Positions 1-64,000 of a stretch of DNA of 64,000 nt are shown here, one piece after another. Position 1 is the first letter of the stretch. Every line of letters begins with the position of its first letter. Made by a program: the position numbers and the translations under genes. Source of the DNA: Capsulimonas corticalis. GTDB lineage: Bacteria; Armatimonadota; Armatimonadia; Armatimonadales; Capsulimonadaceae. The DNA lies in assembly GCF_003574315.2 (NCBI RefSeq), contig NZ_AP025739.1, forward strand, positions 2,418,001 through 2,482,000, written 5' to 3'. Under the pieces are notes generated by a model. The model worked only from the letters and a program-made list of their open reading frames with translations. It did not search any database and was not told where the DNA came from.

Positions 1-1
1 G

Positions 2-790
2 CGCATACCAGCGGCGTCCGCCGGAGTAGCCGAAGGCGCCCTTACCGACCGTCGTGATCTCCTTCTTCTGGGTATCGATCGTTTGGATCTGTTCGTAAGT
101 ATCGGCCCAGTCGAAGGTCCAGTAGCCGTGCACCCAGGCGTCCTCGGCCTTCGCCCAGCGCGCCGGACGATCGTCCGTGTAGCGGAAATGATCCTCCGCG
201 TTTTCACTTTCCTTGCCGCCCGTCATCGCCCACGAGCCTTCGTTGGGCCAGCGCGCGAGCGTCATCGGGGCGTCGTCGTAGAACAGCTCCAGGCCGGCGT
301 GTGTTTCCGCCCGGCCAAATCCGCGCGTGGTGAGCGCGCCGAAGTCGGTAATTCCCTGGGCTTTCAGATCGGCTTGCCAGATGTGGGGCCGGGCGGCGGG
401 ATCGATTCGGCTGAGGATGGCGGCGTCCGTCACGCGTGTCCAATGGGCGACGCGCTGCCCGCCCGTCACGCGCACTGTTTTGCCTTGATACGCGGCGTAG
501 GTAATGGGGATCGCCCCGGCGTCGTCCTCCGCGCCCAGCTTCCAGGTCTCCTTGAGCGGATATTCGCCCCCCTTGAGCCAGACCGTGACTCCCTCTTTGG
601 GCAGCTGCTTGGCGAGCTTGAGAGCCCGCAAACGGTTCTGCGCGCCAGCCAGCGTCGCCAGCGGCGCTTTCACATTGCCTGTCGCAGAATCGTTTCCTTG
701 TTGTGGGGACACATAAAGCGCCAGCGGCGCGCCGTGCGCGGCGGCGCAAAGGGCGAAAGCGGCGAGGGACAGCAGAGACGGCAGTTTCAT
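2..790 (-). CDS. Secreted right-handed beta-helix glycosidase, GH141-like (3' end missing)
   Basis: Only the first 263 residues are present; the reading frame runs off the left edge of the window. The ATG at 790 follows a GGAAGG Shine-Dalgarno. A signal peptide (residues 1-20, MKLPSLLSLAAFALCAAAHG) predicts export. The mature protein opens with LYVSPQQGNDSATG, continues with PLATLAGAQNRLR and a WLKGGEYPL strand, and near residue 220 has GYWTFDWADTY. That combination is typical of GH141-like parallel beta-helix enzymes (fucosidase/xylanase-type, known from the Bacteroides BT1002 family). The catalytic residues would lie outside the window, so substrate cannot be judged. It is transcribed divergently from the cytochrome gene. 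A 9-bp inverted repeat (CTGTTTTCC at 838-846, GGAAAACAG at 884-892) lies between the two. Confidence 0.72.
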   Translation of the reverse strand, partial: MKLPSLLSLAAFALCAAAHGAPLALYVSPQQGNDSATGNVKAPLATLAGAQNRLRALKLAKQLPKEGVTVWLKGGEYPLKETWKLGAEDDAGAIPITYAAYQGKTVRVTGGQRVAHWTRVTDAAILSRIDPAARPHIWQADLKAQGITDFGALTTRGFGRAETHAGLELFYDDAPMTLARWPNEGSWAMTGGKESENAEDHFRYTDDRPARWAKAEDAWVHGYWTFDWADTYEQIQTIDTQKKEITTVGKGAFGYSGGRRWYA

Positions 791-970
791 AGGAAGCCTT
801 CCAAAGTGCGTGTCCCGCAATATTCGCTGTTGATACTCTGTTTTCCTCACAAAACATTCAATGGGTCGATTTTACGCCGTGATGGAAAACAGGACAGTTC
901 TATCGTTCGCGATTTGCCGCGGCTTCAGTCGGCGTGACTACCCTCAAGCACGAAAGAATGGAGCTACCTT

Positions 971-1690
971 ATGTCAATCATTCACGAATCGGCCGGACAG
1001 AAACCGCGAACGGGAGTGGGCAAGGCGCGTCGGGCGGCGCCGTTCGCGGCGTTGACCGTGATCGCGATCGGCGTCATTGCGGCCGCCGGATGCGGCGGAT
1101 CCGACGATTCGAGCGGTCCATCGGGACTGCCGTCATCCACGGCGACGATGGCCCAGGTGCAGCACGGACGCGCGTTGGTTACCTCGATGGGCTGTACCGA
1201 CTGCCACTCCCACGGCGTGAACGATCCCAGCGCGGCGAACTGGCTGTGCGGCTACTCCGCGGCGGTCCCGCACGATCCGGGAACCTTCGCGATCGGACCG
1301 TTCACGACCTACGCCGCTAACTTGACGCCTTCCGCGACCGGGCTTGGCCCGGTGTCGGACCGGCAGGTCTTCAATGCGCTGAAGCATGGCCTCGATCCCG
1401 GAGCGTCTCCGAACGCCGTGATTACCGGCGATACGCCCGGACAAGGCGGCTTCCCCGCCACGCCGCACTATCTCGCCCCGCCGATGCCGTGGACGGCCAC
1501 GCGCCACCTGTCCGACAGCGATCTCTGGGATATCGTCGCCTACCTGAAGCATGGGATCAAGGGCGTCACCAACGCGCCGCCGGCCAGCTCCGGACCGCCG
1601 GACTTCTGGGCAAGCAGCTACACGCCGGACAAAGTCGGCCCGGTCATTCTGCCGACCTATCCAGCCACCAGCGAGCAGTTCGCACCGTAA
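971..1690 (+). CDS. Lipoprotein c-type cytochrome
   Basis: 239 residues. The start at 971 follows GGAG at 960-963. A hydrophobic segment near residues 25-42 ends in AAAGC, a lipobox, so the protein is probably lipid-anchored on the periplasmic face of a membrane. Residues 75-79 (CTDCH) form a single CxxCH haem attachment motif, and the C-terminal half has the SDSDLWDIVAYLKHG helix seen in class I cytochromes of diheme/monoheme electron-transfer proteins. Methionines in PMPW could provide the distal ligand. No oxidase or dehydrogenase subunit is adjacent, so its redox partner is unknown. A 14-bp perfect inverted repeat follows the stop. The family assignment is firm; the specific role is not. 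Confidence 0.85.
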   Translation: MSIIHESAGQKPRTGVGKARRAAPFAALTVIAIGVIAAAGCGGSDDSSGPSGLPSSTATMAQVQHGRALVTSMGCTDCHSHGVNDPSAANWLCGYSAAVPHDPGTFAIGPFTTYAANLTPSATGLGPVSDRQVFNALKHGLDPGASPNAVITGDTPGQGGFPATPHYLAPPMPWTATRHLSDSDLWDIVAYLKHGIKGVTNAPPASSGPPDFWASSYTPDKVGPVILPTYPATSEQFAP

Positions 1691-1720
1691 CAACTCTCCG
1701 AGAAGTCTTGTCTCCGAAAA

Positions 1721-1750
1721 GTCTTGCGGGCGGCGGGCCGCCCGCAAGAC
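1721..1750 (+). terminator. GC-rich hairpin after the cytochrome gene
   Basis: Bases 1721-1734 and 1737-1750 are perfect reverse complements (GTCTTGCGGGCGGC and its partner). The hairpin lies 30 bases past the cytochrome stop. The following T-rich stretch is broken up, so termination may be inefficient or factor-assisted. Confidence 0.6.
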
Positions 1751-1770
1751 TTCATGAATGAATATTTTAT

Positions 1771-1782
1771 GTAACCGGTTAC
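1771..1782. promoter_or_regulatory. LacI-family operator upstream of the GH4 gene
   Basis: GTAACCGGTTAC is a perfect 12-bp palindrome with the central CG expected of LacI-family operators. It ends 7 bases before the -35 box at 1790. No LacI-type regulator gene is in the window, so the regulator would act from elsewhere. Induction by an alpha-galactoside or other sugar is an inference. Confidence 0.65.
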
Positions 1783-1789
1783 TTTTTCG

Positions 1790-1818
1790 TTGACAGCATG
1801 GCTTGAGCGTTTTATAAT
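1790..1818 (+). promoter_or_regulatory. Consensus sigma-70 promoter for the GH4 gene
   Basis: TTGACA at 1790-1795, a 17-bp spacer and TATAAT at 1813-1818: both hexamers match consensus exactly. The predicted start site near 1825 gives a leader of about 32 bases carrying GGAG at 1847-1850 before the ATG at 1857. A promoter this strong usually needs repression, which fits the adjacent palindrome. Confidence 0.85.
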
Positions 1819-1856
1819 AGCGCCATGCATCGTCAACGCAAACCACGGAGAACGTT

Positions 1857-3140
1857 ATGAAAGTCGTCATCGTCGGCGCGGGCAGTCACTTCGGAGCCAA
1901 GCTCTCCCGAGATATCCTCTCATTTCCCGAATTTCAACAGGACACGACGATCGCGCTCTGCGATATCGATCCGGTCAAGCTGGAGCGCGTCACGCGTCAC
2001 GTCCAGCGCTTGATCGATGGGCATGGGCTTGGGGCCAAAGTGGAATCGTCGCTGGAGCGGCGGGAGCTTCTGGACGGGGCGGATTTCGTGGTCGCCAGTA
2101 TTTCGGTGGGCGGCGCGGCGTACGCGGGATTTCCGTTCACGGCGGAGGTGAACATTCCGTTTCAGAAGTACGGCCTGAGCCAGACCGTCGCGGACACCAT
2201 CGGCGTCGGCGGCGTCTTTCGTTTTTTGCGCACCGCCCCCGTGCAGCTGGCGCTCTGCCATGACATGGAGGAGCTTTGCCCGAAGGCGCTTCTGCTCAAC
2301 TACACCAATCCGATGGCGATGCTGACGTGGCTGCATTCGGCGGGATCGACGATCGCCAACGTCGGCCTGTGCCATAGCGTTCAGCACACGTGGGCGGAGA
2401 TCGCGGGTTATTTAGGGATCCCCAAGGAGGAGATTACCTACTATGTCGCCGGAATCAACCATCAAGCGTGGTATCTGACCCTGCGGCGCGGAAGCGAGGA
2501 CCTGCGTCCCCAACTGCGCGCGTGTCTGGATGATCCGGAAATCCTGGCGAAAGACCGTGTGCGCTTCGAATTGATGCGCTACTTCGATTACTTCGTCACG
2601 GAATCGACCACGCACTGCTCCGAATACCATCCTTATTTCCGGCGCACCGAGGCGCAGATCGAGTTTTACGGCCTCAAGACCCACACCGCGCGGGAACTGC
2701 CGCCGCCATCGGAGGAGACCGCCGAGGAGCCGCCGCTGCCGCCGCTCGATCCCTCGGAAGAGTACGCCTCCAAGATCATCCACGCCATGGTCACCGGCGC
2801 TCCCTTTGCGTTCAACGGCAACATCATGAACATGGGTCTGATCGACAATCTGCCCGGCAACTGCTGCGTGGAGGTTCCCTGCCTCGTGGACGCCAACGGC
2901 GTCCAGGGCTGCCGCGTCGGCGCGTTGCCGACCCAGCTCGCGCATCTCAACCTGACCAACATCGCCGTGCAGGAACTCGCCGTCGAAGCCTTCCTCACTC
3001 GCAGCCGCGACCGCGCCTTCCAAGCCTGCGCGCTCGACCCGCTCGCCAAGAGCGTCCTGAGCCTGGAAGACCTGCGCTCCCTTTTCGACGACCTCTGGGC
3101 CGTCGAGAAAGAAGCCGGGCTGCTGGCGCATTTTGATTGA
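1857..3140 (+). CDS. melA: Alpha-galactosidase-like glycoside hydrolase, family GH4
   Basis: 427 residues, the usual GH4 length; no signal peptide, so cytosolic. GH4 enzymes use NAD+ and a divalent metal (Mn2+) and cleave through a redox-assisted elimination. The N-terminus is a Rossmann strand-turn (VVIVGAGSHFG). LCHSVQHT at about residues 171-178 includes the metal-ligand Cys172 and is the version of the motif seen in MelA alpha-galactosidases rather than in maltose-6-phosphate glucosidases. AGINHQAWYL carries the second ligand His202. The C-terminal LPTQLAHLNLTNIAVQE is also conserved in the family. Close relatives act on galacturonides or glucosides, so the substrate is probable, not proven. 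The gene stands alone, with no transporter beside it. Confidence 0.85.
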   Translation: MKVVIVGAGSHFGAKLSRDILSFPEFQQDTTIALCDIDPVKLERVTRHVQRLIDGHGLGAKVESSLERRELLDGADFVVASISVGGAAYAGFPFTAEVNIPFQKYGLSQTVADTIGVGGVFRFLRTAPVQLALCHDMEELCPKALLLNYTNPMAMLTWLHSAGSTIANVGLCHSVQHTWAEIAGYLGIPKEEITYYVAGINHQAWYLTLRRGSEDLRPQLRACLDDPEILAKDRVRFELMRYFDYFVTESTTHCSEYHPYFRRTEAQIEFYGLKTHTARELPPPSEETAEEPPLPPLDPSEEYASKIIHAMVTGAPFAFNGNIMNMGLIDNLPGNCCVEVPCLVDANGVQGCRVGALPTQLAHLNLTNIAVQELAVEAFLTRSRDRAFQACALDPLAKSVLSLEDLRSLFDDLWAVEKEAGLLAHFD

Positions 3141-3246
3141 CGCCTTGGCGGCGTAGTATCACCCGCGATCATATGTCTATGAAGTCTCTCTGAGGCGCCG
3201 CATTTGAGAGCGCCATGAAGGAGAATCCTCCGTCTCAGGCTAATGG

Positions 3247-5445
3247 ATGCGCATGAAACCTCGCCCCGCGCGCATTGCCCCCATCCTCATCGCGTTTCTG
3301 CTGTGCTTCCTTGGCTCGACGGTCCGCGCGGAGGATGGGATGAAGCCGGCGCGCCCGAAGATCGGGCTGGCGCTGGCGGGCGGGGCGGCGCTGGGGCTGG
3401 CGCATGTGGGGGTGCTGCTCTGGTTCGATGAGCACCATATCCCCATCGACGAGATCGCCGGGACGAGCATGGGCGGGCTGATCGGCGGCGCGTACGCCTC
3501 GGGGATGTCGCCCGAGGAGATCCGCAAGTTGCTGTCCGAAGTGAACTGGACGGAGACGCTGAGCGCCGCGCCGCCTTATCAGTCGCTGACGTTTCGGCGG
3601 CGCGAGGATGCGTACGATTTCCCGAATGGCTTGCAGTTTGGCTGGAAAGGCGGGATCGCGCTGCCGAGCGGGGTAAACCCGGGGCAGCCGATCGGGCTGA
3701 TCTTCAGCCGTATCTGTCTGCCGTATCCGGCGCTCAAAAGCTTTGATGAGCTTCCGACGCCGTTTACGTGTGTCGCTACGGATTTGACGAAGGGGGATTC
3801 GCGGGCGCTGACGAGCGGCTCCCTGGAGACGGCGCTGCGCGCGACGATGGCGATCCCCGGTTACTTCACCCCCGTATCCCGAGATGGCGCGCTGCTCGCC
3901 GACGGCGGCCTGCTGAACAACCTGCCGACCAAACAAGTGAAGACGATGGGCGCCGACATCGTGGTCGCCGTCGATCTCCAGCAGCCGCTGCTGGAAAAAT
4001 CCGCGCTGACGTCGCTGATCGATGTGCTCGGCCAATCGGCGGCGATCACGATCATGAGCAACCAGCGGCAAAGCTTGCAGCAGGCCGATCTGATCGTTTC
4101 TCCGGACCTTGGGAATCTCGGCCTGTTCGACTTCGTGCAGGTGGACGCATTTATCAAGCACGGGTATGACGCCGCCCAGAGCAAGGCGGCGGTGCTGGAA
4201 AAGCTGGCCGTCAGCGACGACGAGTGGCGGGAGTATCTCGCCCAGCGCGCCAGCCGCCGCCGCGCCGCCGCCCTGCGCCCGGCGTTCATTCAGATCGGCG
4301 GCGTCTCCGGCGGCGAAGCGAAGCGTCTCACGGAAAGGTTCCAGTCGTTTGTCGGCAAGCCGCTCGACACGGCGGCGTTCGAGGCGGCCCTGACGGACGC
4401 CACGGGCAGCGGCATGTACGATAGCCTCAGCTACGAGCGCGTGTCGCGCGATGGCGGCGACGGTCTGCTCGTCCAGGTGGTGCGCAAGGGCAACGGCCCG
4501 CCGTTTGTAAACCTGGGCGTGGAGATCAACGGCGCCGAGCGCGACAATATCCAGACGACCTTCGCCGGGCGCCTGACGACGATGGCGGCGGGCGGCGACG
4601 AAGTCCGTACGGACCTGCGCCTGGGCACGGATACATCGATCGCCTCCGAATACTATCACTCCTTCGCCCGGGGACGGTTTTTCGTCGCTCCCCGGGTCTA
4701 CGCTCAGGACCTCAATCAAAATCTCTATATCGGCGGATCAAACCTGACCCTCGCCAAGCGGCGCTCCGGCGGCGTCGGAATCGACCTGGGATACAAGCCC
4801 AACCGCAACTCCGAGCTGCGCTTCGGCCTCGACGCTAGCCGGTTCGACGAAGACATTCGCGGCGTCCCGTCCAGTGTCGGCCGCTTCCACGGTTACGTCG
4901 TCGATCCGTCGCTGCGCTACACCTACGACGGTCTGAACGGCGCCCTTTCGCCCTCCAGTGGCGTGCGCGTGGACGCCACGGTCCATTCCTACCTCAAGGC
5001 GCCCGGCTCGCATCAGCCCTTTCAGACGGCGGACATCCGCGTCGAGCGATTTATCCCGTGGGGCAGCGGCAGCATCTTCGCCGTCGGCCAGGGCGGCACG
5101 GCCTTCGGCGCCGCCGTTCCCATCCCGCAAAAGTACATGCTCGGCGGGCCGCTCAGCCTGGGCGCCTACGGCCAAAACGAATTCCAGGGCAACGAGTACT
5201 ACCTGCTCACCAGCGGCTACCTGTACCGCCTCCTCGACCTCCCGCCGCCCCTCAGCACCCGCATCCTGATCGGCAGTTGGTACGAATACGGCGGCATCGC
5301 CGACACAGGCTCAGGCAGCATCCGCCGCCAGGACCTCTCCCTCGGCAGCCTCCTCGAAACACCCCTCGGCCCGGTCGTCGTGGGGTACAGCATCGGAGAA
5401 CTCGGCCGCCGCAATCTCTACTTCGCGGTGGGCACGCTCTTTTAA
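3247..5445 (+). CDS. Patatin-like phospholipase with POTRA and outer-membrane barrel (PlpD-like, type Vd)
   Basis: 732 residues in the order signal peptide (about 1-29), patatin domain (about 35-330), POTRA-like segment (about 340-420) and a Bac_surface_Ag/BamA-type beta barrel to the C-terminus. The oxyanion stretch is GGAALGLAHVG, the nucleophile is Ser74 in GTSMG, and the catalytic Asp219 is in DGG, giving the Ser-Asp dyad of patatins. The C-terminus ends in aromatic-rich strands (NLYFAVGTLF). Proteins of this architecture, such as PlpD of Pseudomonas, belong to type Vd secretion and expose or release a lipase. The AAGGAG at 3218-3223 is rather far from the ATG at 3247, so the exact start is less sure than the identity. 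Confidence 0.88.
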   Translation: MRMKPRPARIAPILIAFLLCFLGSTVRAEDGMKPARPKIGLALAGGAALGLAHVGVLLWFDEHHIPIDEIAGTSMGGLIGGAYASGMSPEEIRKLLSEVNWTETLSAAPPYQSLTFRRREDAYDFPNGLQFGWKGGIALPSGVNPGQPIGLIFSRICLPYPALKSFDELPTPFTCVATDLTKGDSRALTSGSLETALRATMAIPGYFTPVSRDGALLADGGLLNNLPTKQVKTMGADIVVAVDLQQPLLEKSALTSLIDVLGQSAAITIMSNQRQSLQQADLIVSPDLGNLGLFDFVQVDAFIKHGYDAAQSKAAVLEKLAVSDDEWREYLAQRASRRRAAALRPAFIQIGGVSGGEAKRLTERFQSFVGKPLDTAAFEAALTDATGSGMYDSLSYERVSRDGGDGLLVQVVRKGNGPPFVNLGVEINGAERDNIQTTFAGRLTTMAAGGDEVRTDLRLGTDTSIASEYYHSFARGRFFVAPRVYAQDLNQNLYIGGSNLTLAKRRSGGVGIDLGYKPNRNSELRFGLDASRFDEDIRGVPSSVGRFHGYVVDPSLRYTYDGLNGALSPSSGVRVDATVHSYLKAPGSHQPFQTADIRVERFIPWGSGSIFAVGQGGTAFGAAVPIPQKYMLGGPLSLGAYGQNEFQGNEYYLLTSGYLYRLLDLPPPLSTRILIGSWYEYGGIADTGSGSIRRQDLSLGSLLETPLGPVVVGYSIGELGRRNLYFAVGTLF

Positions 5446-5464
5446 GTCCGCTTGCGAGTGTGGT

Positions 5465-5959
5465 ATGAATACTACGATGACCACACTGCTTAATTTTATC
5501 CCATCTGCCGTTTGGATCGTGGAAGGACTGCTGCTCGCCTATTCCATTTACCGAGCCATCAGCACGGAAGTCTCTCGTCCTGAGTTCAAACACGGCGACT
5601 TGGTGTATCAGGACCATTTCGGCTCCGGCTGCTCACGGAAAAACTGGCTTACGGAACTTGGCGGCGCAAACCGATGTCTTTGGCTTATCGTATCCAAAGA
5701 CTGTCTGGTCGTGACCGCCTGGTTTCCCTATACTCTGATTTCCTGGGTTTACGACTTGGAGCACATCATTCCGTTCGCCGCGATCACAAAGATGGATCAA
5801 TCGCGATGCTTTGGACGCCGCGCGGCAGAGATCGAATACCAACGCGCGAATGGCGAACTCCGGCGGCTGCGTCTTGCCGCCCGTAACATGGACACTTTCG
5901 TGAACGCTATCGCGCGCGGACGTAAAGTCGTTACGACCGACGATGATACGTTGAAATAA
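5465..5959 (+). CDS. Membrane-anchored hypothetical protein with PH-like C-terminal half
   Basis: 164 residues with no family I can name. One predicted transmembrane helix lies near residues 8-28 (FIPSAVWIVEGLLLAYSIY). The rest is soluble and strand-rich: WLIVSKDCLVVTAWFP, then HIIPFAAITKMDQ and AEIEYQRANGELRRLRLAARN. This order of short strands around an 'I-P-ITK' turn resembles bacterial PH/GRAM-type membrane-reporting domains, which is only a fold-level guess. It starts 19 bases after the patatin gene and is followed 17 bases later by the Mrr-type nuclease gene, so it may be co-transcribed with either. A second in-frame ATG at 5477 is an alternative start. Confidence 0.6.
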   Translation: MNTTMTTLLNFIPSAVWIVEGLLLAYSIYRAISTEVSRPEFKHGDLVYQDHFGSGCSRKNWLTELGGANRCLWLIVSKDCLVVTAWFPYTLISWVYDLEHIIPFAAITKMDQSRCFGRRAAEIEYQRANGELRRLRLAARNMDTFVNAIARGRKVVTTDDDTLK

Positions 5960-5976
5960 GGAATACTAACTTCACG

Positions 5977-6768
5977 ATGCCGCGAAAAAGTAAAGAAACG
6001 CTGTTTGATTTAATGTTCGATCTCCTCAGTCGTGGCCCGCTATGGCTCCCCTTTCTCCTAGCCGCGATCGTGTACGGGATTTCGAAGGCGTTGGCGCCTT
6101 CGTCTCTTTTGCATTTCCCGGCGTATTGGTTTTCATTTCTTCTCGCATTCTCCGGAATCGTCATCACCATCCAGAGATTTGCTCGGCGCAGGCTGCTGGA
6201 CGCACAGTCCAGTCTTGAGTCGATCCGTCAACTGAGCTGGTCCGATTTTGAGCGATTGGTCGGTGAAGCGTATCGGCGTCAGGGATATCAGGTGGAAGAA
6301 CGCGGCGGGTCGGGAGCGGACGGCGGGGTGGATCTCGTCCTTCGTCGCAGCGGCGAGAAGGTGTTTGTACAGTGTAAGCGCTGGCGCAATCGCACGGTCG
6401 GCGTGAGTGTTGTGCGCGAGCTTTATGGAGCGATGGCGGCGGAGGGAGCGACGGCGGGGATTGTGGCGACGGTCGGACGTTACACGGCGGACGCCATGGA
6501 ATTCGCGCGCGGCAAGCATTTGACGCTGGTGGATGGCGAAGCGCTGCTGGCGCTCGTGCGGAGCGGGCAGGGGAGCGCGGCGAGCGCATCGCCGGTAACC
6601 ACTGCGGCGGAAGCGCTGGCTACGAATACGGCGGCTTGTCCTGCCTGTGGCGCGGAGATGGTTCGACGCACGGCGCGCCGCGGAGCGAACGCGGGCGGAG
6701 AGTTCTGGGGGTGTTCGCAATATCCCCGATGCCGAGGGACCCGAAACGGAGGAGAGCAGGCGGGATAA
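5977..6768 (+). CDS. Mrr-type restriction endonuclease-fold protein with two membrane helices and a C-terminal zinc finger
   Basis: 263 residues. Two hydrophobic segments (about 18-32 and 42-63) anchor the N-terminus in the membrane. Residues about 85-195 form an Mrr_cat domain: WSDFERLVGEAYRRQGY, then the PD-(D/E)xK core with Asp119 (GGVDLVL) and Gln132-x-Lys134 (VQCKRW). The Q-x-K variant is normal for Mrr. The C-terminus holds a topoisomerase-type C4 zinc finger (Cys221, Cys224, Cys246, Cys252). Mrr proteins cut modified DNA. The membrane-anchored zinc-finger version is widespread but its function is poorly known; surveillance of incoming DNA at the membrane is a reasonable inference. No methylase or restriction subunit is nearby. 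Confidence 0.85.
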   Translation: MPRKSKETLFDLMFDLLSRGPLWLPFLLAAIVYGISKALAPSSLLHFPAYWFSFLLAFSGIVITIQRFARRRLLDAQSSLESIRQLSWSDFERLVGEAYRRQGYQVEERGGSGADGGVDLVLRRSGEKVFVQCKRWRNRTVGVSVVRELYGAMAAEGATAGIVATVGRYTADAMEFARGKHLTLVDGEALLALVRSGQGSAASASPVTTAAEALATNTAACPACGAEMVRRTARRGANAGGEFWGCSQYPRCRGTRNGGEQAG

Positions 6769-6953
6769 TGCCGCTTCGGACGGTGAATGACAGTCAACGA
6801 CTGAAAATAAGAATGTTTTAATGTCGGTTTTTAGGCGTTTCTTAACATTCGCTTAACGGAAGTTTGCTATTCTCGATTCCTTGCAGACGCCTGCATGAGA
6901 GCTCTCATTCGGCCAACGGATGCGGCTCCGTAGTTAAGGAGATCGAGCAAACC

Positions 6954-8507
6954 ATGAAAAGCAAACCCAGTCAGCAGCCGATCCGACGACCGATTGTCGC
7001 CGGCATCGCCGCCGGAATGGCGATCACGGCCTACGGCGCTCCTTCCCACGCGGCTCCCACGCCGGCGGCGGGATATCAAGTCAAGCTTTTTGCGGCCGCG
7101 CCGACCGGCGCGACCGGCCCCGATTCCATCGCCGTCGATAACGGCCATGTGTTTATCGGCTATGGCGACAAGGGCGGGAAGACCGGAGGCGGAACCAGCA
7201 CCGTCGCGGAATTTATGACCGATGGAACGCTGGTCAAGACCTTCACCGTGGCCGGTCATAACGACGGCCTCAAGATCGATCCGGCGACGCATTTGCTGTG
7301 GGCGATGCAGAATGAGGACGGCAACGCGCAGCTGGCGATTATCGACCCCGCAAGCGCGAGCGCGCCGACCGTCTACTCGCTTCCTTCCGTCAACGGCGGC
7401 GGCGGTTACGACGACATTGTGTTCCGGGCCGGCAAAGTCTACTTCAGCGCCTCCAACCCCGCCAACGACCCCAACACCGGCAGCGCCATCGTCCAGGCAA
7501 CCCTGACGAACGGCGTCTTCACGCTCACGCCGGTGCTGGCGGGCAACGCGGCGGCGACCAACGCGCTGACGAATGTGGCGACGACGCTCAATCTGCTCGA
7601 TCCGGACTCGCTGACGACCACTCCGGCCGGGGATCTGCTTCTGGACAGCCAGGGCGACAACGAGCTGATCGACATCAGCGCTTCGACGGGAGCGGCGCGG
7701 GTGCTGCCGATCACGGTCAATGCGGCGGGCAAGGCCGATGATAATCTCGACGACACGGTGTTCGCGACATCGGGGCAAGACACGCTGCTGATCGCCGATC
7801 GGGACTCGAACCTGGTGTACGCCGTGACGGGTCTGACGGCCGGGCAGGCGTACTCCGCCGCCAATGATGACAATCTTGTCGGCGCTTTAAATATGTCCAC
7901 GGGCGTGGTTAGCCCCATCGCCGCCATTCTCCAGCAGCCGCACGGGCTGGGCGTTCTGCCCGTGGCCCATACCTACGCCGCCGGCTTGCAGATGATCTCC
8001 GCTCCCGCGGACTTCAGCAGCGTTGCTCTGGACGGGGTGCTGGACATTGCGGCGCCGAGGTTCGCCACCTGGGATCCGACGCTGGCGCAGTATGTGCTCA
8101 GTCCATCGGCACCCGCCGACACGCTGCATATCGGCAAGGGGTGCTGGGTGCGGCTGGCGTCGCCAGCGCGACTGTTCGATCAAGGCGTTCCCGCCTCCGC
8201 CGCTCCGTTCTCCATTGCTCTCACCGTAGGATGGAATCTGATCGGCGATCCGTTCGCTGGGTCCACGCCGGTAAGCTCCTTGCAGATCCAGGCGGGCGGC
8301 AAGTCTTACGCGGATCTCGGCCTGGCGGCGGCGGCGGGCATTGTGTCCCCCTTGCTGTATAGCTACTCCCCTGGCGACGCCGCATACGCGGCTCACGCCT
8401 ATCAAAAGCAGACTCTTGCCTCCGGAACGTTCGCATCGTACAAGGGATACTGGATCCGGGCCTTCCAGAACTGTAATCTGATTGTTCCGGGCACGACGGG
8501 TAACTGA
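6954..8507 (+). CDS. Secreted beta-propeller protein
   Basis: 517 residues from the ATG at 6954, preferred over an upstream in-frame ATG at 6864 because AAGGAG lies at 6936-6941 and the protein then begins with a proper signal peptide (cleavage near SHAAP, about residue 30). Residues about 35-340 contain repeated PDSIAVDNGHVFIGYGD, NDGLKIDPATHLLWAM, LNLLDPDSLTTTPAGDLLL and PHGLGVLP strands, the pattern of an NHL/SMP-30-like propeller. The last 170 residues carry paired 'GWNLIGDPF' and 'YKGYWIRAF' strands, a beta-sandwich often found at the end of secreted proteins. No catalytic residues can be assigned. A small lipoprotein gene follows after 32 bases and a strong terminator closes the pair. 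Confidence 0.7.
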   Translation: MKSKPSQQPIRRPIVAGIAAGMAITAYGAPSHAAPTPAAGYQVKLFAAAPTGATGPDSIAVDNGHVFIGYGDKGGKTGGGTSTVAEFMTDGTLVKTFTVAGHNDGLKIDPATHLLWAMQNEDGNAQLAIIDPASASAPTVYSLPSVNGGGGYDDIVFRAGKVYFSASNPANDPNTGSAIVQATLTNGVFTLTPVLAGNAAATNALTNVATTLNLLDPDSLTTTPAGDLLLDSQGDNELIDISASTGAARVLPITVNAAGKADDNLDDTVFATSGQDTLLIADRDSNLVYAVTGLTAGQAYSAANDDNLVGALNMSTGVVSPIAAILQQPHGLGVLPVAHTYAAGLQMISAPADFSSVALDGVLDIAAPRFATWDPTLAQYVLSPSAPADTLHIGKGCWVRLASPARLFDQGVPASAAPFSIALTVGWNLIGDPFAGSTPVSSLQIQAGGKSYADLGLAAAAGIVSPLLYSYSPGDAAYAAHAYQKQTLASGTFASYKGYWIRAFQNCNLIVPGTTGN

Positions 8508-8539
8508 CGCGAATATTGCGCAACAAGGAGACAATCATC

Positions 8540-8947
8540 ATGCGGTTCAACCGAAATACAATCGTTCATGGGCTTTTCGCCTCCGCCGCTCTTGGCCTGA
8601 CGGTCGCGATGGCGGGATGCGGAGGAAGCAGCAACAATGGGATTGCGACGCCGCTTCAAATCACCGGATCGGTGGCGACGACTCCGGCCAGCTCTTCGCT
8701 GAGCGGATACGTCGTGTCCTTCGATGGGAGCAAAACTGAGACCGTGACGACAAACGCCGCCGGAGCGTTTACCCTCATCGTGCCGCGCACGGATGTCGGC
8801 GGCGCGGATGTTCTGACGGTTACGGATTCGAAGGGCGTGCTGGTGGACAGCGTCACGCTGCCGGCCAGCGATAAATCCTCTTCGAGCGTGGACGCCGGCG
8901 TGCTCAACCTCTCGCCGCCGGTCGCGCCGTTTGTCGCCGCCCGCTAG
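8540..8947 (+). CDS. Small lipoprotein with a carboxypeptidase-regulatory-like fold
   Basis: 135 residues from the ATG at 8540, chosen over 8516 because AAGGAG (8525-8530) is well spaced and the signal peptide then ends in the lipobox MAGC near residue 27. The mature part has SGYVVSFDGSKTETVTTNAAGAFTLIVP-like strands, read here as GYVVSFDGSKTETV followed by AGAFTLIVP, the hallmark of carboxypeptidase regulatory-like/transthyretin-type beta-sandwich modules. Such modules usually act as spacers or adhesion domains on surface proteins. It is in the same transcription unit as the propeller protein upstream, and the two could form a surface complex; that link is inferred from position only. Confidence 0.68.
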   Translation: MRFNRNTIVHGLFASAALGLTVAMAGCGGSSNNGIATPLQITGSVATTPASSSLSGYVVSFDGSKTETVTTNAAGAFTLIVPRTDVGGADVLTVTDSKGVLVDSVTLPASDKSSSSVDAGVLNLSPPVAPFVAAR

Positions 8948-8970
8948 ACGCCGGGATCAGAAAAATCAGA

Positions 8971-9008
8971 GGACTTTCGCCTGAGCCGTCACCAGGCGAA
9001 AGTCCTTT
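8971..9008 (+). terminator. Rho-independent terminator
   Basis: A perfect 13-bp stem (8971-8983 with 8993-9005), a 9-base loop and a short T run. It ends the propeller/lipoprotein unit. Confidence 0.85.
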
Positions 9009-9037
9009 CGCACAAATATTCACTCCAATAAAAAAAA

Positions 9038-9052
9038 TGGAAGCGTTTACGG
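9038..9052. promoter_or_regulatory. LacI/cre-like operator upstream of the phosphoesterase gene
   Basis: TGGAAGCGTTTACGG has the central CG and near-palindromic arms of LacI-family operators and resembles the cre consensus TGWAANCGNTNWCA except at the last base. A possible -10 (TAATAT, 9070-9075) lies downstream, but its TTTACG -35 would be 19 bp away and overlaps the operator, so the promoter itself is uncertain. Confidence 0.4.
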
Positions 9053-9157
9053 TTATTTTAACGCTGGCTTAATATTTTCGTGGTAGGATGCAGTAGGACT
9101 GCTCGCGGGCGCCCTCGGCCGCGCGCCAAACACTCTCTACGAACGGATATTGACGCC

Positions 9158-10759
9158 ATGACGTTTCTTGACCGCCGCGATTTTCTACGACGATCCGCCG
9201 CCCTCGCCGCCGGCGTCAGCCTTGCGCCGCTGCTTGGCGGCGATCGCGCCGCTTCCGCCGATCTGCCGGCGGCGCCTGGGACGCGCTTTGCGGAGGGCGT
9301 CGTCTTCCACGATCGCAATGGGAGCGGCATGCGCGCTCCGGGCGATGAGGGAATCCCAGGCGTCCTCGTCTCCAATGGACGGGACATCGTGAAAACGGAC
9401 GCGCGGGGGCGATACCGGCTGCCGATTGAGGATGAGGCGATCCTGTTTGTGATCAAGCCGTCGGGATGGGCGCTTCCCATCGACGGGCATAATCTGGTGC
9501 AGCGGCACTATATCCACCGGCCGAACGGGTCTCCGGCGTCGCAGTACCCGGGGATCGCGCCGACCGGGCCGCTGCCGGAGTCCGTGGACTTCGCGCTTCG
9601 GCCGAGCGTGGAGCCGGCGAAGTTTCGGATGGTGCTGTTCGGCGATCCGCAGCCGCGCGACCAGAAAGAAGTCGACTATATCGCCCATGACGTCGTGGAG
9701 GGGCTGGCGGGCGTCGACGCCGCCTTTGGCCTGAGCCTGGGCGACATCATGTACGACGACCTCTCACTTTACGACAGCCTCAACGCCACGATCGCGACGA
9801 TCGGGCTTCCCTGGCATAACCTGCGCGGCAACCACGATATGAACTACGAGGCGGTGGACAACACCTACTGCTGCGAAACGTTCAAGCGCGTCTTTGGCCC
9901 CACATATTACGCCTTCAATTACGGCCAGGTCCACTTCCTCGTTCTCGACAATGTCCACTACGAGGGCGCCGCGAAGCATAACTTCCATGGCGAACTGGGC
10001 GAGACGCAGCTCGCGTTCGCGAGGAACGACCTGGCGCTCGTCCCGAAGGACAAACTGGTCGTCGTGGCGATGCACATGCCGCTGACCGCCGTTTCCGACC
10101 GCGAAGCCCTTTATCGATTGCTGGAAGATCGGCCGCACGCGATGTCCATCTCCGCGCACACCCATGTCCATCAGCACATGTTCCTGGGCGCGGACGAGGG
10201 CTGGCGCGGCGCGCAGCCGCACCATCACTTCAACCACGCCACCGTCTGCGGCTGCTGGTGGCAGGGCGCGCCCGACGAAATGGGCATTCCGCACACGACG
10301 ATGACTGACGGCGGGCCGAACGGCTACTCCATCATGACCTTCGAGGGCGCGAAATACACCGTGGACTTCCATCCCGCCCGACGCCTGCCGAGCGACCAGA
10401 TGAGCATCTTCACTCCGGACGGCGTCACCTCGGCAAACTCTGGAGACACGGACGTCCTGGTCAATATCTACGCCGGCTCGCCGCGCTCCACCGTGGAGAT
10501 GAAGGTCGATAAGCAATCCGGCTGGGCGCCGATGCAGAGCATCGTCCGCGAAGATCCCTACTTCCTCAAGCTCAAGGAAGCCGAAGCCGGCCCAAAGCCC
10601 CCGCCTGGGCGCCCGCTTGACGACGCCACGAAAACCGACCACATCTGGACCGCCAAACTCCCCGCAGGACTGCCGAAGGGGACGCACATGATGCAGGTCC
10701 GCACGACCGACATGTTCGGACATACGTACACGGCGCGGCGGATCATCGCGGTGGGGTAG
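9158..10759 (+). CDS. Tat-exported calcineurin-like metallophosphoesterase
   Basis: 533 residues from the ATG at 9158. A further upstream in-frame start (9080) would bury the twin-arginine signal RRDFLRRSAALAAG, which belongs at the N-terminus. The order is Tat signal (1-35), an Ig-like MetallophosN domain (about 40-130), the metallophosphoesterase core and a MetallophosC domain. Metal-binding motifs are GDPQ, LGDIMYDD, RGNHDMNYE, AMHMPL and SAHTHVHQH, covering all five phosphoesterase blocks. This three-domain arrangement is known from periplasmic phosphodiesterases of Bacteroidetes and Armatimonadota; the physiological substrate is unknown. It is monocistronic and convergent with the next gene. 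Folding before export via Tat fits a metal cofactor loaded in the cytoplasm. Confidence 0.9.
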   Translation: MTFLDRRDFLRRSAALAAGVSLAPLLGGDRAASADLPAAPGTRFAEGVVFHDRNGSGMRAPGDEGIPGVLVSNGRDIVKTDARGRYRLPIEDEAILFVIKPSGWALPIDGHNLVQRHYIHRPNGSPASQYPGIAPTGPLPESVDFALRPSVEPAKFRMVLFGDPQPRDQKEVDYIAHDVVEGLAGVDAAFGLSLGDIMYDDLSLYDSLNATIATIGLPWHNLRGNHDMNYEAVDNTYCCETFKRVFGPTYYAFNYGQVHFLVLDNVHYEGAAKHNFHGELGETQLAFARNDLALVPKDKLVVVAMHMPLTAVSDREALYRLLEDRPHAMSISAHTHVHQHMFLGADEGWRGAQPHHHFNHATVCGCWWQGAPDEMGIPHTTMTDGGPNGYSIMTFEGAKYTVDFHPARRLPSDQMSIFTPDGVTSANSGDTDVLVNIYAGSPRSTVEMKVDKQSGWAPMQSIVREDPYFLKLKEAEAGPKPPPGRPLDDATKTDHIWTAKLPAGLPKGTHMMQVRTTDMFGHTYTARRIIAVG

Positions 10760-10784
10760 GCGTCCCCATCCGCTTAACGCGGCG

Positions 10785-11459
10785 CTAGGTCTGAGGGCAA
10801 AGCGCCGGGTACCCCAGCTCCCGCGCCGCCGCATCCCCGTACAAAAAGGCGAAGATCGTTGGGTGGTCGGCGGCGCCGCGCCGCGCATCGTACAGATCCT
10901 GAAGAGGGCCGGGCGGCGGCGCGGCGTCGGCCGCGCCTGCCGCGAAGGCTTCTTGTCTTACGTGCTCTTCCAGCGTCTTTGGCTCGCCGTGCTCGCATTG
11001 ATAGATCGTACGCCGCAGTTCTTCACGCGTGCGTTCGGCGATCAAATCCACGGTGACCGCCTCGCTTGCCCAGAACAGCGGCGTGCGGAAGCCTCGCCGG
11101 AGCATCGCGCGGAATTGGAAGCGCGCGGCGTAGTCCGTGGTGTATCGGTTGGTCCAGCCTCCGCCGATGTCGTCGGCGAGGGAAAGGGCGACCTGGAACC
11201 GGCGGTCGACCGTCTCGCGCGGGGCGATCTCCTTGGCCGTGGCCGCCATGATCGTCTCGGCGTCCAGCGCGGCGAACTCCTCCAGCTTTTCGAGCACATG
11301 TCCGCGCGCCATCGGGTTGTAGAGGCCGATGGGGAGCGCGATGTCGCCGGTCGCGGGGTCTGTCAGCAGGGCGAGATAGCGCTGAAACCGCGCGGGCGCG
11401 CGCGGCCGGCGGTAAAACTCGATCATGATTTCCAGAACCGGCAGAATCTCGAACGGCAT
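10785..11459 (-). CDS. Hypothetical protein
   Basis: 224 residues from the ATG at 11459, which follows AAGGAAGAAG. A longer frame reaching 11597 would overlap the divergent gene and lacks a Shine-Dalgarno. I do not recognise the family. The protein has no signal peptide or membrane helix and is mostly helical: an N-terminal FEILPVLEIMIEFYRRPR helix, then GDIALPIGLYNPMARGHVLEKLEEF, a central NRYTTDYAARFQFRAMLRRGF stretch with aromatic residues, and a proline/alanine-rich linker before the C-terminal FLYGDAAARELGYP. It is divergent from the SMP-30 gene and convergent with the phosphoesterase gene. Codon use matches its neighbours, so it appears to be native. Confidence 0.65.
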   Translation of the reverse strand: MPFEILPVLEIMIEFYRRPRAPARFQRYLALLTDPATGDIALPIGLYNPMARGHVLEKLEEFAALDAETIMAATAKEIAPRETVDRRFQVALSLADDIGGGWTNRYTTDYAARFQFRAMLRRGFRTPLFWASEAVTVDLIAERTREELRRTIYQCEHGEPKTLEEHVRQEAFAAGAADAAPPPGPLQDLYDARRGAADHPTIFAFLYGDAAARELGYPALCPQT

Positions 11460-11596
11460 CGGATCTTCTTCCTTTGTGGACCCGGTTAATCTTCGATCGA
11501 TGTCTTTCCTTCTTGCGTGCTGTATAATAAGCTCCAGCGGACACTCCGAGCAGTCGCCTCCGCAGCGCAGTGATGAGGAAAGGCTTTCCAAACCCA

Positions 11597-12511
11597 ATGA
11601 ACCTATTCATGATCGCCGCCGCCGGCTTGATCCTGGCGGCGGCCGCCGCGCCGGGGCGGGCCGAGGACGCGGCGCCCAAGGACATTGTTGAGACTGGCGC
11701 GCAACTGACGCAGTTGGAAGGCGAGTTTACATTCACCGAGGGACCGGCGTCGGACGCGAACGGGGATGTGTACTTCACCGACCAGCCCAACGACAAGATT
11801 CTGCGCTGGACTCCCGACGGCAAGATTGTCACCTGGATGGAGCCGTGCGGTCGGTCCAACGGGCTGTGCTTCGACGATCGTGGGAGCCTCTGGGCCTGTG
11901 CGGACAACGAGAACTCCCTGTGGCGCATCGGGCGCGACAAGAGCGTCACGAAAGTCATTACCTCCCACGAAGGCAAACTGCTGAACGGTCCAAACGATGT
12001 CTGGATCCGTCCGAAGGACGCCGGGGTCTATATCACCGATCCATTCTACAAGCGCGACTACTGGAAGCGCGGAGACATCGAGCAAGCCTGCCAGGGCGTT
12101 TACTACCTGCCCGCGCATTCGACGGAGCTTCAGCTTGTGGCGGGCGACTTAAAGCAGCCGAACGGGATTATCGGGACGCCGGACGGCAAGACGCTTTACG
12201 TGGCCGACATCGGCGACGGCAAGACTTACGCGTACGATATCGGACACGACGGCGCGCTGACCAACCGCCGCCTGTTCTGTTCGATGGGTTCGGACGGGAT
12301 GACGATCGACAGCGAAGGCAACGTCTACCTAACCGGCAAAGGCGTGACGGTGTTCGACAAGAGCGGCGCGCAGATCAAGCATATCCCCGTGGCGGAAGAC
12401 TGGACCGGCAACGTTTGTTTTGGCGGCAAGGACCGCCGAACGCTTTTTATCACGGCGAGCAAGCACGTCTATACGATTCGCACCCGCGTGCACGGCGTCG
12501 GCAGCCAGTAA
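11597..12511 (+). CDS. Exported SMP-30/gluconolactonase-like protein
   Basis: 304 residues from the ATG at 11597. ATGs at 11570 and 11573 are in frame, but GAGGAAAGG lies ahead of 11597 and a clean signal peptide (cleavage near GRAED, about residue 23) starts there. It is a six-bladed SMP-30/LRE-type propeller: FTEGPASDANGDVYFTD holds the first metal-ligand Glu, NGPNDVWI the Asn, and SDGMTID the Asp of the catalytic calcium/zinc site. Family members hydrolyse sugar lactones or lactone-like esters. Export to the periplasm suggests action on an extracellular sugar derivative. Two TPR genes follow at short distance, probably in one operon. Confidence 0.85.
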   Translation: MNLFMIAAAGLILAAAAAPGRAEDAAPKDIVETGAQLTQLEGEFTFTEGPASDANGDVYFTDQPNDKILRWTPDGKIVTWMEPCGRSNGLCFDDRGSLWACADNENSLWRIGRDKSVTKVITSHEGKLLNGPNDVWIRPKDAGVYITDPFYKRDYWKRGDIEQACQGVYYLPAHSTELQLVAGDLKQPNGIIGTPDGKTLYVADIGDGKTYAYDIGHDGALTNRRLFCSMGSDGMTIDSEGNVYLTGKGVTVFDKSGAQIKHIPVAEDWTGNVCFGGKDRRTLFITASKHVYTIRTRVHGVGSQ

Positions 12512-12539
12512 AGACGGCGCCGCGGCGACGGGAGATTTT

Positions 12540-13454
12540 ATGAAGCTGCGTCCGGCGCTTATCGCGAGTGTGATTGGAATTTACGCGCTGTCCATCGCCG
12601 CCTCGATTTATGTCGGCGTCCGTTTGGCGGGACATCTGCCGGCGCTGCTGAGCTCCGGCGGCTCGCCCTATTTCCAGATTTGGAATCGAGGCGATCGCTA
12701 CTCCGAGCTTGGGAATTACGGGGCCGCGATCCGTGAGTACGACAAAATGATCGCGATGCGGCCCAACAAAGTCGAAGGCTACACGTACCGGGCGATCGCG
12801 GAGTACCATGCGGGGCTTTACGACCGATCGATTCAAGACGACACCACGGGCATCGCGCTTCTGAACCGCCGCGAAGGGATCTTAGAGCAGGGCGCGCCCG
12901 CCGGCATGACCTATCAGGATCAGCTGGAGAGCGTCCCGAATTCTCAGGCAAGACTGTATCGCAATCGCGGCGCCGTTTATGCGAAGCTTGGCGATATCAC
13001 GCAGGCCACCCGCGACTTCAAGCAGGCGATCGCCCTGGAGCCAGACGAGCCGGCGTATTACGGCGCCCTGTCCTCCCTCTACCGCCGCACCCAGCAATAC
13101 GGCCTCGACGCGTCGAATTGGAAAGACGCCACCGTGAACGTTCCCGACAGCGCTTACTGCTGGACATACTACGGACGGGCGCAGTATCAGCTGGGAAACA
13201 TTTCGGAAGCCGTCCTGGCGAGTCTGCGCGCCATGCATTTGGACCCAAAGCTGGCGGCCCCGAAATTTAACCTGGCGCTTTGCTACGCGGTGCGCGACCA
13301 GTGGGACCTGGCCGAGCCGATTTACCGCGAGGCGATTGCGCTGGGCGACTCCCGCGCGCAGGCAAACGCCGTGAAAATGGTGCGGAACGGACGAGAAGCG
13401 CACCCCAATTCTCAGGCTCTGCGCAAGGCGGAAGCGCTGCTGGGCTCTCCTTAG
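12540..13454 (+). CDS. Membrane-anchored TPR protein, first of two paralogues
   Basis: 304 residues from the ATG at 12540, preceded by GGGAG; the frame upstream of that codon overlaps the SMP-30 gene. An N-terminal helix (RPALIASVIGIYALSIAAS) anchors the protein. The rest consists of TPR units such as GNYGAAIREYDKMIAMRPNK, GDITQATRDFKQAIALEPDE, GNISEAVLASLRAMHLDPK and DQWDLAEPIYREAIALGD. It begins 28 bases after the SMP-30 gene. The next gene has the same N-terminal anchor and repeat order, so the pair arose by tandem duplication. TPR arrays hold protein complexes together; the partner is not identifiable here. Confidence 0.8.
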   Translation: MKLRPALIASVIGIYALSIAASIYVGVRLAGHLPALLSSGGSPYFQIWNRGDRYSELGNYGAAIREYDKMIAMRPNKVEGYTYRAIAEYHAGLYDRSIQDDTTGIALLNRREGILEQGAPAGMTYQDQLESVPNSQARLYRNRGAVYAKLGDITQATRDFKQAIALEPDEPAYYGALSSLYRRTQQYGLDASNWKDATVNVPDSAYCWTYYGRAQYQLGNISEAVLASLRAMHLDPKLAAPKFNLALCYAVRDQWDLAEPIYREAIALGDSRAQANAVKMVRNGREAHPNSQALRKAEALLGSP

Positions 13455-13559
13455 GCGTTCGAGTCACGGCGCCGAATGAAGGTGCGTCAGGTTGATGGCC
13501 GAATAGATTTTTCATGTATGGCGGATGGTGGTTTGTGTTGGGGAAAGAGGAAATACGAT

Positions 13560-14678
13560 ATGAATACGCGCCCGGCGCTCATTGCGAGCGTCATCGGCAT
13601 CGTTGCGATCTCCATGGCCGCGACCGCTTACGTCGGCGTGCGCGCGCTGTCATGGCTTACATCCAGCAGCGCCCTTGGCGGGGTGGGGTACTACGGGATC
13701 AATAGCGTCGCAAACAATTATGCCACTCAGGGGAATTACCCAGCCGCGATCGCCGAATATGACAAAATGATTGCAATGCGCCCGAACAAGCAGGATGGTT
13801 ACATGCTGCGCGCGATGGCGGAATTTCGCGCCCATCAATTTAAGCCCGCGATTCGTGACAACACAACCGCCTTGAATCTGCTGACGACTCGCGCGGGAAT
13901 TGAAGAAGTCGGCTTTAACCCGAACGCGAGCTATCAGCAAAAGCTCAACTGCGTTCCAGAGGCCCAGGCGTCTCTCTATTACAATCGCGCTGTCGTTTAC
14001 GACAACCTCAACGATCTTCCGCACGCCATTGCCGACTATACGGCCGATCTCGCCATTCATCCCCATGACGCTGACGCCCACCAAAATCGCGCCTGGGCAT
14101 GTCTGAAGACGAAGCAGTACGATCTGGGAATCTCGGATTGCGCCGCCAATATCGCCCGGCATCCGAAGCGCGTTGTCGATTATAGTAACCGTGGACAGCT
14201 TTACGCCGCGAAAGGCGACACTTCTCACGCGATCGCGGATTTCAATACGGCGATTGCTTTGAAACCGACCGATCCGCAGTATTACGAATTGTTATCCCAG
14301 GTCTACATGAAGACGCGGCAGTACGCGAAGGATGAGGCGAATTGGAAGATGGCGACGGAGGTTATGCCGCAGAACTCGCTTTCCTGGGGCAACTACGGAT
14401 GGGCGCAGTATCAGGCCGGACATCTGCCGGCATCGATCGCCAGCAGCCAGCATGCGGTCCAGATCGATCCGAGCGCCACATTCGCGAAGGCCAATATCGC
14501 GCTCTGCTATGCGATCGCGAATCAATGGGATCAGGCGGCGCCGATCTACCGCGACGTGATCGGTCGTCATGACAAAAGCGCGGTGACGGGAGCCTTGGGC
14601 GATGTGCGGGATGCTCTCAAAACACATCCGGCTTCGCCGTCGCTGCGCAAGGCGGCGGCGCTTCTGACGGATGCTTAA
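13560..14678 (+). CDS. Membrane-anchored TPR protein, second of two paralogues
   Basis: 372 residues from the ATG at 13560, with GAGGAAA about 10 bases upstream; in-frame codons back to 13476 are unlikely to be used. The anchor RPALIASVIGIVAISMAA is nearly the same as that of the gene before it, and EYDKMIAMRPNK is shared word for word. This copy has about two more TPR units (TADLAIHPHDADAHQNRAW and GDTSHAIADFNTAIALKP), so it is 68 residues longer. The gene is 105 bases downstream of its paralogue and has its own ribosome binding site. Function is unknown beyond scaffolding. Confidence 0.8.
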   Translation: MNTRPALIASVIGIVAISMAATAYVGVRALSWLTSSSALGGVGYYGINSVANNYATQGNYPAAIAEYDKMIAMRPNKQDGYMLRAMAEFRAHQFKPAIRDNTTALNLLTTRAGIEEVGFNPNASYQQKLNCVPEAQASLYYNRAVVYDNLNDLPHAIADYTADLAIHPHDADAHQNRAWACLKTKQYDLGISDCAANIARHPKRVVDYSNRGQLYAAKGDTSHAIADFNTAIALKPTDPQYYELLSQVYMKTRQYAKDEANWKMATEVMPQNSLSWGNYGWAQYQAGHLPASIASSQHAVQIDPSATFAKANIALCYAIANQWDQAAPIYRDVIGRHDKSAVTGALGDVRDALKTHPASPSLRKAAALLTDA

Positions 14679-14770
14679 GCGCCCGCAATCGCGAGGAATG
14701 CAGGAAACGCGCGATCCATCGTTGTATTGAGAGTTTCGTACGTATCCCAGTGGACGAGGGGGATTCCCTT

Positions 14771-15532
14771 ATGTGGATGTGCGAACGCTGTCAATCGATT
14801 GTCGATGACGAAATGACGTCCTGCCCGCGCTGTGGATCGCCGCCGCTGCCGGCGGCGGCGCGGCCGCTTTCCCAAAATGCTCCGGCGGCGCCAATGTCTC
14901 CGGGCGAGTTTGCGCCGAAGTTTGGACGTCCGGTTGGGGCGGACGGCGCGGTGCAGACTTCGCCCGCCGATTCGCCGGCGCCCGTTTATCCTTCGGACGC
15001 CGGGCCTCGTCCGCCCATGAGCGCGCCTTCGCCGTCCTCGGCGGAGAAGATGGCGGTGGGCGTTGGTGTTGGCGTTCTTGTGCTGATGTTTTTGGGGCGG
15101 CTGCTAAACCCGGTGCGGCTGCTATTTGTCGCGATCGGCGTGGGCGTGATCTTCCTGGGCCATTATCTGGAGCACCGCCGCGATACTTTCCAGGCGCGCG
15201 CGATCCATGCGTCCGGGCGTGTCGTACGTCTGGATCAGGGCGGCTCCGGCGGGGATCTCTATTACTATCCAGTCGTCGATTTTGTCACGCGCGAGGGAGC
15301 GCCGACACAGTTTCGCGACACGCAGGGGTCTCGGCCGCCGTCAAACCATGTCGGAGATACGGTTGAGATCTATTACAACCCGCTGGCGCCGACGGACGCG
15401 CAGATCGATTCCCCGGTTTCCCGCTGGCTGCCGATCGGCATGTATGTGTGCGGAGCGCTGGTGGTTCTGGCGGCGATCGTGGGAAACGTCGCCCGGAACG
15501 GCGGGGATTCCGATCTGATGGGATCGTTTTGA
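14771..15532 (+). CDS. Zinc-ribbon membrane protein with DUF3592 domain
   Basis: 253 residues from the ATG at 14771, which follows GAGGGGGA; an in-frame ATG at 14750 has no Shine-Dalgarno. The N-terminus is a zinc ribbon (MCERCQSIVDDEMTSCPRCG, two CxxC pairs), then a proline/alanine-rich linker. A hydrophobic region lies near residues 95-135, and a DUF3592 segment (ARAIHASGRVVRLDQG, YYYPVVDFVTREG, GDTVEIYYNPLAPTDAQID) precedes a last membrane helix near residues 225-243. DUF3592 proteins are membrane proteins of unknown role. The signal peptidase gene begins 80 bases downstream, and the two may be transcribed together. Confidence 0.75.
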   Translation: MWMCERCQSIVDDEMTSCPRCGSPPLPAAARPLSQNAPAAPMSPGEFAPKFGRPVGADGAVQTSPADSPAPVYPSDAGPRPPMSAPSPSSAEKMAVGVGVGVLVLMFLGRLLNPVRLLFVAIGVGVIFLGHYLEHRRDTFQARAIHASGRVVRLDQGGSGGDLYYYPVVDFVTREGAPTQFRDTQGSRPPSNHVGDTVEIYYNPLAPTDAQIDSPVSRWLPIGMYVCGALVVLAAIVGNVARNGGDSDLMGSF

Positions 15533-15612
15533 GCGGGCGGGAACTTTCCGCCCCGTGTTTCGAAGTATTGCAGTGTGAAGTGAACGCACTTTACTTGAGG
15601 ATGGAATAACTT

Positions 15613-16626
15613 TTGCCGACATCGAACTTTACCGATTTCCTCGCCAATATCAGCCTCGTGTGGATCGTCGGGGTCATTACGATCGCGACTGTGCTTCGTG
15701 TCGCCCTGGTGCGTCTTCCGTCGCCGGGCGCGCGCTCCACCGCCGAGTTTTTGGAATCCGGGATCATCGCGATCGGCCTGGTCTTTCTGCTGATCCGTCC
15801 CTTTTTGATCCAGGCGTTTTTTATCCCGTCCGCCTCCATGGAGCCGACGCTGCTCGGGCAGCAGGGCGCCGGGGATCATATCCTGGTCAACAAGCTCGGC
15901 AATCGTCTCCACAAGCCCCAGCGGGAGGACATCACCGTCTTCATCGCGCCGCCGGCGGCGGTGGAGGGCACATCGGAGGCGAGCTCGGGGATGCCGGTCG
16001 ATTATGTGAAGCGGCTGATCGGCGCGCCGGGCGACCGGATCGAGGCGCATGAGGGTCGAGTTTATATCAACGGCACCGCGTTCAGCCACTCGGATTTGCG
16101 TCGGAAATTTCTGGAGGCGGGACTTTTCGGCCAGGAAGCCCAGCAGGAAACGGCGAACGAACCCGGTTATGACTTGCAGGCGAATTATCACCTGCGCTTC
16201 ACCGACAAGGGCGTAACCGTCAACGGAACGCTCATCCCCGATTCCAAAGTCGCGGAGGTCATGACGAGCCAGCCCAGCTATCCCGTCAAGATCGTTCCCG
16301 GCTTCACGATGCGCAACGGCGTGAAGATCGACGAGCCGTTCACCGCCGAGGACCCCGATTACAACCTCAAGCTGTATAACGGGCAGTCGCTCAAGGAAGA
16401 CAATAACCACTTCCGGCTAAACGGCGTGGCGATTACGCCGGAAGACTACGCGACCTACAATAGTAACCCTCCGGGGACGGTCCCGCCGCATATGTATTAT
16501 ATGATGGGGGACAACCGGAACGACAGCAAGGACAGCACGGAGTGGGGGCCGCTGGACGAGAACCGTATCGTCGGCAAGGCCCAGTGGATCTTCTGGCCGC
16601 TCAACCGGATCCGCGCCCTGCATTGA
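15613..16626 (+). CDS. lepB: Signal peptidase I
   Basis: 337 residues. The start is a TTG at 15613 with GAGG at 15597-15600; the ATG at 15601 is followed at once by a stop, and no other start gives the full N-terminus. Two membrane helices (about 13-32 and 50-68) precede the catalytic domain. The nucleophile is Ser75 in PSASMEPT and the general base Lys133 in YVKRLIGAPGD. Box E is MMGDNRNDSKDS. The enzyme removes signal peptides from Sec- and Tat-exported proteins at the periplasmic face of the inner membrane. A roughly 100-residue insertion between the Lys box and the GDNR box makes it longer than many bacterial versions. A strong terminator follows. Confidence 0.95.
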   Translation: MPTSNFTDFLANISLVWIVGVITIATVLRVALVRLPSPGARSTAEFLESGIIAIGLVFLLIRPFLIQAFFIPSASMEPTLLGQQGAGDHILVNKLGNRLHKPQREDITVFIAPPAAVEGTSEASSGMPVDYVKRLIGAPGDRIEAHEGRVYINGTAFSHSDLRRKFLEAGLFGQEAQQETANEPGYDLQANYHLRFTDKGVTVNGTLIPDSKVAEVMTSQPSYPVKIVPGFTMRNGVKIDEPFTAEDPDYNLKLYNGQSLKEDNNHFRLNGVAITPEDYATYNSNPPGTVPPHMYYMMGDNRNDSKDSTEWGPLDENRIVGKAQWIFWPLNRIRALH

Positions 16627-16635
16627 TTTGCGTTC

Positions 16636-16675
16636 GGCCCTTCACAATGATGTGAAGGGCCGGTTCTGTTTTTGA
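16636..16675 (+). terminator. Rho-independent terminator of lepB
   Basis: A perfect 11-bp stem (16636-16646 with 16651-16661), a tetraloop and a T-rich tail ending in TTTTT. Confidence 0.88.
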
Positions 16676-16691
16676 ACTTCGAGCCGACGCC

Positions 16692-17453
16692 ATGAACATC
16701 GAGAGATATCTGCCCACGGATGCGCTCAGGCCGTTCGTCAAGACGATGATGATCGTCGAGAGCGAAGACGGCATGGATAGCCGGGTTCTTCCGGATACGT
16801 CGCTGGTGCTCGCCTTTCGACTCCGGGGGCGGCTGGAGCAGACGGAAGGACAATTGCCCGCTTCCAGCATTTCGGGACTGCGAAAATCGCTGCGTTTGAT
16901 CGGTTACGCCCGGGACACGGCCGTGCTGTTGGTCAACTTCCGCGAAGGCGGCGCGGGGGCGTTTTTCCGTGAGCCGCTCCATGACTTATTTGGAGCGAAC
17001 ATCCCGCTGGACTGCCTGATTTCCCGCTCGCGAGTGGAGGAAGTCGAGGAATGCCTGACCGCGCTTCCCACAAACCGGCGGAAAATCGCCCTGGTCGAGC
17101 GTTTTCTGATCTCCGAAATGAAGATGCGCGAATCGGATCTTCTTGTGCTGGACGCCGTGCGCCGCATTCAGGCCGGCGGCGGCAGCCTGCGGATCCGGGA
17201 GCTGGCGTCGGCGCTGCATATCAGCCAGGATCCGCTGGAAAAGCGGTTTCGGCGCGCCGTCGGTGCGTCGCCCAAACAGTTCTCCTCCATCGTGCGCCTG
17301 CGCGGCGTCATCGAAGCCCGGCCTTCGGGACGCGGCCTCTCGGAAGCCGCCCACGCCGCCGGTTACTTCGACCAATCCCACTTCATCAAAGACTTCAAGA
17401 CATTTACCGGACAGTCTCCCCAGGTCTTTTTCGAGGGACCGCCGCCGTGGTAG
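16692..17453 (+). CDS. AraC-family transcriptional regulator
   Basis: 253 residues. The C-terminal 90 residues are an AraC-type double helix-turn-helix: LRIRELASALHISQDPLEKRF is the first and RGLSEAAHAAGYFDQSHFIKDFK the second, ending in the family's F-x-x-x-TGxSP sequence. The N-terminal part (YLPTDALRPFVKTMMIVES, then an LVLAFRLRG strand) matches the DUF6597-type sensor common in regulators placed next to YCII or DGPF genes. A YCII-domain gene starts 95 bases downstream, so that gene is a plausible target or co-regulated partner. Its effector is unknown. The ATG at 16692 sits just after the lepB terminator, so the gene must have its own promoter. Confidence 0.88.
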   Translation: MNIERYLPTDALRPFVKTMMIVESEDGMDSRVLPDTSLVLAFRLRGRLEQTEGQLPASSISGLRKSLRLIGYARDTAVLLVNFREGGAGAFFREPLHDLFGANIPLDCLISRSRVEEVEECLTALPTNRRKIALVERFLISEMKMRESDLLVLDAVRRIQAGGGSLRIRELASALHISQDPLEKRFRRAVGASPKQFSSIVRLRGVIEARPSGRGLSEAAHAAGYFDQSHFIKDFKTFTGQSPQVFFEGPPPW

Positions 17454-17548
17454 ATCACTGAATTTTTACAAGGCTCGCGCCGTTCATTCCAGGTAATCTC
17501 TACTCGTTCGAAGCCGCAATGTTGGAACGAAGAAGAGAGGAAATCACG

Positions 17549-17899
17549 ATGAACGAGTATGTTTTGCTGGTAAGAGTAGACCGCTCCGCGCTGGCGCCCG
17601 AGCAGGTTCAGGCGATCCAATCGGGATGGGGGCCGGTGCTGGAAAAGTGGGTGGCGCGCGGCCAATACGTGACGAGCAATCTTATTGTGGGCGATGGGTA
17701 CGTGCTTTCCGGGCCAGACCGGGAAACGACCCAGGGCGTCGTTTCCGGCAACGGCGGCGCCGTCGTCAGCACGATCACGCTCCTGGCGGAGACGATCGAA
17801 GAGGCGATTGAGCTCGCCAAGGTCTGCCCGCCCCTCAACTTCGGCGGATCGGTGGAAGTGCGATTGCGCCAGCCTCCCGTCGTCATTCCGGGGAATTGA
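17549..17899 (+). CDS. YCII-related domain protein
   Basis: 116 residues from the ATG at 17549, which follows GAGAGGAAA; an upstream in-frame ATG at 17519 is less likely. The sequence begins with EYVLLVRVDRSALAPEQVQ and ends with TIEEAIELAKVCPPL then GGSVEVRLRQP, the usual close of YCII/DGPF-type dimeric alpha-beta proteins. In this family an N-terminal His-Asp pair can act in catalysis, but I do not see that pair clearly here. Members are often paired with ECF sigma or AraC regulators, as here. The function is unknown, possibly a small cytosolic enzyme. Confidence 0.78.
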   Translation: MNEYVLLVRVDRSALAPEQVQAIQSGWGPVLEKWVARGQYVTSNLIVGDGYVLSGPDRETTQGVVSGNGGAVVSTITLLAETIEEAIELAKVCPPLNFGGSVEVRLRQPPVVIPGN

Positions 17900-17937
17900 T
17901 CCGGTCGCCCTCCGGAAAGAAAATACTCGATCAGGAC

Positions 17938-17970
17938 GGCCGATCGGCAAAACTGCCGGTCGGCCATTTC
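17938..17970 (+). terminator. Hairpin after the YCII gene
   Basis: GGCCGATCGGCA (17938-17949) pairs with TGCCGGTCGGCC (17954-17965), with one G-T wobble, a four-base loop and a T-rich tail. Confidence 0.75.
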
Positions 17971-18009
17971 ATTTTGTTCAGCATTGCTCTTTTTGCGCCC
18001 ATTTCGCAG

Positions 18010-18015
18010 TATAAT
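18010..18015 (+). promoter_or_regulatory. Candidate -10 box for the 1159-residue protein gene
   Basis: TATAAT matches the -10 consensus exactly and lies 91 bases before the ATG. The best -35 candidate, TTGCTC at 17984-17989, is 20 bp away, which is too long, so only the -10 is offered. Confidence 0.4.
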
Positions 18016-18105
18016 TTCTGCATAGGCGCCGAAGCCCCCCATCGTCCACAACGCAGTACGAACCACGCAGACTACTGATTTCACATTAAGACAGGACCCG
18101 ATCAA

Positions 18106-21100
18106 ATGCATCGCACTCATGAGCCTGGGCAGGAAGCCCCGCCCGCGAGCCGGAACGGCGCGCACCCGAACCACGAAGGCATTTCCGCGCGTCGCCAGGA
18201 ACGCATCGATTATATCACCCTGAAGCTGCAAGTGGCTGGGGAGCGCAGCGGCGCCGTCGGCGTGCCGCGCGAAGTCGTGGCGCACCTGCGCGAGCGCGTG
18301 CGCTTGTCGTATGGCGAACAGTCGCCGCTTACCGCGCGCGTCCAGAAGTTTCTGGATCGATATCTGTCCGATCTGGAGCTCAAGCGCCCGATCACTCTGC
18401 CGGGACTGGGCGAGAAATTCGTCCTGGACCGCAGCGGCATGGCGTCCGAACTGTCCCTGCCGGAGCGGGGCGATCTGTTTGAAAGCAATATCGTCAGCTC
18501 CTATCGACTGCTGAACGATCAGGGCGCGCTGCACAATCCCAAGAGCGACCGGCGGACCACCCAGGGCGTATTCCATGTCGCCGAGGGCGGCCTGCCGATT
18601 CCTGAGGACAAGAGCGCCGTGCCGAAGGAGACGTTCGTGCGCCTGCTGGCCTCAGCCCTGAACCCGCCGAGCGACCTGCTGCGCCTGCCGTTCACGGCGG
18701 ATGACGTCGTGGGCGTCGAGACCTTCGTTTCGCTCATGCTTCGCCCGATTGTCGCGCCCTCCGTTCCCGGCGTCTCGCCGGAGCGGAAGATGGAGGTCAT
18801 GTTCCTCGCTCCCGGAAACCTGACGAGCAATCTGGACTTCGTCGAGCGGATCTTCGGCAATGCGGGCGATCCGCACCTGCCGGAAAACGACGCCGGCCTG
18901 GACATCGAGCATTGGACCGGGCACACGGGCTATATCATCCTGGCCCCGCACTTGCCGACCCTGACCAAGAAGTCTCTGGGGCTGCCGCACGTTTCCGAAG
19001 CGACCGACCGCCAGAAGCGCGATCGGATGTGCTGGGAGAACGAGGAAGACCGCTACAACAACGGCGACGCTTTTAAGGTCACGGCGCGCGACGCCGAAGG
19101 CGTGATGCTGACCGTCATTGCGGACAATTACTACGGCTACTGCAAAAAAGAGGTCAAGACCCAGATCTCGTTCGCGGCGAACCTGCTCGGCATGGTCGAG
19201 GAGGAGCACGCGGGCGGCGCGATCGTCTATCCGCAGTACGATCTCGGCCGCACCTTCCGCGTTTCCACGCACCTTCCGCGCACCGAGCATTCCTATGACG
19301 ACGTCGTAGAGCTTTACGGCGAGACGATCGATGTCTATCCCCAGGGCTACGCCATCGACCGCGAGTACTCCGATCTGATCTATGTCCCCGAGGATGTCAC
19401 GATCGACCTGGACAGCCAGACCGTGCGCTGGGAGAGCGCCGGCGCGCCGCAGTCGCTGCCGCTGGATCCCAAGAAGACCTATATGGTGCCGTCGGGCTTC
19501 AAAGTCCGTCTGGAGAAAGATTCGGATTCGGGCCAGTGGCGTTTGATCGGCGCGTCTTCGGAAGGCACGTTCTGCCACAAGCCGAGCACCGTTTCGGGCG
19601 GCGGCAAGTCCGAAATCTCGAAATCGATCTCCGACGCCATCGTGCACGGCCCGCTCTTTATCGCGGACTTCGAAAAGGATATGGACGCCGTCGCGGAGCT
19701 GCTCGCGCGCTCCTACGGCGACCGGTTCCGCAGCGGTCCCGAGGCGAACAGCCGTCCCATCCTGAGCCCCGAGCGCTCGCTTGGCTCGGTCATCAAGCTG
19801 TTCACGCGCTCCCGCCGGCTCTACACCGACGAGTATAACGCGTGGCTGGACACGATCCCGTATCCGATCAAGCGGCTCGTGTACGCCGTGAAGCGGCTTT
19901 ATCAGCCGGAGATGGGCGACAACTGGCGCGAGCACTTCAGCGTCGATGTCGTCAACGGCAGCCCCGGCAATGAGCTGCGCTTCCACGATGAGAAGCTGGT
20001 GATCCACTCCATGCGGGTCGGCTTCACCGAGGACGGCAAGTGGCGCATGTTCACCCTGCGCTCGGACTTCGTTCCCGCCGCCAAGCTTCAGCAGGAAGAT
20101 GATATCTCGGCGTCGATCGTCGTTCCGTCGGCGCGTCTCGCGGGGCTGAACCCCAAATACGCCGGCCAGACCAGCTACAAGCTTATCCAGAACGCCGAGC
20201 GGCGCTTCTTCCAGCGGCCCGACGACGCCATCCATCGCGGCTATGATAAGTTCACCGAGGCGCACTTCGCGCAGCCGGACAACTTCTTCTCGAACTTCGC
20301 GCCGCTGACCGGAGCGGAAGCCTCCGCGATGCTCGCCGCGCCGATCACGTTCGCTCAGTTCACGCCGCCGATGCAGGCGGTGATCGAGCAGGCGGCCGGC
20401 AAAAGCGGCTACTTTGTTTCGTCGGCGAACCCGCGTATCGTGGACGGCAAACCGACCAAGAACCCGCGTTATTTGCAGATGCGGCCGGATCTGATCGATC
20501 AGTGGCCGGTCTATCTCTCGGCGCGCGGCGCGCGCCTGCATCGCAAGCTTCCGGTGGAGAACCCGGTGCATACGCCGGTCAACGCCGTGCTGCCCGGCCG
20601 CCGTCTGAATCCGCCGGACGCCGTCGCCGGGATCCGCTCGCTGTCGGTGTACAACCCGATCCATTACCAGGAGACGCCGGAGCTGTTCATGGAGCTGATC
20701 AGCAGTCTGACCGGCAAGTCGCCGTCCACCACTGGCGCCGGGTCCGAGGGCGCGCTGACCAAGGGGCCGTTCAACGCCCTGCCGCCGATCATCGACCTGA
20801 ACAACGCGTTCGTGTCCCATGTGCTGACCGGCGTGGAGTGCTTCGTCACCGCCGCCGGATATGTCGGGCCGCACTACCGGGTGGACCACGATGTCAGCCT
20901 GCTCATCCCCGAGGTCTGGTCGCGGATGGATGTCGCCGAGCGCGATCCCAAGTACCTGATCGAGAACAACTTCCTGGAGAAGTGCGACGACTTTGAGTAC
21001 GAAGGCCGCACGGTCCAAGCGAGCCGTTTGGGATATCGCATTACCGCGCACTTCGCGCGCACGTTCTTTGGGATCGTGTTCGACAATCCCAACAACGTCT

Positions 21101-21585
21101 TCACGCCCGAGATGCTGCGTCCCGAGACTCAGGACCTTGCGTCGGTCGTGGACGGTGTCGATAACATTGTCGAGACGCAGAAGCTGATTGCCGAGAACTA
21201 CTTCGCCGACGGCAGTGTGGAGCACGCTTGCCCGCCGCTCAAGGCGCTGCTGCACATCATGCGCGACGGCGAGTACGAAGGCCGCACCGTGCAGGATCCC
21301 ACGATCCGCGCGATGTTCACCCGGGACAGTCTCCTGCGCAGCAACTGGTACCACGAGCGCCTCCTGGCGCAGCAGGCGAAGGACGCGCGCCTCTGGGAGA
21401 GCCACTTGGGCGCCCTGCAAACCTTCCTCGACCAGGCGAACCCGCTCGACGCCGCTCTCAGCAGCGCGACTGCCGCCCGCCTCGAAGACGCCACGGCGAC
21501 CCTGGCGCTCATTGAGAGCACCCAGTACCTGGAAGACCTGCGCGGCTCCCTCGGCGTCGACCCCTTCGTACGCGCGACGGGGTAA
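18106..21585 (+). CDS. Large cytosolic protein of unknown function (1159 residues)
   Basis: I do not recognise this protein. It has no signal peptide or membrane helix, and codon use is that of the host. After a low-complexity start (about 1-30) it is a continuous, well-structured chain. Visible landmarks are a tyrosine-rich YYGYCKKEVKTQISFAANLL segment (342-361), EHWTGHTGYIILAPHLP (about 270), DVYPQGYAIDREYSDLIYVP (about 420), and a glycine-rich VSGGGKSEISKSISDAI at 496-512 that looks like a phosphate-binding P-loop with Lys501-Ser502, though it lacks the usual preceding strand and spacing. The C-terminal third is rich in conserved-looking NPVHTPVNAVLPGRR and DHDVSLLIPEVWS. It has its own promoter region and a strong terminator, so it is monocistronic and probably abundant. 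Cytosolic enzyme or nucleotide-dependent machine is a guess. Confidence 0.8.
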   Translation: MHRTHEPGQEAPPASRNGAHPNHEGISARRQERIDYITLKLQVAGERSGAVGVPREVVAHLRERVRLSYGEQSPLTARVQKFLDRYLSDLELKRPITLPGLGEKFVLDRSGMASELSLPERGDLFESNIVSSYRLLNDQGALHNPKSDRRTTQGVFHVAEGGLPIPEDKSAVPKETFVRLLASALNPPSDLLRLPFTADDVVGVETFVSLMLRPIVAPSVPGVSPERKMEVMFLAPGNLTSNLDFVERIFGNAGDPHLPENDAGLDIEHWTGHTGYIILAPHLPTLTKKSLGLPHVSEATDRQKRDRMCWENEEDRYNNGDAFKVTARDAEGVMLTVIADNYYGYCKKEVKTQISFAANLLGMVEEEHAGGAIVYPQYDLGRTFRVSTHLPRTEHSYDDVVELYGETIDVYPQGYAIDREYSDLIYVPEDVTIDLDSQTVRWESAGAPQSLPLDPKKTYMVPSGFKVRLEKDSDSGQWRLIGASSEGTFCHKPSTVSGGGKSEISKSISDAIVHGPLFIADFEKDMDAVAELLARSYGDRFRSGPEANSRPILSPERSLGSVIKLFTRSRRLYTDEYNAWLDTIPYPIKRLVYAVKRLYQPEMGDNWREHFSVDVVNGSPGNELRFHDEKLVIHSMRVGFTEDGKWRMFTLRSDFVPAAKLQQEDDISASIVVPSARLAGLNPKYAGQTSYKLIQNAERRFFQRPDDAIHRGYDKFTEAHFAQPDNFFSNFAPLTGAEASAMLAAPITFAQFTPPMQAVIEQAAGKSGYFVSSANPRIVDGKPTKNPRYLQMRPDLIDQWPVYLSARGARLHRKLPVENPVHTPVNAVLPGRRLNPPDAVAGIRSLSVYNPIHYQETPELFMELISSLTGKSPSTTGAGSEGALTKGPFNALPPIIDLNNAFVSHVLTGVECFVTAAGYVGPHYRVDHDVSLLIPEVWSRMDVAERDPKYLIENNFLEKCDDFEYEGRTVQASRLGYRITAHFARTFFGIVFDNPNNVFTPEMLRPETQDLASVVDGVDNIVETQKLIAENYFADGSVEHACPPLKALLHIMRDGEYEGRTVQDPTIRAMFTRDSLLRSNWYHERLLAQQAKDARLWESHLGALQTFLDQANPLDAALSSATAARLEDATATLALIESTQYLEDLRGSLGVDPFVRATG

Positions 21586-21605
21586 CGACGGACAACGCAA
21601 AGCAG

Positions 21606-21645
21606 AAGCAGCCCACAGACGCAAGTTTGTGGGCTGCTTTTTGTT
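21606..21645 (+). terminator. Strong rho-independent terminator
   Basis: A perfect 12-bp stem (21606-21617 with 21628-21639) followed by TTTTTGTT, 20 bases after the stop of the 1159-residue protein. Confidence 0.93.
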
Positions 21646-21711
21646 GCATCTTACGCCTGCCGAAGCGTATAATGAAGAGATATTCCGAATTCTTGCGCTT
21701 AGCGCAAGTGG

Positions 21712-21874
21712 CTGGCGAATGAATTCGCGCCTATAAAACGGTCGTCCGCCTTCGCGGACTTCGGAGCCTACGGCACATCAATTATGCCTTCGGCATATAA
21801 CAAATGCCTGCGGCGCTTGGTCTGAACCCGCGAAGGCGGGTGACCGTACTTTTAGCCGCGAATTCATTCGCCAG
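21712..21874. repeat. MITE-like palindromic element
   Basis: 163 bp bounded by an 18-bp perfect inverted repeat (CTGGCGAATGAATTCGCG at 21712-21729 and its complement at 21857-21874). Just inside, GGTCGTCCGCCTTCGCGG and CCGCGAAGGCGGGTGACC pair with few mismatches, so the whole element can fold into one long stem with smaller hairpins (for example TATGCCTTCGGCATA) near the centre. It holds no open frame. It fills most of the gap between the terminator at 21645 and the DUF2721 gene at 21910. The design fits a non-autonomous palindromic repeat or REP-type element; the mobilising enzyme is not in the window. Confidence 0.7.
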
Positions 21875-21909
21875 GCTGAACACGCTTTAGTCTAACGGCG
21901 TAATCTTCA

Positions 21910-22311
21910 ATGGAAATAACCCTTACGACCCCCGCGCTTCTCTTTCCCGCAATTTCTTTGCTCCTGCTTGCCTACACGAATCGGTTTCTTGCCCTGTCGG
22001 CGCTGGTGCGCGAGCTTTATGCGCGGCATAAGGCCGATCCGAAGAATCATTTATTGCGCGGGCAGATCGAGAATCTGCGCTATCGGGTGATTTTGATTCG
22101 CAATATGCAGGCGTTTGGGACGTGCAGTTTGCTGCTATGTGTCGTCTGCATGTTCGTTCTGTTTGCGGGATGGGTGATGCTGGGGAAGGTGATCTTTGGC
22201 GTGAGCCTGGTGCTGATGATTGTGTCGCTCAGCATGTCCGTGCGGGAGATCCAGGTGTCCGTCAACGCGCTGAAGCTTCAGCTGAGCGATATGGAGCATG
22301 ATGAGACCTGA
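21910..22311 (+). CDS. DUF2721 family membrane protein
   Basis: 133 residues with three hydrophobic helices (about 8-25, 66-90 and 92-110). The order LLLLAYTNRFLALSALVREL, LRYRVILIRNMQAFGTCSLL, MFVLFAGW and FGVSLVLMIVSLSMS, ending in EIQVSVNALKLQLSDME, is characteristic of DUF2721, small inner-membrane proteins of unknown function found in many Gram-negative bacteria. No Shine-Dalgarno is obvious before the ATG at 21910. The gene comes 36 bases after the palindromic element, so any native upstream promoter has probably been displaced or replaced by sequence inside the element. Confidence 0.85.
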   Translation: MEITLTTPALLFPAISLLLLAYTNRFLALSALVRELYARHKADPKNHLLRGQIENLRYRVILIRNMQAFGTCSLLLCVVCMFVLFAGWVMLGKVIFGVSLVLMIVSLSMSVREIQVSVNALKLQLSDMEHDET

Positions 22312-22380
22312 GGCGCGGGCGAATGCGTCGGCTGAGTCGTTAGCGCTTGATTCATGCGCTTTGCGCAAGCGGCTGGCTAT

Positions 22381-24393
22381 TTACACCACGCGGGCGAGGA
22401 GCAGGCAGGCGTCGTCGCGCAGGACGCCGAGGGAGTAGTCCGTGGCTTCGGAGACGAGGTTGGCGGCGAGCTGGGAAAGGGATTTTGTTTGGGAGCGCGT
22501 TTCCAGCAGGCGTTTGAGGCCGTCGGTCCCGAGCATCTCCCTCCGGTTAGGGCCGGCTTCGGAGAGACCGTCGGTGTAAGCCATGAAGATATCGCCGGGG
22601 AATAAGAGCGCGTCGCGCTCGGTGTAATGCATCGTGTCGTCGACGCCCAGCGGCGTGCCGAGGGTTTTGAGTTCTTCGACATCGCCGGTGGCCGCGCGGT
22701 AGATCAGGGCCGGCTCATGGCCGCAGGACGTGTAGACCATGCGCCGCGCGGCGGCGTCGTAGACGCCGGCGAAGAGGGTGACGAAGCCGGTGAGCAGATC
22801 GTGCGCCGCGAGGATGGCGTTGAGCGTGGTCGTCGCCTGACCCACGGATGGGTTTTGGTAAAGGACGCTGCGGAGCATATTACGGACGACGGACACCTGC
22901 GCCGCCGCCGCGAGCCCCTTGCCGGAGACATCGCCGATCACGAAGGCGTACGATTGTTTGTCCAGCGCGAAGACGTCGAAGAAGTCGCCGCCAATGCTCG
23001 CTTCATGCAGGGCGGCCCGCATGAACGAAGCGACGTCGAGACCGGGGACGTGCTCCGGGGTCGCCGGCTGAAGCGCTTCCTGGAGAATGGTCGCGATCGT
23101 CCGCTCGCGTCGCTGGGACCGCGCGGCTTCCAGCGCCGCCTGCGTCTGGGCGGCGACCGTCTCCACCAGCATCACTTCGTGCTGCGACCAGCTGCGGGGC
23201 TTCTCCAGCATCGCGACGACGAGCGCGCTTTGCAGCACGCCGGGGGAGAGAGGAACACGGATGAGCGCGCGCAGCAGATTCGGCTTTCCTGTCGGCGGCT
23301 CCGACGGCTTCTGCGTGTCGCTCAAGACCTGTGTCTCTGCAAGCTTCTCGATGGATTGCTGGCTGACGAAGTAGTCGGACATTCGATATTCGCCGAGCAC
23401 GGTGGAGACATGCTCCCGCCGCCACTCGCATTCGATGTTGCTCACGTCACGCTCGATGTCGTAAGTGACGTAATAGCAGTAGTCGACGTCCAGCGCTTCG
23501 GCGAGCGCCGTCACCGCGATCGTTTTGATCGCCGACGGATCCAGGGTTTCCCGGACGGCCTGTCCGATGCGATTGACGAGTGTCTCGCGCTCGTACGCCT
23601 GCGCGAGCGCGGCCTCGCTTTGCTTTCGGTCGTCAATGTTCTGAAGGATGCCTTCGACGCGCACCGGCTGGCCGGCTGCGTCAAAATAGGCGCGTCCCTT
23701 GGACAGCAGCCAGTGAACGGCGCCGTCGGGCCAGATCACCCGATACTCCACATTGATGTCCGTGTGCTGTGTCATCGCCCGGACCACGGCCTGGTCCGTG
23801 GGATCGCGGTCATCGGGGTGCACGCAGGTGAGGAAGTAATCGTAGGTCACTTCGGCGTCCGGGGGCGCGCCGATCATCGCCCGGCACGCATCCGACCACA
23901 TCAAGTTGTCCGCCGCGAGGTCCCAGTGCCAGGTGCCCGTTCCGGCGCCTTCCAGGGCGAAGCGCAGGCGCGCCTCGCTCTGCGCGAGCTCCTCCTCGAT
24001 CCGGTGGCGCTCCGCGCGGTTCCTTGCCTCGCTCAGCGCCCGGTCCACGGCGGGACGCAGGCGGTCCAGCCGGTGCTTCAGCACGTAATCGGTCGCGCCC
24101 CGTGTCAGGCTGTTGATGGCGTGATCTTCGCCAAGCGCGCCGGAGATCAGGATGAAGGGCGTCTCCAGGCGGCGGTCCCGCGTTTCCTGCAGGGCGGAAA
24201 CGCCGTCGAATGAGGGAAGAGAGTAATCCGCGAGGATGATGTCGTACTTCGCCGCCTCCAAAGCCGTCAGGAAGCCGTCACGCGTGTCGACGCGCGTCAC
24301 GCGGCACTGGTAATCGCCTTCTTCCAAAGCGGCGAGAATCAGTTCCGCGTCCAGCGGCTCATCTTCCAGATGGAGTACGGTCAGCTGCGGCAT
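22381..24393 (-). CDS. Response-regulator phosphatase: REC-PAS-GAF-PP2C (RsbU-type)
   Basis: 670 residues. The domains in order are a receiver (1-125, phospho-acceptor Asp56 in ILADYSLP), a coiled linker, a PAS/PAC fold (about 145-265, with WPDGAVHWLLSKGRAYFD), a GAF domain (about 285-450) and a SpoIIE/PP2C serine phosphatase (about 465-670). The phosphatase metal sites are ASIGGDFFDVF, VIGDVSGKGLAAA, AYTDGLSEA and RDDACLLL. Proteins of this kind convert two-component phosphorylation into dephosphorylation of an anti-sigma antagonist (partner-switching). It is the last gene of a three-gene operon, 27 bases after a single-domain response regulator. No anti-anti-sigma factor is nearby, so the substrate must be encoded elsewhere. 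Confidence 0.9.
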   Translation of the reverse strand: MPQLTVLHLEDEPLDAELILAALEEGDYQCRVTRVDTRDGFLTALEAAKYDIILADYSLPSFDGVSALQETRDRRLETPFILISGALGEDHAINSLTRGATDYVLKHRLDRLRPAVDRALSEARNRAERHRIEEELAQSEARLRFALEGAGTGTWHWDLAADNLMWSDACRAMIGAPPDAEVTYDYFLTCVHPDDRDPTDQAVVRAMTQHTDINVEYRVIWPDGAVHWLLSKGRAYFDAAGQPVRVEGILQNIDDRKQSEAALAQAYERETLVNRIGQAVRETLDPSAIKTIAVTALAEALDVDYCYYVTYDIERDVSNIECEWRREHVSTVLGEYRMSDYFVSQQSIEKLAETQVLSDTQKPSEPPTGKPNLLRALIRVPLSPGVLQSALVVAMLEKPRSWSQHEVMLVETVAAQTQAALEAARSQRRERTIATILQEALQPATPEHVPGLDVASFMRAALHEASIGGDFFDVFALDKQSYAFVIGDVSGKGLAAAAQVSVVRNMLRSVLYQNPSVGQATTTLNAILAAHDLLTGFVTLFAGVYDAAARRMVYTSCGHEPALIYRAATGDVEELKTLGTPLGVDDTMHYTERDALLFPGDIFMAYTDGLSEAGPNRREMLGTDGLKRLLETRSQTKSLSQLAANLVSEATDYSLGVLRDDACLLLARVV

Positions 24394-24420
24394 GAGAGCT
24401 TTCGTGATCGGTCCGCGACC

Positions 24421-24870
24421 TTAGCTTCGCACGGCGCCGGGCGGCGGTTCGTTGATGACGGCCCAGAACAGTCCGAGTTTCTTGAGCGCGCCGACAAAGT
24501 CCGTGAAGTCGACGGGCTTGACGACGTAGGCGTTGACGCCCATATCGTAGCTCGCCACGAGGTCGACTTCCTCGCGGGAGCTGGTCAGCATAACGACCGG
24601 GATCGACTTCATCGCCGGATCGCTCTTGAGCTTCTTGAGCACTTCAAGGCCATCGACCTTGGGCAGCTTGAGATCGAGCAGCACGACCGCCGGGTGCCCC
24701 TCGGCGCGCATCTTGTAGACGCCGCGCCGGTAGAGGTAATCAAGGGCTTCTTCGCCGTCGCGCGCCACCACCACTTCGTTCGCCAGATGGTTCTCCTCCA
24801 GCGCGGCGAAGGTCAATTCAATATCGTTCGCATTGTCTTCCACGAGAAGGATGCGCTTCAGTTCCGCCAT
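24421..24870 (-). CDS. Single-domain response regulator (Rcp1-like)
   Basis: 149 residues forming one receiver domain and nothing else. LLVEDNANDIELTFAAL supplies the acidic pocket, Asp66 in VVLLDLKLP is the phospho-acceptor, the switch Thr is in MLTSSREE, and Lys is in YVVKPVDF. The ALEENHLANEVVVARDGEEALDYL stretch is typical of Rcp1-type regulators, which partner with phytochrome-like or CHASE-containing kinases and work through phosphotransfer rather than DNA binding. The ATG lies 2 bases past the kinase stop codon, which indicates translational coupling. It probably carries phosphate from the kinase and may feed the receiver of the next protein. Confidence 0.93.
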   Translation of the reverse strand: MAELKRILLVEDNANDIELTFAALEENHLANEVVVARDGEEALDYLYRRGVYKMRAEGHPAVVLLDLKLPKVDGLEVLKKLKSDPAMKSIPVVMLTSSREEVDLVASYDMGVNAYVVKPVDFTDFVGALKKLGLFWAVINEPPPGAVRS

Positions 24871-24872
24871 CG

Positions 24873-26294
24873 TTAATTCTCCTTGACCGTATTCGGGAGT
24901 GAAAATGAGAAGGTCGCGCCCTCGCCGAGCCGCCCCTCCGCCCAGGCCCGCCCGCCGTGCCGGCTGACGATGCGCCGGATCTGCGCCAGGCCGATGCCCG
25001 TTCCCTCGAACTCTTCCTTGCCGTGCAGGCGCTGGAACACGCCGAACAGCTTATCGACATAACGCATATCGAAGCCCACGCCATTGTCGGCGATATGAAA
25101 GATCGTCTCCGCCGGCGTCGTCTCGCCCCGGATCTCGATCACGGCGCGCTCGCGCGTTTTGGAATACTTGATGGCGTTGCCGATCAGGTTCTGCCAAACC
25201 AGGCGCAGCATGGCGGGATCGCCGGTCACCGGCGGCAGCGGCGCGATCTTCCATTCGATGTCGCGTCCTTCGGTCTCGATCTCCATTTGACGGCGCACAT
25301 CCTCAACGATTTGTTCCATGTTCGCCGCCGAAAAACGCATCTCGGCGCGGCCCATGCGCGAAAATGTCAGCAGATCGTCCACGAGGTTGCCCGCGTGCGC
25401 CGCCGATTCTCGAATCGTCTTGATATAGCGCTGCGAGCTGGCGTCCAGCTGATCCGCCGATTTCTTTTGCAGCAGGTCCGCGAAGCCGCTGATGTGCCGG
25501 AGCGGCGCGCGCAGATCGTGCGAAACGGAGTAGGAGAACGCCTCCAGTTCTTTGTTCGCTTCCTGAAGGAGCGCGGTCCGCTCCTCCACGCGCTGCTCCA
25601 GCTCGGCGTTGGCCGCCCGCACTTCCCGTTCGGCGCTTCGTCGTTCGGCGAGATATTTGTTGACGTACCCCGTGGCGACCGCGACCAGCATCAGCGCGAT
25701 GCAAAACCCGCCGCCGACCCACAGCAGCGCGCGCTCCCCAGCAATCTCCGCGCTCCGGGTCCGCGCTCCCAATTGGCTGCGCTCCTCGGAGAGCATCTCG
25801 CGCGTCGTCGCGCGGATCTGGTCCATCAGGTCCTTGCCGCGATTGCTGCGCACTTCCGCCAGCGCGGCGGCGGAGTTTGAGGATTGCTGCAATTCGATCG
25901 TTTGCCGCAGCTCCGCCAGTTTCTCTGCGCTGAGCGTTTCCAGCGTCTCCAGCCGGCGCTCCTGGGCGGCGTCGCCCTTCACGAGCAGCCGCAGCTGCTC
26001 GATATGCTGCTGAAGCGAGGCCGTTCCGGATTGATAGGGGGCGAGATACTGTGGGTCGTTGGTCAGCAAAAATCCGCGCTGCCCGGTTTCGGCGTCCTTG
26101 AGGTCCGACAGGACAGAGCGGGTCGTGTCCACCACCGCGAAGCTATGGTTGATATCACGGTCGTTCGCCAGGAAGCGCTGGGTGGAGGTGTAGGAGAGGA
26201 GTCCGATCATCGCCAAAACCACCAGGGTCAGCGCCAGGCTGACCGTTGCGGCTTTGTCTGAGGCTTGGCGTAGTGGCGTGGTGTCGGAACTCAT
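24873..26294 (-). CDS. CHASE3 sensor histidine kinase
   Basis: 473 residues. The first transmembrane helix (about 15-36) is followed by a CHASE3 sensor (about 40-185, with LKDAETGQRGFLLTNDPQYL, the family signature) and a second helix (about 190-210). A coiled coil leads into HisKA with phospho-acceptor His259 in FSYSVSHDLRAPL. The HATPase has N box QNLIGNAIKYS, G1 DNGVGFDMRY and G2 GTGIGLAQIRRIV. The sensor loop faces the periplasm, but its ligand is unknown. CHASE3 kinases of this type are usually next to Rcp1-like regulators, as here. It is the first gene of the operon running to 22381. Confidence 0.93.
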   Translation of the reverse strand: MSSDTTPLRQASDKAATVSLALTLVVLAMIGLLSYTSTQRFLANDRDINHSFAVVDTTRSVLSDLKDAETGQRGFLLTNDPQYLAPYQSGTASLQQHIEQLRLLVKGDAAQERRLETLETLSAEKLAELRQTIELQQSSNSAAALAEVRSNRGKDLMDQIRATTREMLSEERSQLGARTRSAEIAGERALLWVGGGFCIALMLVAVATGYVNKYLAERRSAEREVRAANAELEQRVEERTALLQEANKELEAFSYSVSHDLRAPLRHISGFADLLQKKSADQLDASSQRYIKTIRESAAHAGNLVDDLLTFSRMGRAEMRFSAANMEQIVEDVRRQMEIETEGRDIEWKIAPLPPVTGDPAMLRLVWQNLIGNAIKYSKTRERAVIEIRGETTPAETIFHIADNGVGFDMRYVDKLFGVFQRLHGKEEFEGTGIGLAQIRRIVSRHGGRAWAEGRLGEGATFSFSLPNTVKEN

Positions 26295-26450
26295 AAAGGA
26301 TATGCGCGGGACCGACGGTCTTTCCCGGCCATTATCCCGTTAGCATACCCGGAAAGCCGATGGCCCGGCAAGCATTTCCTGAGTATTCGCCCGGAAGTTT
26401 CTTGTGGCGTGCGTATCCGCATGCGCCGGCGAAATCTATATCGATTGTTT

Positions 26451-27617
26451 CTATGCTTGTCTGCTTAAAATCACCGGCAGACAGAGGAGATAGAGCGCTG
26501 CTCCTCCCATCCAGACCAGCCCGGGAAACGTGGCGCGCGATGCGAAATAGACCGTGCTGATCAGCAGCGGTCCGACGATTGAGGCAAGGCTTGTCATGCT
26601 GCTCAGTACTCCCTGTAAGCGTCCCTGATGATCATCTCCCACTTGCCCTGAGAGCAGGGACTGCAAGGACGGCGCGCCAATCCCTCCCAGGCAGAACAGC
26701 GGCAGCAGCAGAAAGGCCATCCAGCCCTGAGTCGCGAGCGCGATCAGCACATACGCCGTGCTGTCCGCGGCGATGCCGATCAGAAGCGCCTTACGCTCAC
26801 CCCAGCGTTCGGCGGCAGAGCCCGAGATAAACGCCTGGACAAGCGTGTGAAATAGTCCAAAGCCGGCCAGCGAAAGGCCGATTGTCAGCGAATTCCAGGC
26901 AAATCTGTCCACGCCATACAGCACCCAGATCGTCCCTCCGACTTCGCCCACAAGCCCGAACACGACATACGCTCCCAGAAGCGGCAGCAGAGCCGGAAAG
27001 GTAAACGCCCAGCGCAGCGGCGTCAGCGGATTGAACGCTCCCGATGCGCCCGCGCCGCTATCGGCCTGCCGGGATTCGCGCAGCACGAACAGCGCCAGCA
27101 ATAGATTGAGACCGTTGAGGCCCGCCGCCGCTAAAAATGGCGCTCGAACCCAGATCTCTCCCAGCAGACCGCCGATCACCGGCCCGGCGATAAAGCCCAA
27201 GCCGAAACATGCCGATAATTGGCCGAAGCGCCTTGTCCGCTGATCTTCGGGCGTAATGTCCGTGACATAAGCCGACGCCACCGCCATGCTTGCGCCCGTA
27301 ATTCCGGAGATCGCTCGACCGAGAAATAATAGCGGCAGAGACGGCGCCAGCGCCATAAACAGATAGTCGATGAATGCGCCCGACAGCGACAGCAGCAGCA
27401 CCGGTCGTCTGCCCACGCGGTCGCTCAAGGCGCCCAGGATCGGCGAGAAGATAAACTGCATCAGCGCATACATGGAGAGAAAAGCCCCAAAGCGCCAGCC
27501 AAGCTGACTTGTATGCCCGACATCACGCAGGAGTCTCGGAATAATCGGCATCGTCAAACCGATCCCCATCGCATCCAGCGTCACCGTCGCCAGCACTGCC
27601 GCCAACGCCTTTTTCAT
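26451..27617 (-). CDS. MFS drug exporter, TetA-like
   Basis: 388 residues from the ATG at 27617; the frame is open further upstream, but that part overlaps the DUF4291 gene and has no family character. Twelve membrane segments are visible. Motif A is SDRVGRRPVLL between helices 2 and 3. The helix-1 sequence TLDAMGIGLTMPIIPRLLRD and the helix-5 sequence GFIAGPVIGGLLG are typical of the TetA/MdtG drug:H+ antiporter branch. The start overlaps the stop of DUF4291 by one base (TGATG), so translation is coupled. Tetracycline as substrate cannot be claimed from sequence; many members export other compounds. Confidence 0.88.
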   Translation of the reverse strand: MKKALAAVLATVTLDAMGIGLTMPIIPRLLRDVGHTSQLGWRFGAFLSMYALMQFIFSPILGALSDRVGRRPVLLLSLSGAFIDYLFMALAPSLPLLFLGRAISGITGASMAVASAYVTDITPEDQRTRRFGQLSACFGLGFIAGPVIGGLLGEIWVRAPFLAAAGLNGLNLLLALFVLRESRQADSGAGASGAFNPLTPLRWAFTFPALLPLLGAYVVFGLVGEVGGTIWVLYGVDRFAWNSLTIGLSLAGFGLFHTLVQAFISGSAAERWGERKALLIGIAADSTAYVLIALATQGWMAFLLLPLFCLGGIGAPSLQSLLSGQVGDDHQGRLQGVLSSMTSLASIVGPLLISTVYFASRATFPGLVWMGGAALYLLCLPVILSRQA

Positions 27618-28264
27618 CACAAAACCCTTTTTCGCACATCGTCCGCGCGCACATCGTAAACGCGCTCCCAAGGCGTCATCAATCGATCCCGCCGCTCGGC
27701 GACCGCGTTTCCGCTTTGCTCGTGGACAAAATCCGTAATATCCTCGATCCCAACGACCCAGTCGTCCACATAACGCGCCAGTGTGTCTCCCCGCAAGCCC
27801 AGCTGCACCGCCCGCCGCTCCAGCTTTTCGCCCATCGGTCCATGGTCTGGATCCCACTGCATCACCACATCCGAATCCCGAGACGCCGTCCGCCACTGCT
27901 CCTCATTCTCGTAAACCCCCTCCACATAAGCCGAGTGCACAGCATGCGCCAGGATCTCCTCAAACCCCTCCCGAGTCAGTCGAATCGCCAGCACCCGCTC
28001 CTGCCTCTCCTTCGTCGCCCACCCACAGCGATACATCATCCAAAGAAAATTCGGCTTGATCCAGGTCATCCGGTCCCGTTTAAACCCGCCGCCCAGCCGT
28101 CCCCGCGCCGCCGCATAACGCGCGATCGACGGCGTGTACGCCTGATAAACAACGATCGAATCCTCGTCGTACTGCGCCATGATATGGCGCCCGGAAGCGG
28201 GCCACGCGCCCGCCTGTTCTCGATAGGGTTTGGTGATTAATGGCATATCGTTCTTTATCGTCAT
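27617..28264 (-). CDS. DUF4291 protein
   Basis: 215 residues without signal or membrane helix. The conserved run AQYDEDSIVVYQAYTPSIA, then MTWIKPNFLWMMYRCGWA and RVLAIRLTREGFEEIL, with VVMQWDPDHGP in the middle and a conserved ending, identifies DUF4291. The family occurs from bacteria to fungi and has no established biochemical role. The gene is the upstream partner of the MFS exporter with a one-base overlap, a pairing that suggests a shared condition of expression rather than a known complex. Confidence 0.88.
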   Translation of the reverse strand: MTIKNDMPLITKPYREQAGAWPASGRHIMAQYDEDSIVVYQAYTPSIARYAAARGRLGGGFKRDRMTWIKPNFLWMMYRCGWATKERQERVLAIRLTREGFEEILAHAVHSAYVEGVYENEEQWRTASRDSDVVMQWDPDHGPMGEKLERRAVQLGLRGDTLARYVDDWVVGIEDITDFVHEQSGNAVAERRDRLMTPWERVYDVRADDVRKRVL

Positions 28265-28432
28265 GCGGCGGGCGATTGCTCAGCGGTGAGGCGTTTCTCG
28301 ATAGTGGCGGGAGTGAATTGTGCTCGGCCAGGTACACTTATTCAAGCGCAAAAGCTTAAGTTTGCGAAGTAGAGCAGGCGAAACCGGCTGCCGGTCACGC
28401 GTCTGGTGATTCATCTCTTAATAGGAACAACC

Positions 28433-28879
28433 ATGGAGCTTCGCGCAATTTTGACGCCGCCACTGTTCTACGAAGATCAGGCTCGGCGTCTGATCGGTCT
28501 CGCGGACGAAATTATCGCTCATCTCAGCGCTGGGAGAAACCCGGACAAACTCATTGAGACGTTCAATGAGCTGTCGGCGGGCAGCTACGGGGAGCGCGAT
28601 TTTCATGGCGTCGCCGAGGGTGAGGGCGTGAGGGAATTCATTCGTGAGGTCCTTACGCCGGGCGCGCCATGGGTGATGGATATCTCCCGCGAAGAATATT
28701 TGGAGATCATACGCCGCATCGCCAGCGCGGATTACGATGATGCTCAGACGCTGTACTGGCTGGACCTGCTGAATCGCAACCTGTCGCACCCCGCGATTTC
28801 TGATGTCATCTTCCGAGAAGGCAATACGACCGAAGAGGCGCTGGATAAGATGCAGACGCACAAGCCGATTGCGCTCTGA
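28433..28879 (+). CDS. Small hypothetical protein
   Basis: 148 residues from the ATG at 28433, preceded by AGGAA at 28423-28427; an in-frame ATG at 28406 lacks such a site. It is acidic and helical, without signal peptide or membrane segment, and has no family I can name. Features are DEIIAHLSAGRNPDKLIETF, then GVREFIREVLTPG, EEYLEIIRRIASADYDDAQ and a C-terminal REGNTTEEALDKMQ. The size, acidity and isolated position resemble small immunity or antitoxin-like proteins, but no toxin is adjacent, so that idea has no direct support. The strong promoter beginning at 28900 belongs to the next gene. Confidence 0.6.
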   Translation: MELRAILTPPLFYEDQARRLIGLADEIIAHLSAGRNPDKLIETFNELSAGSYGERDFHGVAEGEGVREFIREVLTPGAPWVMDISREEYLEIIRRIASADYDDAQTLYWLDLLNRNLSHPAISDVIFREGNTTEEALDKMQTHKPIAL

Positions 28880-28899
28880 AGTTCTTGCGGCGACCATGC

Positions 28900-28928
28900 T
28901 TGACATCTGAACGGTCACATGCTAAACT
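28900..28928 (+). promoter_or_regulatory. Sigma-70 promoter of the PEP-CTERM gene
   Basis: TTGACA at 28900-28905, 17 bp, then TAAACT at 28923-28928. The predicted leader is about 95 bases. Confidence 0.7.
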
Positions 28929-29028
28929 TTTTTGGTTACTGAGGTCAGTAGTATCAACCACGGCGCCAAGCACGACAAATGACGGCTGAACTGTTTGTTG
29001 TAAAACAATCATGCTCCGAAAGGTTTTT

Positions 29029-29688
29029 ATGATGATCCATCCCAAGCGCTTCGGCGCTGCGCTCGCCCTGACGGCGGGCGCGTTTTTGTGCGCCCTTCAT
29101 CCCGCGCACGCCCAAACCACGGTCTTCAGCTCCTTTGGACCGGGAAACACGTTTAATGCGGGCGCCGGCTTTTATGAGTCGGTCAACGACAGTCAAGGCG
29201 CGGAATTTACGGTTTCCACGTCGGGGCAGCTCGCTTCCGTGACGGTCGCCGTCAGTAACATCTCCGGGACGAACGGCGCCCATTTCTATCTTACCGACAG
29301 CGCCGCCAATCTTGGGAATACGGGCGCCGCCCTGGAGAGCTTTACGTTTACCCATTTGACTCCTCTGGGGACGTCCTTTACTCCGCTCGTCAGCCTTTCC
29401 AGCCAGCATCCATTTCTGACCACGGGCCAAACCTATTACCTTTACGAATACGAAACCGGCGATTCCGTGAACGCGTTCGATCTCAATACCGCCGGGGTGA
29501 GCGGAACCTCCTGGAGCAGTATCGATGGGGGCGCTTATACGTCCGGCACAGGGAGCGACTTTCCCGCCTTCAGTGTCCAGATCGCCGCCGCTGCTGTTCC
29601 GGAGCCGTCCACGCTCGCCGTGCTGGCCGTCGCCGGCCTGGGACTCGGACTGCTGATGTTCAAGAGCCGCACGCGCAAGACCGCGTGA
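29029..29688 (+). CDS. PEP-CTERM anchored extracellular protein
   Basis: 219 residues from the ATG at 29029 (29032 is an equally possible start; both follow AAAGG at 29019-29023). The signal peptide ends near PAHAQ. The mature region is a beta-rich domain with many Thr, Ser and Gly residues (FYESVNDSQGAEFTV, VAVSNISGTNGAHFYLTD) similar to the choice-of-anchor type in PEP-CTERM proteins. The C-terminus is a textbook sorting tail: VPEPSTLAVLAVAGLGLGLL, a short FKSRTRK basic cluster and the end. Such tails are cut by an exosortase (not in this window) after export and often accompany exopolysaccharide production. Its own promoter and terminator make it monocistronic. Confidence 0.9.
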   Translation: MMIHPKRFGAALALTAGAFLCALHPAHAQTTVFSSFGPGNTFNAGAGFYESVNDSQGAEFTVSTSGQLASVTVAVSNISGTNGAHFYLTDSAANLGNTGAALESFTFTHLTPLGTSFTPLVSLSSQHPFLTTGQTYYLYEYETGDSVNAFDLNTAGVSGTSWSSIDGGAYTSGTGSDFPAFSVQIAAAAVPEPSTLAVLAVAGLGLGLLMFKSRTRKTA

Positions 29689-29708
29689 CCGCTCGGCGTA
29701 CTGAGATG

Positions 29709-29740
29709 GGGCGCAGGCATCACGCCTGCGCCCATTTTTT
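29709..29740 (+). terminator. Rho-independent terminator of the PEP-CTERM gene
   Basis: A perfect 10-bp stem (GGGCGCAGGC, 29709-29718, with 29724-29733), a 5-base loop and ATTTTTT. Confidence 0.9.
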
Positions 29741-29845
29741 GTCTGGAGCGTGGCTCGAAAACAGGCATACAAGAGCAAGGCGCGATTGCAACAAAGATAC
29801 GCCGCGTGTGTCTCGAACTCGTGAGCGGCGACGGATGCAGGCGCT

Positions 29846-31579
29846 TTAACGCACGAAGTAATGCCAGGTGTATTTCAAATCCAGGCACTGCTTGGGCGTC
29901 ATCTTCACCGTCCAGCTGGCTTTGCCAATTCCATTGAAGTGATTCCACCATTCCTGGCTGCTGATCGGCGGCGCGTCTTCGCTGTCGAGGGTGCTGAGTT
30001 GTTCGACTTTGCCGGGAGCGCTCGCCGTATCCAGCATGCCGAGCACCTGCCTTGTGACCTCCAGGTTGATCTCCTGATTTTCGTAGTTGGTGATGGTCAG
30101 CATGCCGGCGATGTCCACGCGGTCGTAGCTGACGCCCGCCCAGGTCGCGGCGTTGGCTGTGCGCTTGGCTTCCTTGCTGTTTTTGAAGACTTTGACGTTG
30201 ATCGCCGGCGTCAGCGGCAGGTCGGTCGTTCCGCCGATAGCGGCGTAGGACATGAGGCCCTGCGCGATCAGGCGTCCATCGCGCAGCACCAGCGCGGGCG
30301 CGGTGGTGAGCGGCGCGTTGTTGCTGTTGACGAGGCGGATCTTGTGCATGACCGGAGAGGCGTCCACCAGTTTCGGCTCATTATTATTTCCGTAGTTGTT
30401 GAAGCCGTAGTTGCTGTTGAGGTAGGGGCGCACCTCCAGCGGCGGAACGGCGGGGAGATCGAGTGTGTAAACGTCGGAGTAGGGGATGGTGTAATCGCTG
30501 ATCGGGACGACCATGCGCTCGCCCTTTTTCAGCGTGATATGCGAGACGGTGAAGACAAAGAGGTCTTCATTCCCCGCCGCGCCCGTGACGGCGGGACCCG
30601 ACGGCTCCGCCTGGCTTGCGTCTGAGACAGCGCGATAGGCGCTCTGTGAGGCGAGAGCATTGGAGAACGCGTAGCCCATACGCGCGCCGCCGCTTGGACT
30701 GAAGAGGGGCGAGAGCTTGGCGGCGGTATCCTGAAGGGCGATGGGATCGACGCTGCCGGCCATCGCAAAGGTGGGCGCGCCGATGACGAGGTTGACGGTG
30801 ACGTCGTTCAAGTCGATCATCTCGTTCGCGAGCGTCGCTTCCAGCTGGACATGCGCGCGCCCCTTGCCGTCCAGATCGATCTTGTAACTGGGCAGCCACC
30901 GGATACCTTTCTCCAGGTAAACCATGCCGACCTGCGCTTTATCCGCGTGGCCGCCGCTCCAGCTGAGATGCATCGTGAGACTGCGCCGCTCGATGTCGTC
31001 GCTCACTTCCGGATGAAAATCGCCTTTGAACGACACGCTCTGGATCCGATCGATCGGAAACGCCAGCGTTCCTCCGGCGGCCTGCTTCAACAGGACGATC
31101 GACGGCGTTAAGGGCGGGGGAAGAATACGCTCACCGGAGATATTGTCGCTCATCGGCTCTGGCCGTGGGGCGTGGGGGATGCCGATCACGACGGCGTCGA
31201 ACGTGTTATTGCTCGTGTCGGTGATCTGGACGCTCGCGCCGGGGTTGGCGTCGAGCATCTCCCGAATCGTCGTGGCTGTGCGCGCCGTCGTGGCGGGGCG
31301 CTCGCTGGCGACCACCGAAGTCAGCTTGACGTGCGTGTCGCCGGAGTAGGGCCAGAACGTTCCCAGCACCGGGATGGGAAGCTCGTCGAGCGCCACGTTG
31401 CCGGCTACGTCCGTCGCCGCCGATCCCTCGCGCAGCAAAAACGCATGCCCGTCTTTGAAGACGGTGATTTCCCGAACGGGAAGTTTCGTGAGCGGTGTCG
31501 CCTCCGGAGCCGCCGCGAGGCTGGGCGCGCAGAGGACGGCGCAGAGTGTCAGGCATTGCAGGAATGAGTGCTTGATCAT
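29846..31579 (-). CDS. Exported DUF4139-like protein
   Basis: 577 residues from the ATG at 31579, preceded by AGGAGAG; an open frame further upstream is not translated in my reading. A signal peptide (cleavage near LAAAPEA, about residue 24) directs it to the periplasm or surface. The N-terminal part has LPVREITVFKDGHAFLLREG and GTFWPYSG strands, and the middle has YLEKGIRWLPSYKIDL, LEATLANEMIDLNDVTVNLV and IGAPTF, the central strands of DUF4139. The C-terminus has LTITNYENQEINLEVTRQVLG. DUF4139 proteins are large beta-rich proteins of unclear function, some related to mucoidy. It is divergent from a TPR gene with a 200-bp spacer. Confidence 0.75.
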   Translation of the reverse strand: MIKHSFLQCLTLCAVLCAPSLAAAPEATPLTKLPVREITVFKDGHAFLLREGSAATDVAGNVALDELPIPVLGTFWPYSGDTHVKLTSVVASERPATTARTATTIREMLDANPGASVQITDTSNNTFDAVVIGIPHAPRPEPMSDNISGERILPPPLTPSIVLLKQAAGGTLAFPIDRIQSVSFKGDFHPEVSDDIERRSLTMHLSWSGGHADKAQVGMVYLEKGIRWLPSYKIDLDGKGRAHVQLEATLANEMIDLNDVTVNLVIGAPTFAMAGSVDPIALQDTAAKLSPLFSPSGGARMGYAFSNALASQSAYRAVSDASQAEPSGPAVTGAAGNEDLFVFTVSHITLKKGERMVVPISDYTIPYSDVYTLDLPAVPPLEVRPYLNSNYGFNNYGNNNEPKLVDASPVMHKIRLVNSNNAPLTTAPALVLRDGRLIAQGLMSYAAIGGTTDLPLTPAINVKVFKNSKEAKRTANAATWAGVSYDRVDIAGMLTITNYENQEINLEVTRQVLGMLDTASAPGKVEQLSTLDSEDAPPISSQEWWNHFNGIGKASWTVKMTPKQCLDLKYTWHYFVR

Positions 31580-31779
31580 GGGTTTCTCTCCTGAAAATCG
31601 TCTCCGCCGGGGCGTCGGCGAAGACGGCTGTTGGCGTCTCTGACCCTTGCGCCGCTTTGTTCCTTCATGAAACGCCTGCAAGGCCGCGTCCGGCGGGAAA
31701 CATGCTTCTTCGCCGTGTAAGGTATCATCCATATGATATGCGCTTCGGGCGCAGCAACACTGGATTGCTGGAGAGTGTT

Positions 31780-32742
31780 ATGACCATCCGATATTTGCTG
31801 CTTGCAATCTGTCTTGTGCTTGCCCCGGTCTCGATCCGCGCGGATGCGGGCGACGGGTCGCCGCCCGCCAGCGCCCAGGCGGCCGCTGAAGAGAAGTTCC
31901 AGGCCGGAGTCGCGCTTCAAAAGCAGGGAATGTCCTCGCAGGCGATCTCGCTGTTTCAGGACGCCATCACCCTGGCGCCGGATATGGCGGAGGCGCATGC
32001 GAGCCTGGGCCAGGCGCTCGCCGACGCGGGAAGCCCCACCCAGGCCGAAACCGAGCTGCGCACGGCGATCCGCCTGAACCCCGGCGATGGAGAATACCAC
32101 CGCGCGCTCGGCGCCGTTCTTATCGACTCCGGACATCTGCCGGAAGCGATCGATGAGCTCAAGCTGGCCGCCCACGCCCTGCCCAAAGACGGGGCCGCGC
32201 GCGCCGGACTTGGCCGCGCGCTGGCGCGCCAGGGCGATTACGACGGCGCCACGATCCAACTGCGCGAAGCCATCAAACTGGACCCGAAGAACGCCGACGC
32301 CCATTTCGATCTCGGCAACGTCTATAGCGCCCAGGAATACTACGAAGAAGCGATGACGGAGTACCGCGCCGCGCTCAAACTCAAGCCTTCGAATATTATC
32401 ATCCGGGACACCATTGGCAACGTGCTCGCCCTGCAAGGCGAATACCACGAAGCCATCGCCATCCACCGCCAGACCGTCAAAGCCGCGCCCGACTACGCCG
32501 CCGGCCACTACCACCTCGGCAGCACCCTGCTCTGCGTCTGGCGCGTCCAGGAAGCCATCCCCGAACTGCGCGCCGCCCTCCGCCTCGACCCCGACCTCCT
32601 GCGCGCCCGCCTCAATCTCGGCCAGGCGCTCTACTTGCTCGGCAAGAAAAAAGACGCCCGCGCCGAATGGACAACCGTCGCGGCGCAGGGGACGGGACAA
32701 ATTAAAGACCAAGCGGAGACTTTTTTGAAAGAAAAGAAGTAA
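31780..32742 (+). CDS. Exported TPR protein
   Basis: 320 residues from the ATG at 31780, preceded by GGAGAG; the frame upstream is open but has no ribosome binding site. A signal peptide (YLLLAICLVLAPVSIRADAG) sends it to the periplasm. About eight TPR units follow, each with the G-x-Y/A-x3-A-F/Y-A...P pattern, for example KQGMSSQAISLFQDAITLAP, GSPTQAETELRTAIRLNPGD, GDYDGATIQLREAIKLDPKN and GEYHEAIAIHRQTVKAAPDY. It is a scaffold for periplasmic complexes, and no enzyme domain is present. It is followed 52 bases later by the ATPase gene, but the two differ so strongly in base composition that they are unlikely to share history. Confidence 0.85.
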   Translation: MTIRYLLLAICLVLAPVSIRADAGDGSPPASAQAAAEEKFQAGVALQKQGMSSQAISLFQDAITLAPDMAEAHASLGQALADAGSPTQAETELRTAIRLNPGDGEYHRALGAVLIDSGHLPEAIDELKLAAHALPKDGAARAGLGRALARQGDYDGATIQLREAIKLDPKNADAHFDLGNVYSAQEYYEEAMTEYRAALKLKPSNIIIRDTIGNVLALQGEYHEAIAIHRQTVKAAPDYAAGHYHLGSTLLCVWRVQEAIPELRAALRLDPDLLRARLNLGQALYLLGKKKDARAEWTTVAAQGTGQIKDQAETFLKEKK

Positions 32743-32794
32743 AACACGAATTCCGCGATATGATAATGAATATGCATCGCGAGATAACAGCGCC

Positions 32795-33886
32795 ATGAAG
32801 ATACAAATCAAATCGCTACGCGCCGTCAACATCGGCCCGCTCAAAGACGTCACCCTGGACTTCACCGATTCCAGCGGCGCCCCCCGCCAAAACACCCTCC
32901 TTGGCGGCGCCAATGGCAACGGCAAAACCACGGTGCTGGAGTTGATTTTTGGTCTGGCGGAAAGTCTGGATCCAGCTGTGACCTATAAGAACGCTACTCT
33001 TCTAAAACGCGTTCGGGATACAGCTGATCAGTACGCACAGCTTGATTTGGTTATTGACGGCGAGCCGTTTAGTGTGTTTTATGGGGAAAAGCCTTATGAC
33101 GCACAGTTGCCTTTGCAGTATATTGGTGAAGAGACTGAAGGGCATCTTTGGCTAAAAGATAATCCTCATACTCGCTATGGGGATAGTGAGCAAGGAAATA
33201 ACTTAGATAGTCTGAATCGATATTTCTATTTGCGACAAGAAATAGAACGATCCAATAATAAGCTGTTAACATTTGCCCGTGGAGAAAGAACAAAGGCGGC
33301 GGGAGTGTTGAATCTGCCAACATTTCTCTATTTTCCCCATAGTCGCCAACTGATACCGAGCCAAGGCGAAAATGTTCAGCGCGAAGAGACACATTTTGAA
33401 TGGGCTCATCGTTATGAAACGATTGCGACATTTTCAGGATCACTTAGTAGCTATTTAATTTGGCTGGAATATGCGGAGCCGGAAGAGTTTCGTATGGTCG
33501 CAGATTTTCTCAGCGAACAATTTCAAGGGAAGCTCTTTGGGGTTAATCGAAGAGAGTTGAAGGCGATTGTCACTTTGAGTAGCGGCCAAGTCCATAATGT
33601 CGAAGATTTGAGTTCTGGTGAGCAGAATTTACTCATATTACTCTTGGAGCTTCGTCGTCGCCTTTTGCCGGACAGTATTGTGATGATAGACGAAATTGAG
33701 AATAGCCTACACCCTGCATTTCAATACAAGATTGGTTTGGCGTTGAAGAAGTTGCAGGAAGAAATTCCGTTCCAATTGATCGTAACTTCTCATGCGCCCG
33801 CGTTCTTGGAAATCATTGGGGCGGAAAATACGTTATTACTACCTGACCCGCAAATTTATGACACGGATCATCAAGCCGCAGCCTGA
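32795..33886 (+). CDS. RecF/OLD-like AAA ATPase, first gene of a PARIS-like pair
   Basis: 363 residues of an SMC/RecF-type ABC ATPase. Walker A is GGANGNGKTT (37-46, Lys44), the signature is LSSGEQNLL (272-280), Walker B is SIVMIDEIENS (Asp299, catalytic Glu300), and the H-loop is TSHAPAF near residue 330. The N-terminus (IKSLRAVNIGPLKDVTLDF) and the short central insertion match AAA_15/AAA_21 proteins. The next gene encodes a DUF4435/Toprim-like protein and overlaps it by 29 bases, the arrangement of AriA-AriB in PARIS systems, where the ATPase senses a phage trigger and releases the nuclease. Known AriA proteins are somewhat longer. Sequence after about 32960 is visibly AT-richer than the first 150 bases and the flanking genome. 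Confidence 0.85.
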   Translation: MKIQIKSLRAVNIGPLKDVTLDFTDSSGAPRQNTLLGGANGNGKTTVLELIFGLAESLDPAVTYKNATLLKRVRDTADQYAQLDLVIDGEPFSVFYGEKPYDAQLPLQYIGEETEGHLWLKDNPHTRYGDSEQGNNLDSLNRYFYLRQEIERSNNKLLTFARGERTKAAGVLNLPTFLYFPHSRQLIPSQGENVQREETHFEWAHRYETIATFSGSLSSYLIWLEYAEPEEFRMVADFLSEQFQGKLFGVNRRELKAIVTLSSGQVHNVEDLSSGEQNLLILLLELRRRLLPDSIVMIDEIENSLHPAFQYKIGLALKKLQEEIPFQLIVTSHAPAFLEIIGAENTLLLPDPQIYDTDHQAAA

Positions 33887-34682
33887 AACTGCTCCTGACA
33901 TATATGAAACCGGTAACCGGATTGTTGTTCTGGTGGAGGGCAAAGATGATGTTACCGTTTTCAAGAAACTGTTCTTTGATCGTCTCTCGGAAATTGCGTT
34001 CCGGGCAGTCGGCGGTGATAAGAACCTGGAAGGCGAGATCGAACTGCTACGGGGTGAGAAGCTGCCTGGCAAAGTGTTTGGTATTCGAGACCGAGACTTT
34101 CGCAGCGATGAAGAGGTAAAGGCATCTCTGGACGAACCGGATTCGATACTCTTTACGTTGGGTAGATACTGCATCGAGAATTATCTGCTGGAGCCGAGGG
34201 CGGTTTTGCAGGTGCTGGACGATGTATTGAATGAGAGTTGTCCGTGGTCTTCCGTGGAAGAAACCGATGCGTTCTTGTTACAGCTTTGCTCGGAGTTGTG
34301 CCTGATGATGGCGGCGAATTGGGTTTTGCGTGAGGCTGGTCTCTATGCCCGCAGCTTCACCCTTGGCGATCAGGCGAGCGAGAAGGAAGTCATTGTTGAG
34401 CGAACAGCACGGCATCTCGGGAAGTTGAGACCTGAAACTCGGATAGCAATCGAAGAGAAAGAATCGAGTATTTTGGAGCGGCTGCATTCGATCGATACAG
34501 CCTACACGCGCATCAATGGAAAGCATTTGCTGCATCGTCTCCACCTCGGCGCCATGGAAATCGGTTTGGGCGTCCAGAAAACGTCGTTTTTTAACCTGCT
34601 GCTCGCACAGATCAAGCAGCAAAATCTCATCCACGCGGATTTGCGCGAAATTGTCGAGCAAAAAATATTAGCTGGGAGTTGA
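33858..34682 (+). CDS. DUF4435 Toprim-like protein, second gene of a PARIS-like pair
   Basis: 274 residues from the ATG at 33858, inside the end of the ATPase gene; a longer frame opens at 33792 but its extra residues are not protein-like. NRIVVLVEGKDDVTVFKKLF carries the Toprim Glu27, and VFGIRDRDF carries the Asp78-x-Asp80 pair, so the metal-binding core looks intact. The rest, GRYCIENYLLEPRAVLQVL then a long helical tail to LREIVEQKIL, matches DUF4435. In PARIS the AriB Toprim nuclease cleaves host tRNA after release from AriA. Other DUF4435-ATPase pairs are uncharacterised, so naming this ariB would go beyond the evidence. There is no Shine-Dalgarno, consistent with translation coupled to the ATPase gene. 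Confidence 0.82.
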   Translation: MTRIIKPQPETAPDIYETGNRIVVLVEGKDDVTVFKKLFFDRLSEIAFRAVGGDKNLEGEIELLRGEKLPGKVFGIRDRDFRSDEEVKASLDEPDSILFTLGRYCIENYLLEPRAVLQVLDDVLNESCPWSSVEETDAFLLQLCSELCLMMAANWVLREAGLYARSFTLGDQASEKEVIVERTARHLGKLRPETRIAIEEKESSILERLHSIDTAYTRINGKHLLHRLHLGAMEIGLGVQKTSFFNLLLAQIKQQNLIHADLREIVEQKILAGS

Positions 34683-34741
34683 AGGCGGCAAACGTTGCAT
34701 ATGTCAAAGAGTGTATAGAACTCGCTCATTTAGGACTGTGC

Positions 34742-35404
34742 ATGCCGGTGATTATGATAGGGCCAAATGGTGAAGAGCTGATGGAACCGACAATAGCGCC
34801 CTGCGTGGCGCGGCGGTCGGCGGGATCCGAGGACATCGACGCCGCTCTGGCGATGCGATGTCGCGACGGAGACATGTCCGCCTTCGGAGAGCTTGTCAGC
34901 CGGCATGAAAAGCGGATCTACGCTTTGGTGTCGCGCATCCTTGGCGCGACGGCCTCGGCTGACGATGTGGACGATACGGTGCAGGACGTCTTCGTGCAGG
35001 CGTGGCGGGCATTGCCGCGCTTTCGCGGCGATTCGAAATTCTCCACCTGGCTCTATCGGATCGCGACAAATATGGCGATCAAACAGTGGCACCGTCGCAA
35101 GCGGCTGCGGCTGACGGTCGCCGACGAAGAACTTCCAGAGAACTTACGGGTATCCATGATGACCGATCCAAGCCCCAGCCCGGCGGATCACGCCGAAAGC
35201 CAGGCGCGCGACCGCGCTCTGCGCGCCTCCATCGATGCGCTGCCCGAAAAACAGCGCACCGTCGTCCTGCTCCATTATTTTGAAGATTATTCCTGTGAGG
35301 AAGTCGCGCAAGTGATCGGGTGCTCCGTCGGCACCGTCTGGTCTCGCCTGCACTATGCTTGCCGCAAACTGCGCGGCAACTTAGAGTGGCTCCAGCAAGC
35401 CTGA
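34742..35404 (+). CDS. ECF sigma factor
   Basis: 220 residues if the ATG at 34742 is used (AGGA 6 bases upstream); an ATG at 34781 with GAAGAG ahead of it is an alternative. Region 2 is GDMSAFGELVSRHEKRIYALV through DTVQDVFVQAWRALPRFRGD and STWLYRIATNMAIKQWHRRK. Region 4 is LPEKQRTVVLLHYFEDYSCEE followed by the recognition helix GCSVGTVWSRLHYA. It guides RNA polymerase to stress-type promoters. The next gene, 53 bases downstream, encodes its probable membrane partner. The base composition returns to the genomic norm here, so the sigma gene marks the right edge of the transferred-looking ATPase/Toprim cassette. Confidence 0.92.
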   Translation: MPVIMIGPNGEELMEPTIAPCVARRSAGSEDIDAALAMRCRDGDMSAFGELVSRHEKRIYALVSRILGATASADDVDDTVQDVFVQAWRALPRFRGDSKFSTWLYRIATNMAIKQWHRRKRLRLTVADEELPENLRVSMMTDPSPSPADHAESQARDRALRASIDALPEKQRTVVLLHYFEDYSCEEVAQVIGCSVGTVWSRLHYACRKLRGNLEWLQQA

Positions 35405-35457
35405 CACTCGCCGGCATCGAAAGTAACGCCATAAGAGAGCGCCATCTTAATATTGTT

Positions 35458-37026
35458 ATGCTGAAATCACGCTACTACGCCTGGTTGATTCCCTACGTCG
35501 AGGGAACGCTCGATCCCAACCGCTGTCACTTATTGGAAAAGCGAATGTCCGCCGATCCGAAGCTGGCGGCGGAAGCCGAAGCGCTCCGCCGCGTGACCTC
35601 GCACCTGCGCCGGTCCGCGTCCGCCGACCCGCCGCCCGCCGTCCCGCGCTCCGTGTGGCCGCGCGTTCAGGACCGTCTGAAGGCGCGAGGGCCGGCTCCG
35701 CTGATTTCGCCGCGTCTCGCCTGGGGCGGCGCGGCCGCCATCGCCATTGGCCTCGCCTTTGCGGTGAACCAGCATTCCGATATCCCGGACGACTACTACG
35801 CGCCGCCACTGGCCGTCTCCGAAGCGCTTCGCCGCCCCGGCGGCTCGCTCTCCGCTCTGACGCCGATGACTAACGGAACATTCAGCGGTCCGGCCGACAC
35901 GTTGAATGCGATGGTGGCGAATACTCCATCTTCGGTGAAAGTCGGTTCCCGCATTGTCCCGGCGCCGAACGACGCGCCGCGGGCGTCCACTCCGCCCCAG
36001 CTGGCGAAGGCGACGCCGGCGGATGGACTCGAACCGCTGCCTGCCCGCTTCACCGGTCGCCTTGTCGGCCCGGAAACAGCCGCCTGGTCGGACGGATCGG
36101 GAGCGCGCGTTCAGATGGCGTCGATGATCTCGGCTTCCGAGGCGCCCAGCCTTTCGGAACCTGCGCTGCCCAAGTTCCGAAAAACGCATGTCGCTTTTGC
36201 CAATAAGGGGAATGCTATCCCGGCGACCGACAGCGCCTCGACCAGCGAAAATCTGATTGCGACGCCGTCCGCGACGGCGAATCCTGTTCCCGTCGTCGCC
36301 TTGCCCGCCGCACCGAGCGTCAGCATCCTGGCGCTGCATACCGCCCATCCGCTTGTCGCCAGCGGCGCGCTCCCTGCGGACCTGTTTCACCCGGCGCCGG
36401 TCGTTTCGCCGGATGCAATCGGCGTCGCCGGCGTCAATCGGTTCTTCCGTTCGCTGCCGATGGGCGCCCGGGCCGCAAGCCGTCCGATGACATCACTGGC
36501 GCCGATTGCTCCTAAAGCGCTGACCGCCGAGCAAAGCGTCGAGATCCTGCGCGCCGAGGCGCACAGCCAGCAGGAGCGCGGCCATTTCAGCAGCGCGCTC
36601 GATACCTGGCGAGACGCCGTCTTCGTGTCCCTCACGGCGCCGACATACGCCGATGAGCGCGCTACGCGGCAGGCGGTGGAGACGCTCACCATCGTGAACG
36701 AGGCCGGCCAATTGCAGGATCTTCGCACTCGGCTGGAGCGCCAGGAAGAGTTCGCCCCCGACGATGTTGTCAGCCTGCGCGCCCTTGGGTGTCTTTACAC
36801 CCTGTCCGGCGATGTCGAACAGGCGCGGACCGTCTGGAGCCAGGTGACGCAAAGCGGCATGGATATCGGGGAAGACTGGTATCAACTAGCCGGCGCCGAA
36901 CTGATCGACGGCAACACCGCCGCCGCCCGCAGCGCGTACGAGAACGCGGTCCGCCCCGGCGCCCTCCCGCTCAACTCAATCCACCGCACCGTCGCCCAGC
37001 GCTGGCTGTCCGATGCCTCGCACTAA
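35458..37026 (+). CDS. Anti-sigma-like membrane protein with a C-terminal TPR-type region
   Basis: 522 residues from the ATG at 35458; the frame extends upstream through the sigma gene but is not credible there. The first 50 residues (YYAWLIPYVEGTLDPNRCHLLEKR) have the layout of an anti-sigma N-terminal domain (helix, 'x-LxPY-EGTL', then helix) without the HxxxCxxC zinc motif. One membrane helix lies near residues 85-103 (LAWGGAAAIAIGLAFAV). A long alanine/proline-rich periplasmic linker leads to a helical TPR-like end (QERGHFSSALDTWRDAVFVS and GDVEQARTVWSQVTQ). It would hold the sigma factor at the membrane and sense a periplasmic signal; that role is inferred from position and layout. Confidence 0.72.
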   Translation: MLKSRYYAWLIPYVEGTLDPNRCHLLEKRMSADPKLAAEAEALRRVTSHLRRSASADPPPAVPRSVWPRVQDRLKARGPAPLISPRLAWGGAAAIAIGLAFAVNQHSDIPDDYYAPPLAVSEALRRPGGSLSALTPMTNGTFSGPADTLNAMVANTPSSVKVGSRIVPAPNDAPRASTPPQLAKATPADGLEPLPARFTGRLVGPETAAWSDGSGARVQMASMISASEAPSLSEPALPKFRKTHVAFANKGNAIPATDSASTSENLIATPSATANPVPVVALPAAPSVSILALHTAHPLVASGALPADLFHPAPVVSPDAIGVAGVNRFFRSLPMGARAASRPMTSLAPIAPKALTAEQSVEILRAEAHSQQERGHFSSALDTWRDAVFVSLTAPTYADERATRQAVETLTIVNEAGQLQDLRTRLERQEEFAPDDVVSLRALGCLYTLSGDVEQARTVWSQVTQSGMDIGEDWYQLAGAELIDGNTAAARSAYENAVRPGALPLNSIHRTVAQRWLSDASH

Positions 37027-37059
37027 TCACACAACACTGAGACACGATTGAAACACACG

Positions 37060-37090
37060 CGGCCTCCAAGGTGAATAACCTCGGAGGCCG
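37060..37090 (+). terminator. Hairpin after the anti-sigma-like gene
   Basis: CGGCCTCC (37060-37067) pairs with GGAGGCCG (37083-37090), and the stem can extend by AGG/CCT across a bulge. There is no strong T run. Confidence 0.55.
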
Positions 37091-37170
37091 TCGATGCTTT
37101 TCCGCCAGCCTTGGTGACCTGCCCCGACCTTCGGCCGACCTGCAAACCCAACCTTCGGCGCTTCGCGTAC

Positions 37171-37332
37171 TCCCTGGCAAACCCACCCCGGCGCTTCGCG
37201 CCACCCCTCCCGCCGACGGGAAGGGTTATTCAGAGTGTGTTATCGTAGACGACTCTCGTAAGAGGCAATCCTACAAACCCTTCCCGTCGGCGGGAGGGGT
37301 GGCGCGAAGCGCCGGGGTGGGTTTGCCAGGGA
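37171..37332. repeat. Large perfect palindromic repeat with 57-bp arms
   Basis: The arms 37171-37227 and 37276-37332 are exact reverse complements over 57 bp, separated by a 48-bp loop. The surrounding sequence (about 37120-37400) contains further copies of the same vocabulary: GCAAACCCAACC with CGGCGCTTCG at 37141-37165, and GGGTGGGTTTACC and GGGATGGGTTTGC on the right flank. It therefore looks like a nested set of related units rather than one simple hairpin. The 390-bp gap 37027-37415 holds no gene. The 57-bp arms mean DNA or RNA through it would fold very stably. Confidence 0.85.
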
Positions 37333-37415
37333 GGGGGCACCTGAAGGCCAGGGGTGGGTTTACCAAGGGGCGACCGAAGCGCCGGGATGGGTTTGCAAGG
37401 CCGAACGCCGTCCTG

Positions 37416-38411
37416 CTATTTGATCTTCATCAGCACTTTTCCGCCGCTTCTACTGTGCGTGACGTGATTGTAAGCGTCCGCCGCTTCTTCGAGCGAAAAT
37501 GTCGCGCCGATCCGGGGGGCGTGCAGGGCGCCGATTTCGAAGCCGGGGGCCAGGTCGTCGAGGATGTGCGCGCAGTCGGCGGCGTTCAGGCTGAGCGTGT
37601 TGACGCCGATCAGGCGCAGCTCGCGTCGGTAGAACGACAGTAAGTCGATCGGGACATGGCGATCGGGAGTGGCGATCACGGCGACGCGGCCCTTGTGCGC
37701 CATGGCGGCCAGCGTGGCGTCGAGCTGCGCGCCGCCGGCTGTGTCCAGCGCCACCTGCGCTCCTTGGCCGTCGGTGATCTCCTTGACGGACGCCGCGAAG
37801 GTGATGGGATCCTCCGTGAAAACGACGTGCTTGGCGCCCAGCGCGCGCGCCTCCGCTTCCCGGCTGGCGTCGCGCACGGCGGCGATCACATGCGCGCCGC
37901 GCCAGGCGGCGATCTGGACGGCGGCGCTGCCGACCGCGCCGGTTGCGCCGACCACGAGCACGGTTTGCCGGTTGATGAATCCGGCGCCATCCACGAGCGC
38001 CGCCCAGGCGGTGATGTAACCAACCCCGACACAGGCCGCTTCATCCAGGGACAATGTGCTGGGCTTGACGCGCACGCCGCCGCGCGGCAGCAGAAGGCAT
38101 TCGGCGTGGGCGCCGTCGCGCGTGAAGCCCAATTCGCCGCCGGTGCCCCAGACATGCGTCCCCACCATCGGCGCCGGCCCTTCGACCACGACGCCCGAGA
38201 AATCGCGCCCCGGCGTGCGCGGCGTCGTGGTGTGCGGCATCTTGCCCGAGACGTTTTTCACGTCGCTGGGATTGACCGCCGAGGCGTGGACCTGCACGAC
38301 GACTTCATCGTGTCCGGCCTGCGGCCTGGGGATCTGCGCGAGCTGGAGCACGGAGGGATCTCCAAAGGTCTCAAAGCGCAATGCGCGCATGGCGATGTCT
38401 TCTGTGCTCAT
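37416..38411 (-). CDS. NADPH:quinone oxidoreductase (zinc-independent MDR family)
   Basis: 332 residues from the ATG at 38411, preceded by GAGGAG. The fold is that of the medium-chain dehydrogenase/reductase superfamily: an N-terminal GroES-like domain (MRALRFETFGDPSVLQL, HASAVNPSDVKNVSG, GRDFSGVV) and a Rossmann domain with VLVVGATGAVGSAAVQIA. None of the zinc ligands of true alcohol dehydrogenases is present, which places it with quinone oxidoreductases such as QOR. Residues VIAAVRDASREAEARALGA are consistent with NADPH binding. It is divergent from the next gene by 107 bases and stands alone. The substrate is unknown, probably quinones or enals. Confidence 0.88.
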   Translation of the reverse strand: MSTEDIAMRALRFETFGDPSVLQLAQIPRPQAGHDEVVVQVHASAVNPSDVKNVSGKMPHTTTPRTPGRDFSGVVVEGPAPMVGTHVWGTGGELGFTRDGAHAECLLLPRGGVRVKPSTLSLDEAACVGVGYITAWAALVDGAGFINRQTVLVVGATGAVGSAAVQIAAWRGAHVIAAVRDASREAEARALGAKHVVFTEDPITFAASVKEITDGQGAQVALDTAGGAQLDATLAAMAHKGRVAVIATPDRHVPIDLLSFYRRELRLIGVNTLSLNAADCAHILDDLAPGFEIGALHAPRIGATFSLEEAADAYNHVTHSRSGGKVLMKIK

Positions 38412-38517
38412 CGAAAGTGCTCCTCGGTAATCGTTGACCGTCCATCTTGAAATGTCCAATGGAATCCCGGCGGCGTTCGTTCCTGCGGCCAGGTACAATG
38501 ACGTGGCCGGAGGCGCT

Positions 38518-40662
38518 ATGAGAATTTTTCGAACGATTTGGACGACGGTTAACTCCGTTTCGCTGTTGTGCGCGCTTCTTCCTGCGCTGTCCGCCGCCGG
38601 CGCCCCGCAAATGGTGACGGTCACGGTCGCGGCGAAGCCGTCAAACACCGTTGCCCCGCGCGCGGCGTTCGGCGCGGCGCTGGACGGTTATGAAAAAGGC
38701 GATGTCGCCAAGATCTACACGCCGGCCAATATCAAGGCGATCAACACGGCGGGATTTGGCGAGATCTCCTATCGCCTGCGGACGGAGCTGGGCGTCGAGG
38801 CCTGGCATTGGAACCCGCAGGGGACATGGAGCGCCGGACATTCCGGATACTGGACATCGGACTCGAAGGCCGGACCGCCGATTGGGGTCTGCAACGGATA
38901 CCGCCTGCCGAGGCGCGGCAGCACCTACGATCAGGCAAACAAAGACGGCTACTCGCGGATCGACGACGGCGACGAGACGACCTTCTGGAAGAGCAATCCC
39001 TACCTCGCGCGCCCCTACGCATCGGAGGATCATCCGCAGTGGCTGGTGGTCATCTTAGATCGCGCGCGCCCGGTCGATTCCCTGCGTATCCTCTGGGGAG
39101 CGCTCTATCCCCGACGCTATCAGGTCGAATACTGGGACGATCCAGACAACCCCGACGCCTCCGGGATCGACAATACCTATAGCCACAGCGGCGTTTGGCG
39201 TTCCTTCCCCAAAGGCGTCGTGACCGGAGCCGCCGGCGGGGACGTTCGGCTTATGCTGGCGGGCCACCCTATCTCCTGCCGCTTCGTGCGTATTCGCATG
39301 GAGGACAGCGCCGGCGGATCGGGCGTCGCCGGCGATCCGCGCGACCGTCTGGGATTCTCCGTGCGCGAGCTGTCCGTCGGATGCGCGAACCGCGATGGCA
39401 AATTCCAGGACTGGGTGCGTCACGCCAGGGACAGCGCGCGCCAGACCGTGATCTACGCCTCATCCACCGATCCCTGGCATCGCGGCGTGGACCGCGACCA
39501 GAACGTCGAGCAGCCCGGTTTCGATACGATCTACCGCAGCGGCCTCACGCGCGGCCTGCCCGTGATGGTTCCGGTTGGCCTCGCCTACGATACTCCCGAG
39601 AACTCCGTCGCCGAGATCCGCTGGCTGCGCGCGCGCGGGTATAAAATCTCGCGCGTGGAGATGGGGGAGGAGCCGGACGGCCAGTATATGACTCCCGAAG
39701 ATTACGGCGCGCTTTATGTCCAGTGGGCGGCGGCGCTGCACCGGGAGGACCCGTCGCTGATCCTGGGCGGTCCCTGTTTCCAGACCGTCTCCGAGGAAGT
39801 CCCCGCATGGCCGGACGCCGGCGCGCCCAGCCGTTCCTGGACACGCCGTTTCCTTACGTATCTGCGCGCCCACGGCGCCGCGCGGGAGCTTGGCTTCTTC
39901 AGCGTCGAGTGCTACCCCTACGACGCGATGTGCGTTCCCCCCGCTCCGCAGCTCGCGGCGCTGCCCAAGCTGCTGAGCGACGCCATGGAGCGCTGGCGCC
40001 GCGCCGGCATTCCCACGGATATTCCCTGGTTTATCACCGAATACGGCTACTCCGCCTACGCCGGCCAGCCAGAAGTGGACTTGCCCGGAGCGCTGCTGAA
40101 CGCCGAACTCGTCGCGTACTTCGTGACCCATGGCGGCGCCGGCGCTTATTTCTATGGTTGCGAGCCGAACACGCTGATCAAGGAATTGGACCAGTGCAAC
40201 ACCTGGGGCAACCTCTCGCTCTTTCAGTCGGACGACGACCGCCATATCCAAAGCCCGTTCGCGGCCTACTACGGCGCTAAACTGCTCACCCAGGAATGGT
40301 CGCAGCCGGGGGCGAAATCGCTGGAGCTCTACCCCGCCATTTGCACGGTGGCCGGATCACGCGCCCCTTCTCCCGTCACCGCCTACGCCGCCCGCCGCCC
40401 CGACGGCCGCTGGAGCCTATTGCTGCTGAACAAAGACCCCAAGCGCTCATATCGGGTGCAAGTCGGCTTCCAATCCTCACAGCGTCTGAGCGGTCCGGTG
40501 ACACTGCTCCAATACGGCCCATCGCAGTATCGATGGCATCCCGCCGATGACCACGGCTACGCATCACCCAACCGCCCGCCTCTGCGCACAATAATCTCGG
40601 CGAATACTGGGGTGACACTGCCGCCGTATTCCCTGACCGTGGAGCGCGGAATCGTGCGATAA
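38518..40662 (+). CDS. Secreted GH-A clan glycoside hydrolase with a discoidin-like domain
   Basis: 714 residues from the ATG at 38518, preceded by GGAGG. The signal peptide ends near SAAGAP. A discoidin (F5/8C-like) sandwich at about 100-300 (DGDETTFWKSNPY, PQWLVVILDRARPVDSLRIL, CRFVRIRMED) precedes and partly interrupts a (beta/alpha)8 barrel. The likely acid/base is Glu385 in MGEEPDG and the nucleophile Glu508 in FITEYGYS, the order and spacing expected of GH-A clan enzymes such as GH39 and GH51. A beta-sandwich end (SLLLLNKDPKRSYRVQV) follows. I cannot fix the family or substrate. It is probably a secreted enzyme acting on plant or microbial polysaccharide. No transport gene is nearby. 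Confidence 0.75.
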   Translation: MRIFRTIWTTVNSVSLLCALLPALSAAGAPQMVTVTVAAKPSNTVAPRAAFGAALDGYEKGDVAKIYTPANIKAINTAGFGEISYRLRTELGVEAWHWNPQGTWSAGHSGYWTSDSKAGPPIGVCNGYRLPRRGSTYDQANKDGYSRIDDGDETTFWKSNPYLARPYASEDHPQWLVVILDRARPVDSLRILWGALYPRRYQVEYWDDPDNPDASGIDNTYSHSGVWRSFPKGVVTGAAGGDVRLMLAGHPISCRFVRIRMEDSAGGSGVAGDPRDRLGFSVRELSVGCANRDGKFQDWVRHARDSARQTVIYASSTDPWHRGVDRDQNVEQPGFDTIYRSGLTRGLPVMVPVGLAYDTPENSVAEIRWLRARGYKISRVEMGEEPDGQYMTPEDYGALYVQWAAALHREDPSLILGGPCFQTVSEEVPAWPDAGAPSRSWTRRFLTYLRAHGAARELGFFSVECYPYDAMCVPPAPQLAALPKLLSDAMERWRRAGIPTDIPWFITEYGYSAYAGQPEVDLPGALLNAELVAYFVTHGGAGAYFYGCEPNTLIKELDQCNTWGNLSLFQSDDDRHIQSPFAAYYGAKLLTQEWSQPGAKSLELYPAICTVAGSRAPSPVTAYAARRPDGRWSLLLLNKDPKRSYRVQVGFQSSQRLSGPVTLLQYGPSQYRWHPADDHGYASPNRPPLRTIISANTGVTLPPYSLTVERGIVR

Positions 40663-40717
40663 TCGGCTTGTGCGGGCATAATAAAGCACATCGTATTGAG
40701 AAAAGGATAATTTGATT

Positions 40718-41029
40718 ATGATGATCACTCTGTATGTGATCTACGGTCTGATATTGATCGGCGGCGGGATTATGGGTTACGCCAAGGCAAAGTCCCAGGC
40801 GTCGCTGATCTCCGGGATCACAACGGGCGCACTCGCTCTGGCGGGCGCCGCCCTTTATGGGAGCCGCCACGACACGGTGCGTCTCGCCGAAGCGGCGCTC
40901 GCGATTATCGTCGCCGTGCTCTTTATCGTGCGCTACACGAAAACCAAGAAGGCGATGCCCGCGATTCCCGTAATCGTGCTGAGCGCCATCGTGATAGCCG
41001 CCTCATTTGTCCCGGTCGTGCGGCGCTAA
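40718..41029 (+). CDS. TMEM14-like small membrane protein
   Basis: 103 residues from the ATG at 40718 (a TTG at 40712 and an ATG at 40721 are alternatives; AAAAGGA lies at 40701-40707). Four hydrophobic segments alternate with glycine-rich turns: LYVIYGLILIGGGIMGYAKA, SLISGITTGALALAGAAL, LAEAALAIIVAVLFIVRY and IPVIVLSAIVIAASFVPV. The GYAKAKSQASLISG core matches TMEM14/UPF0136, widespread small membrane proteins of unknown function in bacteria. It is an isolated gene between the glycosidase and the gluzincin. Confidence 0.78.
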   Translation: MMITLYVIYGLILIGGGIMGYAKAKSQASLISGITTGALALAGAALYGSRHDTVRLAEAALAIIVAVLFIVRYTKTKKAMPAIPVIVLSAIVIAASFVPVVRR

Positions 41030-41097
41030 TATTTGCAGCGTTCGTCACATCAAAAATCACCATCAACGGTCCCGCTCTCTCGGCGGCGGCCGTTTTG

Positions 41098-41106
41098 TGA
41101 TATGAT
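41098..41106 (+). promoter_or_regulatory. Extended -10 promoter directly before the gluzincin gene
   Basis: TGATATGAT (TGn plus TATGAT) ends 5 bases before the ATG at 41112, so transcription would start at or next to the start codon. No -35 or Shine-Dalgarno is visible. Confidence 0.45.
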
Positions 41107-41111
41107 TAAGT

Positions 41112-42533
41112 ATGGACGCTACTGTTGGAACGAAAAAAATCCGACTGCCTTACGGAGTCGTTTTATTTTTTGTCATCTGCGCTATTGTATGGTCCGGGCA
41201 TTCCCGGCGCATGCCGCCAGCCTACAACGGCATCGTTGCGGAAGGCAAGCACGTTCGCATCTTCGCGCCAGTCGGAGAGCGAAACCACATTGATTATTTC
41301 GTCAAATCCGCAGACCACGATTTGGAGTGGTACGCCCACAACCTCCACACCCAATTGCCCGATCAACGATTTGATGTCTACCTTTACGACACGGCCAAGG
41401 ACTTCGAAAAGGTCAACGTCGAGATTAATCATATCCATACGAATACAGGGCTATGCCGGAGAGGCGTTTCGTATATTCAAGTGCAATCTGGTCCTGGAGG
41501 CGCGCCTGTTCAAGATGTCTTTGTTACTGAGGCGGTGCTTGCTCATGAATTATGCCACGCCGTTCATCAGCAGCTATTTCCCTCGTATGCGTATGCTCCC
41601 AATTGGCTTCAAGAAGGTGTTGCGGATGCGTGGTCTGAAGAAGCGATGAATGACGATGGTCCTCCCCAGGCAGAAAGGTCGAATTGGTACAGTGCCGATT
41701 TTGAGAATGTGGAAAATGCGATACATCGCCGCCAATTACTCTCATTCCACAAAATGATGATGGATCATTTTGTCGGGCATAACCCTTATTATTGTAGCCA
41801 ATTGTATGGAGAGGCGTACACGCTTATCCGCATGCTGGATGACGGTTCTCCCAGCAACGCAAAGAGGCGGGCAAGATTTCGCCAATTTCTTCAAGAGGTA
41901 AACGCCGCATCGGCTTCGAAAAATACATGGGAAAGGACAAACTCACGTTTTTTAGAACTCTTCAGCGGCGATTCGGGAAAGACGTTGAATTCGGAATATA
42001 AATCGTACGTTGCCCGCACGCGCATATTTTCGTGGTTTGCTCGAAACGGAAATGTTCAAATTTTGAAGAATGGTGATCTTCGGTCCGAATCGTTTGCAAA
42101 TCAGGCGACTATCGCCTTCAATAAACGAGCGATATGCTCTCCCAACTTTAAAATCTTTACCGACATTGATCTCTCTCCGAAGGGATCGCGGCGAGTGGAT
42201 ATTGTTCTCAGTAACGCCACTCGCGACTATTATTATTTGATCGATTTCAATAAGAATTGCATCGCTATCATGTCATATGACGGAGCGTATCATATTGCAG
42301 TGGTCTACAGGGGCGCCGTTGAAATTTTTCAGTATCCGCGCCATCATCTAGAGGTGAGCGTGCGCAATCATGACATCATTGTTCGTCTCGACGGAAAACA
42401 GACTCTCAATTGTCACGTTAAAGATCCCCGGTTTCCGAAACAGTGCTGGGGTGTTGGCGGTAATGATAGCGCTGTGACATTTTCGAATCTCCATCTGGAG
42501 CCTCTTTCAGGCGCGTCGTCTTCGCCGTCTTGA
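41112..42533 (+). CDS. Membrane-anchored gluzincin metalloprotease-like protein
   Basis: 473 residues. A membrane helix (about 13-28) is followed by a peptidase fold: VLAHELCHAVHQQL carries HExxH (His145, Glu146, His149), and the third zinc ligand Glu168 is in WLQEGVADAW 19 residues later, the gluzincin spacing. The C-terminal 150 residues (about 315-470) are a beta-sandwich resembling LamG or DUF1080 modules (FKIFTDIDLSPKGSRRVDIV, YYYLIDFNKNC, HHLEVSVRNHDIIVRLDG). It would cleave peptides or process carbohydrate-linked targets outside the cytoplasm. The gene is AT-richer than the genes on either side, has no Shine-Dalgarno and probably came in by transfer. Its stop codon lies inside the next promoter. 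Confidence 0.78.
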   Translation: MDATVGTKKIRLPYGVVLFFVICAIVWSGHSRRMPPAYNGIVAEGKHVRIFAPVGERNHIDYFVKSADHDLEWYAHNLHTQLPDQRFDVYLYDTAKDFEKVNVEINHIHTNTGLCRRGVSYIQVQSGPGGAPVQDVFVTEAVLAHELCHAVHQQLFPSYAYAPNWLQEGVADAWSEEAMNDDGPPQAERSNWYSADFENVENAIHRRQLLSFHKMMMDHFVGHNPYYCSQLYGEAYTLIRMLDDGSPSNAKRRARFRQFLQEVNAASASKNTWERTNSRFLELFSGDSGKTLNSEYKSYVARTRIFSWFARNGNVQILKNGDLRSESFANQATIAFNKRAICSPNFKIFTDIDLSPKGSRRVDIVLSNATRDYYYLIDFNKNCIAIMSYDGAYHIAVVYRGAVEIFQYPRHHLEVSVRNHDIIVRLDGKQTLNCHVKDPRFPKQCWGVGGNDSAVTFSNLHLEPLSGASSSPS

Positions 42534-42559
42534 CAGTTTCGTGCGTGATTGGCTATACT
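42530..42559 (+). promoter_or_regulatory. Sigma-70 promoter of the sigma/partner/barrel unit
   Basis: TTGACA at 42530-42535, 18 bp, TATACT at 42554-42559. The -35 box contains the TGA stop of the gluzincin gene (42531-42533). Confidence 0.75.
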
Positions 42560-42601
42560 TTGGCCTACTACGCCCCGGAATATATTTGCGGCTCGTTGGG
42601 T

Positions 42602-42622
42602 AAGAACATGAGTAATGTTCTT
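42602..42622 (+). promoter_or_regulatory. Hairpin in the sigma gene leader
   Basis: AAGAACAT (42602-42609) pairs with ATGTTCTT (42615-42622) around a 5-base loop, 17 bases before the GTG start. It sits where it could affect ribosome access or mRNA stability. It has no T run, so it is not a terminator. Confidence 0.45.
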
Positions 42623-42639
42623 CAAAAGCGAGCCTAACC

Positions 42640-43284
42640 GTGTCATTTGTACTTCAGAAAAAACTGGCGAATGCGCCGCAGGCGAGAGGTAAGCTGTACG
42701 TGTCGCCGGAAGAAAAAGCGATTATCGAACGCTGCAAGCAAGGGGACTTGGCGGCGTTCAACGAACTGGTGAAGCGGTACGAGAAGCCGGTCTACAACTT
42801 CGCGTATCGATTGACGGGTAGTTATGACGATGCAAACGATGTCGCGCAGGACGCTTTTGTGCGCGTGTTCAACGCGATCGGAAGCTTCCGGGGCGATGCT
42901 TCGTTCACGACATGGCTGTTTCGGATTACCACCAATGTCTTCTTAGACGAGCGCAAAAAGGCCAAGGCGCACCCGCAGACCTCGCTGGACGAGCAGATGG
43001 AGCTGGGCGAATCGGCGGTCGCGCGCCAGATCGAGGATCCGGGGCCGTCGCCCGAGGATCTGACCGAAGAGGCCGAGCGCGGGAAGATCCTTCAGGACGC
43101 CGTCTCGTCGCTGCCCGAGTACCAGCGAACCATGGTCGTGCTGTATCACTCGCAGCAGAAGTCGTATGAAGAGATCGCCGAGATCATGGATCTGCCGATC
43201 GGAACGGTGAAAAGCCGACTCAACCGCGCCCGACTCGCGCTCAAGGAAAAATTGACTCCGCTGCGGGAACTTTTCAACGCGTGA
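42640..43284 (+). CDS. ECF sigma factor (RpoE/SigW-like)
   Basis: 214 residues with a GTG start at 42640; no ATG upstream in frame fits, and GCGAG lies 10 bases ahead. Region 2 is GDLAAFNELVKRYEKPVYNFA, DDANDVAQDAFVRVFNAIGS and FTTWLFRITTNVFLDERKK. Region 4 is SSLPEYQRTMVVLYHSQQKS with the recognition helix MDLPIGTVKSRLNRARL. The LPIGTVKSRL sequence is the one seen in RpoE-type envelope-stress factors. The partner gene follows after an attenuator-like hairpin, and an outer-membrane barrel gene after that, so the target is plausibly envelope biogenesis. Confidence 0.95.
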   Translation: MSFVLQKKLANAPQARGKLYVSPEEKAIIERCKQGDLAAFNELVKRYEKPVYNFAYRLTGSYDDANDVAQDAFVRVFNAIGSFRGDASFTTWLFRITTNVFLDERKKAKAHPQTSLDEQMELGESAVARQIEDPGPSPEDLTEEAERGKILQDAVSSLPEYQRTMVVLYHSQQKSYEEIAEIMDLPIGTVKSRLNRARLALKEKLTPLRELFNA

Positions 43285-43356
43285 CGGCGTCATACACCCA
43301 AGCGGCCCGCAATGGCGCGGCGCCGCCCAAATTTATGAGACGATGACGCCATTGAT

Positions 43357-43382
43357 TTCAGGCGGTTTTGCGCCTGAATTTT
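43357..43382 (+). terminator. Attenuator-like hairpin between sigma and partner genes
   Basis: TTCAGGCG (43357-43364) pairs with CGCCTGAA (43371-43378) around a 6-base loop, followed by TTTT. It has the form of an intrinsic terminator but lies inside a transcription unit, 22 bases before the next ATG. Confidence 0.7.
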
Positions 43383-43404
43383 GATCCAAACCGGAAACAC
43401 TGCC

Positions 43405-44424
43405 ATGAAGCTCGAACGAGCGCGCGAACTCTATTCGGACTATGCGGAAGGGACGCTGACCCCGGCCATGAAATTGGCTCTGGAGCAGCACTTTGACGCG
43501 GACGCGGAGGCTCGCGCCGATTATGACGAATTCGCGCGCATCTTCGCCGTTCTGGGCGACAGCGCGCCGGTGGATATCGATGTCCCGCTGGGATTCCGCG
43601 CCAAGGTCATGGAATTGGCGACCGCCGAGCAGGAACGCCGGGCTTCGGCCCCGCGCTCGCTCGGCGACGCCATCCGCGAGTGGTTCGCGCCCTCTGGACG
43701 CCGGCGACTGAGCGGCGGACTATTGGCGGGAGTCGCCGCCCTGGTGGTCGCCGGCGTCGTGTTTAATCCTGCGATTAACCATCCTGGAACCACCCCCGGC
43801 ACGATGTTCCCGGGAATTAACACCCCAGCGCCGGATGCGACGCCGCTGATGATCCAGGGCGTTTCGACAGGGATGGGAACGGATGGGAACTTCTACCATT
43901 ACTTCCACATCCATCTGCCGCAGAACGTGCAGAGCGCGACGGTGAACGCCTTTGTCGTCACATCGAGCGATCAGATTACCGATCCGGCTATCCGCGCCTC
44001 GGACGCTCATCTCGCGCTCAGCGCGCCGATGACGCTGAGCAACGACGAAGAGATGCAGATCCCGGTGGCGCGCGCCAAGCGGCCCGAGCCGGGCGCGACG
44101 CTGGACATGCTGGTCAACTGGCAGTCGGACAGCGATCCGTCGCATGGTGGTTCCCAGGTCGTCTTCACGCCCTTTGACGTGAGCGACGGCGGACCGGCCA
44201 CGCCGCCGACGGCGAATGGCAACTTCTACGATACGCTGCGCGCCATCGCCTCCGTCTATCATGTGACGGTGATCGCCGACGCCACTTCGTCTCCGACGGT
44301 GGCGGCTGCGGGATGGACGTCCGGCGACGATGTCTCCAAGGCCCTTAACACGGTCGCGGGCTCCGTCAGCTACGGCGTGCGGAAGCTGAACGACACGACA
44401 TACCAGGTTTTCGACAAACGTTAA
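43405..44424 (+). CDS. Anti-sigma-like membrane protein with STN-like C-terminal domain
   Basis: 339 residues from the ATG at 43405; an upstream TTG at 43381 is not needed. The N-terminus (LERARELYSDYAEGTLTPAMK) has the usual anti-sigma 'ELYSDYxEGTL' helices without a zinc motif. A membrane helix follows near residues 104-121 (LLAGVAALVVAGVVF), then a periplasmic beta-domain with YHYFHIHLPQNVQSATVNAF. The last 70 residues (FYDTLRAIASVYHVTVIADA, DVSKALNTVAGSVSYGVRKL) form an STN-like fold seen at the N-terminus of secretins and TonB receptors. That suggests it senses an outer-membrane complex. It sits between its sigma factor and a barrel gene. Confidence 0.75.
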   Translation: MKLERARELYSDYAEGTLTPAMKLALEQHFDADAEARADYDEFARIFAVLGDSAPVDIDVPLGFRAKVMELATAEQERRASAPRSLGDAIREWFAPSGRRRLSGGLLAGVAALVVAGVVFNPAINHPGTTPGTMFPGINTPAPDATPLMIQGVSTGMGTDGNFYHYFHIHLPQNVQSATVNAFVVTSSDQITDPAIRASDAHLALSAPMTLSNDEEMQIPVARAKRPEPGATLDMLVNWQSDSDPSHGGSQVVFTPFDVSDGGPATPPTANGNFYDTLRAIASVYHVTVIADATSSPTVAAAGWTSGDDVSKALNTVAGSVSYGVRKLNDTTYQVFDKR

Positions 44425-44497
44425 TTTTTGACGGAAATGTTTGAAACAAATGAGACGCATCATTGCTCTATTGCTCCGGGAGAGTGACATAGCAGTG

Positions 44498-46210
44498 ATG
44501 CGTTCTTTTTATTTTCGCGCCACGGTTTTCGCGGGAGCGGCGGCCATCTTCGGATCCGCCGGATCGGTTCAGGCCGCCACGCGCATTCAGAAGGAAGTTC
44601 TGATCGGCAACGGCACGGCGGGGCCCTACGCCCTGTCCTGGAAGAACATCGTCCGCACGGGCGAGGCCGTCACGGTCAACACCCTGCCGCAGCTGCGCGG
44701 ACTGGATTACACGTTCGACCCCGACGCTGGCACGGTGACGTTCGTCAATCCGCTCAGCACGCACTCCACCGCCACGGTCGAATATATTTACGATTCCGAA
44801 ACGGCGCACGCGGTCAGCAACAGCCTGATCATGCCGCTGCAATTGAATCTCGCGCAGTCCGAAACCTCCAACCTCTTTGTCTCCGCGCTTTATCGAAAGA
44901 ACACCACCGACTCGACGGTCGGCAGCGGGCAGGACGCGCTCACCCTCGGCGTGGGCACCGGCTGGCAGGGCGGGCACAACACGCAGCTCACGACCCGGTT
45001 CTTCTTCGCCCCGTCCGTGGGCGACGGGACGCCCACGGATAAAGATCGCATGGGCTGGTCTCTGGCGGGAGGGACGAACGCCAGCCGCACGACCCGTCTG
45101 TCGTTCAACCTGAGCCGGGACAGCAGCAGTCTGACCAACCTTCCCACCGACGCCGGCTTGCAGGTCGGCAATCAGCACCTCGGCCTGGGACTTCAGATGG
45201 CGCCGTCGCGTACGATGACGACATCGCTCACCTACAGCCAGGACGCCACCGCCGCTAACCCAGCGGCGGCGACATCGCAGATCGCCGCCGCGATGACTCT
45301 CACGCCCAATCAGAAGCTCAAGATCCAGACCAATCTCCAGGAAAACGCCACGCACGGCGCCGCCGTTTCGCACACTGCGAGTGTCGCCGTGGACGCCAAG
45401 CCGGCCGGCAACACACAGGTCACCGCCAACTACGCCACGACGGACACCGCCGGGACCGCCAGCGACACGCAGACGATGAACCTGGGCGCCGCCGTCGGCG
45501 TGAGCAAGACGGTGGCCGTCACGACGAACGCCGCGCAGTCACGCACGGGCTCCTCAGTGACCAGCCAGCAGGGCGCGGGCCTGCGCTTCGCGCCGAACAG
45601 CAAGGTGACGTTGAACACCAGCGTCAACACCCAGCAGGACAGCACCGGCAATGCGCTCATCACCTCGGTGGACGGCACGGTTCTCCCGGCCCGGGATCTG
45701 TCGGTAAGCGCCGCCTACAAGAGTCGCGATATGATGCAGGGCGCGCAAACTCCGCAGAACTCGCTGGACACCACCTCGGCCAAAGTCGCGCTCGGGCCAT
45801 CGCGCCTGCGCGTCACCGGGTCCTACGTCCGCAACGCCGATGACGGCGGAACCCCGCAGCAAATCGAGCAGCGCGGCTTCGGCCTCGAAACCAACGTCGG
45901 CGCCCTGAGCCTCTCCGGGGGCTACGACTGGCGTCAATGCTACGCCGCCCAAACCCTCGGCGCCGGAGTCCATCTCGCGCTGGGCCTGCGCCTCTCCTCC
46001 ACCACACAGCTCACCGGCGGATTCCAGCAAAGTCTAGACGATGTCACCACCGCCCCGCACGGCGCCTCCACCTACAGCGTCGGCTTCAAGCACAACGTCG
46101 GCGACCGCTTCCAGCTCGCCGTGGACGGCACAGTGCAGCAAAGCGTGGGGACTGCGGTGAATAACGCGAATGCATACACGGCGAATGCGAGTTTGGGGAT
46201 GAAGTTTTAG
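44498..46210 (+). CDS. Outer-membrane beta-barrel protein
   Basis: 570 residues from the ATG at 44498, the start that gives a signal peptide (MRSFYFRATVFAGAAAIFGS, cleavage near VQAAT); upstream TTG frames lack one. A small N-terminal domain (RIQKEVLIGNGTAGPYALSW, TFVNPL) resembles a beta-sandwich docking unit. The rest is a long array of alternating polar and hydrophobic strands (LTLGVGTGWQGGHNTQLTTR, RLSFNLSRDSSS, TSLTYSQDA, VSAAYKSRDM and so on) ending in ANASLGMKF with the terminal Phe of barrel proteins. It has 16 or more strands by eye. Substrate is unknown. Its place behind a sigma and a membrane partner suggests it is the product or the sensed component of that circuit. Confidence 0.75.
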   Translation: MRSFYFRATVFAGAAAIFGSAGSVQAATRIQKEVLIGNGTAGPYALSWKNIVRTGEAVTVNTLPQLRGLDYTFDPDAGTVTFVNPLSTHSTATVEYIYDSETAHAVSNSLIMPLQLNLAQSETSNLFVSALYRKNTTDSTVGSGQDALTLGVGTGWQGGHNTQLTTRFFFAPSVGDGTPTDKDRMGWSLAGGTNASRTTRLSFNLSRDSSSLTNLPTDAGLQVGNQHLGLGLQMAPSRTMTTSLTYSQDATAANPAAATSQIAAAMTLTPNQKLKIQTNLQENATHGAAVSHTASVAVDAKPAGNTQVTANYATTDTAGTASDTQTMNLGAAVGVSKTVAVTTNAAQSRTGSSVTSQQGAGLRFAPNSKVTLNTSVNTQQDSTGNALITSVDGTVLPARDLSVSAAYKSRDMMQGAQTPQNSLDTTSAKVALGPSRLRVTGSYVRNADDGGTPQQIEQRGFGLETNVGALSLSGGYDWRQCYAAQTLGAGVHLALGLRLSSTTQLTGGFQQSLDDVTTAPHGASTYSVGFKHNVGDRFQLAVDGTVQQSVGTAVNNANAYTANASLGMKF

Positions 46211-46319
46211 GGGAGGCCCTCTATCACAAGGCCAATGATAAGATGCGTCATTCGCCGGGCATTCTTATCATTCGCCAGCCTTCTGACTCTGATGAAGAGT
46301 GACCCGAAGCATTCTTCCG

Positions 46320-47105
46320 TCACGCCACATACCCTAGGCTATCCAAAAACTCCAAACTCTTCAACTCTCTCTCGATCCGGAACCTCAGATATCGCCGCAG
46401 CGCCAGGCGCGTCTGGTTGAGCGCGCGCGCCGACGGCGTCGGCAGCTGCGCCGTTAAATGTCCGTTGTCGGGGCCGAAGCGCTGCAAGGTTTGCAGGAGC
46501 GTCAGGCCCTCGTAGTCCAGGGCGCTGTGGTCGGCGTTGCGGGCGGGGTGGGCGTGGCGTGGGCAGATCGCGCCGCCGAGGGAGGCGGAGAGGGCGAACT
46601 CTTCGTCGTGGGCGAAGTGGCCGGGCAGGAACTCGCGGCAGACGGCGCAGTTGGCGAGGTCCGGCGCGTAGCCAAGGTCCTGAAGCAGCTGGATGTCGAA
46701 CCAGCGAGCCGCAAGCTCCGGCGGGGTGACGCGCTGGAGGATGTACAGGCCCGAAAGCAGCAGATCGTAGAGGACGGGGTTGGGATCGTGGTCGGCGACC
46801 ACATGGTCGATCAGATCGGCGAAGTAGAGCCCGTGCGCCAGCCGCTGGATATCCTGGCGAAGATCGGTGAACGACTCTTTGATTTCCGTCTGCGTCACGA
46901 TCTCCAGAGACTTACCCGTCGCGAGCTGGAACCGCGTGCAGGTGAGTAACTCCGTCGACCCCGACATGCGCGAGATCGCCTTACGCGCGCCCTTTGCAAT
47001 CGCCGAGATACGGCCGCGATCGCGCGAGTAGAGCGTGAGGATCTTGTCAGTCTCGCCGTAATTCAATCGACGGATGACGATGGCGACGGTGTTGTAGGCA
47101 GGCAT
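46320..47105 (-). CDS. recO: DNA repair protein RecO
   Basis: 261 residues, the normal RecO length. RecO promotes strand annealing and, with RecF and RecR, loads RecA on gapped DNA. The N-terminal OB fold is AYNTVAIVIRRLNYGETDKI with LTLYSRDRGRISAIAKGARK, and the helical part includes LAHGLYFADLIDHVVADHDPN. The zinc-binding area has CAVCREFL and, later, CPRHAHP, three cysteines plus a histidine. The start lies 9 bases after a TATAAT at 47115-47120 with no Shine-Dalgarno, so the transcript may be nearly leaderless. recR and recF are not in the window. Confidence 0.95.
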   Translation of the reverse strand: MPAYNTVAIVIRRLNYGETDKILTLYSRDRGRISAIAKGARKAISRMSGSTELLTCTRFQLATGKSLEIVTQTEIKESFTDLRQDIQRLAHGLYFADLIDHVVADHDPNPVLYDLLLSGLYILQRVTPPELAARWFDIQLLQDLGYAPDLANCAVCREFLPGHFAHDEEFALSASLGGAICPRHAHPARNADHSALDYEGLTLLQTLQRFGPDNGHLTAQLPTPSARALNQTRLALRRYLRFRIERELKSLEFLDSLGYVA

Positions 47106-47114
47106 GGTGAGGGG

Positions 47115-47120
47115 ATTATA
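47115..47120 (-). promoter_or_regulatory. -10 box immediately before recO
   Basis: TATAAT on the minus strand lies 9 bases before the recO ATG. No convincing -35 is seen at the usual distance. Confidence 0.5.
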
Positions 47121-47132
47121 CCCGGTGGGCTC

Positions 47133-47166
47133 GTCCCTATTCCCCCGCGCTTTGGGGAATAGGGAC
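47133..47166 (-). terminator. Hairpin after deoC
   Basis: A perfect 13-bp stem (GTCCCTATTCCCC, 47133-47145, with 47154-47166) directly after the deoC stop, with an 8-base loop and no T run. Confidence 0.65.
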
Positions 47167-47868
47167 TTACTTCCCTTCCGGATTATAAGCGTTGTACAGC
47201 GCCGCGCCGGACGAGGTTCCGATGCGGTTCGCGCCGGCGTCCAGCATCTGCATGGCGCTTTCGATCGTTTTGATGCCGCCCGACGCCTTGATGCCGATGG
47301 TGTTGGGGCCGACGGCGCGGCGGATCAGACGGATGTCCTCGGGGGTTGCGCCGCCTTTGCCGGTGCCGGTGGAGGTTTTGATGAAGTCCGCGCCGGCGTC
47401 GCGCACGAGGCGGCTGGCGATTTCTTTTTCGGCGTCGGTAAGGTAGCAGGTCTCGATGATGATCTTGACGAGCACTCGCCGCGAATCCTCCATCAGGTTC
47501 GCCGGGCGGGCCGCTTCGATCACATCGCGCAGGTCCTGGGCGATGGCTTCGTAGTCGCCGGATTTGAACTTACTGATATTCAGGAGAACATCCAGCTCTT
47601 TCGCCCCATTGGCGATGGCGTTCTTGGTCTCGTAGACTTTGGCGAGGCGCGTGCCGGCGCCGAACGGGAAGTCGATCACGGTGCAGACTTTGACGTCCGA
47701 CGCTTCGAGGGCGCGGACGGCGGTTCCCACCCAGCAGGGGAAGATGCAGACGCTGGCAAAATGGCGCTTGGCGCTTTCCTCACAGAGACGCAGTACGTCG
47801 TCGCGGGTGGCGTCCGGACGCAGCAGCGTATTGTCGATCATCTTGGCGAATTGCTGTTTGCTGTACAT
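47167..47868 (-). CDS. deoC: Deoxyribose-phosphate aldolase
   Basis: 233 residues. The enzyme cleaves 2-deoxyribose 5-phosphate to acetaldehyde and glyceraldehyde 3-phosphate. The Schiff-base Lys164 is in ADFIKTSTG, the second Lys194 in GIKASGGIKT, and the catalytic Asp93 in ELDVLLNI. It is a short (class I) DeoC in a (beta/alpha)8 fold. It lies 36 bases after trpA with no separate promoter visible, so it is probably the last gene of the trpB-trpA-deoC unit. That pairing is unusual, since deoC normally goes with nucleoside catabolism. An AAGGAAG sequence is upstream but farther from the ATG than usual. Confidence 0.95.
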   Translation of the reverse strand: MYSKQQFAKMIDNTLLRPDATRDDVLRLCEESAKRHFASVCIFPCWVGTAVRALEASDVKVCTVIDFPFGAGTRLAKVYETKNAIANGAKELDVLLNISKFKSGDYEAIAQDLRDVIEAARPANLMEDSRRVLVKIIIETCYLTDAEKEIASRLVRDAGADFIKTSTGTGKGGATPEDIRLIRRAVGPNTIGIKASGGIKTIESAMQMLDAGANRIGTSSGAALYNAYNPEGK

Positions 47869-47904
47869 CTGGGCTTGTGATCTACTTCCTTGAACGCGTG
47901 TGTG

Positions 47905-48708
47905 TCAGAATCGGCGTGTGGCGGCCTTCCAGCCGGAGACAAGATCGCGGACGGCGGCGTCTCTGCCGGGATTGTCGGCGTTTTGGTGCAGAAACTCTAC
48001 TAATTTGCTGCCGACCACGGCGCCGTCCGCCATGGCGCAAACCTGCGCGACATGCTCGGGATTGGATACGCCGAAGCCGACGCACACCGGGGTATCGGTC
48101 GCCGCCCGGATCTGGTCGATCAATTGCGGCAAGTCCGCCGGCATCTCCTTACGTGCGCCCGTCACGCCCGTGCGCGAGACGCAGTAAACAAATCCGGTGC
48201 TGCTGCCGGCGATGCGCGCGATGCGCTCCGTCGTCGAAGTCGGCGCCACCAGAAACACGGTGGAGATTCCATGCGCCTGCGCCGCCGCCTTCCACGGCTC
48301 CGCTTCTTCCGGCGGCAGGTCCGTCAGGATCGCTCCGTCCGCGCCCGCCTCCGCCGCGTCCTTCGCGAACCGCTCCAGCCCATAGATCCAGACCAGGTTA
48401 TACGACGTCATCAGAACGATCGGAACCTGCGTCTTCTCTCGCGCCTGGCGTACGAGATCCAGCGACATCGGCGGCGTGACGCCCCGGTCCAGCGCCCGCT
48501 GCGAGGACGCCTGAATGATCGGCCCGTCCGCAAGCGGGTCGGAGTAGGGAATCCCCAGCTCCACGACATCCGCGCCGGCTTCCGCGATCAGCGCGATCAG
48601 GTCGGGAGTGCTCTCGACGCCGGGATCGCCGGCGGTGAGGAAGGCGACCAGCGCGCCTTCGTTTTTATTCTTCAGTGCGGCGAATGTTTGAGGTAATCGG
48701 GATGGCAT
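47905..48708 (-). CDS. trpA: Tryptophan synthase alpha chain
   Basis: 267 residues. It cleaves indole-3-glycerol phosphate to indole and glyceraldehyde 3-phosphate and passes indole to TrpB through the channel. Catalytic Glu50 and Asp61 lie in VVELGIPYSDPLADGP. The phosphate and loop motifs are LTAGDPG at the start, MTSYNLVWIYG, and VCVGFGVSNPEH. The length and motif order are normal. A 146-bp palindromic element separates it from trpB, so the two are not tightly joined as in most trp operons. The downstream partner is deoC. Confidence 0.97.
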   Translation of the reverse strand: MPSRLPQTFAALKNKNEGALVAFLTAGDPGVESTPDLIALIAEAGADVVELGIPYSDPLADGPIIQASSQRALDRGVTPPMSLDLVRQAREKTQVPIVLMTSYNLVWIYGLERFAKDAAEAGADGAILTDLPPEEAEPWKAAAQAHGISTVFLVAPTSTTERIARIAGSSTGFVYCVSRTGVTGARKEMPADLPQLIDQIRAATDTPVCVGFGVSNPEHVAQVCAMADGAVVGSKLVEFLHQNADNPGRDAAVRDLVSGWKAATRRF

Positions 48709-48755
48709 AGTATGGTTACAATTCGTAGCTTGTTGCGATAACCGCGCTCCAATAC

Positions 48756-48901
48756 CCCCGGTTATGAAACCCGGGTCTGGGAGCGCAATGCGCTAAGCGT
48801 CCGTGCCGGACGCAAATGCCGGTGATCGATGAACATATCCTCCGTCCGGCACGGACGGTTAGATGCGAAGCATCTCACAGACCCGGGTTTCATAACCGGG
48901 G
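48756..48901. repeat. Palindromic element between trpB and trpA
   Basis: A 24-bp perfect inverted repeat (left 48756-48779, CCCCGGTTATGAAACCCGGG then TCTG, and its complement 48878-48901) encloses a second perfect pair, GTCCGTGCCGGAC (48799-48811) with GTCCGGCACGGAC (48844-48856), and a small GATGC/GCATC hairpin. The whole can fold as a nested cruciform. It starts 5 bases after the end of trpB (on the minus strand), so the RNA form would lie in the trpB-trpA spacer. No open frame is present. Confidence 0.85.
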
Positions 48902-48906
48902 AAATG

Positions 48907-50127
48907 CTACAACAGCCCCAGCCGCCGCGCGACTTGATCGACGTCTTTGTCGCCGCGTCCGGAGAGGCACACGATCAGCTTCTGCTCTTTCGGAAGCGTC
49001 GGGGCCAGCTTGCGGACGTGGGCGAAGGCGTGGGAGCTTTCCAGCGCCGGGATGATGCCTTCGGATTTGGCGACCCACTGGAAGGCGTCGAGCGCTTCTT
49101 CGTCGGTGACGGAGACGTATTCGGCGCGGCCTTGCTCCTTGAAATGCGCGTGCTCGGGACCGACGCCGGGGTAATCCAGGCCGGCGGAGATTGAGTGGGT
49201 GCTGCGCACCTGGCCGTGTGTATCCTGAAGGACATACGATGCGGAGCCGTGGAGAACGCCTTTGGAGCCGGCGGTCAGCGTCGCGGCGTGATGCTCCGTA
49301 TGCAGCCCGTGGCCGGCGGCTTCCACGCCGATCAGGCGAACGCCGGCGTCATGCACGAACGGGTAGAAGATGCCCATGGCGTTCGATCCGCCGCCGATGC
49401 AGGCGACGACCACGTCCGGCAGGCCGCCCGTCTCTTCCTGAATCTGCTGGCGCGATTCGATGCCGATGATGCTCTGGAAATCGCGGACCATCGTGGGGTA
49501 GGGGTGCGGGCCGGCGACGGTGCCGATGATGTAGTGCGTGTTGCGGACATTGGTGACCCAGTCACGCATCGCCTCGTTCAAGGCGTCTTTCAAAGTGCGC
49601 GTGCCGCTGGAGACGGGGATGACCTTCGCGCCGAGCAGGTTCATGCGGATGACATTGAGCTTCTGGCGCTCGACATCTTCCTCGCCCATATACACTTCGC
49701 ACTCATAGCCGAAGAGCGCGCACGCCGTCGCGGTGGCGACGCCGTGCTGTCCGGCGCCGGTTTCGGCGATGATGCGCGGCTTGTTCATGCGCTTGGCGAG
49801 GAGAATTTGGCCGAGCGCGTTATTGATCTTGTGCGCGCCGGTGTGCGCCAGGTCCTCGCGCTTGAGATAGATCTGCGCGCCGCCGAGCTCACGCGTCATC
49901 TTCTCGGCGAAAAACAGCGGGGTGGGGCGGCCGACATAATCCTTGCAGTAGTAGGCGAATTCTTCCTGAAACGCCGGGTCGGCCTTGGCCTTGGCGTACG
50001 CCTCGGTCAGCTCGTCCAGCGCGGGGATGATGGTTTCGGGGACAAAACGTCCGCCGAACTCGCCGCCGAACCGCCCCTGCGCGTCCGCGACATACAAATT
50101 CTCGGCCGAAAGTGTGTCAACTGCCAT
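48907..50127 (-). CDS. trpB: Tryptophan synthase beta chain
   Basis: 406 residues. The enzyme joins indole and serine using PLP. The PLP lysine is Lys100 in [13 protein letters not shown], and GGGSNAMG is the phosphate-binding loop. [10 protein letters not shown] and [10 protein letters not shown] are normal. It is the TrpB1 type that pairs with TrpA, not the stand-alone TrpB2. AGAAAGAAG precedes the ATG at 50127, and a TTGACA-N18-TAGAAT promoter lies upstream. The gene is separated from trpF by the element at 50195-50336 and from trpA by the element at 48756-48901. Confidence 0.97.
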
Positions 50128-50155
50128 GTTCGTACTTCTTTCTGCTTACGCTGAT

Positions 50156-50185
50156 ATTCTATCACCCGCGCGCGGGCGTTGTCAA
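50156..50185 (-). promoter_or_regulatory. Sigma-70 promoter of trpB
   Basis: On the minus strand, TTGACA (50185-50180), an 18-bp spacer and TAGAAT (50161-50156). The spacer contains the 12-bp perfect palindrome CCCGCGCGCGGG (50165-50176), a possible operator or a stiff GC-rich spacer. Confidence 0.7.
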
Positions 50186-50194
50186 ATGCTTGTC

Positions 50195-50336
50195 TCCTAC
50201 AACTGGAAGGTTGTAGGCTTTGCTGGGGCGAAACCCGCTGAAGCAGGTTGAGGAATTACGAGAGCGGCGGCGTAATCCCAGAGTCTGCTTGAGCGGACTT
50301 TGCTCCCGCCTTGCCCACAAGCTTCCACTTGTAGGA
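50195..50336. repeat. Palindromic element between trpF and trpB
   Basis: TCCTACAACTGGAAG (50195-50209) and CTTCCACTTGTAGGA (50322-50336) are inverted repeats with one mismatch, and each end can also fold on itself (CCTACAAC...GTTGTAGG on the left, CCCACAAG...CTTGTAGG on the right). Within it AACCCGCTGAAGCAGGTT echoes AACCCGCGAAGGCGGGT in the element at 21712-21874. No open frame is present. It lies between the trpB promoter (ending at 50185) and the end of trpF (50351). Confidence 0.65.
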
Positions 50337-50350
50337 TCGGATGCTGATTG

Positions 50351-50974
50351 CTAAGATTGCCGCGCGTCCCATGCGCGGACGGCTTTAATGAACGCCTTCA
50401 CCTTCGCGTGGTCCTTCACGCCGGGACTGCTTTCGACGCCGGACGCGACATCCACGCATTCCGGGCGCACGGCTTCCAGGGCGTCGGCGACGTTCTCCGG
50501 TGTCAGGCCGCCGGCGAGGATAATGGCCTTGCCGCTCAGGCGCTTCGCCTCTACGGCAAGGTCCCAATTGAATGTCTCGCCCGCGCCGCCCAGCTTGTCC
50601 TTGTGATATGTGTCCAATAATAGGGCCGAAACCGGATCGGAGAACGCCTGGATCTCATCGAGCGTGGACGCATCCTTCATTCGAAAGCATTTGATGCGCC
50701 AGTGCGTATTGCGTCGGGATTGCCCCTTATCCGTGGTCTCGTGGTAATATTGAATGTAGTCGGCGGGGTAGTTATTCGCGTCCTCGGGATGCATCACCAC
50801 GACGACGCGTTTGACAAACAAAGGCGGCTGCGCGGCGATCTCCTCAAACCGCTCCGGCGAAACAAAGCGCGGCGAGTGAGGGACCGCGATAAACCCCAGA
50901 GCGTCCGCTCCGTACGCCGCCGCCGCCTCCGCATCCTCGCGGTTCGTAATTCCACAAATCTTAACCCGTGTCAT
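50351..50974 (-). CDS. trpF: Phosphoribosylanthranilate isomerase
   Basis: 208 residues from the ATG at 50974; an in-frame ATG at 50998 overlaps the tetR stop and is less likely. The enzyme performs the Amadori rearrangement of phosphoribosylanthranilate. The general base Cys7 is in VKICGIT and the general acid Asp121 in LLLDTYHKDKLGGAG. The C-terminal phosphate-binding sequences GGLTPENVADAL and VDVASGVESSPGVKD are present. Six bases before the ATG is TATAAT (50986-50981), and no Shine-Dalgarno exists, so a leaderless transcript is likely. A second trpF-like gene begins at the right edge of the window. Confidence 0.95.
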   Translation of the reverse strand: MTRVKICGITNREDAEAAAAYGADALGFIAVPHSPRFVSPERFEEIAAQPPLFVKRVVVVMHPEDANNYPADYIQYYHETTDKGQSRRNTHWRIKCFRMKDASTLDEIQAFSDPVSALLLDTYHKDKLGGAGETFNWDLAVEAKRLSGKAIILAGGLTPENVADALEAVRPECVDVASGVESSPGVKDHAKVKAFIKAVRAWDARQS

Positions 50975-50980
50975 AAGATG

Positions 50981-50986
50981 ATTATA
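50981..50986 (-). promoter_or_regulatory. -10 box of trpF overlapping the tetR stop codon
   Basis: TATAAT on the minus strand includes the TAA stop of tetR (50984-50982) and lies six bases before the trpF ATG. A matching -35 is not evident. Confidence 0.5.
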
Positions 50987-51527
50987 CTCTCTTCGCACTC
51001 TGTGCGAGCTCCAGCATCCGCGCCACCACCCGCTCGCGCAGTTCGCCTTTGGGAGACGCTAATCCCAGCATCTCCGTCAGCCACAGCCCATCCGCCGCCA
51101 GGCGCAGCAGCGTCGCCGTGGCATCATCGATCCCGTCCGCCTCCGCGCGCGACTGCCACTCCCCAAATCGCGCCCGAATCCTCTCCATCACCGCCGGATC
51201 GCTGGCGGCCGCCGCCATCAAGCCCACCGAAGGATCCCCGTCCTCCTGAGGCTCGGCCGACGCTTGCGCATAAGCCCGCGTCCACCGTCCATCCTCTTGG
51301 CCATCTTCCGACGAAAACCCCTCAATCCGCCCTTCAAACCGCGCAATCCGCTCCTCGGCCAGCGCCGCAATCAATGCATACTTGCTCGGAAAGTGATACA
51401 GCACGCCGCCCTTGCTCACCCCCGCCTCCTCCGCCAGCGCATCCTGCGTCAGCTTGGACACCCCGTCCCGCCGCACGATCCGCGCCGCCGCCTGAAGCAG
51501 CATCGCCTTTTTGCTGTTTGCGTACAT
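50982..51527 (-). CDS. TetR/AcrR-family transcriptional regulator
   Basis: 181 residues from the ATG at 51527; the frame is open further upstream but that part overlaps its own promoter. The N-terminal HTH is LLQAAARIVRRDGVSKLTQD, LAEEAGVSKGGVLYHFPSKY, a near-standard TetR helix-turn-helix. The C-terminal ligand domain (about 60-181) is diverged, as usual. An inverted repeat in its own promoter makes autorepression likely. It lies directly upstream of trpF (8 bases between stop and start), but whether it controls trp genes is unknown; the divergent gene at 51605 is another possible target. Confidence 0.92.
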   Translation of the reverse strand: MYANSKKAMLLQAAARIVRRDGVSKLTQDALAEEAGVSKGGVLYHFPSKYALIAALAEERIARFEGRIEGFSSEDGQEDGRWTRAYAQASAEPQEDGDPSVGLMAAAASDPAVMERIRARFGEWQSRAEADGIDDATATLLRLAADGLWLTEMLGLASPKGELRERVVARMLELAQSAKRV

Positions 51528-51533
51528 GGGGAT

Positions 51534-51563
51534 AGTATACCGTCCGGACAGTACAGTATTCAA
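51534..51563 (-). promoter_or_regulatory. tetR promoter with operator between -35 and -10
   Basis: On the minus strand, TTGAAT (51563-51558), an 18-bp spacer and TATACT (51539-51534). The near-palindrome TACCGTCCGGACAGTA (51538-51553), centred on TCCGGA, fills most of the spacer and touches the -10, a typical place for TetR autorepression. The start codon is only 6 bases past the -10. Confidence 0.65.
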
Positions 51564-51604
51564 GTGCAAGACAAATTTGCGATAATGGCAGGTATCTTTA
51601 ACGC

Positions 51605-51946
51605 ATGGATTCACACGAGCGCTTAGTAGGCAGGATGCCTCTGGATAACCTTTGGAATAATGATGGCCCGCTGGAGGCTGTGAAAGGCCGTCAGTTGTCG
51701 AAGGACGATATTAAAGGATTACTCCGACTTGGCCCTGTATCTTTTGTCGTTGTGGATACCGGTCATCCAATGAGATGGATAGCAGCCAAGGGATGTTTCG
51801 ATTTTTGGAAGAGTGAGGCGGAGGTCCACCTGCACGAAATTGCAAGAAGATACTACAGTGATTACCCAGAAGAGTATTTCTATTTTGCCCACGAATGGAT
51901 ACTTGGCGATGGCGTAAGGATCGTCGTTTTGGAGAAGCATCACTGA
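51605..51946 (+). CDS. Small hypothetical protein
   Basis: 113 residues, no signal or membrane segment, no family I can name. It is aromatic and charged, with a central FVVVDTGHPMRWIAAKGCFD strand pair and EVHLHEIARRYYSDYPEEYF, and ends in WILGDGVRIVVLEKHH. The region is AT-richer than the trp genes, and the gene is divergent from tetR with a 77-base spacer. A weak promoter may be formed by TTCAAG (51559-51564) and GATAAT (51581-51586). The size and composition resemble small immunity-type proteins, and it opens an accessory cluster of ankyrin and WD40 genes, but that does not prove function. Confidence 0.6.
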   Translation: MDSHERLVGRMPLDNLWNNDGPLEAVKGRQLSKDDIKGLLRLGPVSFVVVDTGHPMRWIAAKGCFDFWKSEAEVHLHEIARRYYSDYPEEYFYFAHEWILGDGVRIVVLEKHH

Positions 51947-52128
51947 ACGCCGCTGCGCCAGCGTGAATAGACTCTGGCCTCCTGCAACCTTTGCCGCCAG
52001 CTTGTGTCACAAGCTTTGGGGAACGCATTGGCGCATGGCGGCGTTTGGAAGCGAATCCGAGCAAACGCCGTCCATTCCGTCGGATGCGTGAGCAAAATAT
52101 CAAATCTAGAAATGGCGAAGAGGCTCCC

Positions 52129-52398
52129 ATGAATCACGACTTCTTGTTTATTGCACTGATCCCAGTTGTTGTCCTTGTTCTTGCCTCCCTTGTTCCGTTG
52201 ATGACGAAGAACTTCTCGGGCGGATCGATGGATATCATGCGCGACACCAGGCTGCGACTGGAAGAAACGCGCCGGGAGCAGCACGAGTTTCAGCAGCAGC
52301 TCCTCATGGAGCTGCGCCGTCATAACGACGTCATGGAGCGCCAAACGGAGACGATCGCTCGCATGTTGGACCATCGGAACGACGGCGCCGGCCGCTAG
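52129..52398 (+). CDS. Small membrane protein with a coiled coil
   Basis: 89 residues from the ATG at 52129, preceded by GAAGAGG. One membrane helix (about 5-22, FLFIALIPVVVLVLASLVPL) is followed by a charged helical region, TRLRLEETRREQHEFQQQLL then MELRRHNDVMERQTETIARM, with heptad-like spacing of leucine and methionine residues. It resembles the small coiled-coil membrane proteins that form oligomeric anchors. The gene lies 34 bases before the ankyrin gene and is probably transcribed with it. Function is unknown. Confidence 0.6.
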   Translation: MNHDFLFIALIPVVVLVLASLVPLMTKNFSGGSMDIMRDTRLRLEETRREQHEFQQQLLMELRRHNDVMERQTETIARMLDHRNDGAGR

Positions 52399-52431
52399 CG
52401 TGGCGCTGAATAATCTCTGGAGCGAAACGGA

Positions 52432-53199
52432 ATGAAACGTCCAATCTTTGTTCTATTCGCGGTTCTGGGTATGGGAACGCTGATGGCGTACTCAAATCAC
52501 GCGCAGTCTGTCTCAACGGCAGCGCCGAAACGGATTGTGACGCCGGATACGCCGCTGAACAATCGACTGGTGAGCGCCGTTCTGCGCGTGGATCTGGCGG
52601 GCGTTCAAAGCGCGCTTCACCAGGGAGCAAGCGCGGACGCGCTGCTGGGCTGGGAAGGGCAAACGAACAGAATACCCATCACGATGGCGGCGCTGGGCTC
52701 GCCCGATTTACGCAAGGACTATTTGCCGATTTTTCGTTTGCTTGTGACGAACGTTTCCGCGCCAAACGCCGCCGATGAAGAGTCTGGCCGCACGATGCTG
52801 ATGGCGGCGGTGGATATGAATGACGTCGAATCCGTCCAGCGGCTATTGGCGAAGGGAGCCGATATCAACGCCCAGGCAAAGCGCTGGCCTCAGGGCGCGA
52901 CCGCGCTCTACAATGCGATCGCCGAGAGCGGGAGAGGCGATCAGGAAGCGTCGCCGGTGATCTTATGCCTTCTCGAACACGGCGCTGATACGAACTTACC
53001 GGACGAGAACGGGGTAACTCCGCTGATCCTGGCGGCGCAGCAAGGCAAGGTCAATGTGATCCGCGCTTTGCTGGCGCACGGCGCGGATCCGGCCCTGCGG
53101 GACAAGCGAGGATGGACGGCGATTCGATGGACATCGGGACGTGGATGGGATGACGCCACCGCGCTGCTGCGCGACCATTCGCCGATGACCCTTGTGTAA
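52432..53199 (+). CDS. Exported ankyrin-repeat protein, N-terminal part of a split gene
   Basis: 255 residues ending at TAA (53197-53199). A signal peptide (about 1-25, LFAVLGMGTLMAYSNHAQS) suggests export. Ankyrin repeats follow, for example NRLVSAVLRVDLAGVQSALH, TMLMAAVDMNDVESVQRLL, TPLILAAQQGKVNVIRALLA and HGADPALRDKRGWTAIRW. The stop falls in the middle of a repeat; the next 27 codons in the same frame (AAQFGDLARLRAHLDAGEDA) complete the missing ankyrin helices. A single base change (GAA to TAA) would explain it, so the gene was probably one reading frame of 699 codons. A short truncated product is possible. Confidence 0.75.
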   Translation: MKRPIFVLFAVLGMGTLMAYSNHAQSVSTAAPKRIVTPDTPLNNRLVSAVLRVDLAGVQSALHQGASADALLGWEGQTNRIPITMAALGSPDLRKDYLPIFRLLVTNVSAPNAADEESGRTMLMAAVDMNDVESVQRLLAKGADINAQAKRWPQGATALYNAIAESGRGDQEASPVILCLLEHGADTNLPDENGVTPLILAAQQGKVNVIRALLAHGADPALRDKRGWTAIRWTSGRGWDDATALLRDHSPMTLV

Positions 53200-54528
53200 G
53201 CCGCCCAGTTTGGTGATCTCGCGCGCCTACGCGCGCATCTGGACGCCGGAGAGGACGCCAATACTCCTGATCCGCATGGGATGACGCCGCTGATGGCGGC
53301 GATGCGCACCGGCAATGTCGAGATAGCGCGGCTGCTTCTGGATCGCAAGGCCGATGTGAACCGCAAACGCTCGGACGGGGTCACGGCGCTGCATCTGGCC
53401 GCTCTCTTCGGCGACGCCGCCTTGGCCGGTCTTCTCCTGGATCATGGGGCGAACATTAACGCCGCAGTCGAAAAGCCGAGCGGGGTGATGACGCCGCTCA
53501 CAAACGCCGTGACTCAGGCGCAGGTCGCCGTCGTGGCGCTGCTGATTAAGCGTGGAGTAAACCTGAAAGGCGCGCAGGGCGGCGACGCCCTGGAGATCGC
53601 GATTCAGCAAGCCGGCGACGGATTTATCCGCCGACCTATCGATGCTCCGTCGAACTACGGGCCGCGCGGCGATGCTGTGTATGAGGCTCGCTGGCGCATC
53701 GTTGAGTTATTGCTCGGCGGCGGGGTTAATGTGAAGAGCCGCGACAGCCATCTGCTATTTCTGGCCGCGAACGGCGGGCAGGCGGGGATTGTCGAATTGC
53801 TTTTGAACAAAGGCGCATACGTCAACGGGCGCGGCGCCGTGGGACCTGCCGGCGGCTTAGACGACGGCAAAACAGCATTGATGGGCGCGATCGATTCCTG
53901 GAGAATGGCGCGTTTTGACGAGACAAACCCAGACGATGGGCCTCTGTCTGCATCGGCCCTGGCCGACGTGCGCGCATCCGAGCAGTTCGGGCGCAAAACG
54001 GTGGAGATGCTGCTGGCGCATGGCGCGGACGTCAACCTGGCCGACGCGCGCGGGGCGACGCCGCTCATGCAGTGCGTCTCCTGCGATCTGCCGGACCTTC
54101 CGAAGATGCTGTTCGCGCATGGCGCGAAAGTGGACCTCACGGACTTGCAGGGACAAACCGCGCTCATGCGCGCGGCTATGGAAAACGACCCGGGATTGAC
54201 CGTTCTGCTTCTTGCCCATCACGCCGATGTCAACCGGCGCGACAAAAAGGGCCGGACGGCTCTGATGCTCGCCATTGACGACGGCTCCAACGATCTCATC
54301 CGCACAGAGCGAATGCACGAAGCCGAATTTACCGACCATGGCCCTCTCGATTCGCCATCCGATCTTCCCAATCCCAATGGGCATCCCGAAATCGTACGTC
54401 TCCTGCTGCAGCACGGCGCCGATGTGACCGCCATGGCCTCCGACGGCGCGACCGCTCTCAGCCTCGCTCAGAAACAGGGATTTGCGCCCGTAACGGCGCT
54501 GCTGAAAAAGGCGGGCGCGAAGCGATGA
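53200..54528 (+). pseudogene. C-terminal ankyrin-repeat half after the in-frame stop
   Basis: Same reading frame as the preceding gene; no ATG, GTG or TTG occurs in frame from 53200 until the ATG at 53281, which is inside an ankyrin repeat and has no Shine-Dalgarno. The 443 codons encode about ten further repeats, such as TPLMAAMRTGNVEIARLLLD, RSDGVTALHLAALFGDAALA, RGATPLMQCVSCDLPDLPKM and TALMRAAMENDPGLTVLLLA, ending in LLKKAGAKR. This half would be made only by readthrough of the TAA or by restart within the gene. It has kept a clean open frame, which suggests the stop is recent, or that readthrough still occurs. Confidence 0.7.
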
Positions 54529-54630
54529 CCGTCGACGACATCGAACCGCCGCCGCTTGCTCATGGCGCCGCCGATGGACGCCGCGTGAAGCCTAGACGCG
54601 AAATTTGAAGACGGCGAGGAGGCAGACGAA

Positions 54631-55785
54631 ATGAATGACATCGCATTGATCGAAGCCGCGAAGTCCGGCGATTTAGAAACGCTTCGAGCGATGCTCGATA
54701 GCGAAGCGAATGTGGCAGCGCTAAACCCATCGGGAGATACGGTATTGCTTGTGGCCGCCGGAGCCGGGCAACTGGACGCAGTGCGTCTGCTTATCGAGTG
54801 CGGCGCTGATGTCAACGCTCGGAGCCGCGCGGAGCGGACAGTGCTCATGGTCGCCTCAGAAAAGGGACACGCCGCCATCGTGGACCTGCTAATTGGCGCG
54901 GGCGCCGAAGTGGACGCTGTCAACCAGTGGGGGCAGACGGCGCTGGTGATGGCAGCTTCCTCCGATCGCAGTGATGTTGTTTCTCTGCTCATAACTGCCG
55001 GCGCCAAGATTGGGATTGTGGAGGCGGCGCTGCTGGGGCGTGCGCTGGATGTCGCGCGAATGCTGGAAACGGGCAGTGATATCGCCACGCAAAACTCCTG
55101 CGGTATGACGGCGCTGACTGGAGCAGTGATAGCCGGGCATTCGGAATTATGCGTGGCGCTGTTGGATCGCGGCGCAAATTTGGAACTGCGGGACACGCTC
55201 GGTCGCGTCGCGCTCTCACACGCGGTCCAAAAGTCGCGTTTCGATCTTGTTTCACTGTTGTTGGATCGAGGCGCGGACGTGAATACGATGAGTGATAATG
55301 GGAGTACGCCGATGAAGACGGCGGTCATTGGTCGGAACACGGAGATGATGCTTCTCTTGCATAAACGAGGGGCCGATGTGCACAGCGTCGACAAAGATAA
55401 TTATACCGCGCTGCATATCATCATCTTGCGTCACAGTGATGCAGATGTGTTGGACCTGCTGTTAGAGTGGGGTGCAGATATCAATGGCGTGGATAGGCAA
55501 GGCAGGACAGCGCTTTATCTGGCGGTTTACGTCGGCCAACGCGAAGCCGTAAAACTTCTTGCCTCGCGCGGCGCCAACCTGAACATTCCCGATTCCAAGG
55601 GCCAAACTCCTCTGCGAATTGCGATCAGTGATCAGCGTGCAGACATTGCCGAGGTATTGCTCCAAGCGGGAGCCGCTTCTATTCCGGAGACGAAGACGGA
55701 AAAAGTGTTGCGCGAGAACTGGGAAAAGTATCGACAGACTTTGGAGCAAGCCGACATAGTGAAGAAGACGCAAAATGAGAGATGA
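54631..55785 (+). CDS. Cytosolic ankyrin-repeat protein
   Basis: 384 residues, no signal peptide, with a strong GAGGAGG upstream of the ATG at 54631. About eleven ankyrin repeats run without interruption, from DIALIEAAKSGDLETLRAML through TVLLVAAGAGQLDAVRLLIE, TVLMVASEKGHAAIVDLL, TALHIIILRHSDADVLDLLL and TPLRIAISDQRADIAEVLLQ. Unlike the split gene before it, this one lacks an export signal, so it works in the cytosol. The start of the WD40 gene overlaps its last 11 bases. The 3' part is AT-richer. Ankyrin proteins bind partner proteins, and none can be named. Confidence 0.85.
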   Translation: MNDIALIEAAKSGDLETLRAMLDSEANVAALNPSGDTVLLVAAGAGQLDAVRLLIECGADVNARSRAERTVLMVASEKGHAAIVDLLIGAGAEVDAVNQWGQTALVMAASSDRSDVVSLLITAGAKIGIVEAALLGRALDVARMLETGSDIATQNSCGMTALTGAVIAGHSELCVALLDRGANLELRDTLGRVALSHAVQKSRFDLVSLLLDRGADVNTMSDNGSTPMKTAVIGRNTEMMLLLHKRGADVHSVDKDNYTALHIIILRHSDADVLDLLLEWGADINGVDRQGRTALYLAVYVGQREAVKLLASRGANLNIPDSKGQTPLRIAISDQRADIAEVLLQAGAASIPETKTEKVLRENWEKYRQTLEQADIVKKTQNER

Positions 55786-56605
55786 TGCCTCGGACGCTAG
55801 CGGCATGTCTCCAGGCCGCTTTGCGTCGTTTCCAGCGCACGAGAACGGAGTGACCTCCGCCTCATTTTCGCCGAACGGGGCCACGCTCGCCACGGGCGGC
55901 TACGATGGCGTCGTTCGCCTATGGGACACGAACTCTTGGCGCGAGACGCAAGCGCTGCCGGGGCATCGGCGTGGTCACGTCGCTTTTGCGCCGGACGGCG
56001 CTCGCCTCATCAGCGGCGGACTGCACAAAGACGCCGTCGTCTTTGACACATCCACTTGGGAAGTCATCGGTGTGCTTGCGGCGTCTGGCGGCGTGTGGTC
56101 CTTAGCCTATCGCCCTGACGGTTCCCAAATCGTTCTGATCGAGCCGAACGAAGACAGCGAAGAACGCGCGCATCGTCCGGTCGAGTTTTGGGATCCTCAC
56201 AGTTTAACGATGACTGGGACAGCCAACGTCGGAACTGATGACGCATACGCCGTCGCTTTCTCTACAAACGGTCAATTCGCCACGCTCGCCCACGCTCCCG
56301 GCGGATCGGTGAGCCTTTGGAGCGCGGACTTTGCGCGGCGATTGCATCTGTTCCAAGCGCACAACCTTGCCGCCTGGGGATTGGCTTTTGCGCCCGACGG
56401 CAAAACGCTTGCGACTGGCGGCGCGGACAATGTGGCTCGCCTCTGGGACACAGCAAGCTGGGAAATGCGTCATGAGATAACGTATTCAGAGTTTGAGGAG
56501 GCGATGGGTTACAACAATGGCGTGCTTTGCGCGGCGTTCTCTCCAGACGGTTCGCTTCTCGTCACAGGCGGACTGGACGGAATGCTGACGGTTTGGCGCC
56601 TGTGA
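55775..56605 (+). CDS. WD40-repeat beta-propeller protein
   Basis: 276 residues starting inside the end of the ankyrin gene (overlap 11 bases), so translation is coupled. Six or seven WD40 blades are visible, for example GVTSASFSPNGATLATGGYD, GVVRLWDTNSW, HVAFAPDGARLISGGL, AYAVAFSTNGQFATLAHAPG, WGLAFAPDGKTLATGGADN, VARLWDTASWEMRHEI and LCAAFSPDGSLLVTGGLDG. There is no signal peptide and no catalytic domain. Stand-alone WD40 proteins are interaction platforms. With the ankyrin gene upstream it forms a two-gene unit of interaction modules. Confidence 0.85.
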   Translation: MRDDASDASGMSPGRFASFPAHENGVTSASFSPNGATLATGGYDGVVRLWDTNSWRETQALPGHRRGHVAFAPDGARLISGGLHKDAVVFDTSTWEVIGVLAASGGVWSLAYRPDGSQIVLIEPNEDSEERAHRPVEFWDPHSLTMTGTANVGTDDAYAVAFSTNGQFATLAHAPGGSVSLWSADFARRLHLFQAHNLAAWGLAFAPDGKTLATGGADNVARLWDTASWEMRHEITYSEFEEAMGYNNGVLCAAFSPDGSLLVTGGLDGMLTVWRL

Positions 56606-56642
56606 ACGTACAACCGCATTCGATATAAAGACGAGAATCCCA

Positions 56643-57092
56643 TTGAAAACAATCACACGAAGAGGTAAGGATACGATCTTGCCTATTGTCGGCGACTCCG
56701 TTTCCGAATTATGTTTGAGCGCATCACGACCGTTTGCTATTGTCTTTCAAGACGCCAGCAATGAAGAATCTCATTTGACGCTTGAGCAGGATATCCTGCT
56801 CAAGCGTGGCGATGTTGAGCGGCGAGTACCCAGCTATCGTTCTAACGCGCCCTTTGATCCAAGCCAATTATCTCCGTTGTTGGATCTGCTTGGCTCGATG
56901 GTTACTGACACCTGCGCTTATCACGATGGCCGTCTGGAAGTGACATTCTCTTGTCAATGGAGCCTGCTTGTTCTGCCCATTGAAAGTTATGAGGCTTGGC
57001 GTTTTCAATATCCTCGTCCTGGGCGTCCTATTGGAGGTAACCTTGCGCACGCACAGAGCCTGGGTGGATACGAGGGGGGACTTGTCGGATAA
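56643..57092 (+). CDS. DUF6188-like small protein
   Basis: 149 residues with a TTG start at 56643; no ATG at the N-terminus fits. It has a beta-rich layout: ILPIVGDSVSELCLSASRPF, then FAIVFQDASNEESHLTLEQD, LLDLLGSMVTDTCAYHDGRL and EVTFSCQWSLLVLPIESYEAW. The L-P-x-E-x-Y-E-A-W sequence and the preceding strands resemble DUF6188/immunity-type proteins of polymorphic toxin loci, which is a tentative match. Its stop overlaps the next start by one base (TAATG). No toxin gene is adjacent. The sequence is AT-richer than the genome average. Confidence 0.6.
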   Translation: MKTITRRGKDTILPIVGDSVSELCLSASRPFAIVFQDASNEESHLTLEQDILLKRGDVERRVPSYRSNAPFDPSQLSPLLDLLGSMVTDTCAYHDGRLEVTFSCQWSLLVLPIESYEAWRFQYPRPGRPIGGNLAHAQSLGGYEGGLVG

Positions 57093-57538
57093 TGTCACAC
57101 TTGCCCGGAGATCCCAAACAACGGTTTCCACATCCCGCAAATTTAGAAATCCTGGCTGTTCTTGAAGCGCTTTCTTCTCCTCCTCCGACTGATCCTGAGA
57201 ATATTTTTCTTGAGATCGATGATTACGAATTGCATACTCATCCTGAGTTATACGATTGCTTGCTGGAGTTGTCGCGAAAGTTACCCTGCCAATGCTTCTC
57301 CGCCGCGTTTGGCTATGCCATTTTGGTTTCTCCCGGGGGAGTAATTTTCGGCGTCGCTGGCGGTATTGGGTATATCGCGCTTCGCCTCGCGCCATATATG
57401 CAGCCGCCGGATTCCGTGCTTGATACTCAACTCAATGAATATGATAGCCTTGAATGGGGACGGTTTGATATGTTTGCAGATCTCGACGACTGGAGCAAAT
57501 ACGCATATGAGCATGCGAAACAATTAGAGACATTATGA
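57092..57538 (+). CDS. Small hypothetical protein coupled to the DUF6188-like gene
   Basis: 148 residues; the ATG shares its first base with the TAA stop of the gene before it, so the two proteins are probably made in fixed ratio. It is acidic, without signal peptide or membrane helix. NLEILAVLEALSSPPPTDPE, then HTHPELYDCLLELSRKLPCQ and the strand-rich FGYAILVSPGGVIFGVAGGI are the visible features, with an acidic end (DMFADLDDWSKYAYEHAK). No family is recognised. The pair has the look of an immunity or toxin-associated module, but no partner can be named. Confidence 0.6.
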   Translation: MSHLPGDPKQRFPHPANLEILAVLEALSSPPPTDPENIFLEIDDYELHTHPELYDCLLELSRKLPCQCFSAAFGYAILVSPGGVIFGVAGGIGYIALRLAPYMQPPDSVLDTQLNEYDSLEWGRFDMFADLDDWSKYAYEHAKQLETL

Positions 57539-57598
57539 ATAGCATTCAAACGATATTGGAGCAATAAAATCTGCCCGGCGGCGGGAGAGTATCAACCT

Positions 57599-58261
57599 AT
57601 GACTGAGAATTTAGTGACAACGCGGGAAGAGATAATCGTCTATCCCGACAAGAAGAAGATTATCTGTAGGCTCAATGCGCGGGCCGTCTTTATTATGCTG
57701 CCGGTGGCGCTCGGTCTGTTCGCCCTGTTCGGCTTCCTTCGGGGCTTGCTGAGAACGCCTATCCCGCCGTTCATCAATGCTGAGTTCGCTGTCTTGCCCT
57801 GGCTTGTTTTAGGTTTCTACGTCTTTGCCTATGTCGCCGCTCTGGCGAATGTTCGGCGGCAAAATCAGCCGATTGTGACGATATCGGCGGAAGGGTTGAT
57901 GATTTATACTCTCGCCACTCAGCTCGGCCTGGTGCGATGGGACGAGATCGCCAATGTGACGACTTATAACATGATCTACCGCTATGTCGGGATCATTCCG
58001 CGCGATACCGCCGGACTTTGCCGTCGTTTGGGCGCCGTCTCATGGCTTATCCGCATGAATTCATGGTGCGTTCCGCTGTACCGATTGATTGGTGTCCCTC
58101 TCGCGCCCATCAATATCCCGCAAGAATATCTGCCGATATCCGCGGACGAGCTTGCACAGCGCATTCGATCGTACCGAGCCGGAATGACGGCTCCGTCTGT
58201 CGGGCATGACGAGACAGGGGTGTGGCCTCCGCCGCCAAGCGGCCAGATATTCTGGAGTTAG
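57599..58261 (+). CDS. Membrane protein of unknown function, STM3941-like
   Basis: 220 residues. Two membrane helices (about 27-48 and 64-86) follow an N-terminal REEIIVYPDKKKIICRLN strand. The cytosolic part has NQPIVTISAEGLMIYTLATQ and LGLVRWDEIANVTTYNMIYR, a PH-like layout resembling STM3941-type proteins. The C-terminal INIPQEYLPISADELAQRIR helix closes the fold, with a proline-rich tail. It shows a similar plan to the protein at 5465-5959 (membrane anchor plus PH-like half), though not close sequence identity. It ends face to face with the MocR gene, their stop codons overlapping. Confidence 0.65.
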   Translation: MTENLVTTREEIIVYPDKKKIICRLNARAVFIMLPVALGLFALFGFLRGLLRTPIPPFINAEFAVLPWLVLGFYVFAYVAALANVRRQNQPIVTISAEGLMIYTLATQLGLVRWDEIANVTTYNMIYRYVGIIPRDTAGLCRRLGAVSWLIRMNSWCVPLYRLIGVPLAPINIPQEYLPISADELAQRIRSYRAGMTAPSVGHDETGVWPPPPSGQIFWS

Positions 58262-59760
58262 CCTGCGCGGAGTATCGTCGCGAGGCCGCGTACGCCGTCG
58301 ATGATCTCTTGGGAGGAGGCGGCTGCGTAGCCGAGGACCAGGCCCGAGCGCTGTGGGGTTTCTAGATAGTTGTGGGAGAGCGCTTGCGTTCGGATGCCTT
58401 GTTTCTCCGCCGCCAGCGCCACTTTCCCGTCATCGATGCTTGTCGGGAGGTAGCCGACGAGGTGCATGCCGCCGTCGGCGGGGGCGGTGTCTAGTGTTCC
58501 GCCGAGTTCGCGTCGAGTTTCTTCCACGAGCAGCTGCTGGCGTTCTTGATAGAGCGATCGCATGCGGCGGATGTGGCGCTCGAAGTGGCCTTCCTGCATG
58601 AATTCCGTGAGGATGAGCTGTTCGCGCAGCGGCGAGTGTGAGTCCATCAGGCGGCGGGCGACGGCGAAGGCGTCGACGAGCGCCGGCGGCGCGACGATGT
58701 AGCCGAGGCGCAGGGCGGGGAACAGCACTTTGCTGAAGGTGCCGGTGTAAATCACGCGTCCGTGGGTATCCAGGCTTTGCAGCGCGGCCAGGGGACGGCT
58801 GACATAGCGGTACTCGCTGTCGTAGTCGTCCTCGATGATCCAGGAGTGTGCTTCGCGGGCCCACTCCAGCAGGGCGAGCCGCCGCGCGAGGCTCATGGTT
58901 ACGCCCAGTGGCATCTGGTGCGATGGGGTGACGAACGCCATGCGCGCATCGGGGGCGCGCTCACGTCCTGCAGCGACGTTCAGTCCTTCGCTGTCCACGG
59001 GAACGGGAATAAGACGCGCGCCGGTTCCCAGCAGCGCGCCTTTGGCGCCGAAGTACCCCGGCTCCTCCATCCAGACGGCGTCTCCGGGATCGATCAGGAC
59101 ATGCGCGGCGATGGCGATGGCCTGCTGCGATCCGGCGACGATCAAGATCTGTTCCGGCGAGCATCGGACCCCGCGCGCGGATCCCAGATAGGCCGCGACC
59201 GATTCTCGCAGTGGCAGGCAGCCGGCGGTCGGTTGATAGGACGACGCGTGCCGCGTCGTTCTGCGTCCCACCCGCGCGCCCAGTCGGCCCCAGAGGGCGT
59301 TTGGGAATTCGTCCAGCGCCGGCGTGCCGAGCAGAAACGCGCGTCCTAACTTCTGCCCGCGCAGAAACTGCGCGATCGCCTGGGACGTGTGCTTTTTCTG
59401 CTCCAGAAATCGCTGGGAGAACTGCGGCGTGTCCGCGATCGCTTCCGGAAGAGGCTTTGCGGGAACGACGAGATTCAGGAAGTCCTCGGGAAGCGCCCGC
59501 GCGACATAAGCGCCCGCTCCCACGCGCTCGTCGATATAACCTTCGGCGTACAGCTGCGAGAAGGCGTCCACCACCGTACGCCGCGACACGCCGAGATCGC
59601 CGGCGAGCGTGCGCGTGGAGGGGAGACGCTCGCCGGGTGTCAGTCGGCGGTCGAGAATGGCGCTCCGCACCCCATCGTAAATCTGTCGATGCAGGGGCGC
59701 CGCCAGCGTTCGGTCCAGGTTCAGGCCCGTCAGAATGGCCCCAGCAGCGCGTTTCGGCAC
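58258..59760 (-). CDS. MocR-type regulator (GntR HTH fused to aminotransferase fold)
   Basis: 500 residues with a GTG start at 59760, preceded by GGGAG. The first 85 residues are a GntR helix-turn-helix (LHRQIYDGVRSAILDRRLTP, GERLPSTRTLAGDLGVSRRT, VVDAFSQLYAEGY). Residues about 130-495 are a fold-type I aminotransferase domain with PLP Lys344 in YTGTFSKVLFPALRLGY and Asp in IIEDDYDSEY. MocR/PdxR proteins use PLP as ligand and usually control a divergent gene. The divergent AhpD-like gene at 59892 is therefore the first target to consider, with an inverted repeat TATCG-N9-CGATA (59780-59798) in between. Confidence 0.93.
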   Translation of the reverse strand: MPKRAAGAILTGLNLDRTLAAPLHRQIYDGVRSAILDRRLTPGERLPSTRTLAGDLGVSRRTVVDAFSQLYAEGYIDERVGAGAYVARALPEDFLNLVVPAKPLPEAIADTPQFSQRFLEQKKHTSQAIAQFLRGQKLGRAFLLGTPALDEFPNALWGRLGARVGRRTTRHASSYQPTAGCLPLRESVAAYLGSARGVRCSPEQILIVAGSQQAIAIAAHVLIDPGDAVWMEEPGYFGAKGALLGTGARLIPVPVDSEGLNVAAGRERAPDARMAFVTPSHQMPLGVTMSLARRLALLEWAREAHSWIIEDDYDSEYRYVSRPLAALQSLDTHGRVIYTGTFSKVLFPALRLGYIVAPPALVDAFAVARRLMDSHSPLREQLILTEFMQEGHFERHIRRMRSLYQERQQLLVEETRRELGGTLDTAPADGGMHLVGYLPTSIDDGKVALAAEKQGIRTQALSHNYLETPQRSGLVLGYAAASSQEIIDGVRGLATILRAG

Positions 59761-59779
59761 GTGTTTTCTCCCAAAGTGG

Positions 59780-59798
59780 TATCGTCATTTTGGCGATA
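59780..59798. promoter_or_regulatory. Inverted repeat between mocR and the AhpD-like gene
   Basis: TATCG (59780-59784) and CGATA (59794-59798) flank 9 bases, 20 bases upstream of the mocR start. The promoter toward the right may be TTGTCA (59809-59814) and TACAAT (59830-59835), but the spacer is only 15 bp, so activation would be needed. Confidence 0.45.
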
Positions 59799-59891
59799 AC
59801 TGGGACTGTTGTCAATCCAATCCGAGCGGTACAATGGATGGCGGACAGAAATTCGCCGGCAAATACGCATCCGGTGGAAAGGGAAAGAACA

Positions 59892-60350
59892 ATGACGGAT
59901 CACACACACACGCCGCGCATGAACCTGCTGGAAATCGCCCCTGAAGTTTACGCGGCCATGCGGGCGTTCGGCAAAACCACGGACGAATTTGGCCTGGACG
60001 CGGGGCTGCGCGAGATGCTCAAGATCCGAGCCTCTCAGATCAACGCCTGCGCGTTCTGCCTGGATATGCATGTTCAGGAGGCTCGCCGTCACGGGATCAC
60101 CGACGATCGCATGCATCTGATCGCCGCCTGGCGGGAGGCGCCCTGCTTCAACGAGGCGGAGCGCGCGGCGTTCGAGCTGACGGAGGCCGTGACGCGAGTC
60201 TCCGAAGGCGGCGTCTCCGACTCGCTTTACGAGCGGGTGCGGACCCAGTTTACGGAGCGCCAGTATGTGGGACTGCTGACAACCATCACGGCGATCAATT
60301 CCTGGAACCGGCTGATGGTCGGTGTCGGCAATGTTCCCTCGATCCGATAG
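59892..60350 (+). CDS. AhpD-like carboxymuconolactone decarboxylase family protein
   Basis: 152 residues from the ATG at 59892; the frame is open upstream across the mocR gene but is not coding there. The fold is the all-helical AhpD type. Cys53 and Cys56 with His60 in ACAFCLDMHVQEA form the CxxC-x3-H redox site of alkylhydroperoxidase D-like proteins, and ALREM-type helix pairs (GLREMLKIRASQINAC) precede it. Such enzymes reduce peroxides or act on reactive aldehydes. It is the first gene of a unit with the PEP-mutase-family gene (27 bases between stop and start) and is the likely target of the divergent MocR regulator. Confidence 0.9.
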   Translation: MTDHTHTPRMNLLEIAPEVYAAMRAFGKTTDEFGLDAGLREMLKIRASQINACAFCLDMHVQEARRHGITDDRMHLIAAWREAPCFNEAERAAFELTEAVTRVSEGGVSDSLYERVRTQFTERQYVGLLTTITAINSWNRLMVGVGNVPSIR

Positions 60351-60377
60351 CGAGGTTTGCGAGAGGAGAACGGTCGA

Positions 60378-61220
60378 TTGACAACACAGCGTGAAAAGGC
60401 GATTCGGCTGCGCGAGCTTCACCAGGGACCGCGTATTTTGGCCCTGCCGAATGTTTGGGATTGCGCGGGCGCCCGATTGGTGGAGGAGGCGGGATTCTCC
60501 GTTGTCGCCACCGCGAGCGCCAGCATGTCCTGGTCGCTGGGGTACCCCGACGGCCAGTCCTTGCCTCGGGAGGAGATGCTGTTCATGGTCCGGCGAATCG
60601 CCGCGACGGCGCAGGTCCCGGTGACGGTGGATATTGAGGCGGGCTACGGCGCGAACAGCGTTTCCGAAGTCATCAAAACGGCGCAGGGGGTGCTGGACGC
60701 CGGCGCTGTTGGGATCAACCTGGAGGACGGCGATGGGGACGGCGGCCTGACGGACATTGCGTTTCAATCGGAAAAGATCATCGCGCTGCGCGCGCTGGGG
60801 GAGTTTGCGGGGATCCCCATCGTGATCAACGCCCGCACCGACGTCTTCCACGCCGGTATTCTCGAGCCCGATGAGCAGTTCCCGGAAGCCGTCCGCCGCC
60901 TGAACGCCTACCGCGCGGCGGGCGCGGACTGCCTTTTCGCCCCGTTCGTAACCGACGCCCCAATGATCTCCGCGCTCGTCCGCGACCTCCATGGCCCGCT
61001 GAATATCCTCGCGATGCCCGGAATGCCGTCGCTCTGTGAACTGGAAGCCATGGGAGTCCGCCGCGTCAGCACCGGCCCTGCGCTTTTCCTGGCGGCCGCG
61101 ACCACAGCGCGCCGCATGGCCGAACACCTGCGCGAAGACGGCGTCTGCCGCACGGCCGGCCCGGGATCGATCATCTATCCCGAAATGAACCGGCTGATGA
61201 TGCGGGTGACGGAGCTGTAG
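60378..61220 (+). CDS. Isocitrate lyase/PEP mutase family protein
   Basis: 280 residues with a TTG start at 60378 (AGGAG at 60364-60368); a longer TTG start at 60357 would lie over that ribosome site. The fold is the PEP-mutase (beta/alpha)8 barrel. FSVVATASASMSWSLGYPDG contains the conserved ASxSxS loop. VTVDIEAGYG provides metal-site Asp85 and Glu87, and GINLEDG the third acidic ligand. It ends with the usual SIIYPEMNRLM tail. Members are oxaloacetate decarboxylases, carboxyvinyl-carboxyphosphonate mutases or methylisocitrate lyase relatives; the lack of the KKCGH motif excludes true isocitrate lyase. Position after an AhpD-like gene suggests shared response to an oxidised or C3 metabolite. 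Confidence 0.85.
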   Translation: MTTQREKAIRLRELHQGPRILALPNVWDCAGARLVEEAGFSVVATASASMSWSLGYPDGQSLPREEMLFMVRRIAATAQVPVTVDIEAGYGANSVSEVIKTAQGVLDAGAVGINLEDGDGDGGLTDIAFQSEKIIALRALGEFAGIPIVINARTDVFHAGILEPDEQFPEAVRRLNAYRAAGADCLFAPFVTDAPMISALVRDLHGPLNILAMPGMPSLCELEAMGVRRVSTGPALFLAAATTARRMAEHLREDGVCRTAGPGSIIYPEMNRLMMRVTEL

Positions 61221-61293
61221 TTCCTCTGGGAAAAATCTGTCCGCTTTTTCGCGCTCCTGGACAGTACTATGGTGTAGGGAGAGATGAAAGACG

Positions 61294-62745
61294 ATGGACG
61301 ATCAGCGCTTACTGCGCGAATTTACGGAGCGACGGTCGCAGGGGGCGTTCTCGGAGCTGACGCGGCGGTACCTGCGTCTGGTGTACTCGACGTGTCTGCG
61401 CGAACTGGGAGACGTGGAGGCGGCGCAGGACGCAACGCAGGTTGTGTTTCTGCTGCTGGCGCGCAAAGCGCGCTCGCTGCGGGGACGAGCGCATCTGCCG
61501 GGGTGGCTGTTTCATACCGCGCGCCTGGTGTCCAAAAATCTTCGCAAGCAGGAGCGCCGGCGGGCGGAGCGGGAGCAGACAGTCATGCGTGGCATGCTTG
61601 AAGATGAGGGCGGCGCGGCGGAATGGCAATCCGTCGATCCCTATCTAAACGATGCGCTGTCGTCACTGAAGGCCCTGGACCGGGACGCCGTGCTGCTTCG
61701 GTTCTTTGAGGGCTGCACGCTGTCCGAGGTCGGATCGCAGTTGGGAGTATCCGAGGAAGGCGCGCGCAAGCGCGTGGACCGAGCGCTGGACAAGATGCGC
61801 GGATACTTCACTCGCCATGGAATCGCGGCTCCCTCCGCCGCTCTGGCGCTCCTGCTCAGCGCGCACGCCGCCAAAGCCGTTCCCATGGACTGCGTTCGTT
61901 CCGTCCAGGCGCTCAGCGTTCCGGCCGCCTCCGGAGCCGCCGTTTCCTCCTACGCCGGCGCGAAAATCGCGCATCTGACACAAGGAGTGATTCAAGTGAT
62001 GACAATGACAACTTTCAAAACGGCCGCTGTGGTTCTCGTACTCGCCGGCGCGGGTGTCGGCGGCTTCTGGCAAATCGCTTCCGGGGCGCAGGCGGCGTCG
62101 AAAGGCCCGATCATCGCGGTCTCCGGCCCCGTCCCCAAGATCGTCCAGCAGGCGGTCCATTCCGCCTACGCCGGCGACTTTTCTTCATTGAACTCGTCAC
62201 TGGCGCCGGAGATGAAGAGCGTGCTGACAAAAGACGCCGTCTCCGGCACCAGCGCCCAGCTCAAGGCGCTGGGATCCATCAAGGATACATCTCTTGTTTC
62301 CCGGCAAGCGATGGACGACAGCGAAGAGTATCGTTTCACGATCCACGCCGTGCTGGGAACGGCGGAAGGACGGCTCGATCAAACCTCGGACGGGAAGATC
62401 TCGCTCTTCGAGCTCACTCCAGGAGCGATTTCTCCCGTGACATCCCCGCAAGCGCTGCTGGACCAAGCCGTCGCGCTGACCGTCGCCGGCGACGCCGCCG
62501 CGCTGCGTGCGAAGTCCACTCCCCAAATGGCGAATCTTCTCACTCCCGACGCCGTTTCGTCGATACAGTCCCAGCTTCGCGCGTTCGGCTCCATTACAAA
62601 AGTGACGATCGATCAAAAAACAAACGCCGGCGGGGCCATCACTGCCCAATTTCACATCGACTTCACCAGCGGCCAGGCGACCGGGACGCTGACAGAAGAC
62701 GCGCAAAGCCGAATTGCCGGCCTGGAGTTTCACCTCGCTCTATGA
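61294..62745 (+). CDS. ECF sigma factor fused to a membrane helix and periplasmic domain
   Basis: 483 residues. Region 2 is SQGAFSELTRRYLRLVYSTC through DATQVVFLLLARKARSL and LPGWLFHTARLVSKNLRKQE. Region 4 is LKALDRDAVLLRFFEGCTLS with the recognition helix LGVSEEGARKRVDRALDKM. A linker with an LLLSAHAAKAVP stretch and a membrane helix (about 244-262, KTAAVVLVLAGAGVGGFWQI) follow. The last 215 residues hold two copies of an alpha-beta unit, PKIVQQAVHSAYAGDFSSLN and PQALLDQAVALTVAGDAAAL, each followed by matching strand blocks, so the periplasmic part is an internal duplication. It is a one-protein membrane sensor and sigma factor. The start at 61294 follows GGGAGAG. Confidence 0.87.
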   Translation: MDDQRLLREFTERRSQGAFSELTRRYLRLVYSTCLRELGDVEAAQDATQVVFLLLARKARSLRGRAHLPGWLFHTARLVSKNLRKQERRRAEREQTVMRGMLEDEGGAAEWQSVDPYLNDALSSLKALDRDAVLLRFFEGCTLSEVGSQLGVSEEGARKRVDRALDKMRGYFTRHGIAAPSAALALLLSAHAAKAVPMDCVRSVQALSVPAASGAAVSSYAGAKIAHLTQGVIQVMTMTTFKTAAVVLVLAGAGVGGFWQIASGAQAASKGPIIAVSGPVPKIVQQAVHSAYAGDFSSLNSSLAPEMKSVLTKDAVSGTSAQLKALGSIKDTSLVSRQAMDDSEEYRFTIHAVLGTAEGRLDQTSDGKISLFELTPGAISPVTSPQALLDQAVALTVAGDAAALRAKSTPQMANLLTPDAVSSIQSQLRAFGSITKVTIDQKTNAGGAITAQFHIDFTSGQATGTLTEDAQSRIAGLEFHLAL

Positions 62746-63419
62746 TTGGGCCGGGCGTCTGCGCTCCATTGCTCCAGCAGCGCATGCTGCGCGGCGTTGA
62801 TCTCGATCCCAGGCCGCGCAGCGCGCACGATCTGTATCGCCTCATCGATGGACGCCGCCTGACCGCACGCCGCCAGCGCCGCCGCGACGACTGTCGCCGA
62901 GCGCCCATGCCCCAGCGCGCAGTGAACGTAAACGGGACCTGGGTGCGCGGCAATAGTCTCCACCATTTGCCGGAACCCTGGCAGAGACGGCGCGGCGGCG
63001 TCCATCGTCGGCAGACACAGATAAGCGCGTCCCGCGCGCACGTCCCTCGGCTCCCCAAACTCAGCCGTCAGATCCGCGACCAGCATGATACCGGGCGGCA
63101 GCTCCGCCGCCGAGCACCGTCGCCCCAGCCAGAGCCCCGGCGCGATCTCATGACATGACCTCTCACGCGTCAGCCGCTTTTGCAATTCCCACAATCCCCA
63201 GGTCACCAGGAGATACGGCAACAGCAAAACGACGCTCCCCCACGCCATCGTTCCCCCAGGCCGCTTGCCGAAGACACGCGGACCCACGGGAAGATACGCC
63301 GTCGACGCGAGAATCCAGCTTAGCCCGGACCATGCCAGCAGCCACGCCCCAGACCCCGCGCTGCGCGCGACGTACAACTGAGCGACTCCGATGACGGCGA
63401 GCGTGACGGCGTATTTCAT
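62730..63419 (-). CDS. Membrane-anchored dual-specificity phosphatase
   Basis: 229 residues from the ATG at 63419. Three hydrophobic segments (about 3-18, 24-45 and 58-77) precede a cysteine-phosphatase domain: Cys167 and Arg173 form the Cx5R loop in VHCALGHGRSAT, and ADLTAEFGEP with TMDAAAP supplies candidate acid residues. The last helix is AACGQAASIDEAIQIVRAA. The domain is cytosolic if the three helices are. Its substrate is unknown. The gene converges on the fused sigma gene and overlaps its end by 16 bases. It begins immediately after the stop of a small upstream frame. Confidence 0.85.
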   Translation of the reverse strand: MKYAVTLAVIGVAQLYVARSAGSGAWLLAWSGLSWILASTAYLPVGPRVFGKRPGGTMAWGSVVLLLPYLLVTWGLWELQKRLTRERSCHEIAPGLWLGRRCSAAELPPGIMLVADLTAEFGEPRDVRAGRAYLCLPTMDAAAPSLPGFRQMVETIAAHPGPVYVHCALGHGRSATVVAAALAACGQAASIDEAIQIVRAARPGIEINAAQHALLEQWSADARPNHRAR

Positions 63420-63608
63420 TCATTCCGTCCCCTGAAACTCGGTGATGCGTACGACATCCGCTAGATTTAGATGCTCGAAGCAACCCTGGATCATGTTTGT
63501 CGCGCGCAGGTTCTCCAAATCAAAAATGCGCGGCCAGCTTGTAATAGTGCGGGAATTGGCCGCATAGCTCTCTTTGTTACGGCGCTTCCACTTTCGTCGC
63601 CTTGCCAT
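63420..63608 (-). CDS. Possible small basic protein (62 residues)
   Basis: A short frame from an ATG at 63608 to TGA at 63420, directly followed by the phosphatase ATG at 63419. The N-terminus is basic (MARRRKWKRRNKESYAANSR) and the C-terminal half is FDLENLRATNMIQGCFEHLN then LADVVRITEFQGTE. It overlaps the 3' end of the S24-like gene by 32 bases. Its abutment with the phosphatase gene and a plausible amino-acid mix favour it being real, but no family or domain is recognised. Confidence 0.35.
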   Translation of the reverse strand: MARRRKWKRRNKESYAANSRTITSWPRIFDLENLRATNMIQGCFEHLNLADVVRITEFQGTE

Positions 63609-63882
63609 AAATCCCGTTTGGCCCGACCCATCCGTTGATTCCGCCACGGTTATTCCCGATTTGGAAGCGCCCTTTGTCGATGGCTTTGACCAGATGCAAG
63701 TAGTCGTTCCCATGGACACGGACCAGCACAATATCGCCGACAGTGAGGGTGGCGGGATCGCAGGGTTCGACAGTCACGAGGTCGCCGTCGTTGACTTTGC
63801 CGTGCATGGAGTGTCCGCGCGGTTTGATCTGCACGGTCTCGCCTTTGCGTAAGGCTTCTTTGGCGGATAAGGCCCAGCTCAT
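63577..63882 (-). CDS. S24/S26-like peptidase-fold protein
   Basis: 101 residues from the ATG at 63882, with GGAG 10 bases after the trpF2 stop. KPRGHSMHGKVNDGDLVTVE matches the Ser-active loop of the LexA/S24 and signal-peptidase folds (Ser in GHSMHG), and DIVLVRVHGNDYLHLVKAID is the following strand with the lysine of the dyad. There is no DNA-binding domain, so it is not a LexA repressor; it is the stand-alone catalytic or binding domain. There is no signal or membrane segment. Self-cleaving activity cannot be judged. It is in one transcription unit with the trpF-like gene before it. Confidence 0.7.
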   Translation of the reverse strand: MSWALSAKEALRKGETVQIKPRGHSMHGKVNDGDLVTVEPCDPATLTVGDIVLVRVHGNDYLHLVKAIDKGRFQIGNNRGGINGWVGPNGIYGKATKVEAP

Positions 63883-63892
63883 GAGGCGTCTC

Positions 63893-64000
63893 CTATTTCT
63901 CTCCCCGTACGGCGCGCACGAAGGCGGCCATTTTGGCGGGGTCTTTTACGCCGGGCGATGCTTCGACGCCTACAGTAACGTCCACGGCATAGGGGCGCAC
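63893..64000 (-). CDS. Second TrpF-like protein, C-terminal end only
   Basis: Thirty-five residues and the stop are visible; the rest is beyond the right edge. [15 protein letters not shown] followed by [10 protein letters not shown] matches the C-terminal phosphate-binding end of phosphoribosylanthranilate isomerase and the copy at 50351-50974 (VDVASGVESSPGVKD, then AFIKAVRA). Its stop is 10 bases before the S24-like gene. It is therefore a trpF paralogue in a different operon. Whether it is full length, active or a diverged enzyme cannot be seen. Confidence 0.75.

Follow-up and report, generated by a model that had tools for sequence, protein, structure and literature searches.

A free-standing PARIS-type gene pair of the short-AriA branch in Capsulimonas corticalis

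Do two overlapping genes of Capsulimonas corticalis, one for an ABC ATPase and one for a DUF4435/Toprim protein, constitute a PARIS system, and to which branch would it belong? The window analysed here is a stretch of 64,000 nucleotides of this genome, and a preliminary description had read the two genes as a PARIS-like pair. Both lie on the plus strand and share 29 bases (33858‒33886), in the layout that had been described. A longer AriB frame opens with the ATG at 33792; however, 33858 is the better AriB start, since the same start (MT..IKP) is used in a second Capsulimonas genome, where the overlap is 32 bases. The features of the pair are as follows.

32795‒33886, plus strand: ariA-like gene, ABC ATPase of the OLD/PtuA/AriA type (363 aa, ATG start)
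32906‒32929, plus strand: Walker A GANGNGKT, AriA residues 38‒45
32975‒33334, plus strand: hypervariable region of AriA, residues ~61‒180, candidate sensor/trigger region from the comparison of two Capsulimonas alleles
33608‒33625, plus strand: ABC signature LSSGEQ, AriA residues 272‒277
33677‒33694, plus strand: Walker B IVMIDE, AriA residues 295‒300 (D299/E300)
33858‒34682, plus strand: ariB-like gene, DUF4435/Toprim nuclease (274 aa, ATG start)
33936‒33938, plus strand: Toprim Glu27 (Glu26 of E. coli AriB)
34089‒34097, plus strand: Toprim Asp78-x-Asp80
34164‒34184, plus strand: DUF4435 motif R103-Y-C-I-E107-N-Y109

AriB matched the PADLOC models AriB (1.1e-14) and AriAB (7.5e-17), with no further PADLOC matches, and Pfam DUF4435 at 38.3 bits. 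Its predicted model (pLDDT 88.6) has the fold of a PARIS effector, superposing on E. coli AriB (PDB 8ux9_A) over almost the whole chain (Z 15.3, 241 residues, rmsd 4.2); the next folds were OLD (Z 8.7) and Gabija (Z 6.3). A profile comparison with long-type AriBs matched in the Toprim half (98.5%, E 4e-15). Sequence searches of PDB were weak: AriB as a single query gave no usable match, and a six-row AriB profile reached E. coli AriB at no better than E 0.06. The assignment of AriB therefore rests on the fold match and the HMMs. D78, D80, R103, E107, and Y109 are invariant in 37 AriB sequences and E27 is nearly so; Glu27 and Asp78-x-Asp80, which had been called intact, align with the Toprim acids of the relatives.

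Walker A, the signature, Walker B, and H333 are likewise intact in AriA. In the 34 ATPases compared, the key residues of the signature and Walker B are invariant, Walker A is nearly invariant, and H333 is one or the other, which bears out the earlier reading of the ATPase motifs. AriA scored 58.4 bits for AAA_15 and 56.6 bits for AAA_21 in Pfam, and 77.5 bits for PtuA versus 62.4 bits for AriA (E 1.6e-17) in PADLOC. The predicted AriA model is of lower confidence in parts (pLDDT 69.7, residues ~109‒214 mostly poor); its Z-score is 20.9 against PtuA and 19.4 against AriA, and the top Foldseek rows are PtuA. The slight lead of PtuA over AriA in sequence and in the predicted fold seems to be a tie rather than a contradiction. 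Since the ATPase alone is indistinguishable from PtuA, the DUF4435 partner settles the family of the pair.

PARIS was originally defined with a detection rule that combines an ATPase gene scoring at least 32 bits for AAA_15 or at least 27 bits for AAA_21 with an adjoining gene scoring at least 27 bits for DUF4435 (PMC9122126). All three scores of the overlapping pair (58.4, 56.6, and 38.3 bits) exceed these cut-offs, and the Walker motifs, the signature, and the Toprim acids are those of an intact PARIS. The preliminary description had offered itself to refutation by an ATPase outside AAA_15/AAA_21 or by a DUF4435 core lacking the Toprim acids, and it survived on both counts. Since the family E-values range from 1e-14 to 1e-17 and a same-site copy exists in another species, the pair is far beyond chance. 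The short-AriA PARIS-type pair of this window is real and intact. Its assignment draws directly on the gene pair, overlap, families, folds, motif conservation, phylogenetic position, and the same-site allele in a second species. The pair is a genuine member of the PARIS type but a largely expected one, ordinary in kind, and we consider it quite probable that it works as a two-gene abortive-infection module of the short-AriA branch.

The pair stands between the gene of a TPR protein upstream and that of an ECF sigma factor downstream, and it is richer in AT than its neighbours (G+C 46% in ariA and 51% in ariB versus 61‒65% in both neighbours and 61% in the window); its place between these genes and its AT-richness had been noted before. 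PADLOC gave no match among ten flanking proteins (~26 to 43 kb of the window), for which Pfam returned alcohol dehydrogenase, RecO, TrpA, and similar families. Since the ten neighbours include no other defence gene, the pair is a lone cassette, and the defence island of the preliminary description is not upheld. Its reading as acquired DNA holds only in part: the AT-richness fits, whereas the two Capsulimonas genomes carry the pair at one and the same site. No RM or BREX genes were found near the pair, PglZ was absent from the searched host genome, and two strong N6-methylase (HsdM-type) matches lie far away, so a PARIS that guards restriction could do so here only in trans. Promoter and terminator scans around the pair were near chance level. 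In the intergenic segment before ariA (32742‒32795), a TATGAT box and the start context are conserved in both Capsulimonas genomes. An inverted repeat, CGCGAT...ATCGCG, also precedes ariA in the window and is not kept in the second genome.

An alignment search of a genome collection of 84,980 species yielded 43 loci. A single motif pattern of this branch retrieved them, and what they consist of should not be taken as a survey of PARIS at large. In nearly all 43, the gene of a related ATPase, for the most part 344‒390 aa long (E. coli AriA, 464 aa), is immediately followed by the DUF4435 gene or forms a fusion with it. AriB alone, as a single-protein query, found nothing in the genome contig or viral contig collections, and in the plasmid and the phage collection there was a single weak match each. 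Many of the pairs are part of BREX operons, with PglX and PglZ as neighbours, and a few follow an HsdM-like gene of type I. Both trees place the window pair outside the well-supported BREX/HsdM-linked clade and near other Armatimonadota sequences, with some long branches nearby that make its exact position unsure. The pair belongs to the short-AriA branch (~350‒390 aa), which includes the Salmonella BREX pair, and the trees thus substantiate the divergent branch that had been suspected.

Several loci deserve separate mention. Two Armatimonadota loci (L059:2646-4573 and L060:2413-4295) carry short-AriA PARIS pairs near the Salmonella BREX type (~43% in AriA), which sit behind a type I HsdM-like gene in place of BREX. 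In two other Armatimonadota assemblies (L056:3660-4731 and L057:3013-3540), the ariB frame is interrupted or shortened while the short ariA upstream is open, and decay and assembly error are indistinguishable as the cause. An IMG/VR viral contig (L111:1647-3841) contains a PARIS-like pair with a longer AriA of 442 aa.

In the second Capsulimonas genome (G021), we infer the gene order TPR, ariA, ariB, sigma from two contigs that each end inside ariA. Since the pair occupies the same site in both genomes, it is at least as old as the genus or has been repeatedly exchanged within it. No exact empty site turned up: in the family members G020, G022, G023, and G025, the sigma gene is preceded by different genes. 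The G021 contigs, C524 (end of L048) and C354 (start of L049), stop almost at one point of ariA (residues 245 and 253), which gives the impression that the assembly broke on variation in this gene. A gene matching window positions 29846‒31732 (no Pfam match) is present in G021 as two tandem copies (L048:1-941 and 976-2691), one of them cut by the contig end, and as a single copy in the window.

The two alleles differ unevenly. Amino-acid identity between the window and G021 is 75% for the TPR protein, 47% for AriB, and 96% for the sigma factor, and in AriA it is 53% of aligned positions over residues 1‒245 and 80% over residues 253‒363. Residues 1‒60 of AriA are 87% identical and the C-terminal core is conserved. 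Between them, residues ~61‒180 retain 3‒11 of every 20 residues, versus 15‒20 of 20 in residues 1‒60, and largely coincide with the low-confidence part of the predicted model. This variable middle region may be the sensor. Both alleles are AT-rich (40% G+C in the N part of G021 ariA), and both have open frames with all motifs kept and an amino-acid change well below the synonymous change. Synonymous change in ariAB is close to saturation (pS 0.63‒0.81 versus 0.33‒0.63 for neighbouring orthologues), level with the upper end of what the neighbours show or beyond it. Positive selection between the alleles was considered and is not supported, since amino-acid change is below synonymous change and the synonymous sites are nearly saturated. 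The divergence fits both fast evolution and an old allele exchange.

The expected marks of a PARIS system include sequestration of AriB by an AriA hexamer and triggering by an anti-restriction protein (Ocr). In the model of E. coli PARIS, AriA holds AriB, a phage protein frees it, and the AriB dimer cuts tRNA (PMC11455837; PMC12409363). By analogy, the AriA described here would be an ATP-binding ABC ATPase, probably oligomeric, that keeps AriB inactive and recognises a phage product or protein, perhaps via its variable middle region. Sensing would release AriB, which would dimerise and, with its two-metal Toprim site, cut host RNA, most likely tRNA, and translation would then stop before the phage matures. 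Oligomerisation, sequestration, release, and tRNA cleavage are thus carried over from E. coli, and abortive infection, in which AriA would detect a phage protein and set free a Toprim nuclease that cuts tRNA, seems the most likely function. In E. coli AriB, K60 and K64 hold the anticodon loop and, as judged from their joint mutation, are needed for defence (PMC12409363). In a tentative low-identity alignment, K60 corresponds to K55 here and to His in G021, and K64 to Glu60 here, its position being Glu or Leu across the two Capsulimonas alleles. Since this lysine pair is only half kept, the RNA target may differ from that in E. coli. A trigger differing from that of known PARIS, as first suggested, is plausible. 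A bolder proposal, to which we give rather little credence, is that, in a free-standing short-AriA lineage, AriB and the middle region of AriA diversify together while staying at a single chromosomal site, which would yield species-specific triggers and RNA targets, unlike E. coli PARIS.

The missing second lysine could also be read in favour of a PARIS-like pair in which AriB attacks DNA, the substrate of OLD and Gabija GajA, instead of tRNA. In the fold comparison the OLD Toprim domain ranks second, and D-x-D stands here in place of the D-x-E in the printed stretch of E. coli AriB. However, the fit to E. coli AriB is far better and spans the whole chain, and D-x-D is common to the BREX-linked relatives of the branch and hence not peculiar to this pair. 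DNA cleavage is therefore unlikely. A Septu- or retron-type system, in which a PtuA-like ATPase has adopted a DUF4435 effector and follows another activation logic, is very improbable: the known partner of PtuA is the HNH protein PtuB, whereas the partner here is DUF4435/AriB with no HNH family match, and the PADLOC scan of the flanks was without a defence gene. PtuA is indeed the top single ATPase HMM and leads the Foldseek rows, but the PtuA and AriA structures are almost tied.

It is also quite unlikely that the pair is a non-functional remnant or a chromosomal stress module without a role in defence. Its isolation among ordinary genes and the defective ariB of two Armatimonadota relatives (L056 and L057) would suit such a view. 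Against this, both Capsulimonas alleles are open, with all motifs and the low amino-acid change described above, and the pair is AT-rich and more diverged than most of its neighbours, as is often the case for defence genes. We thus prefer the PARIS-type abortive-infection module. The short-AriA PARIS tested in Salmonella has resisted activation so far, and we know of no trigger for the short-AriA branch. A free-standing Armatimonadota pair with a same-site sister allele lends itself to natural chimeras, by which one could learn what part of AriA recognises the phage and whether the AriBs differ in target; the interest of the pair lies in its fast-changing candidate sensor region and in the nature of the trigger.

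The closest experimentally tested short pair is that of the Salmonella type I BREX locus, STM4494/STM4493 (L023), which resembles the window pair in the length of AriA (363 aa) and AriB (~270 aa), the overlapping genes, and the motifs; the AriAs are 24% identical, and the AriBs 34% in their Toprim part. It showed no activity against any phage tried under the conditions used and no response to Ocr or Gp5 (PMC11341690). The Salmonella pair is embedded between pglX and pglZ. The window pair, by contrast, is not surrounded by BREX genes, its genome lacks PglZ, and it branches outside the clade of the Salmonella pair. Type II PARIS of E. coli B185 (PDB 8ux9, 8v45-8v49) likewise consists of two genes for an ABC ATPase and a DUF4435 Toprim nuclease, and its AriB has the same fold, with E26 and D88 aligned to E27 and D78 here. 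On the other hand, its AriA of 464 aa is ~100 residues longer, its K64 is not kept here, and the AriBs are only ~12% identical. PtuA of Septu and of retrons Ec83/Ec78 has the ATPase fold and the top single HMM in common with AriA, but its partner is the HNH nuclease PtuB instead of a DUF4435 protein. The OLD nuclease and Gabija GajA also combine an OLD-family ABC ATPase with a Toprim domain that partly resembles the fold of AriB (Z 8.7 and 6.3); in these proteins the ATPase and Toprim are fused in one chain, whereas they are encoded by separate genes here.
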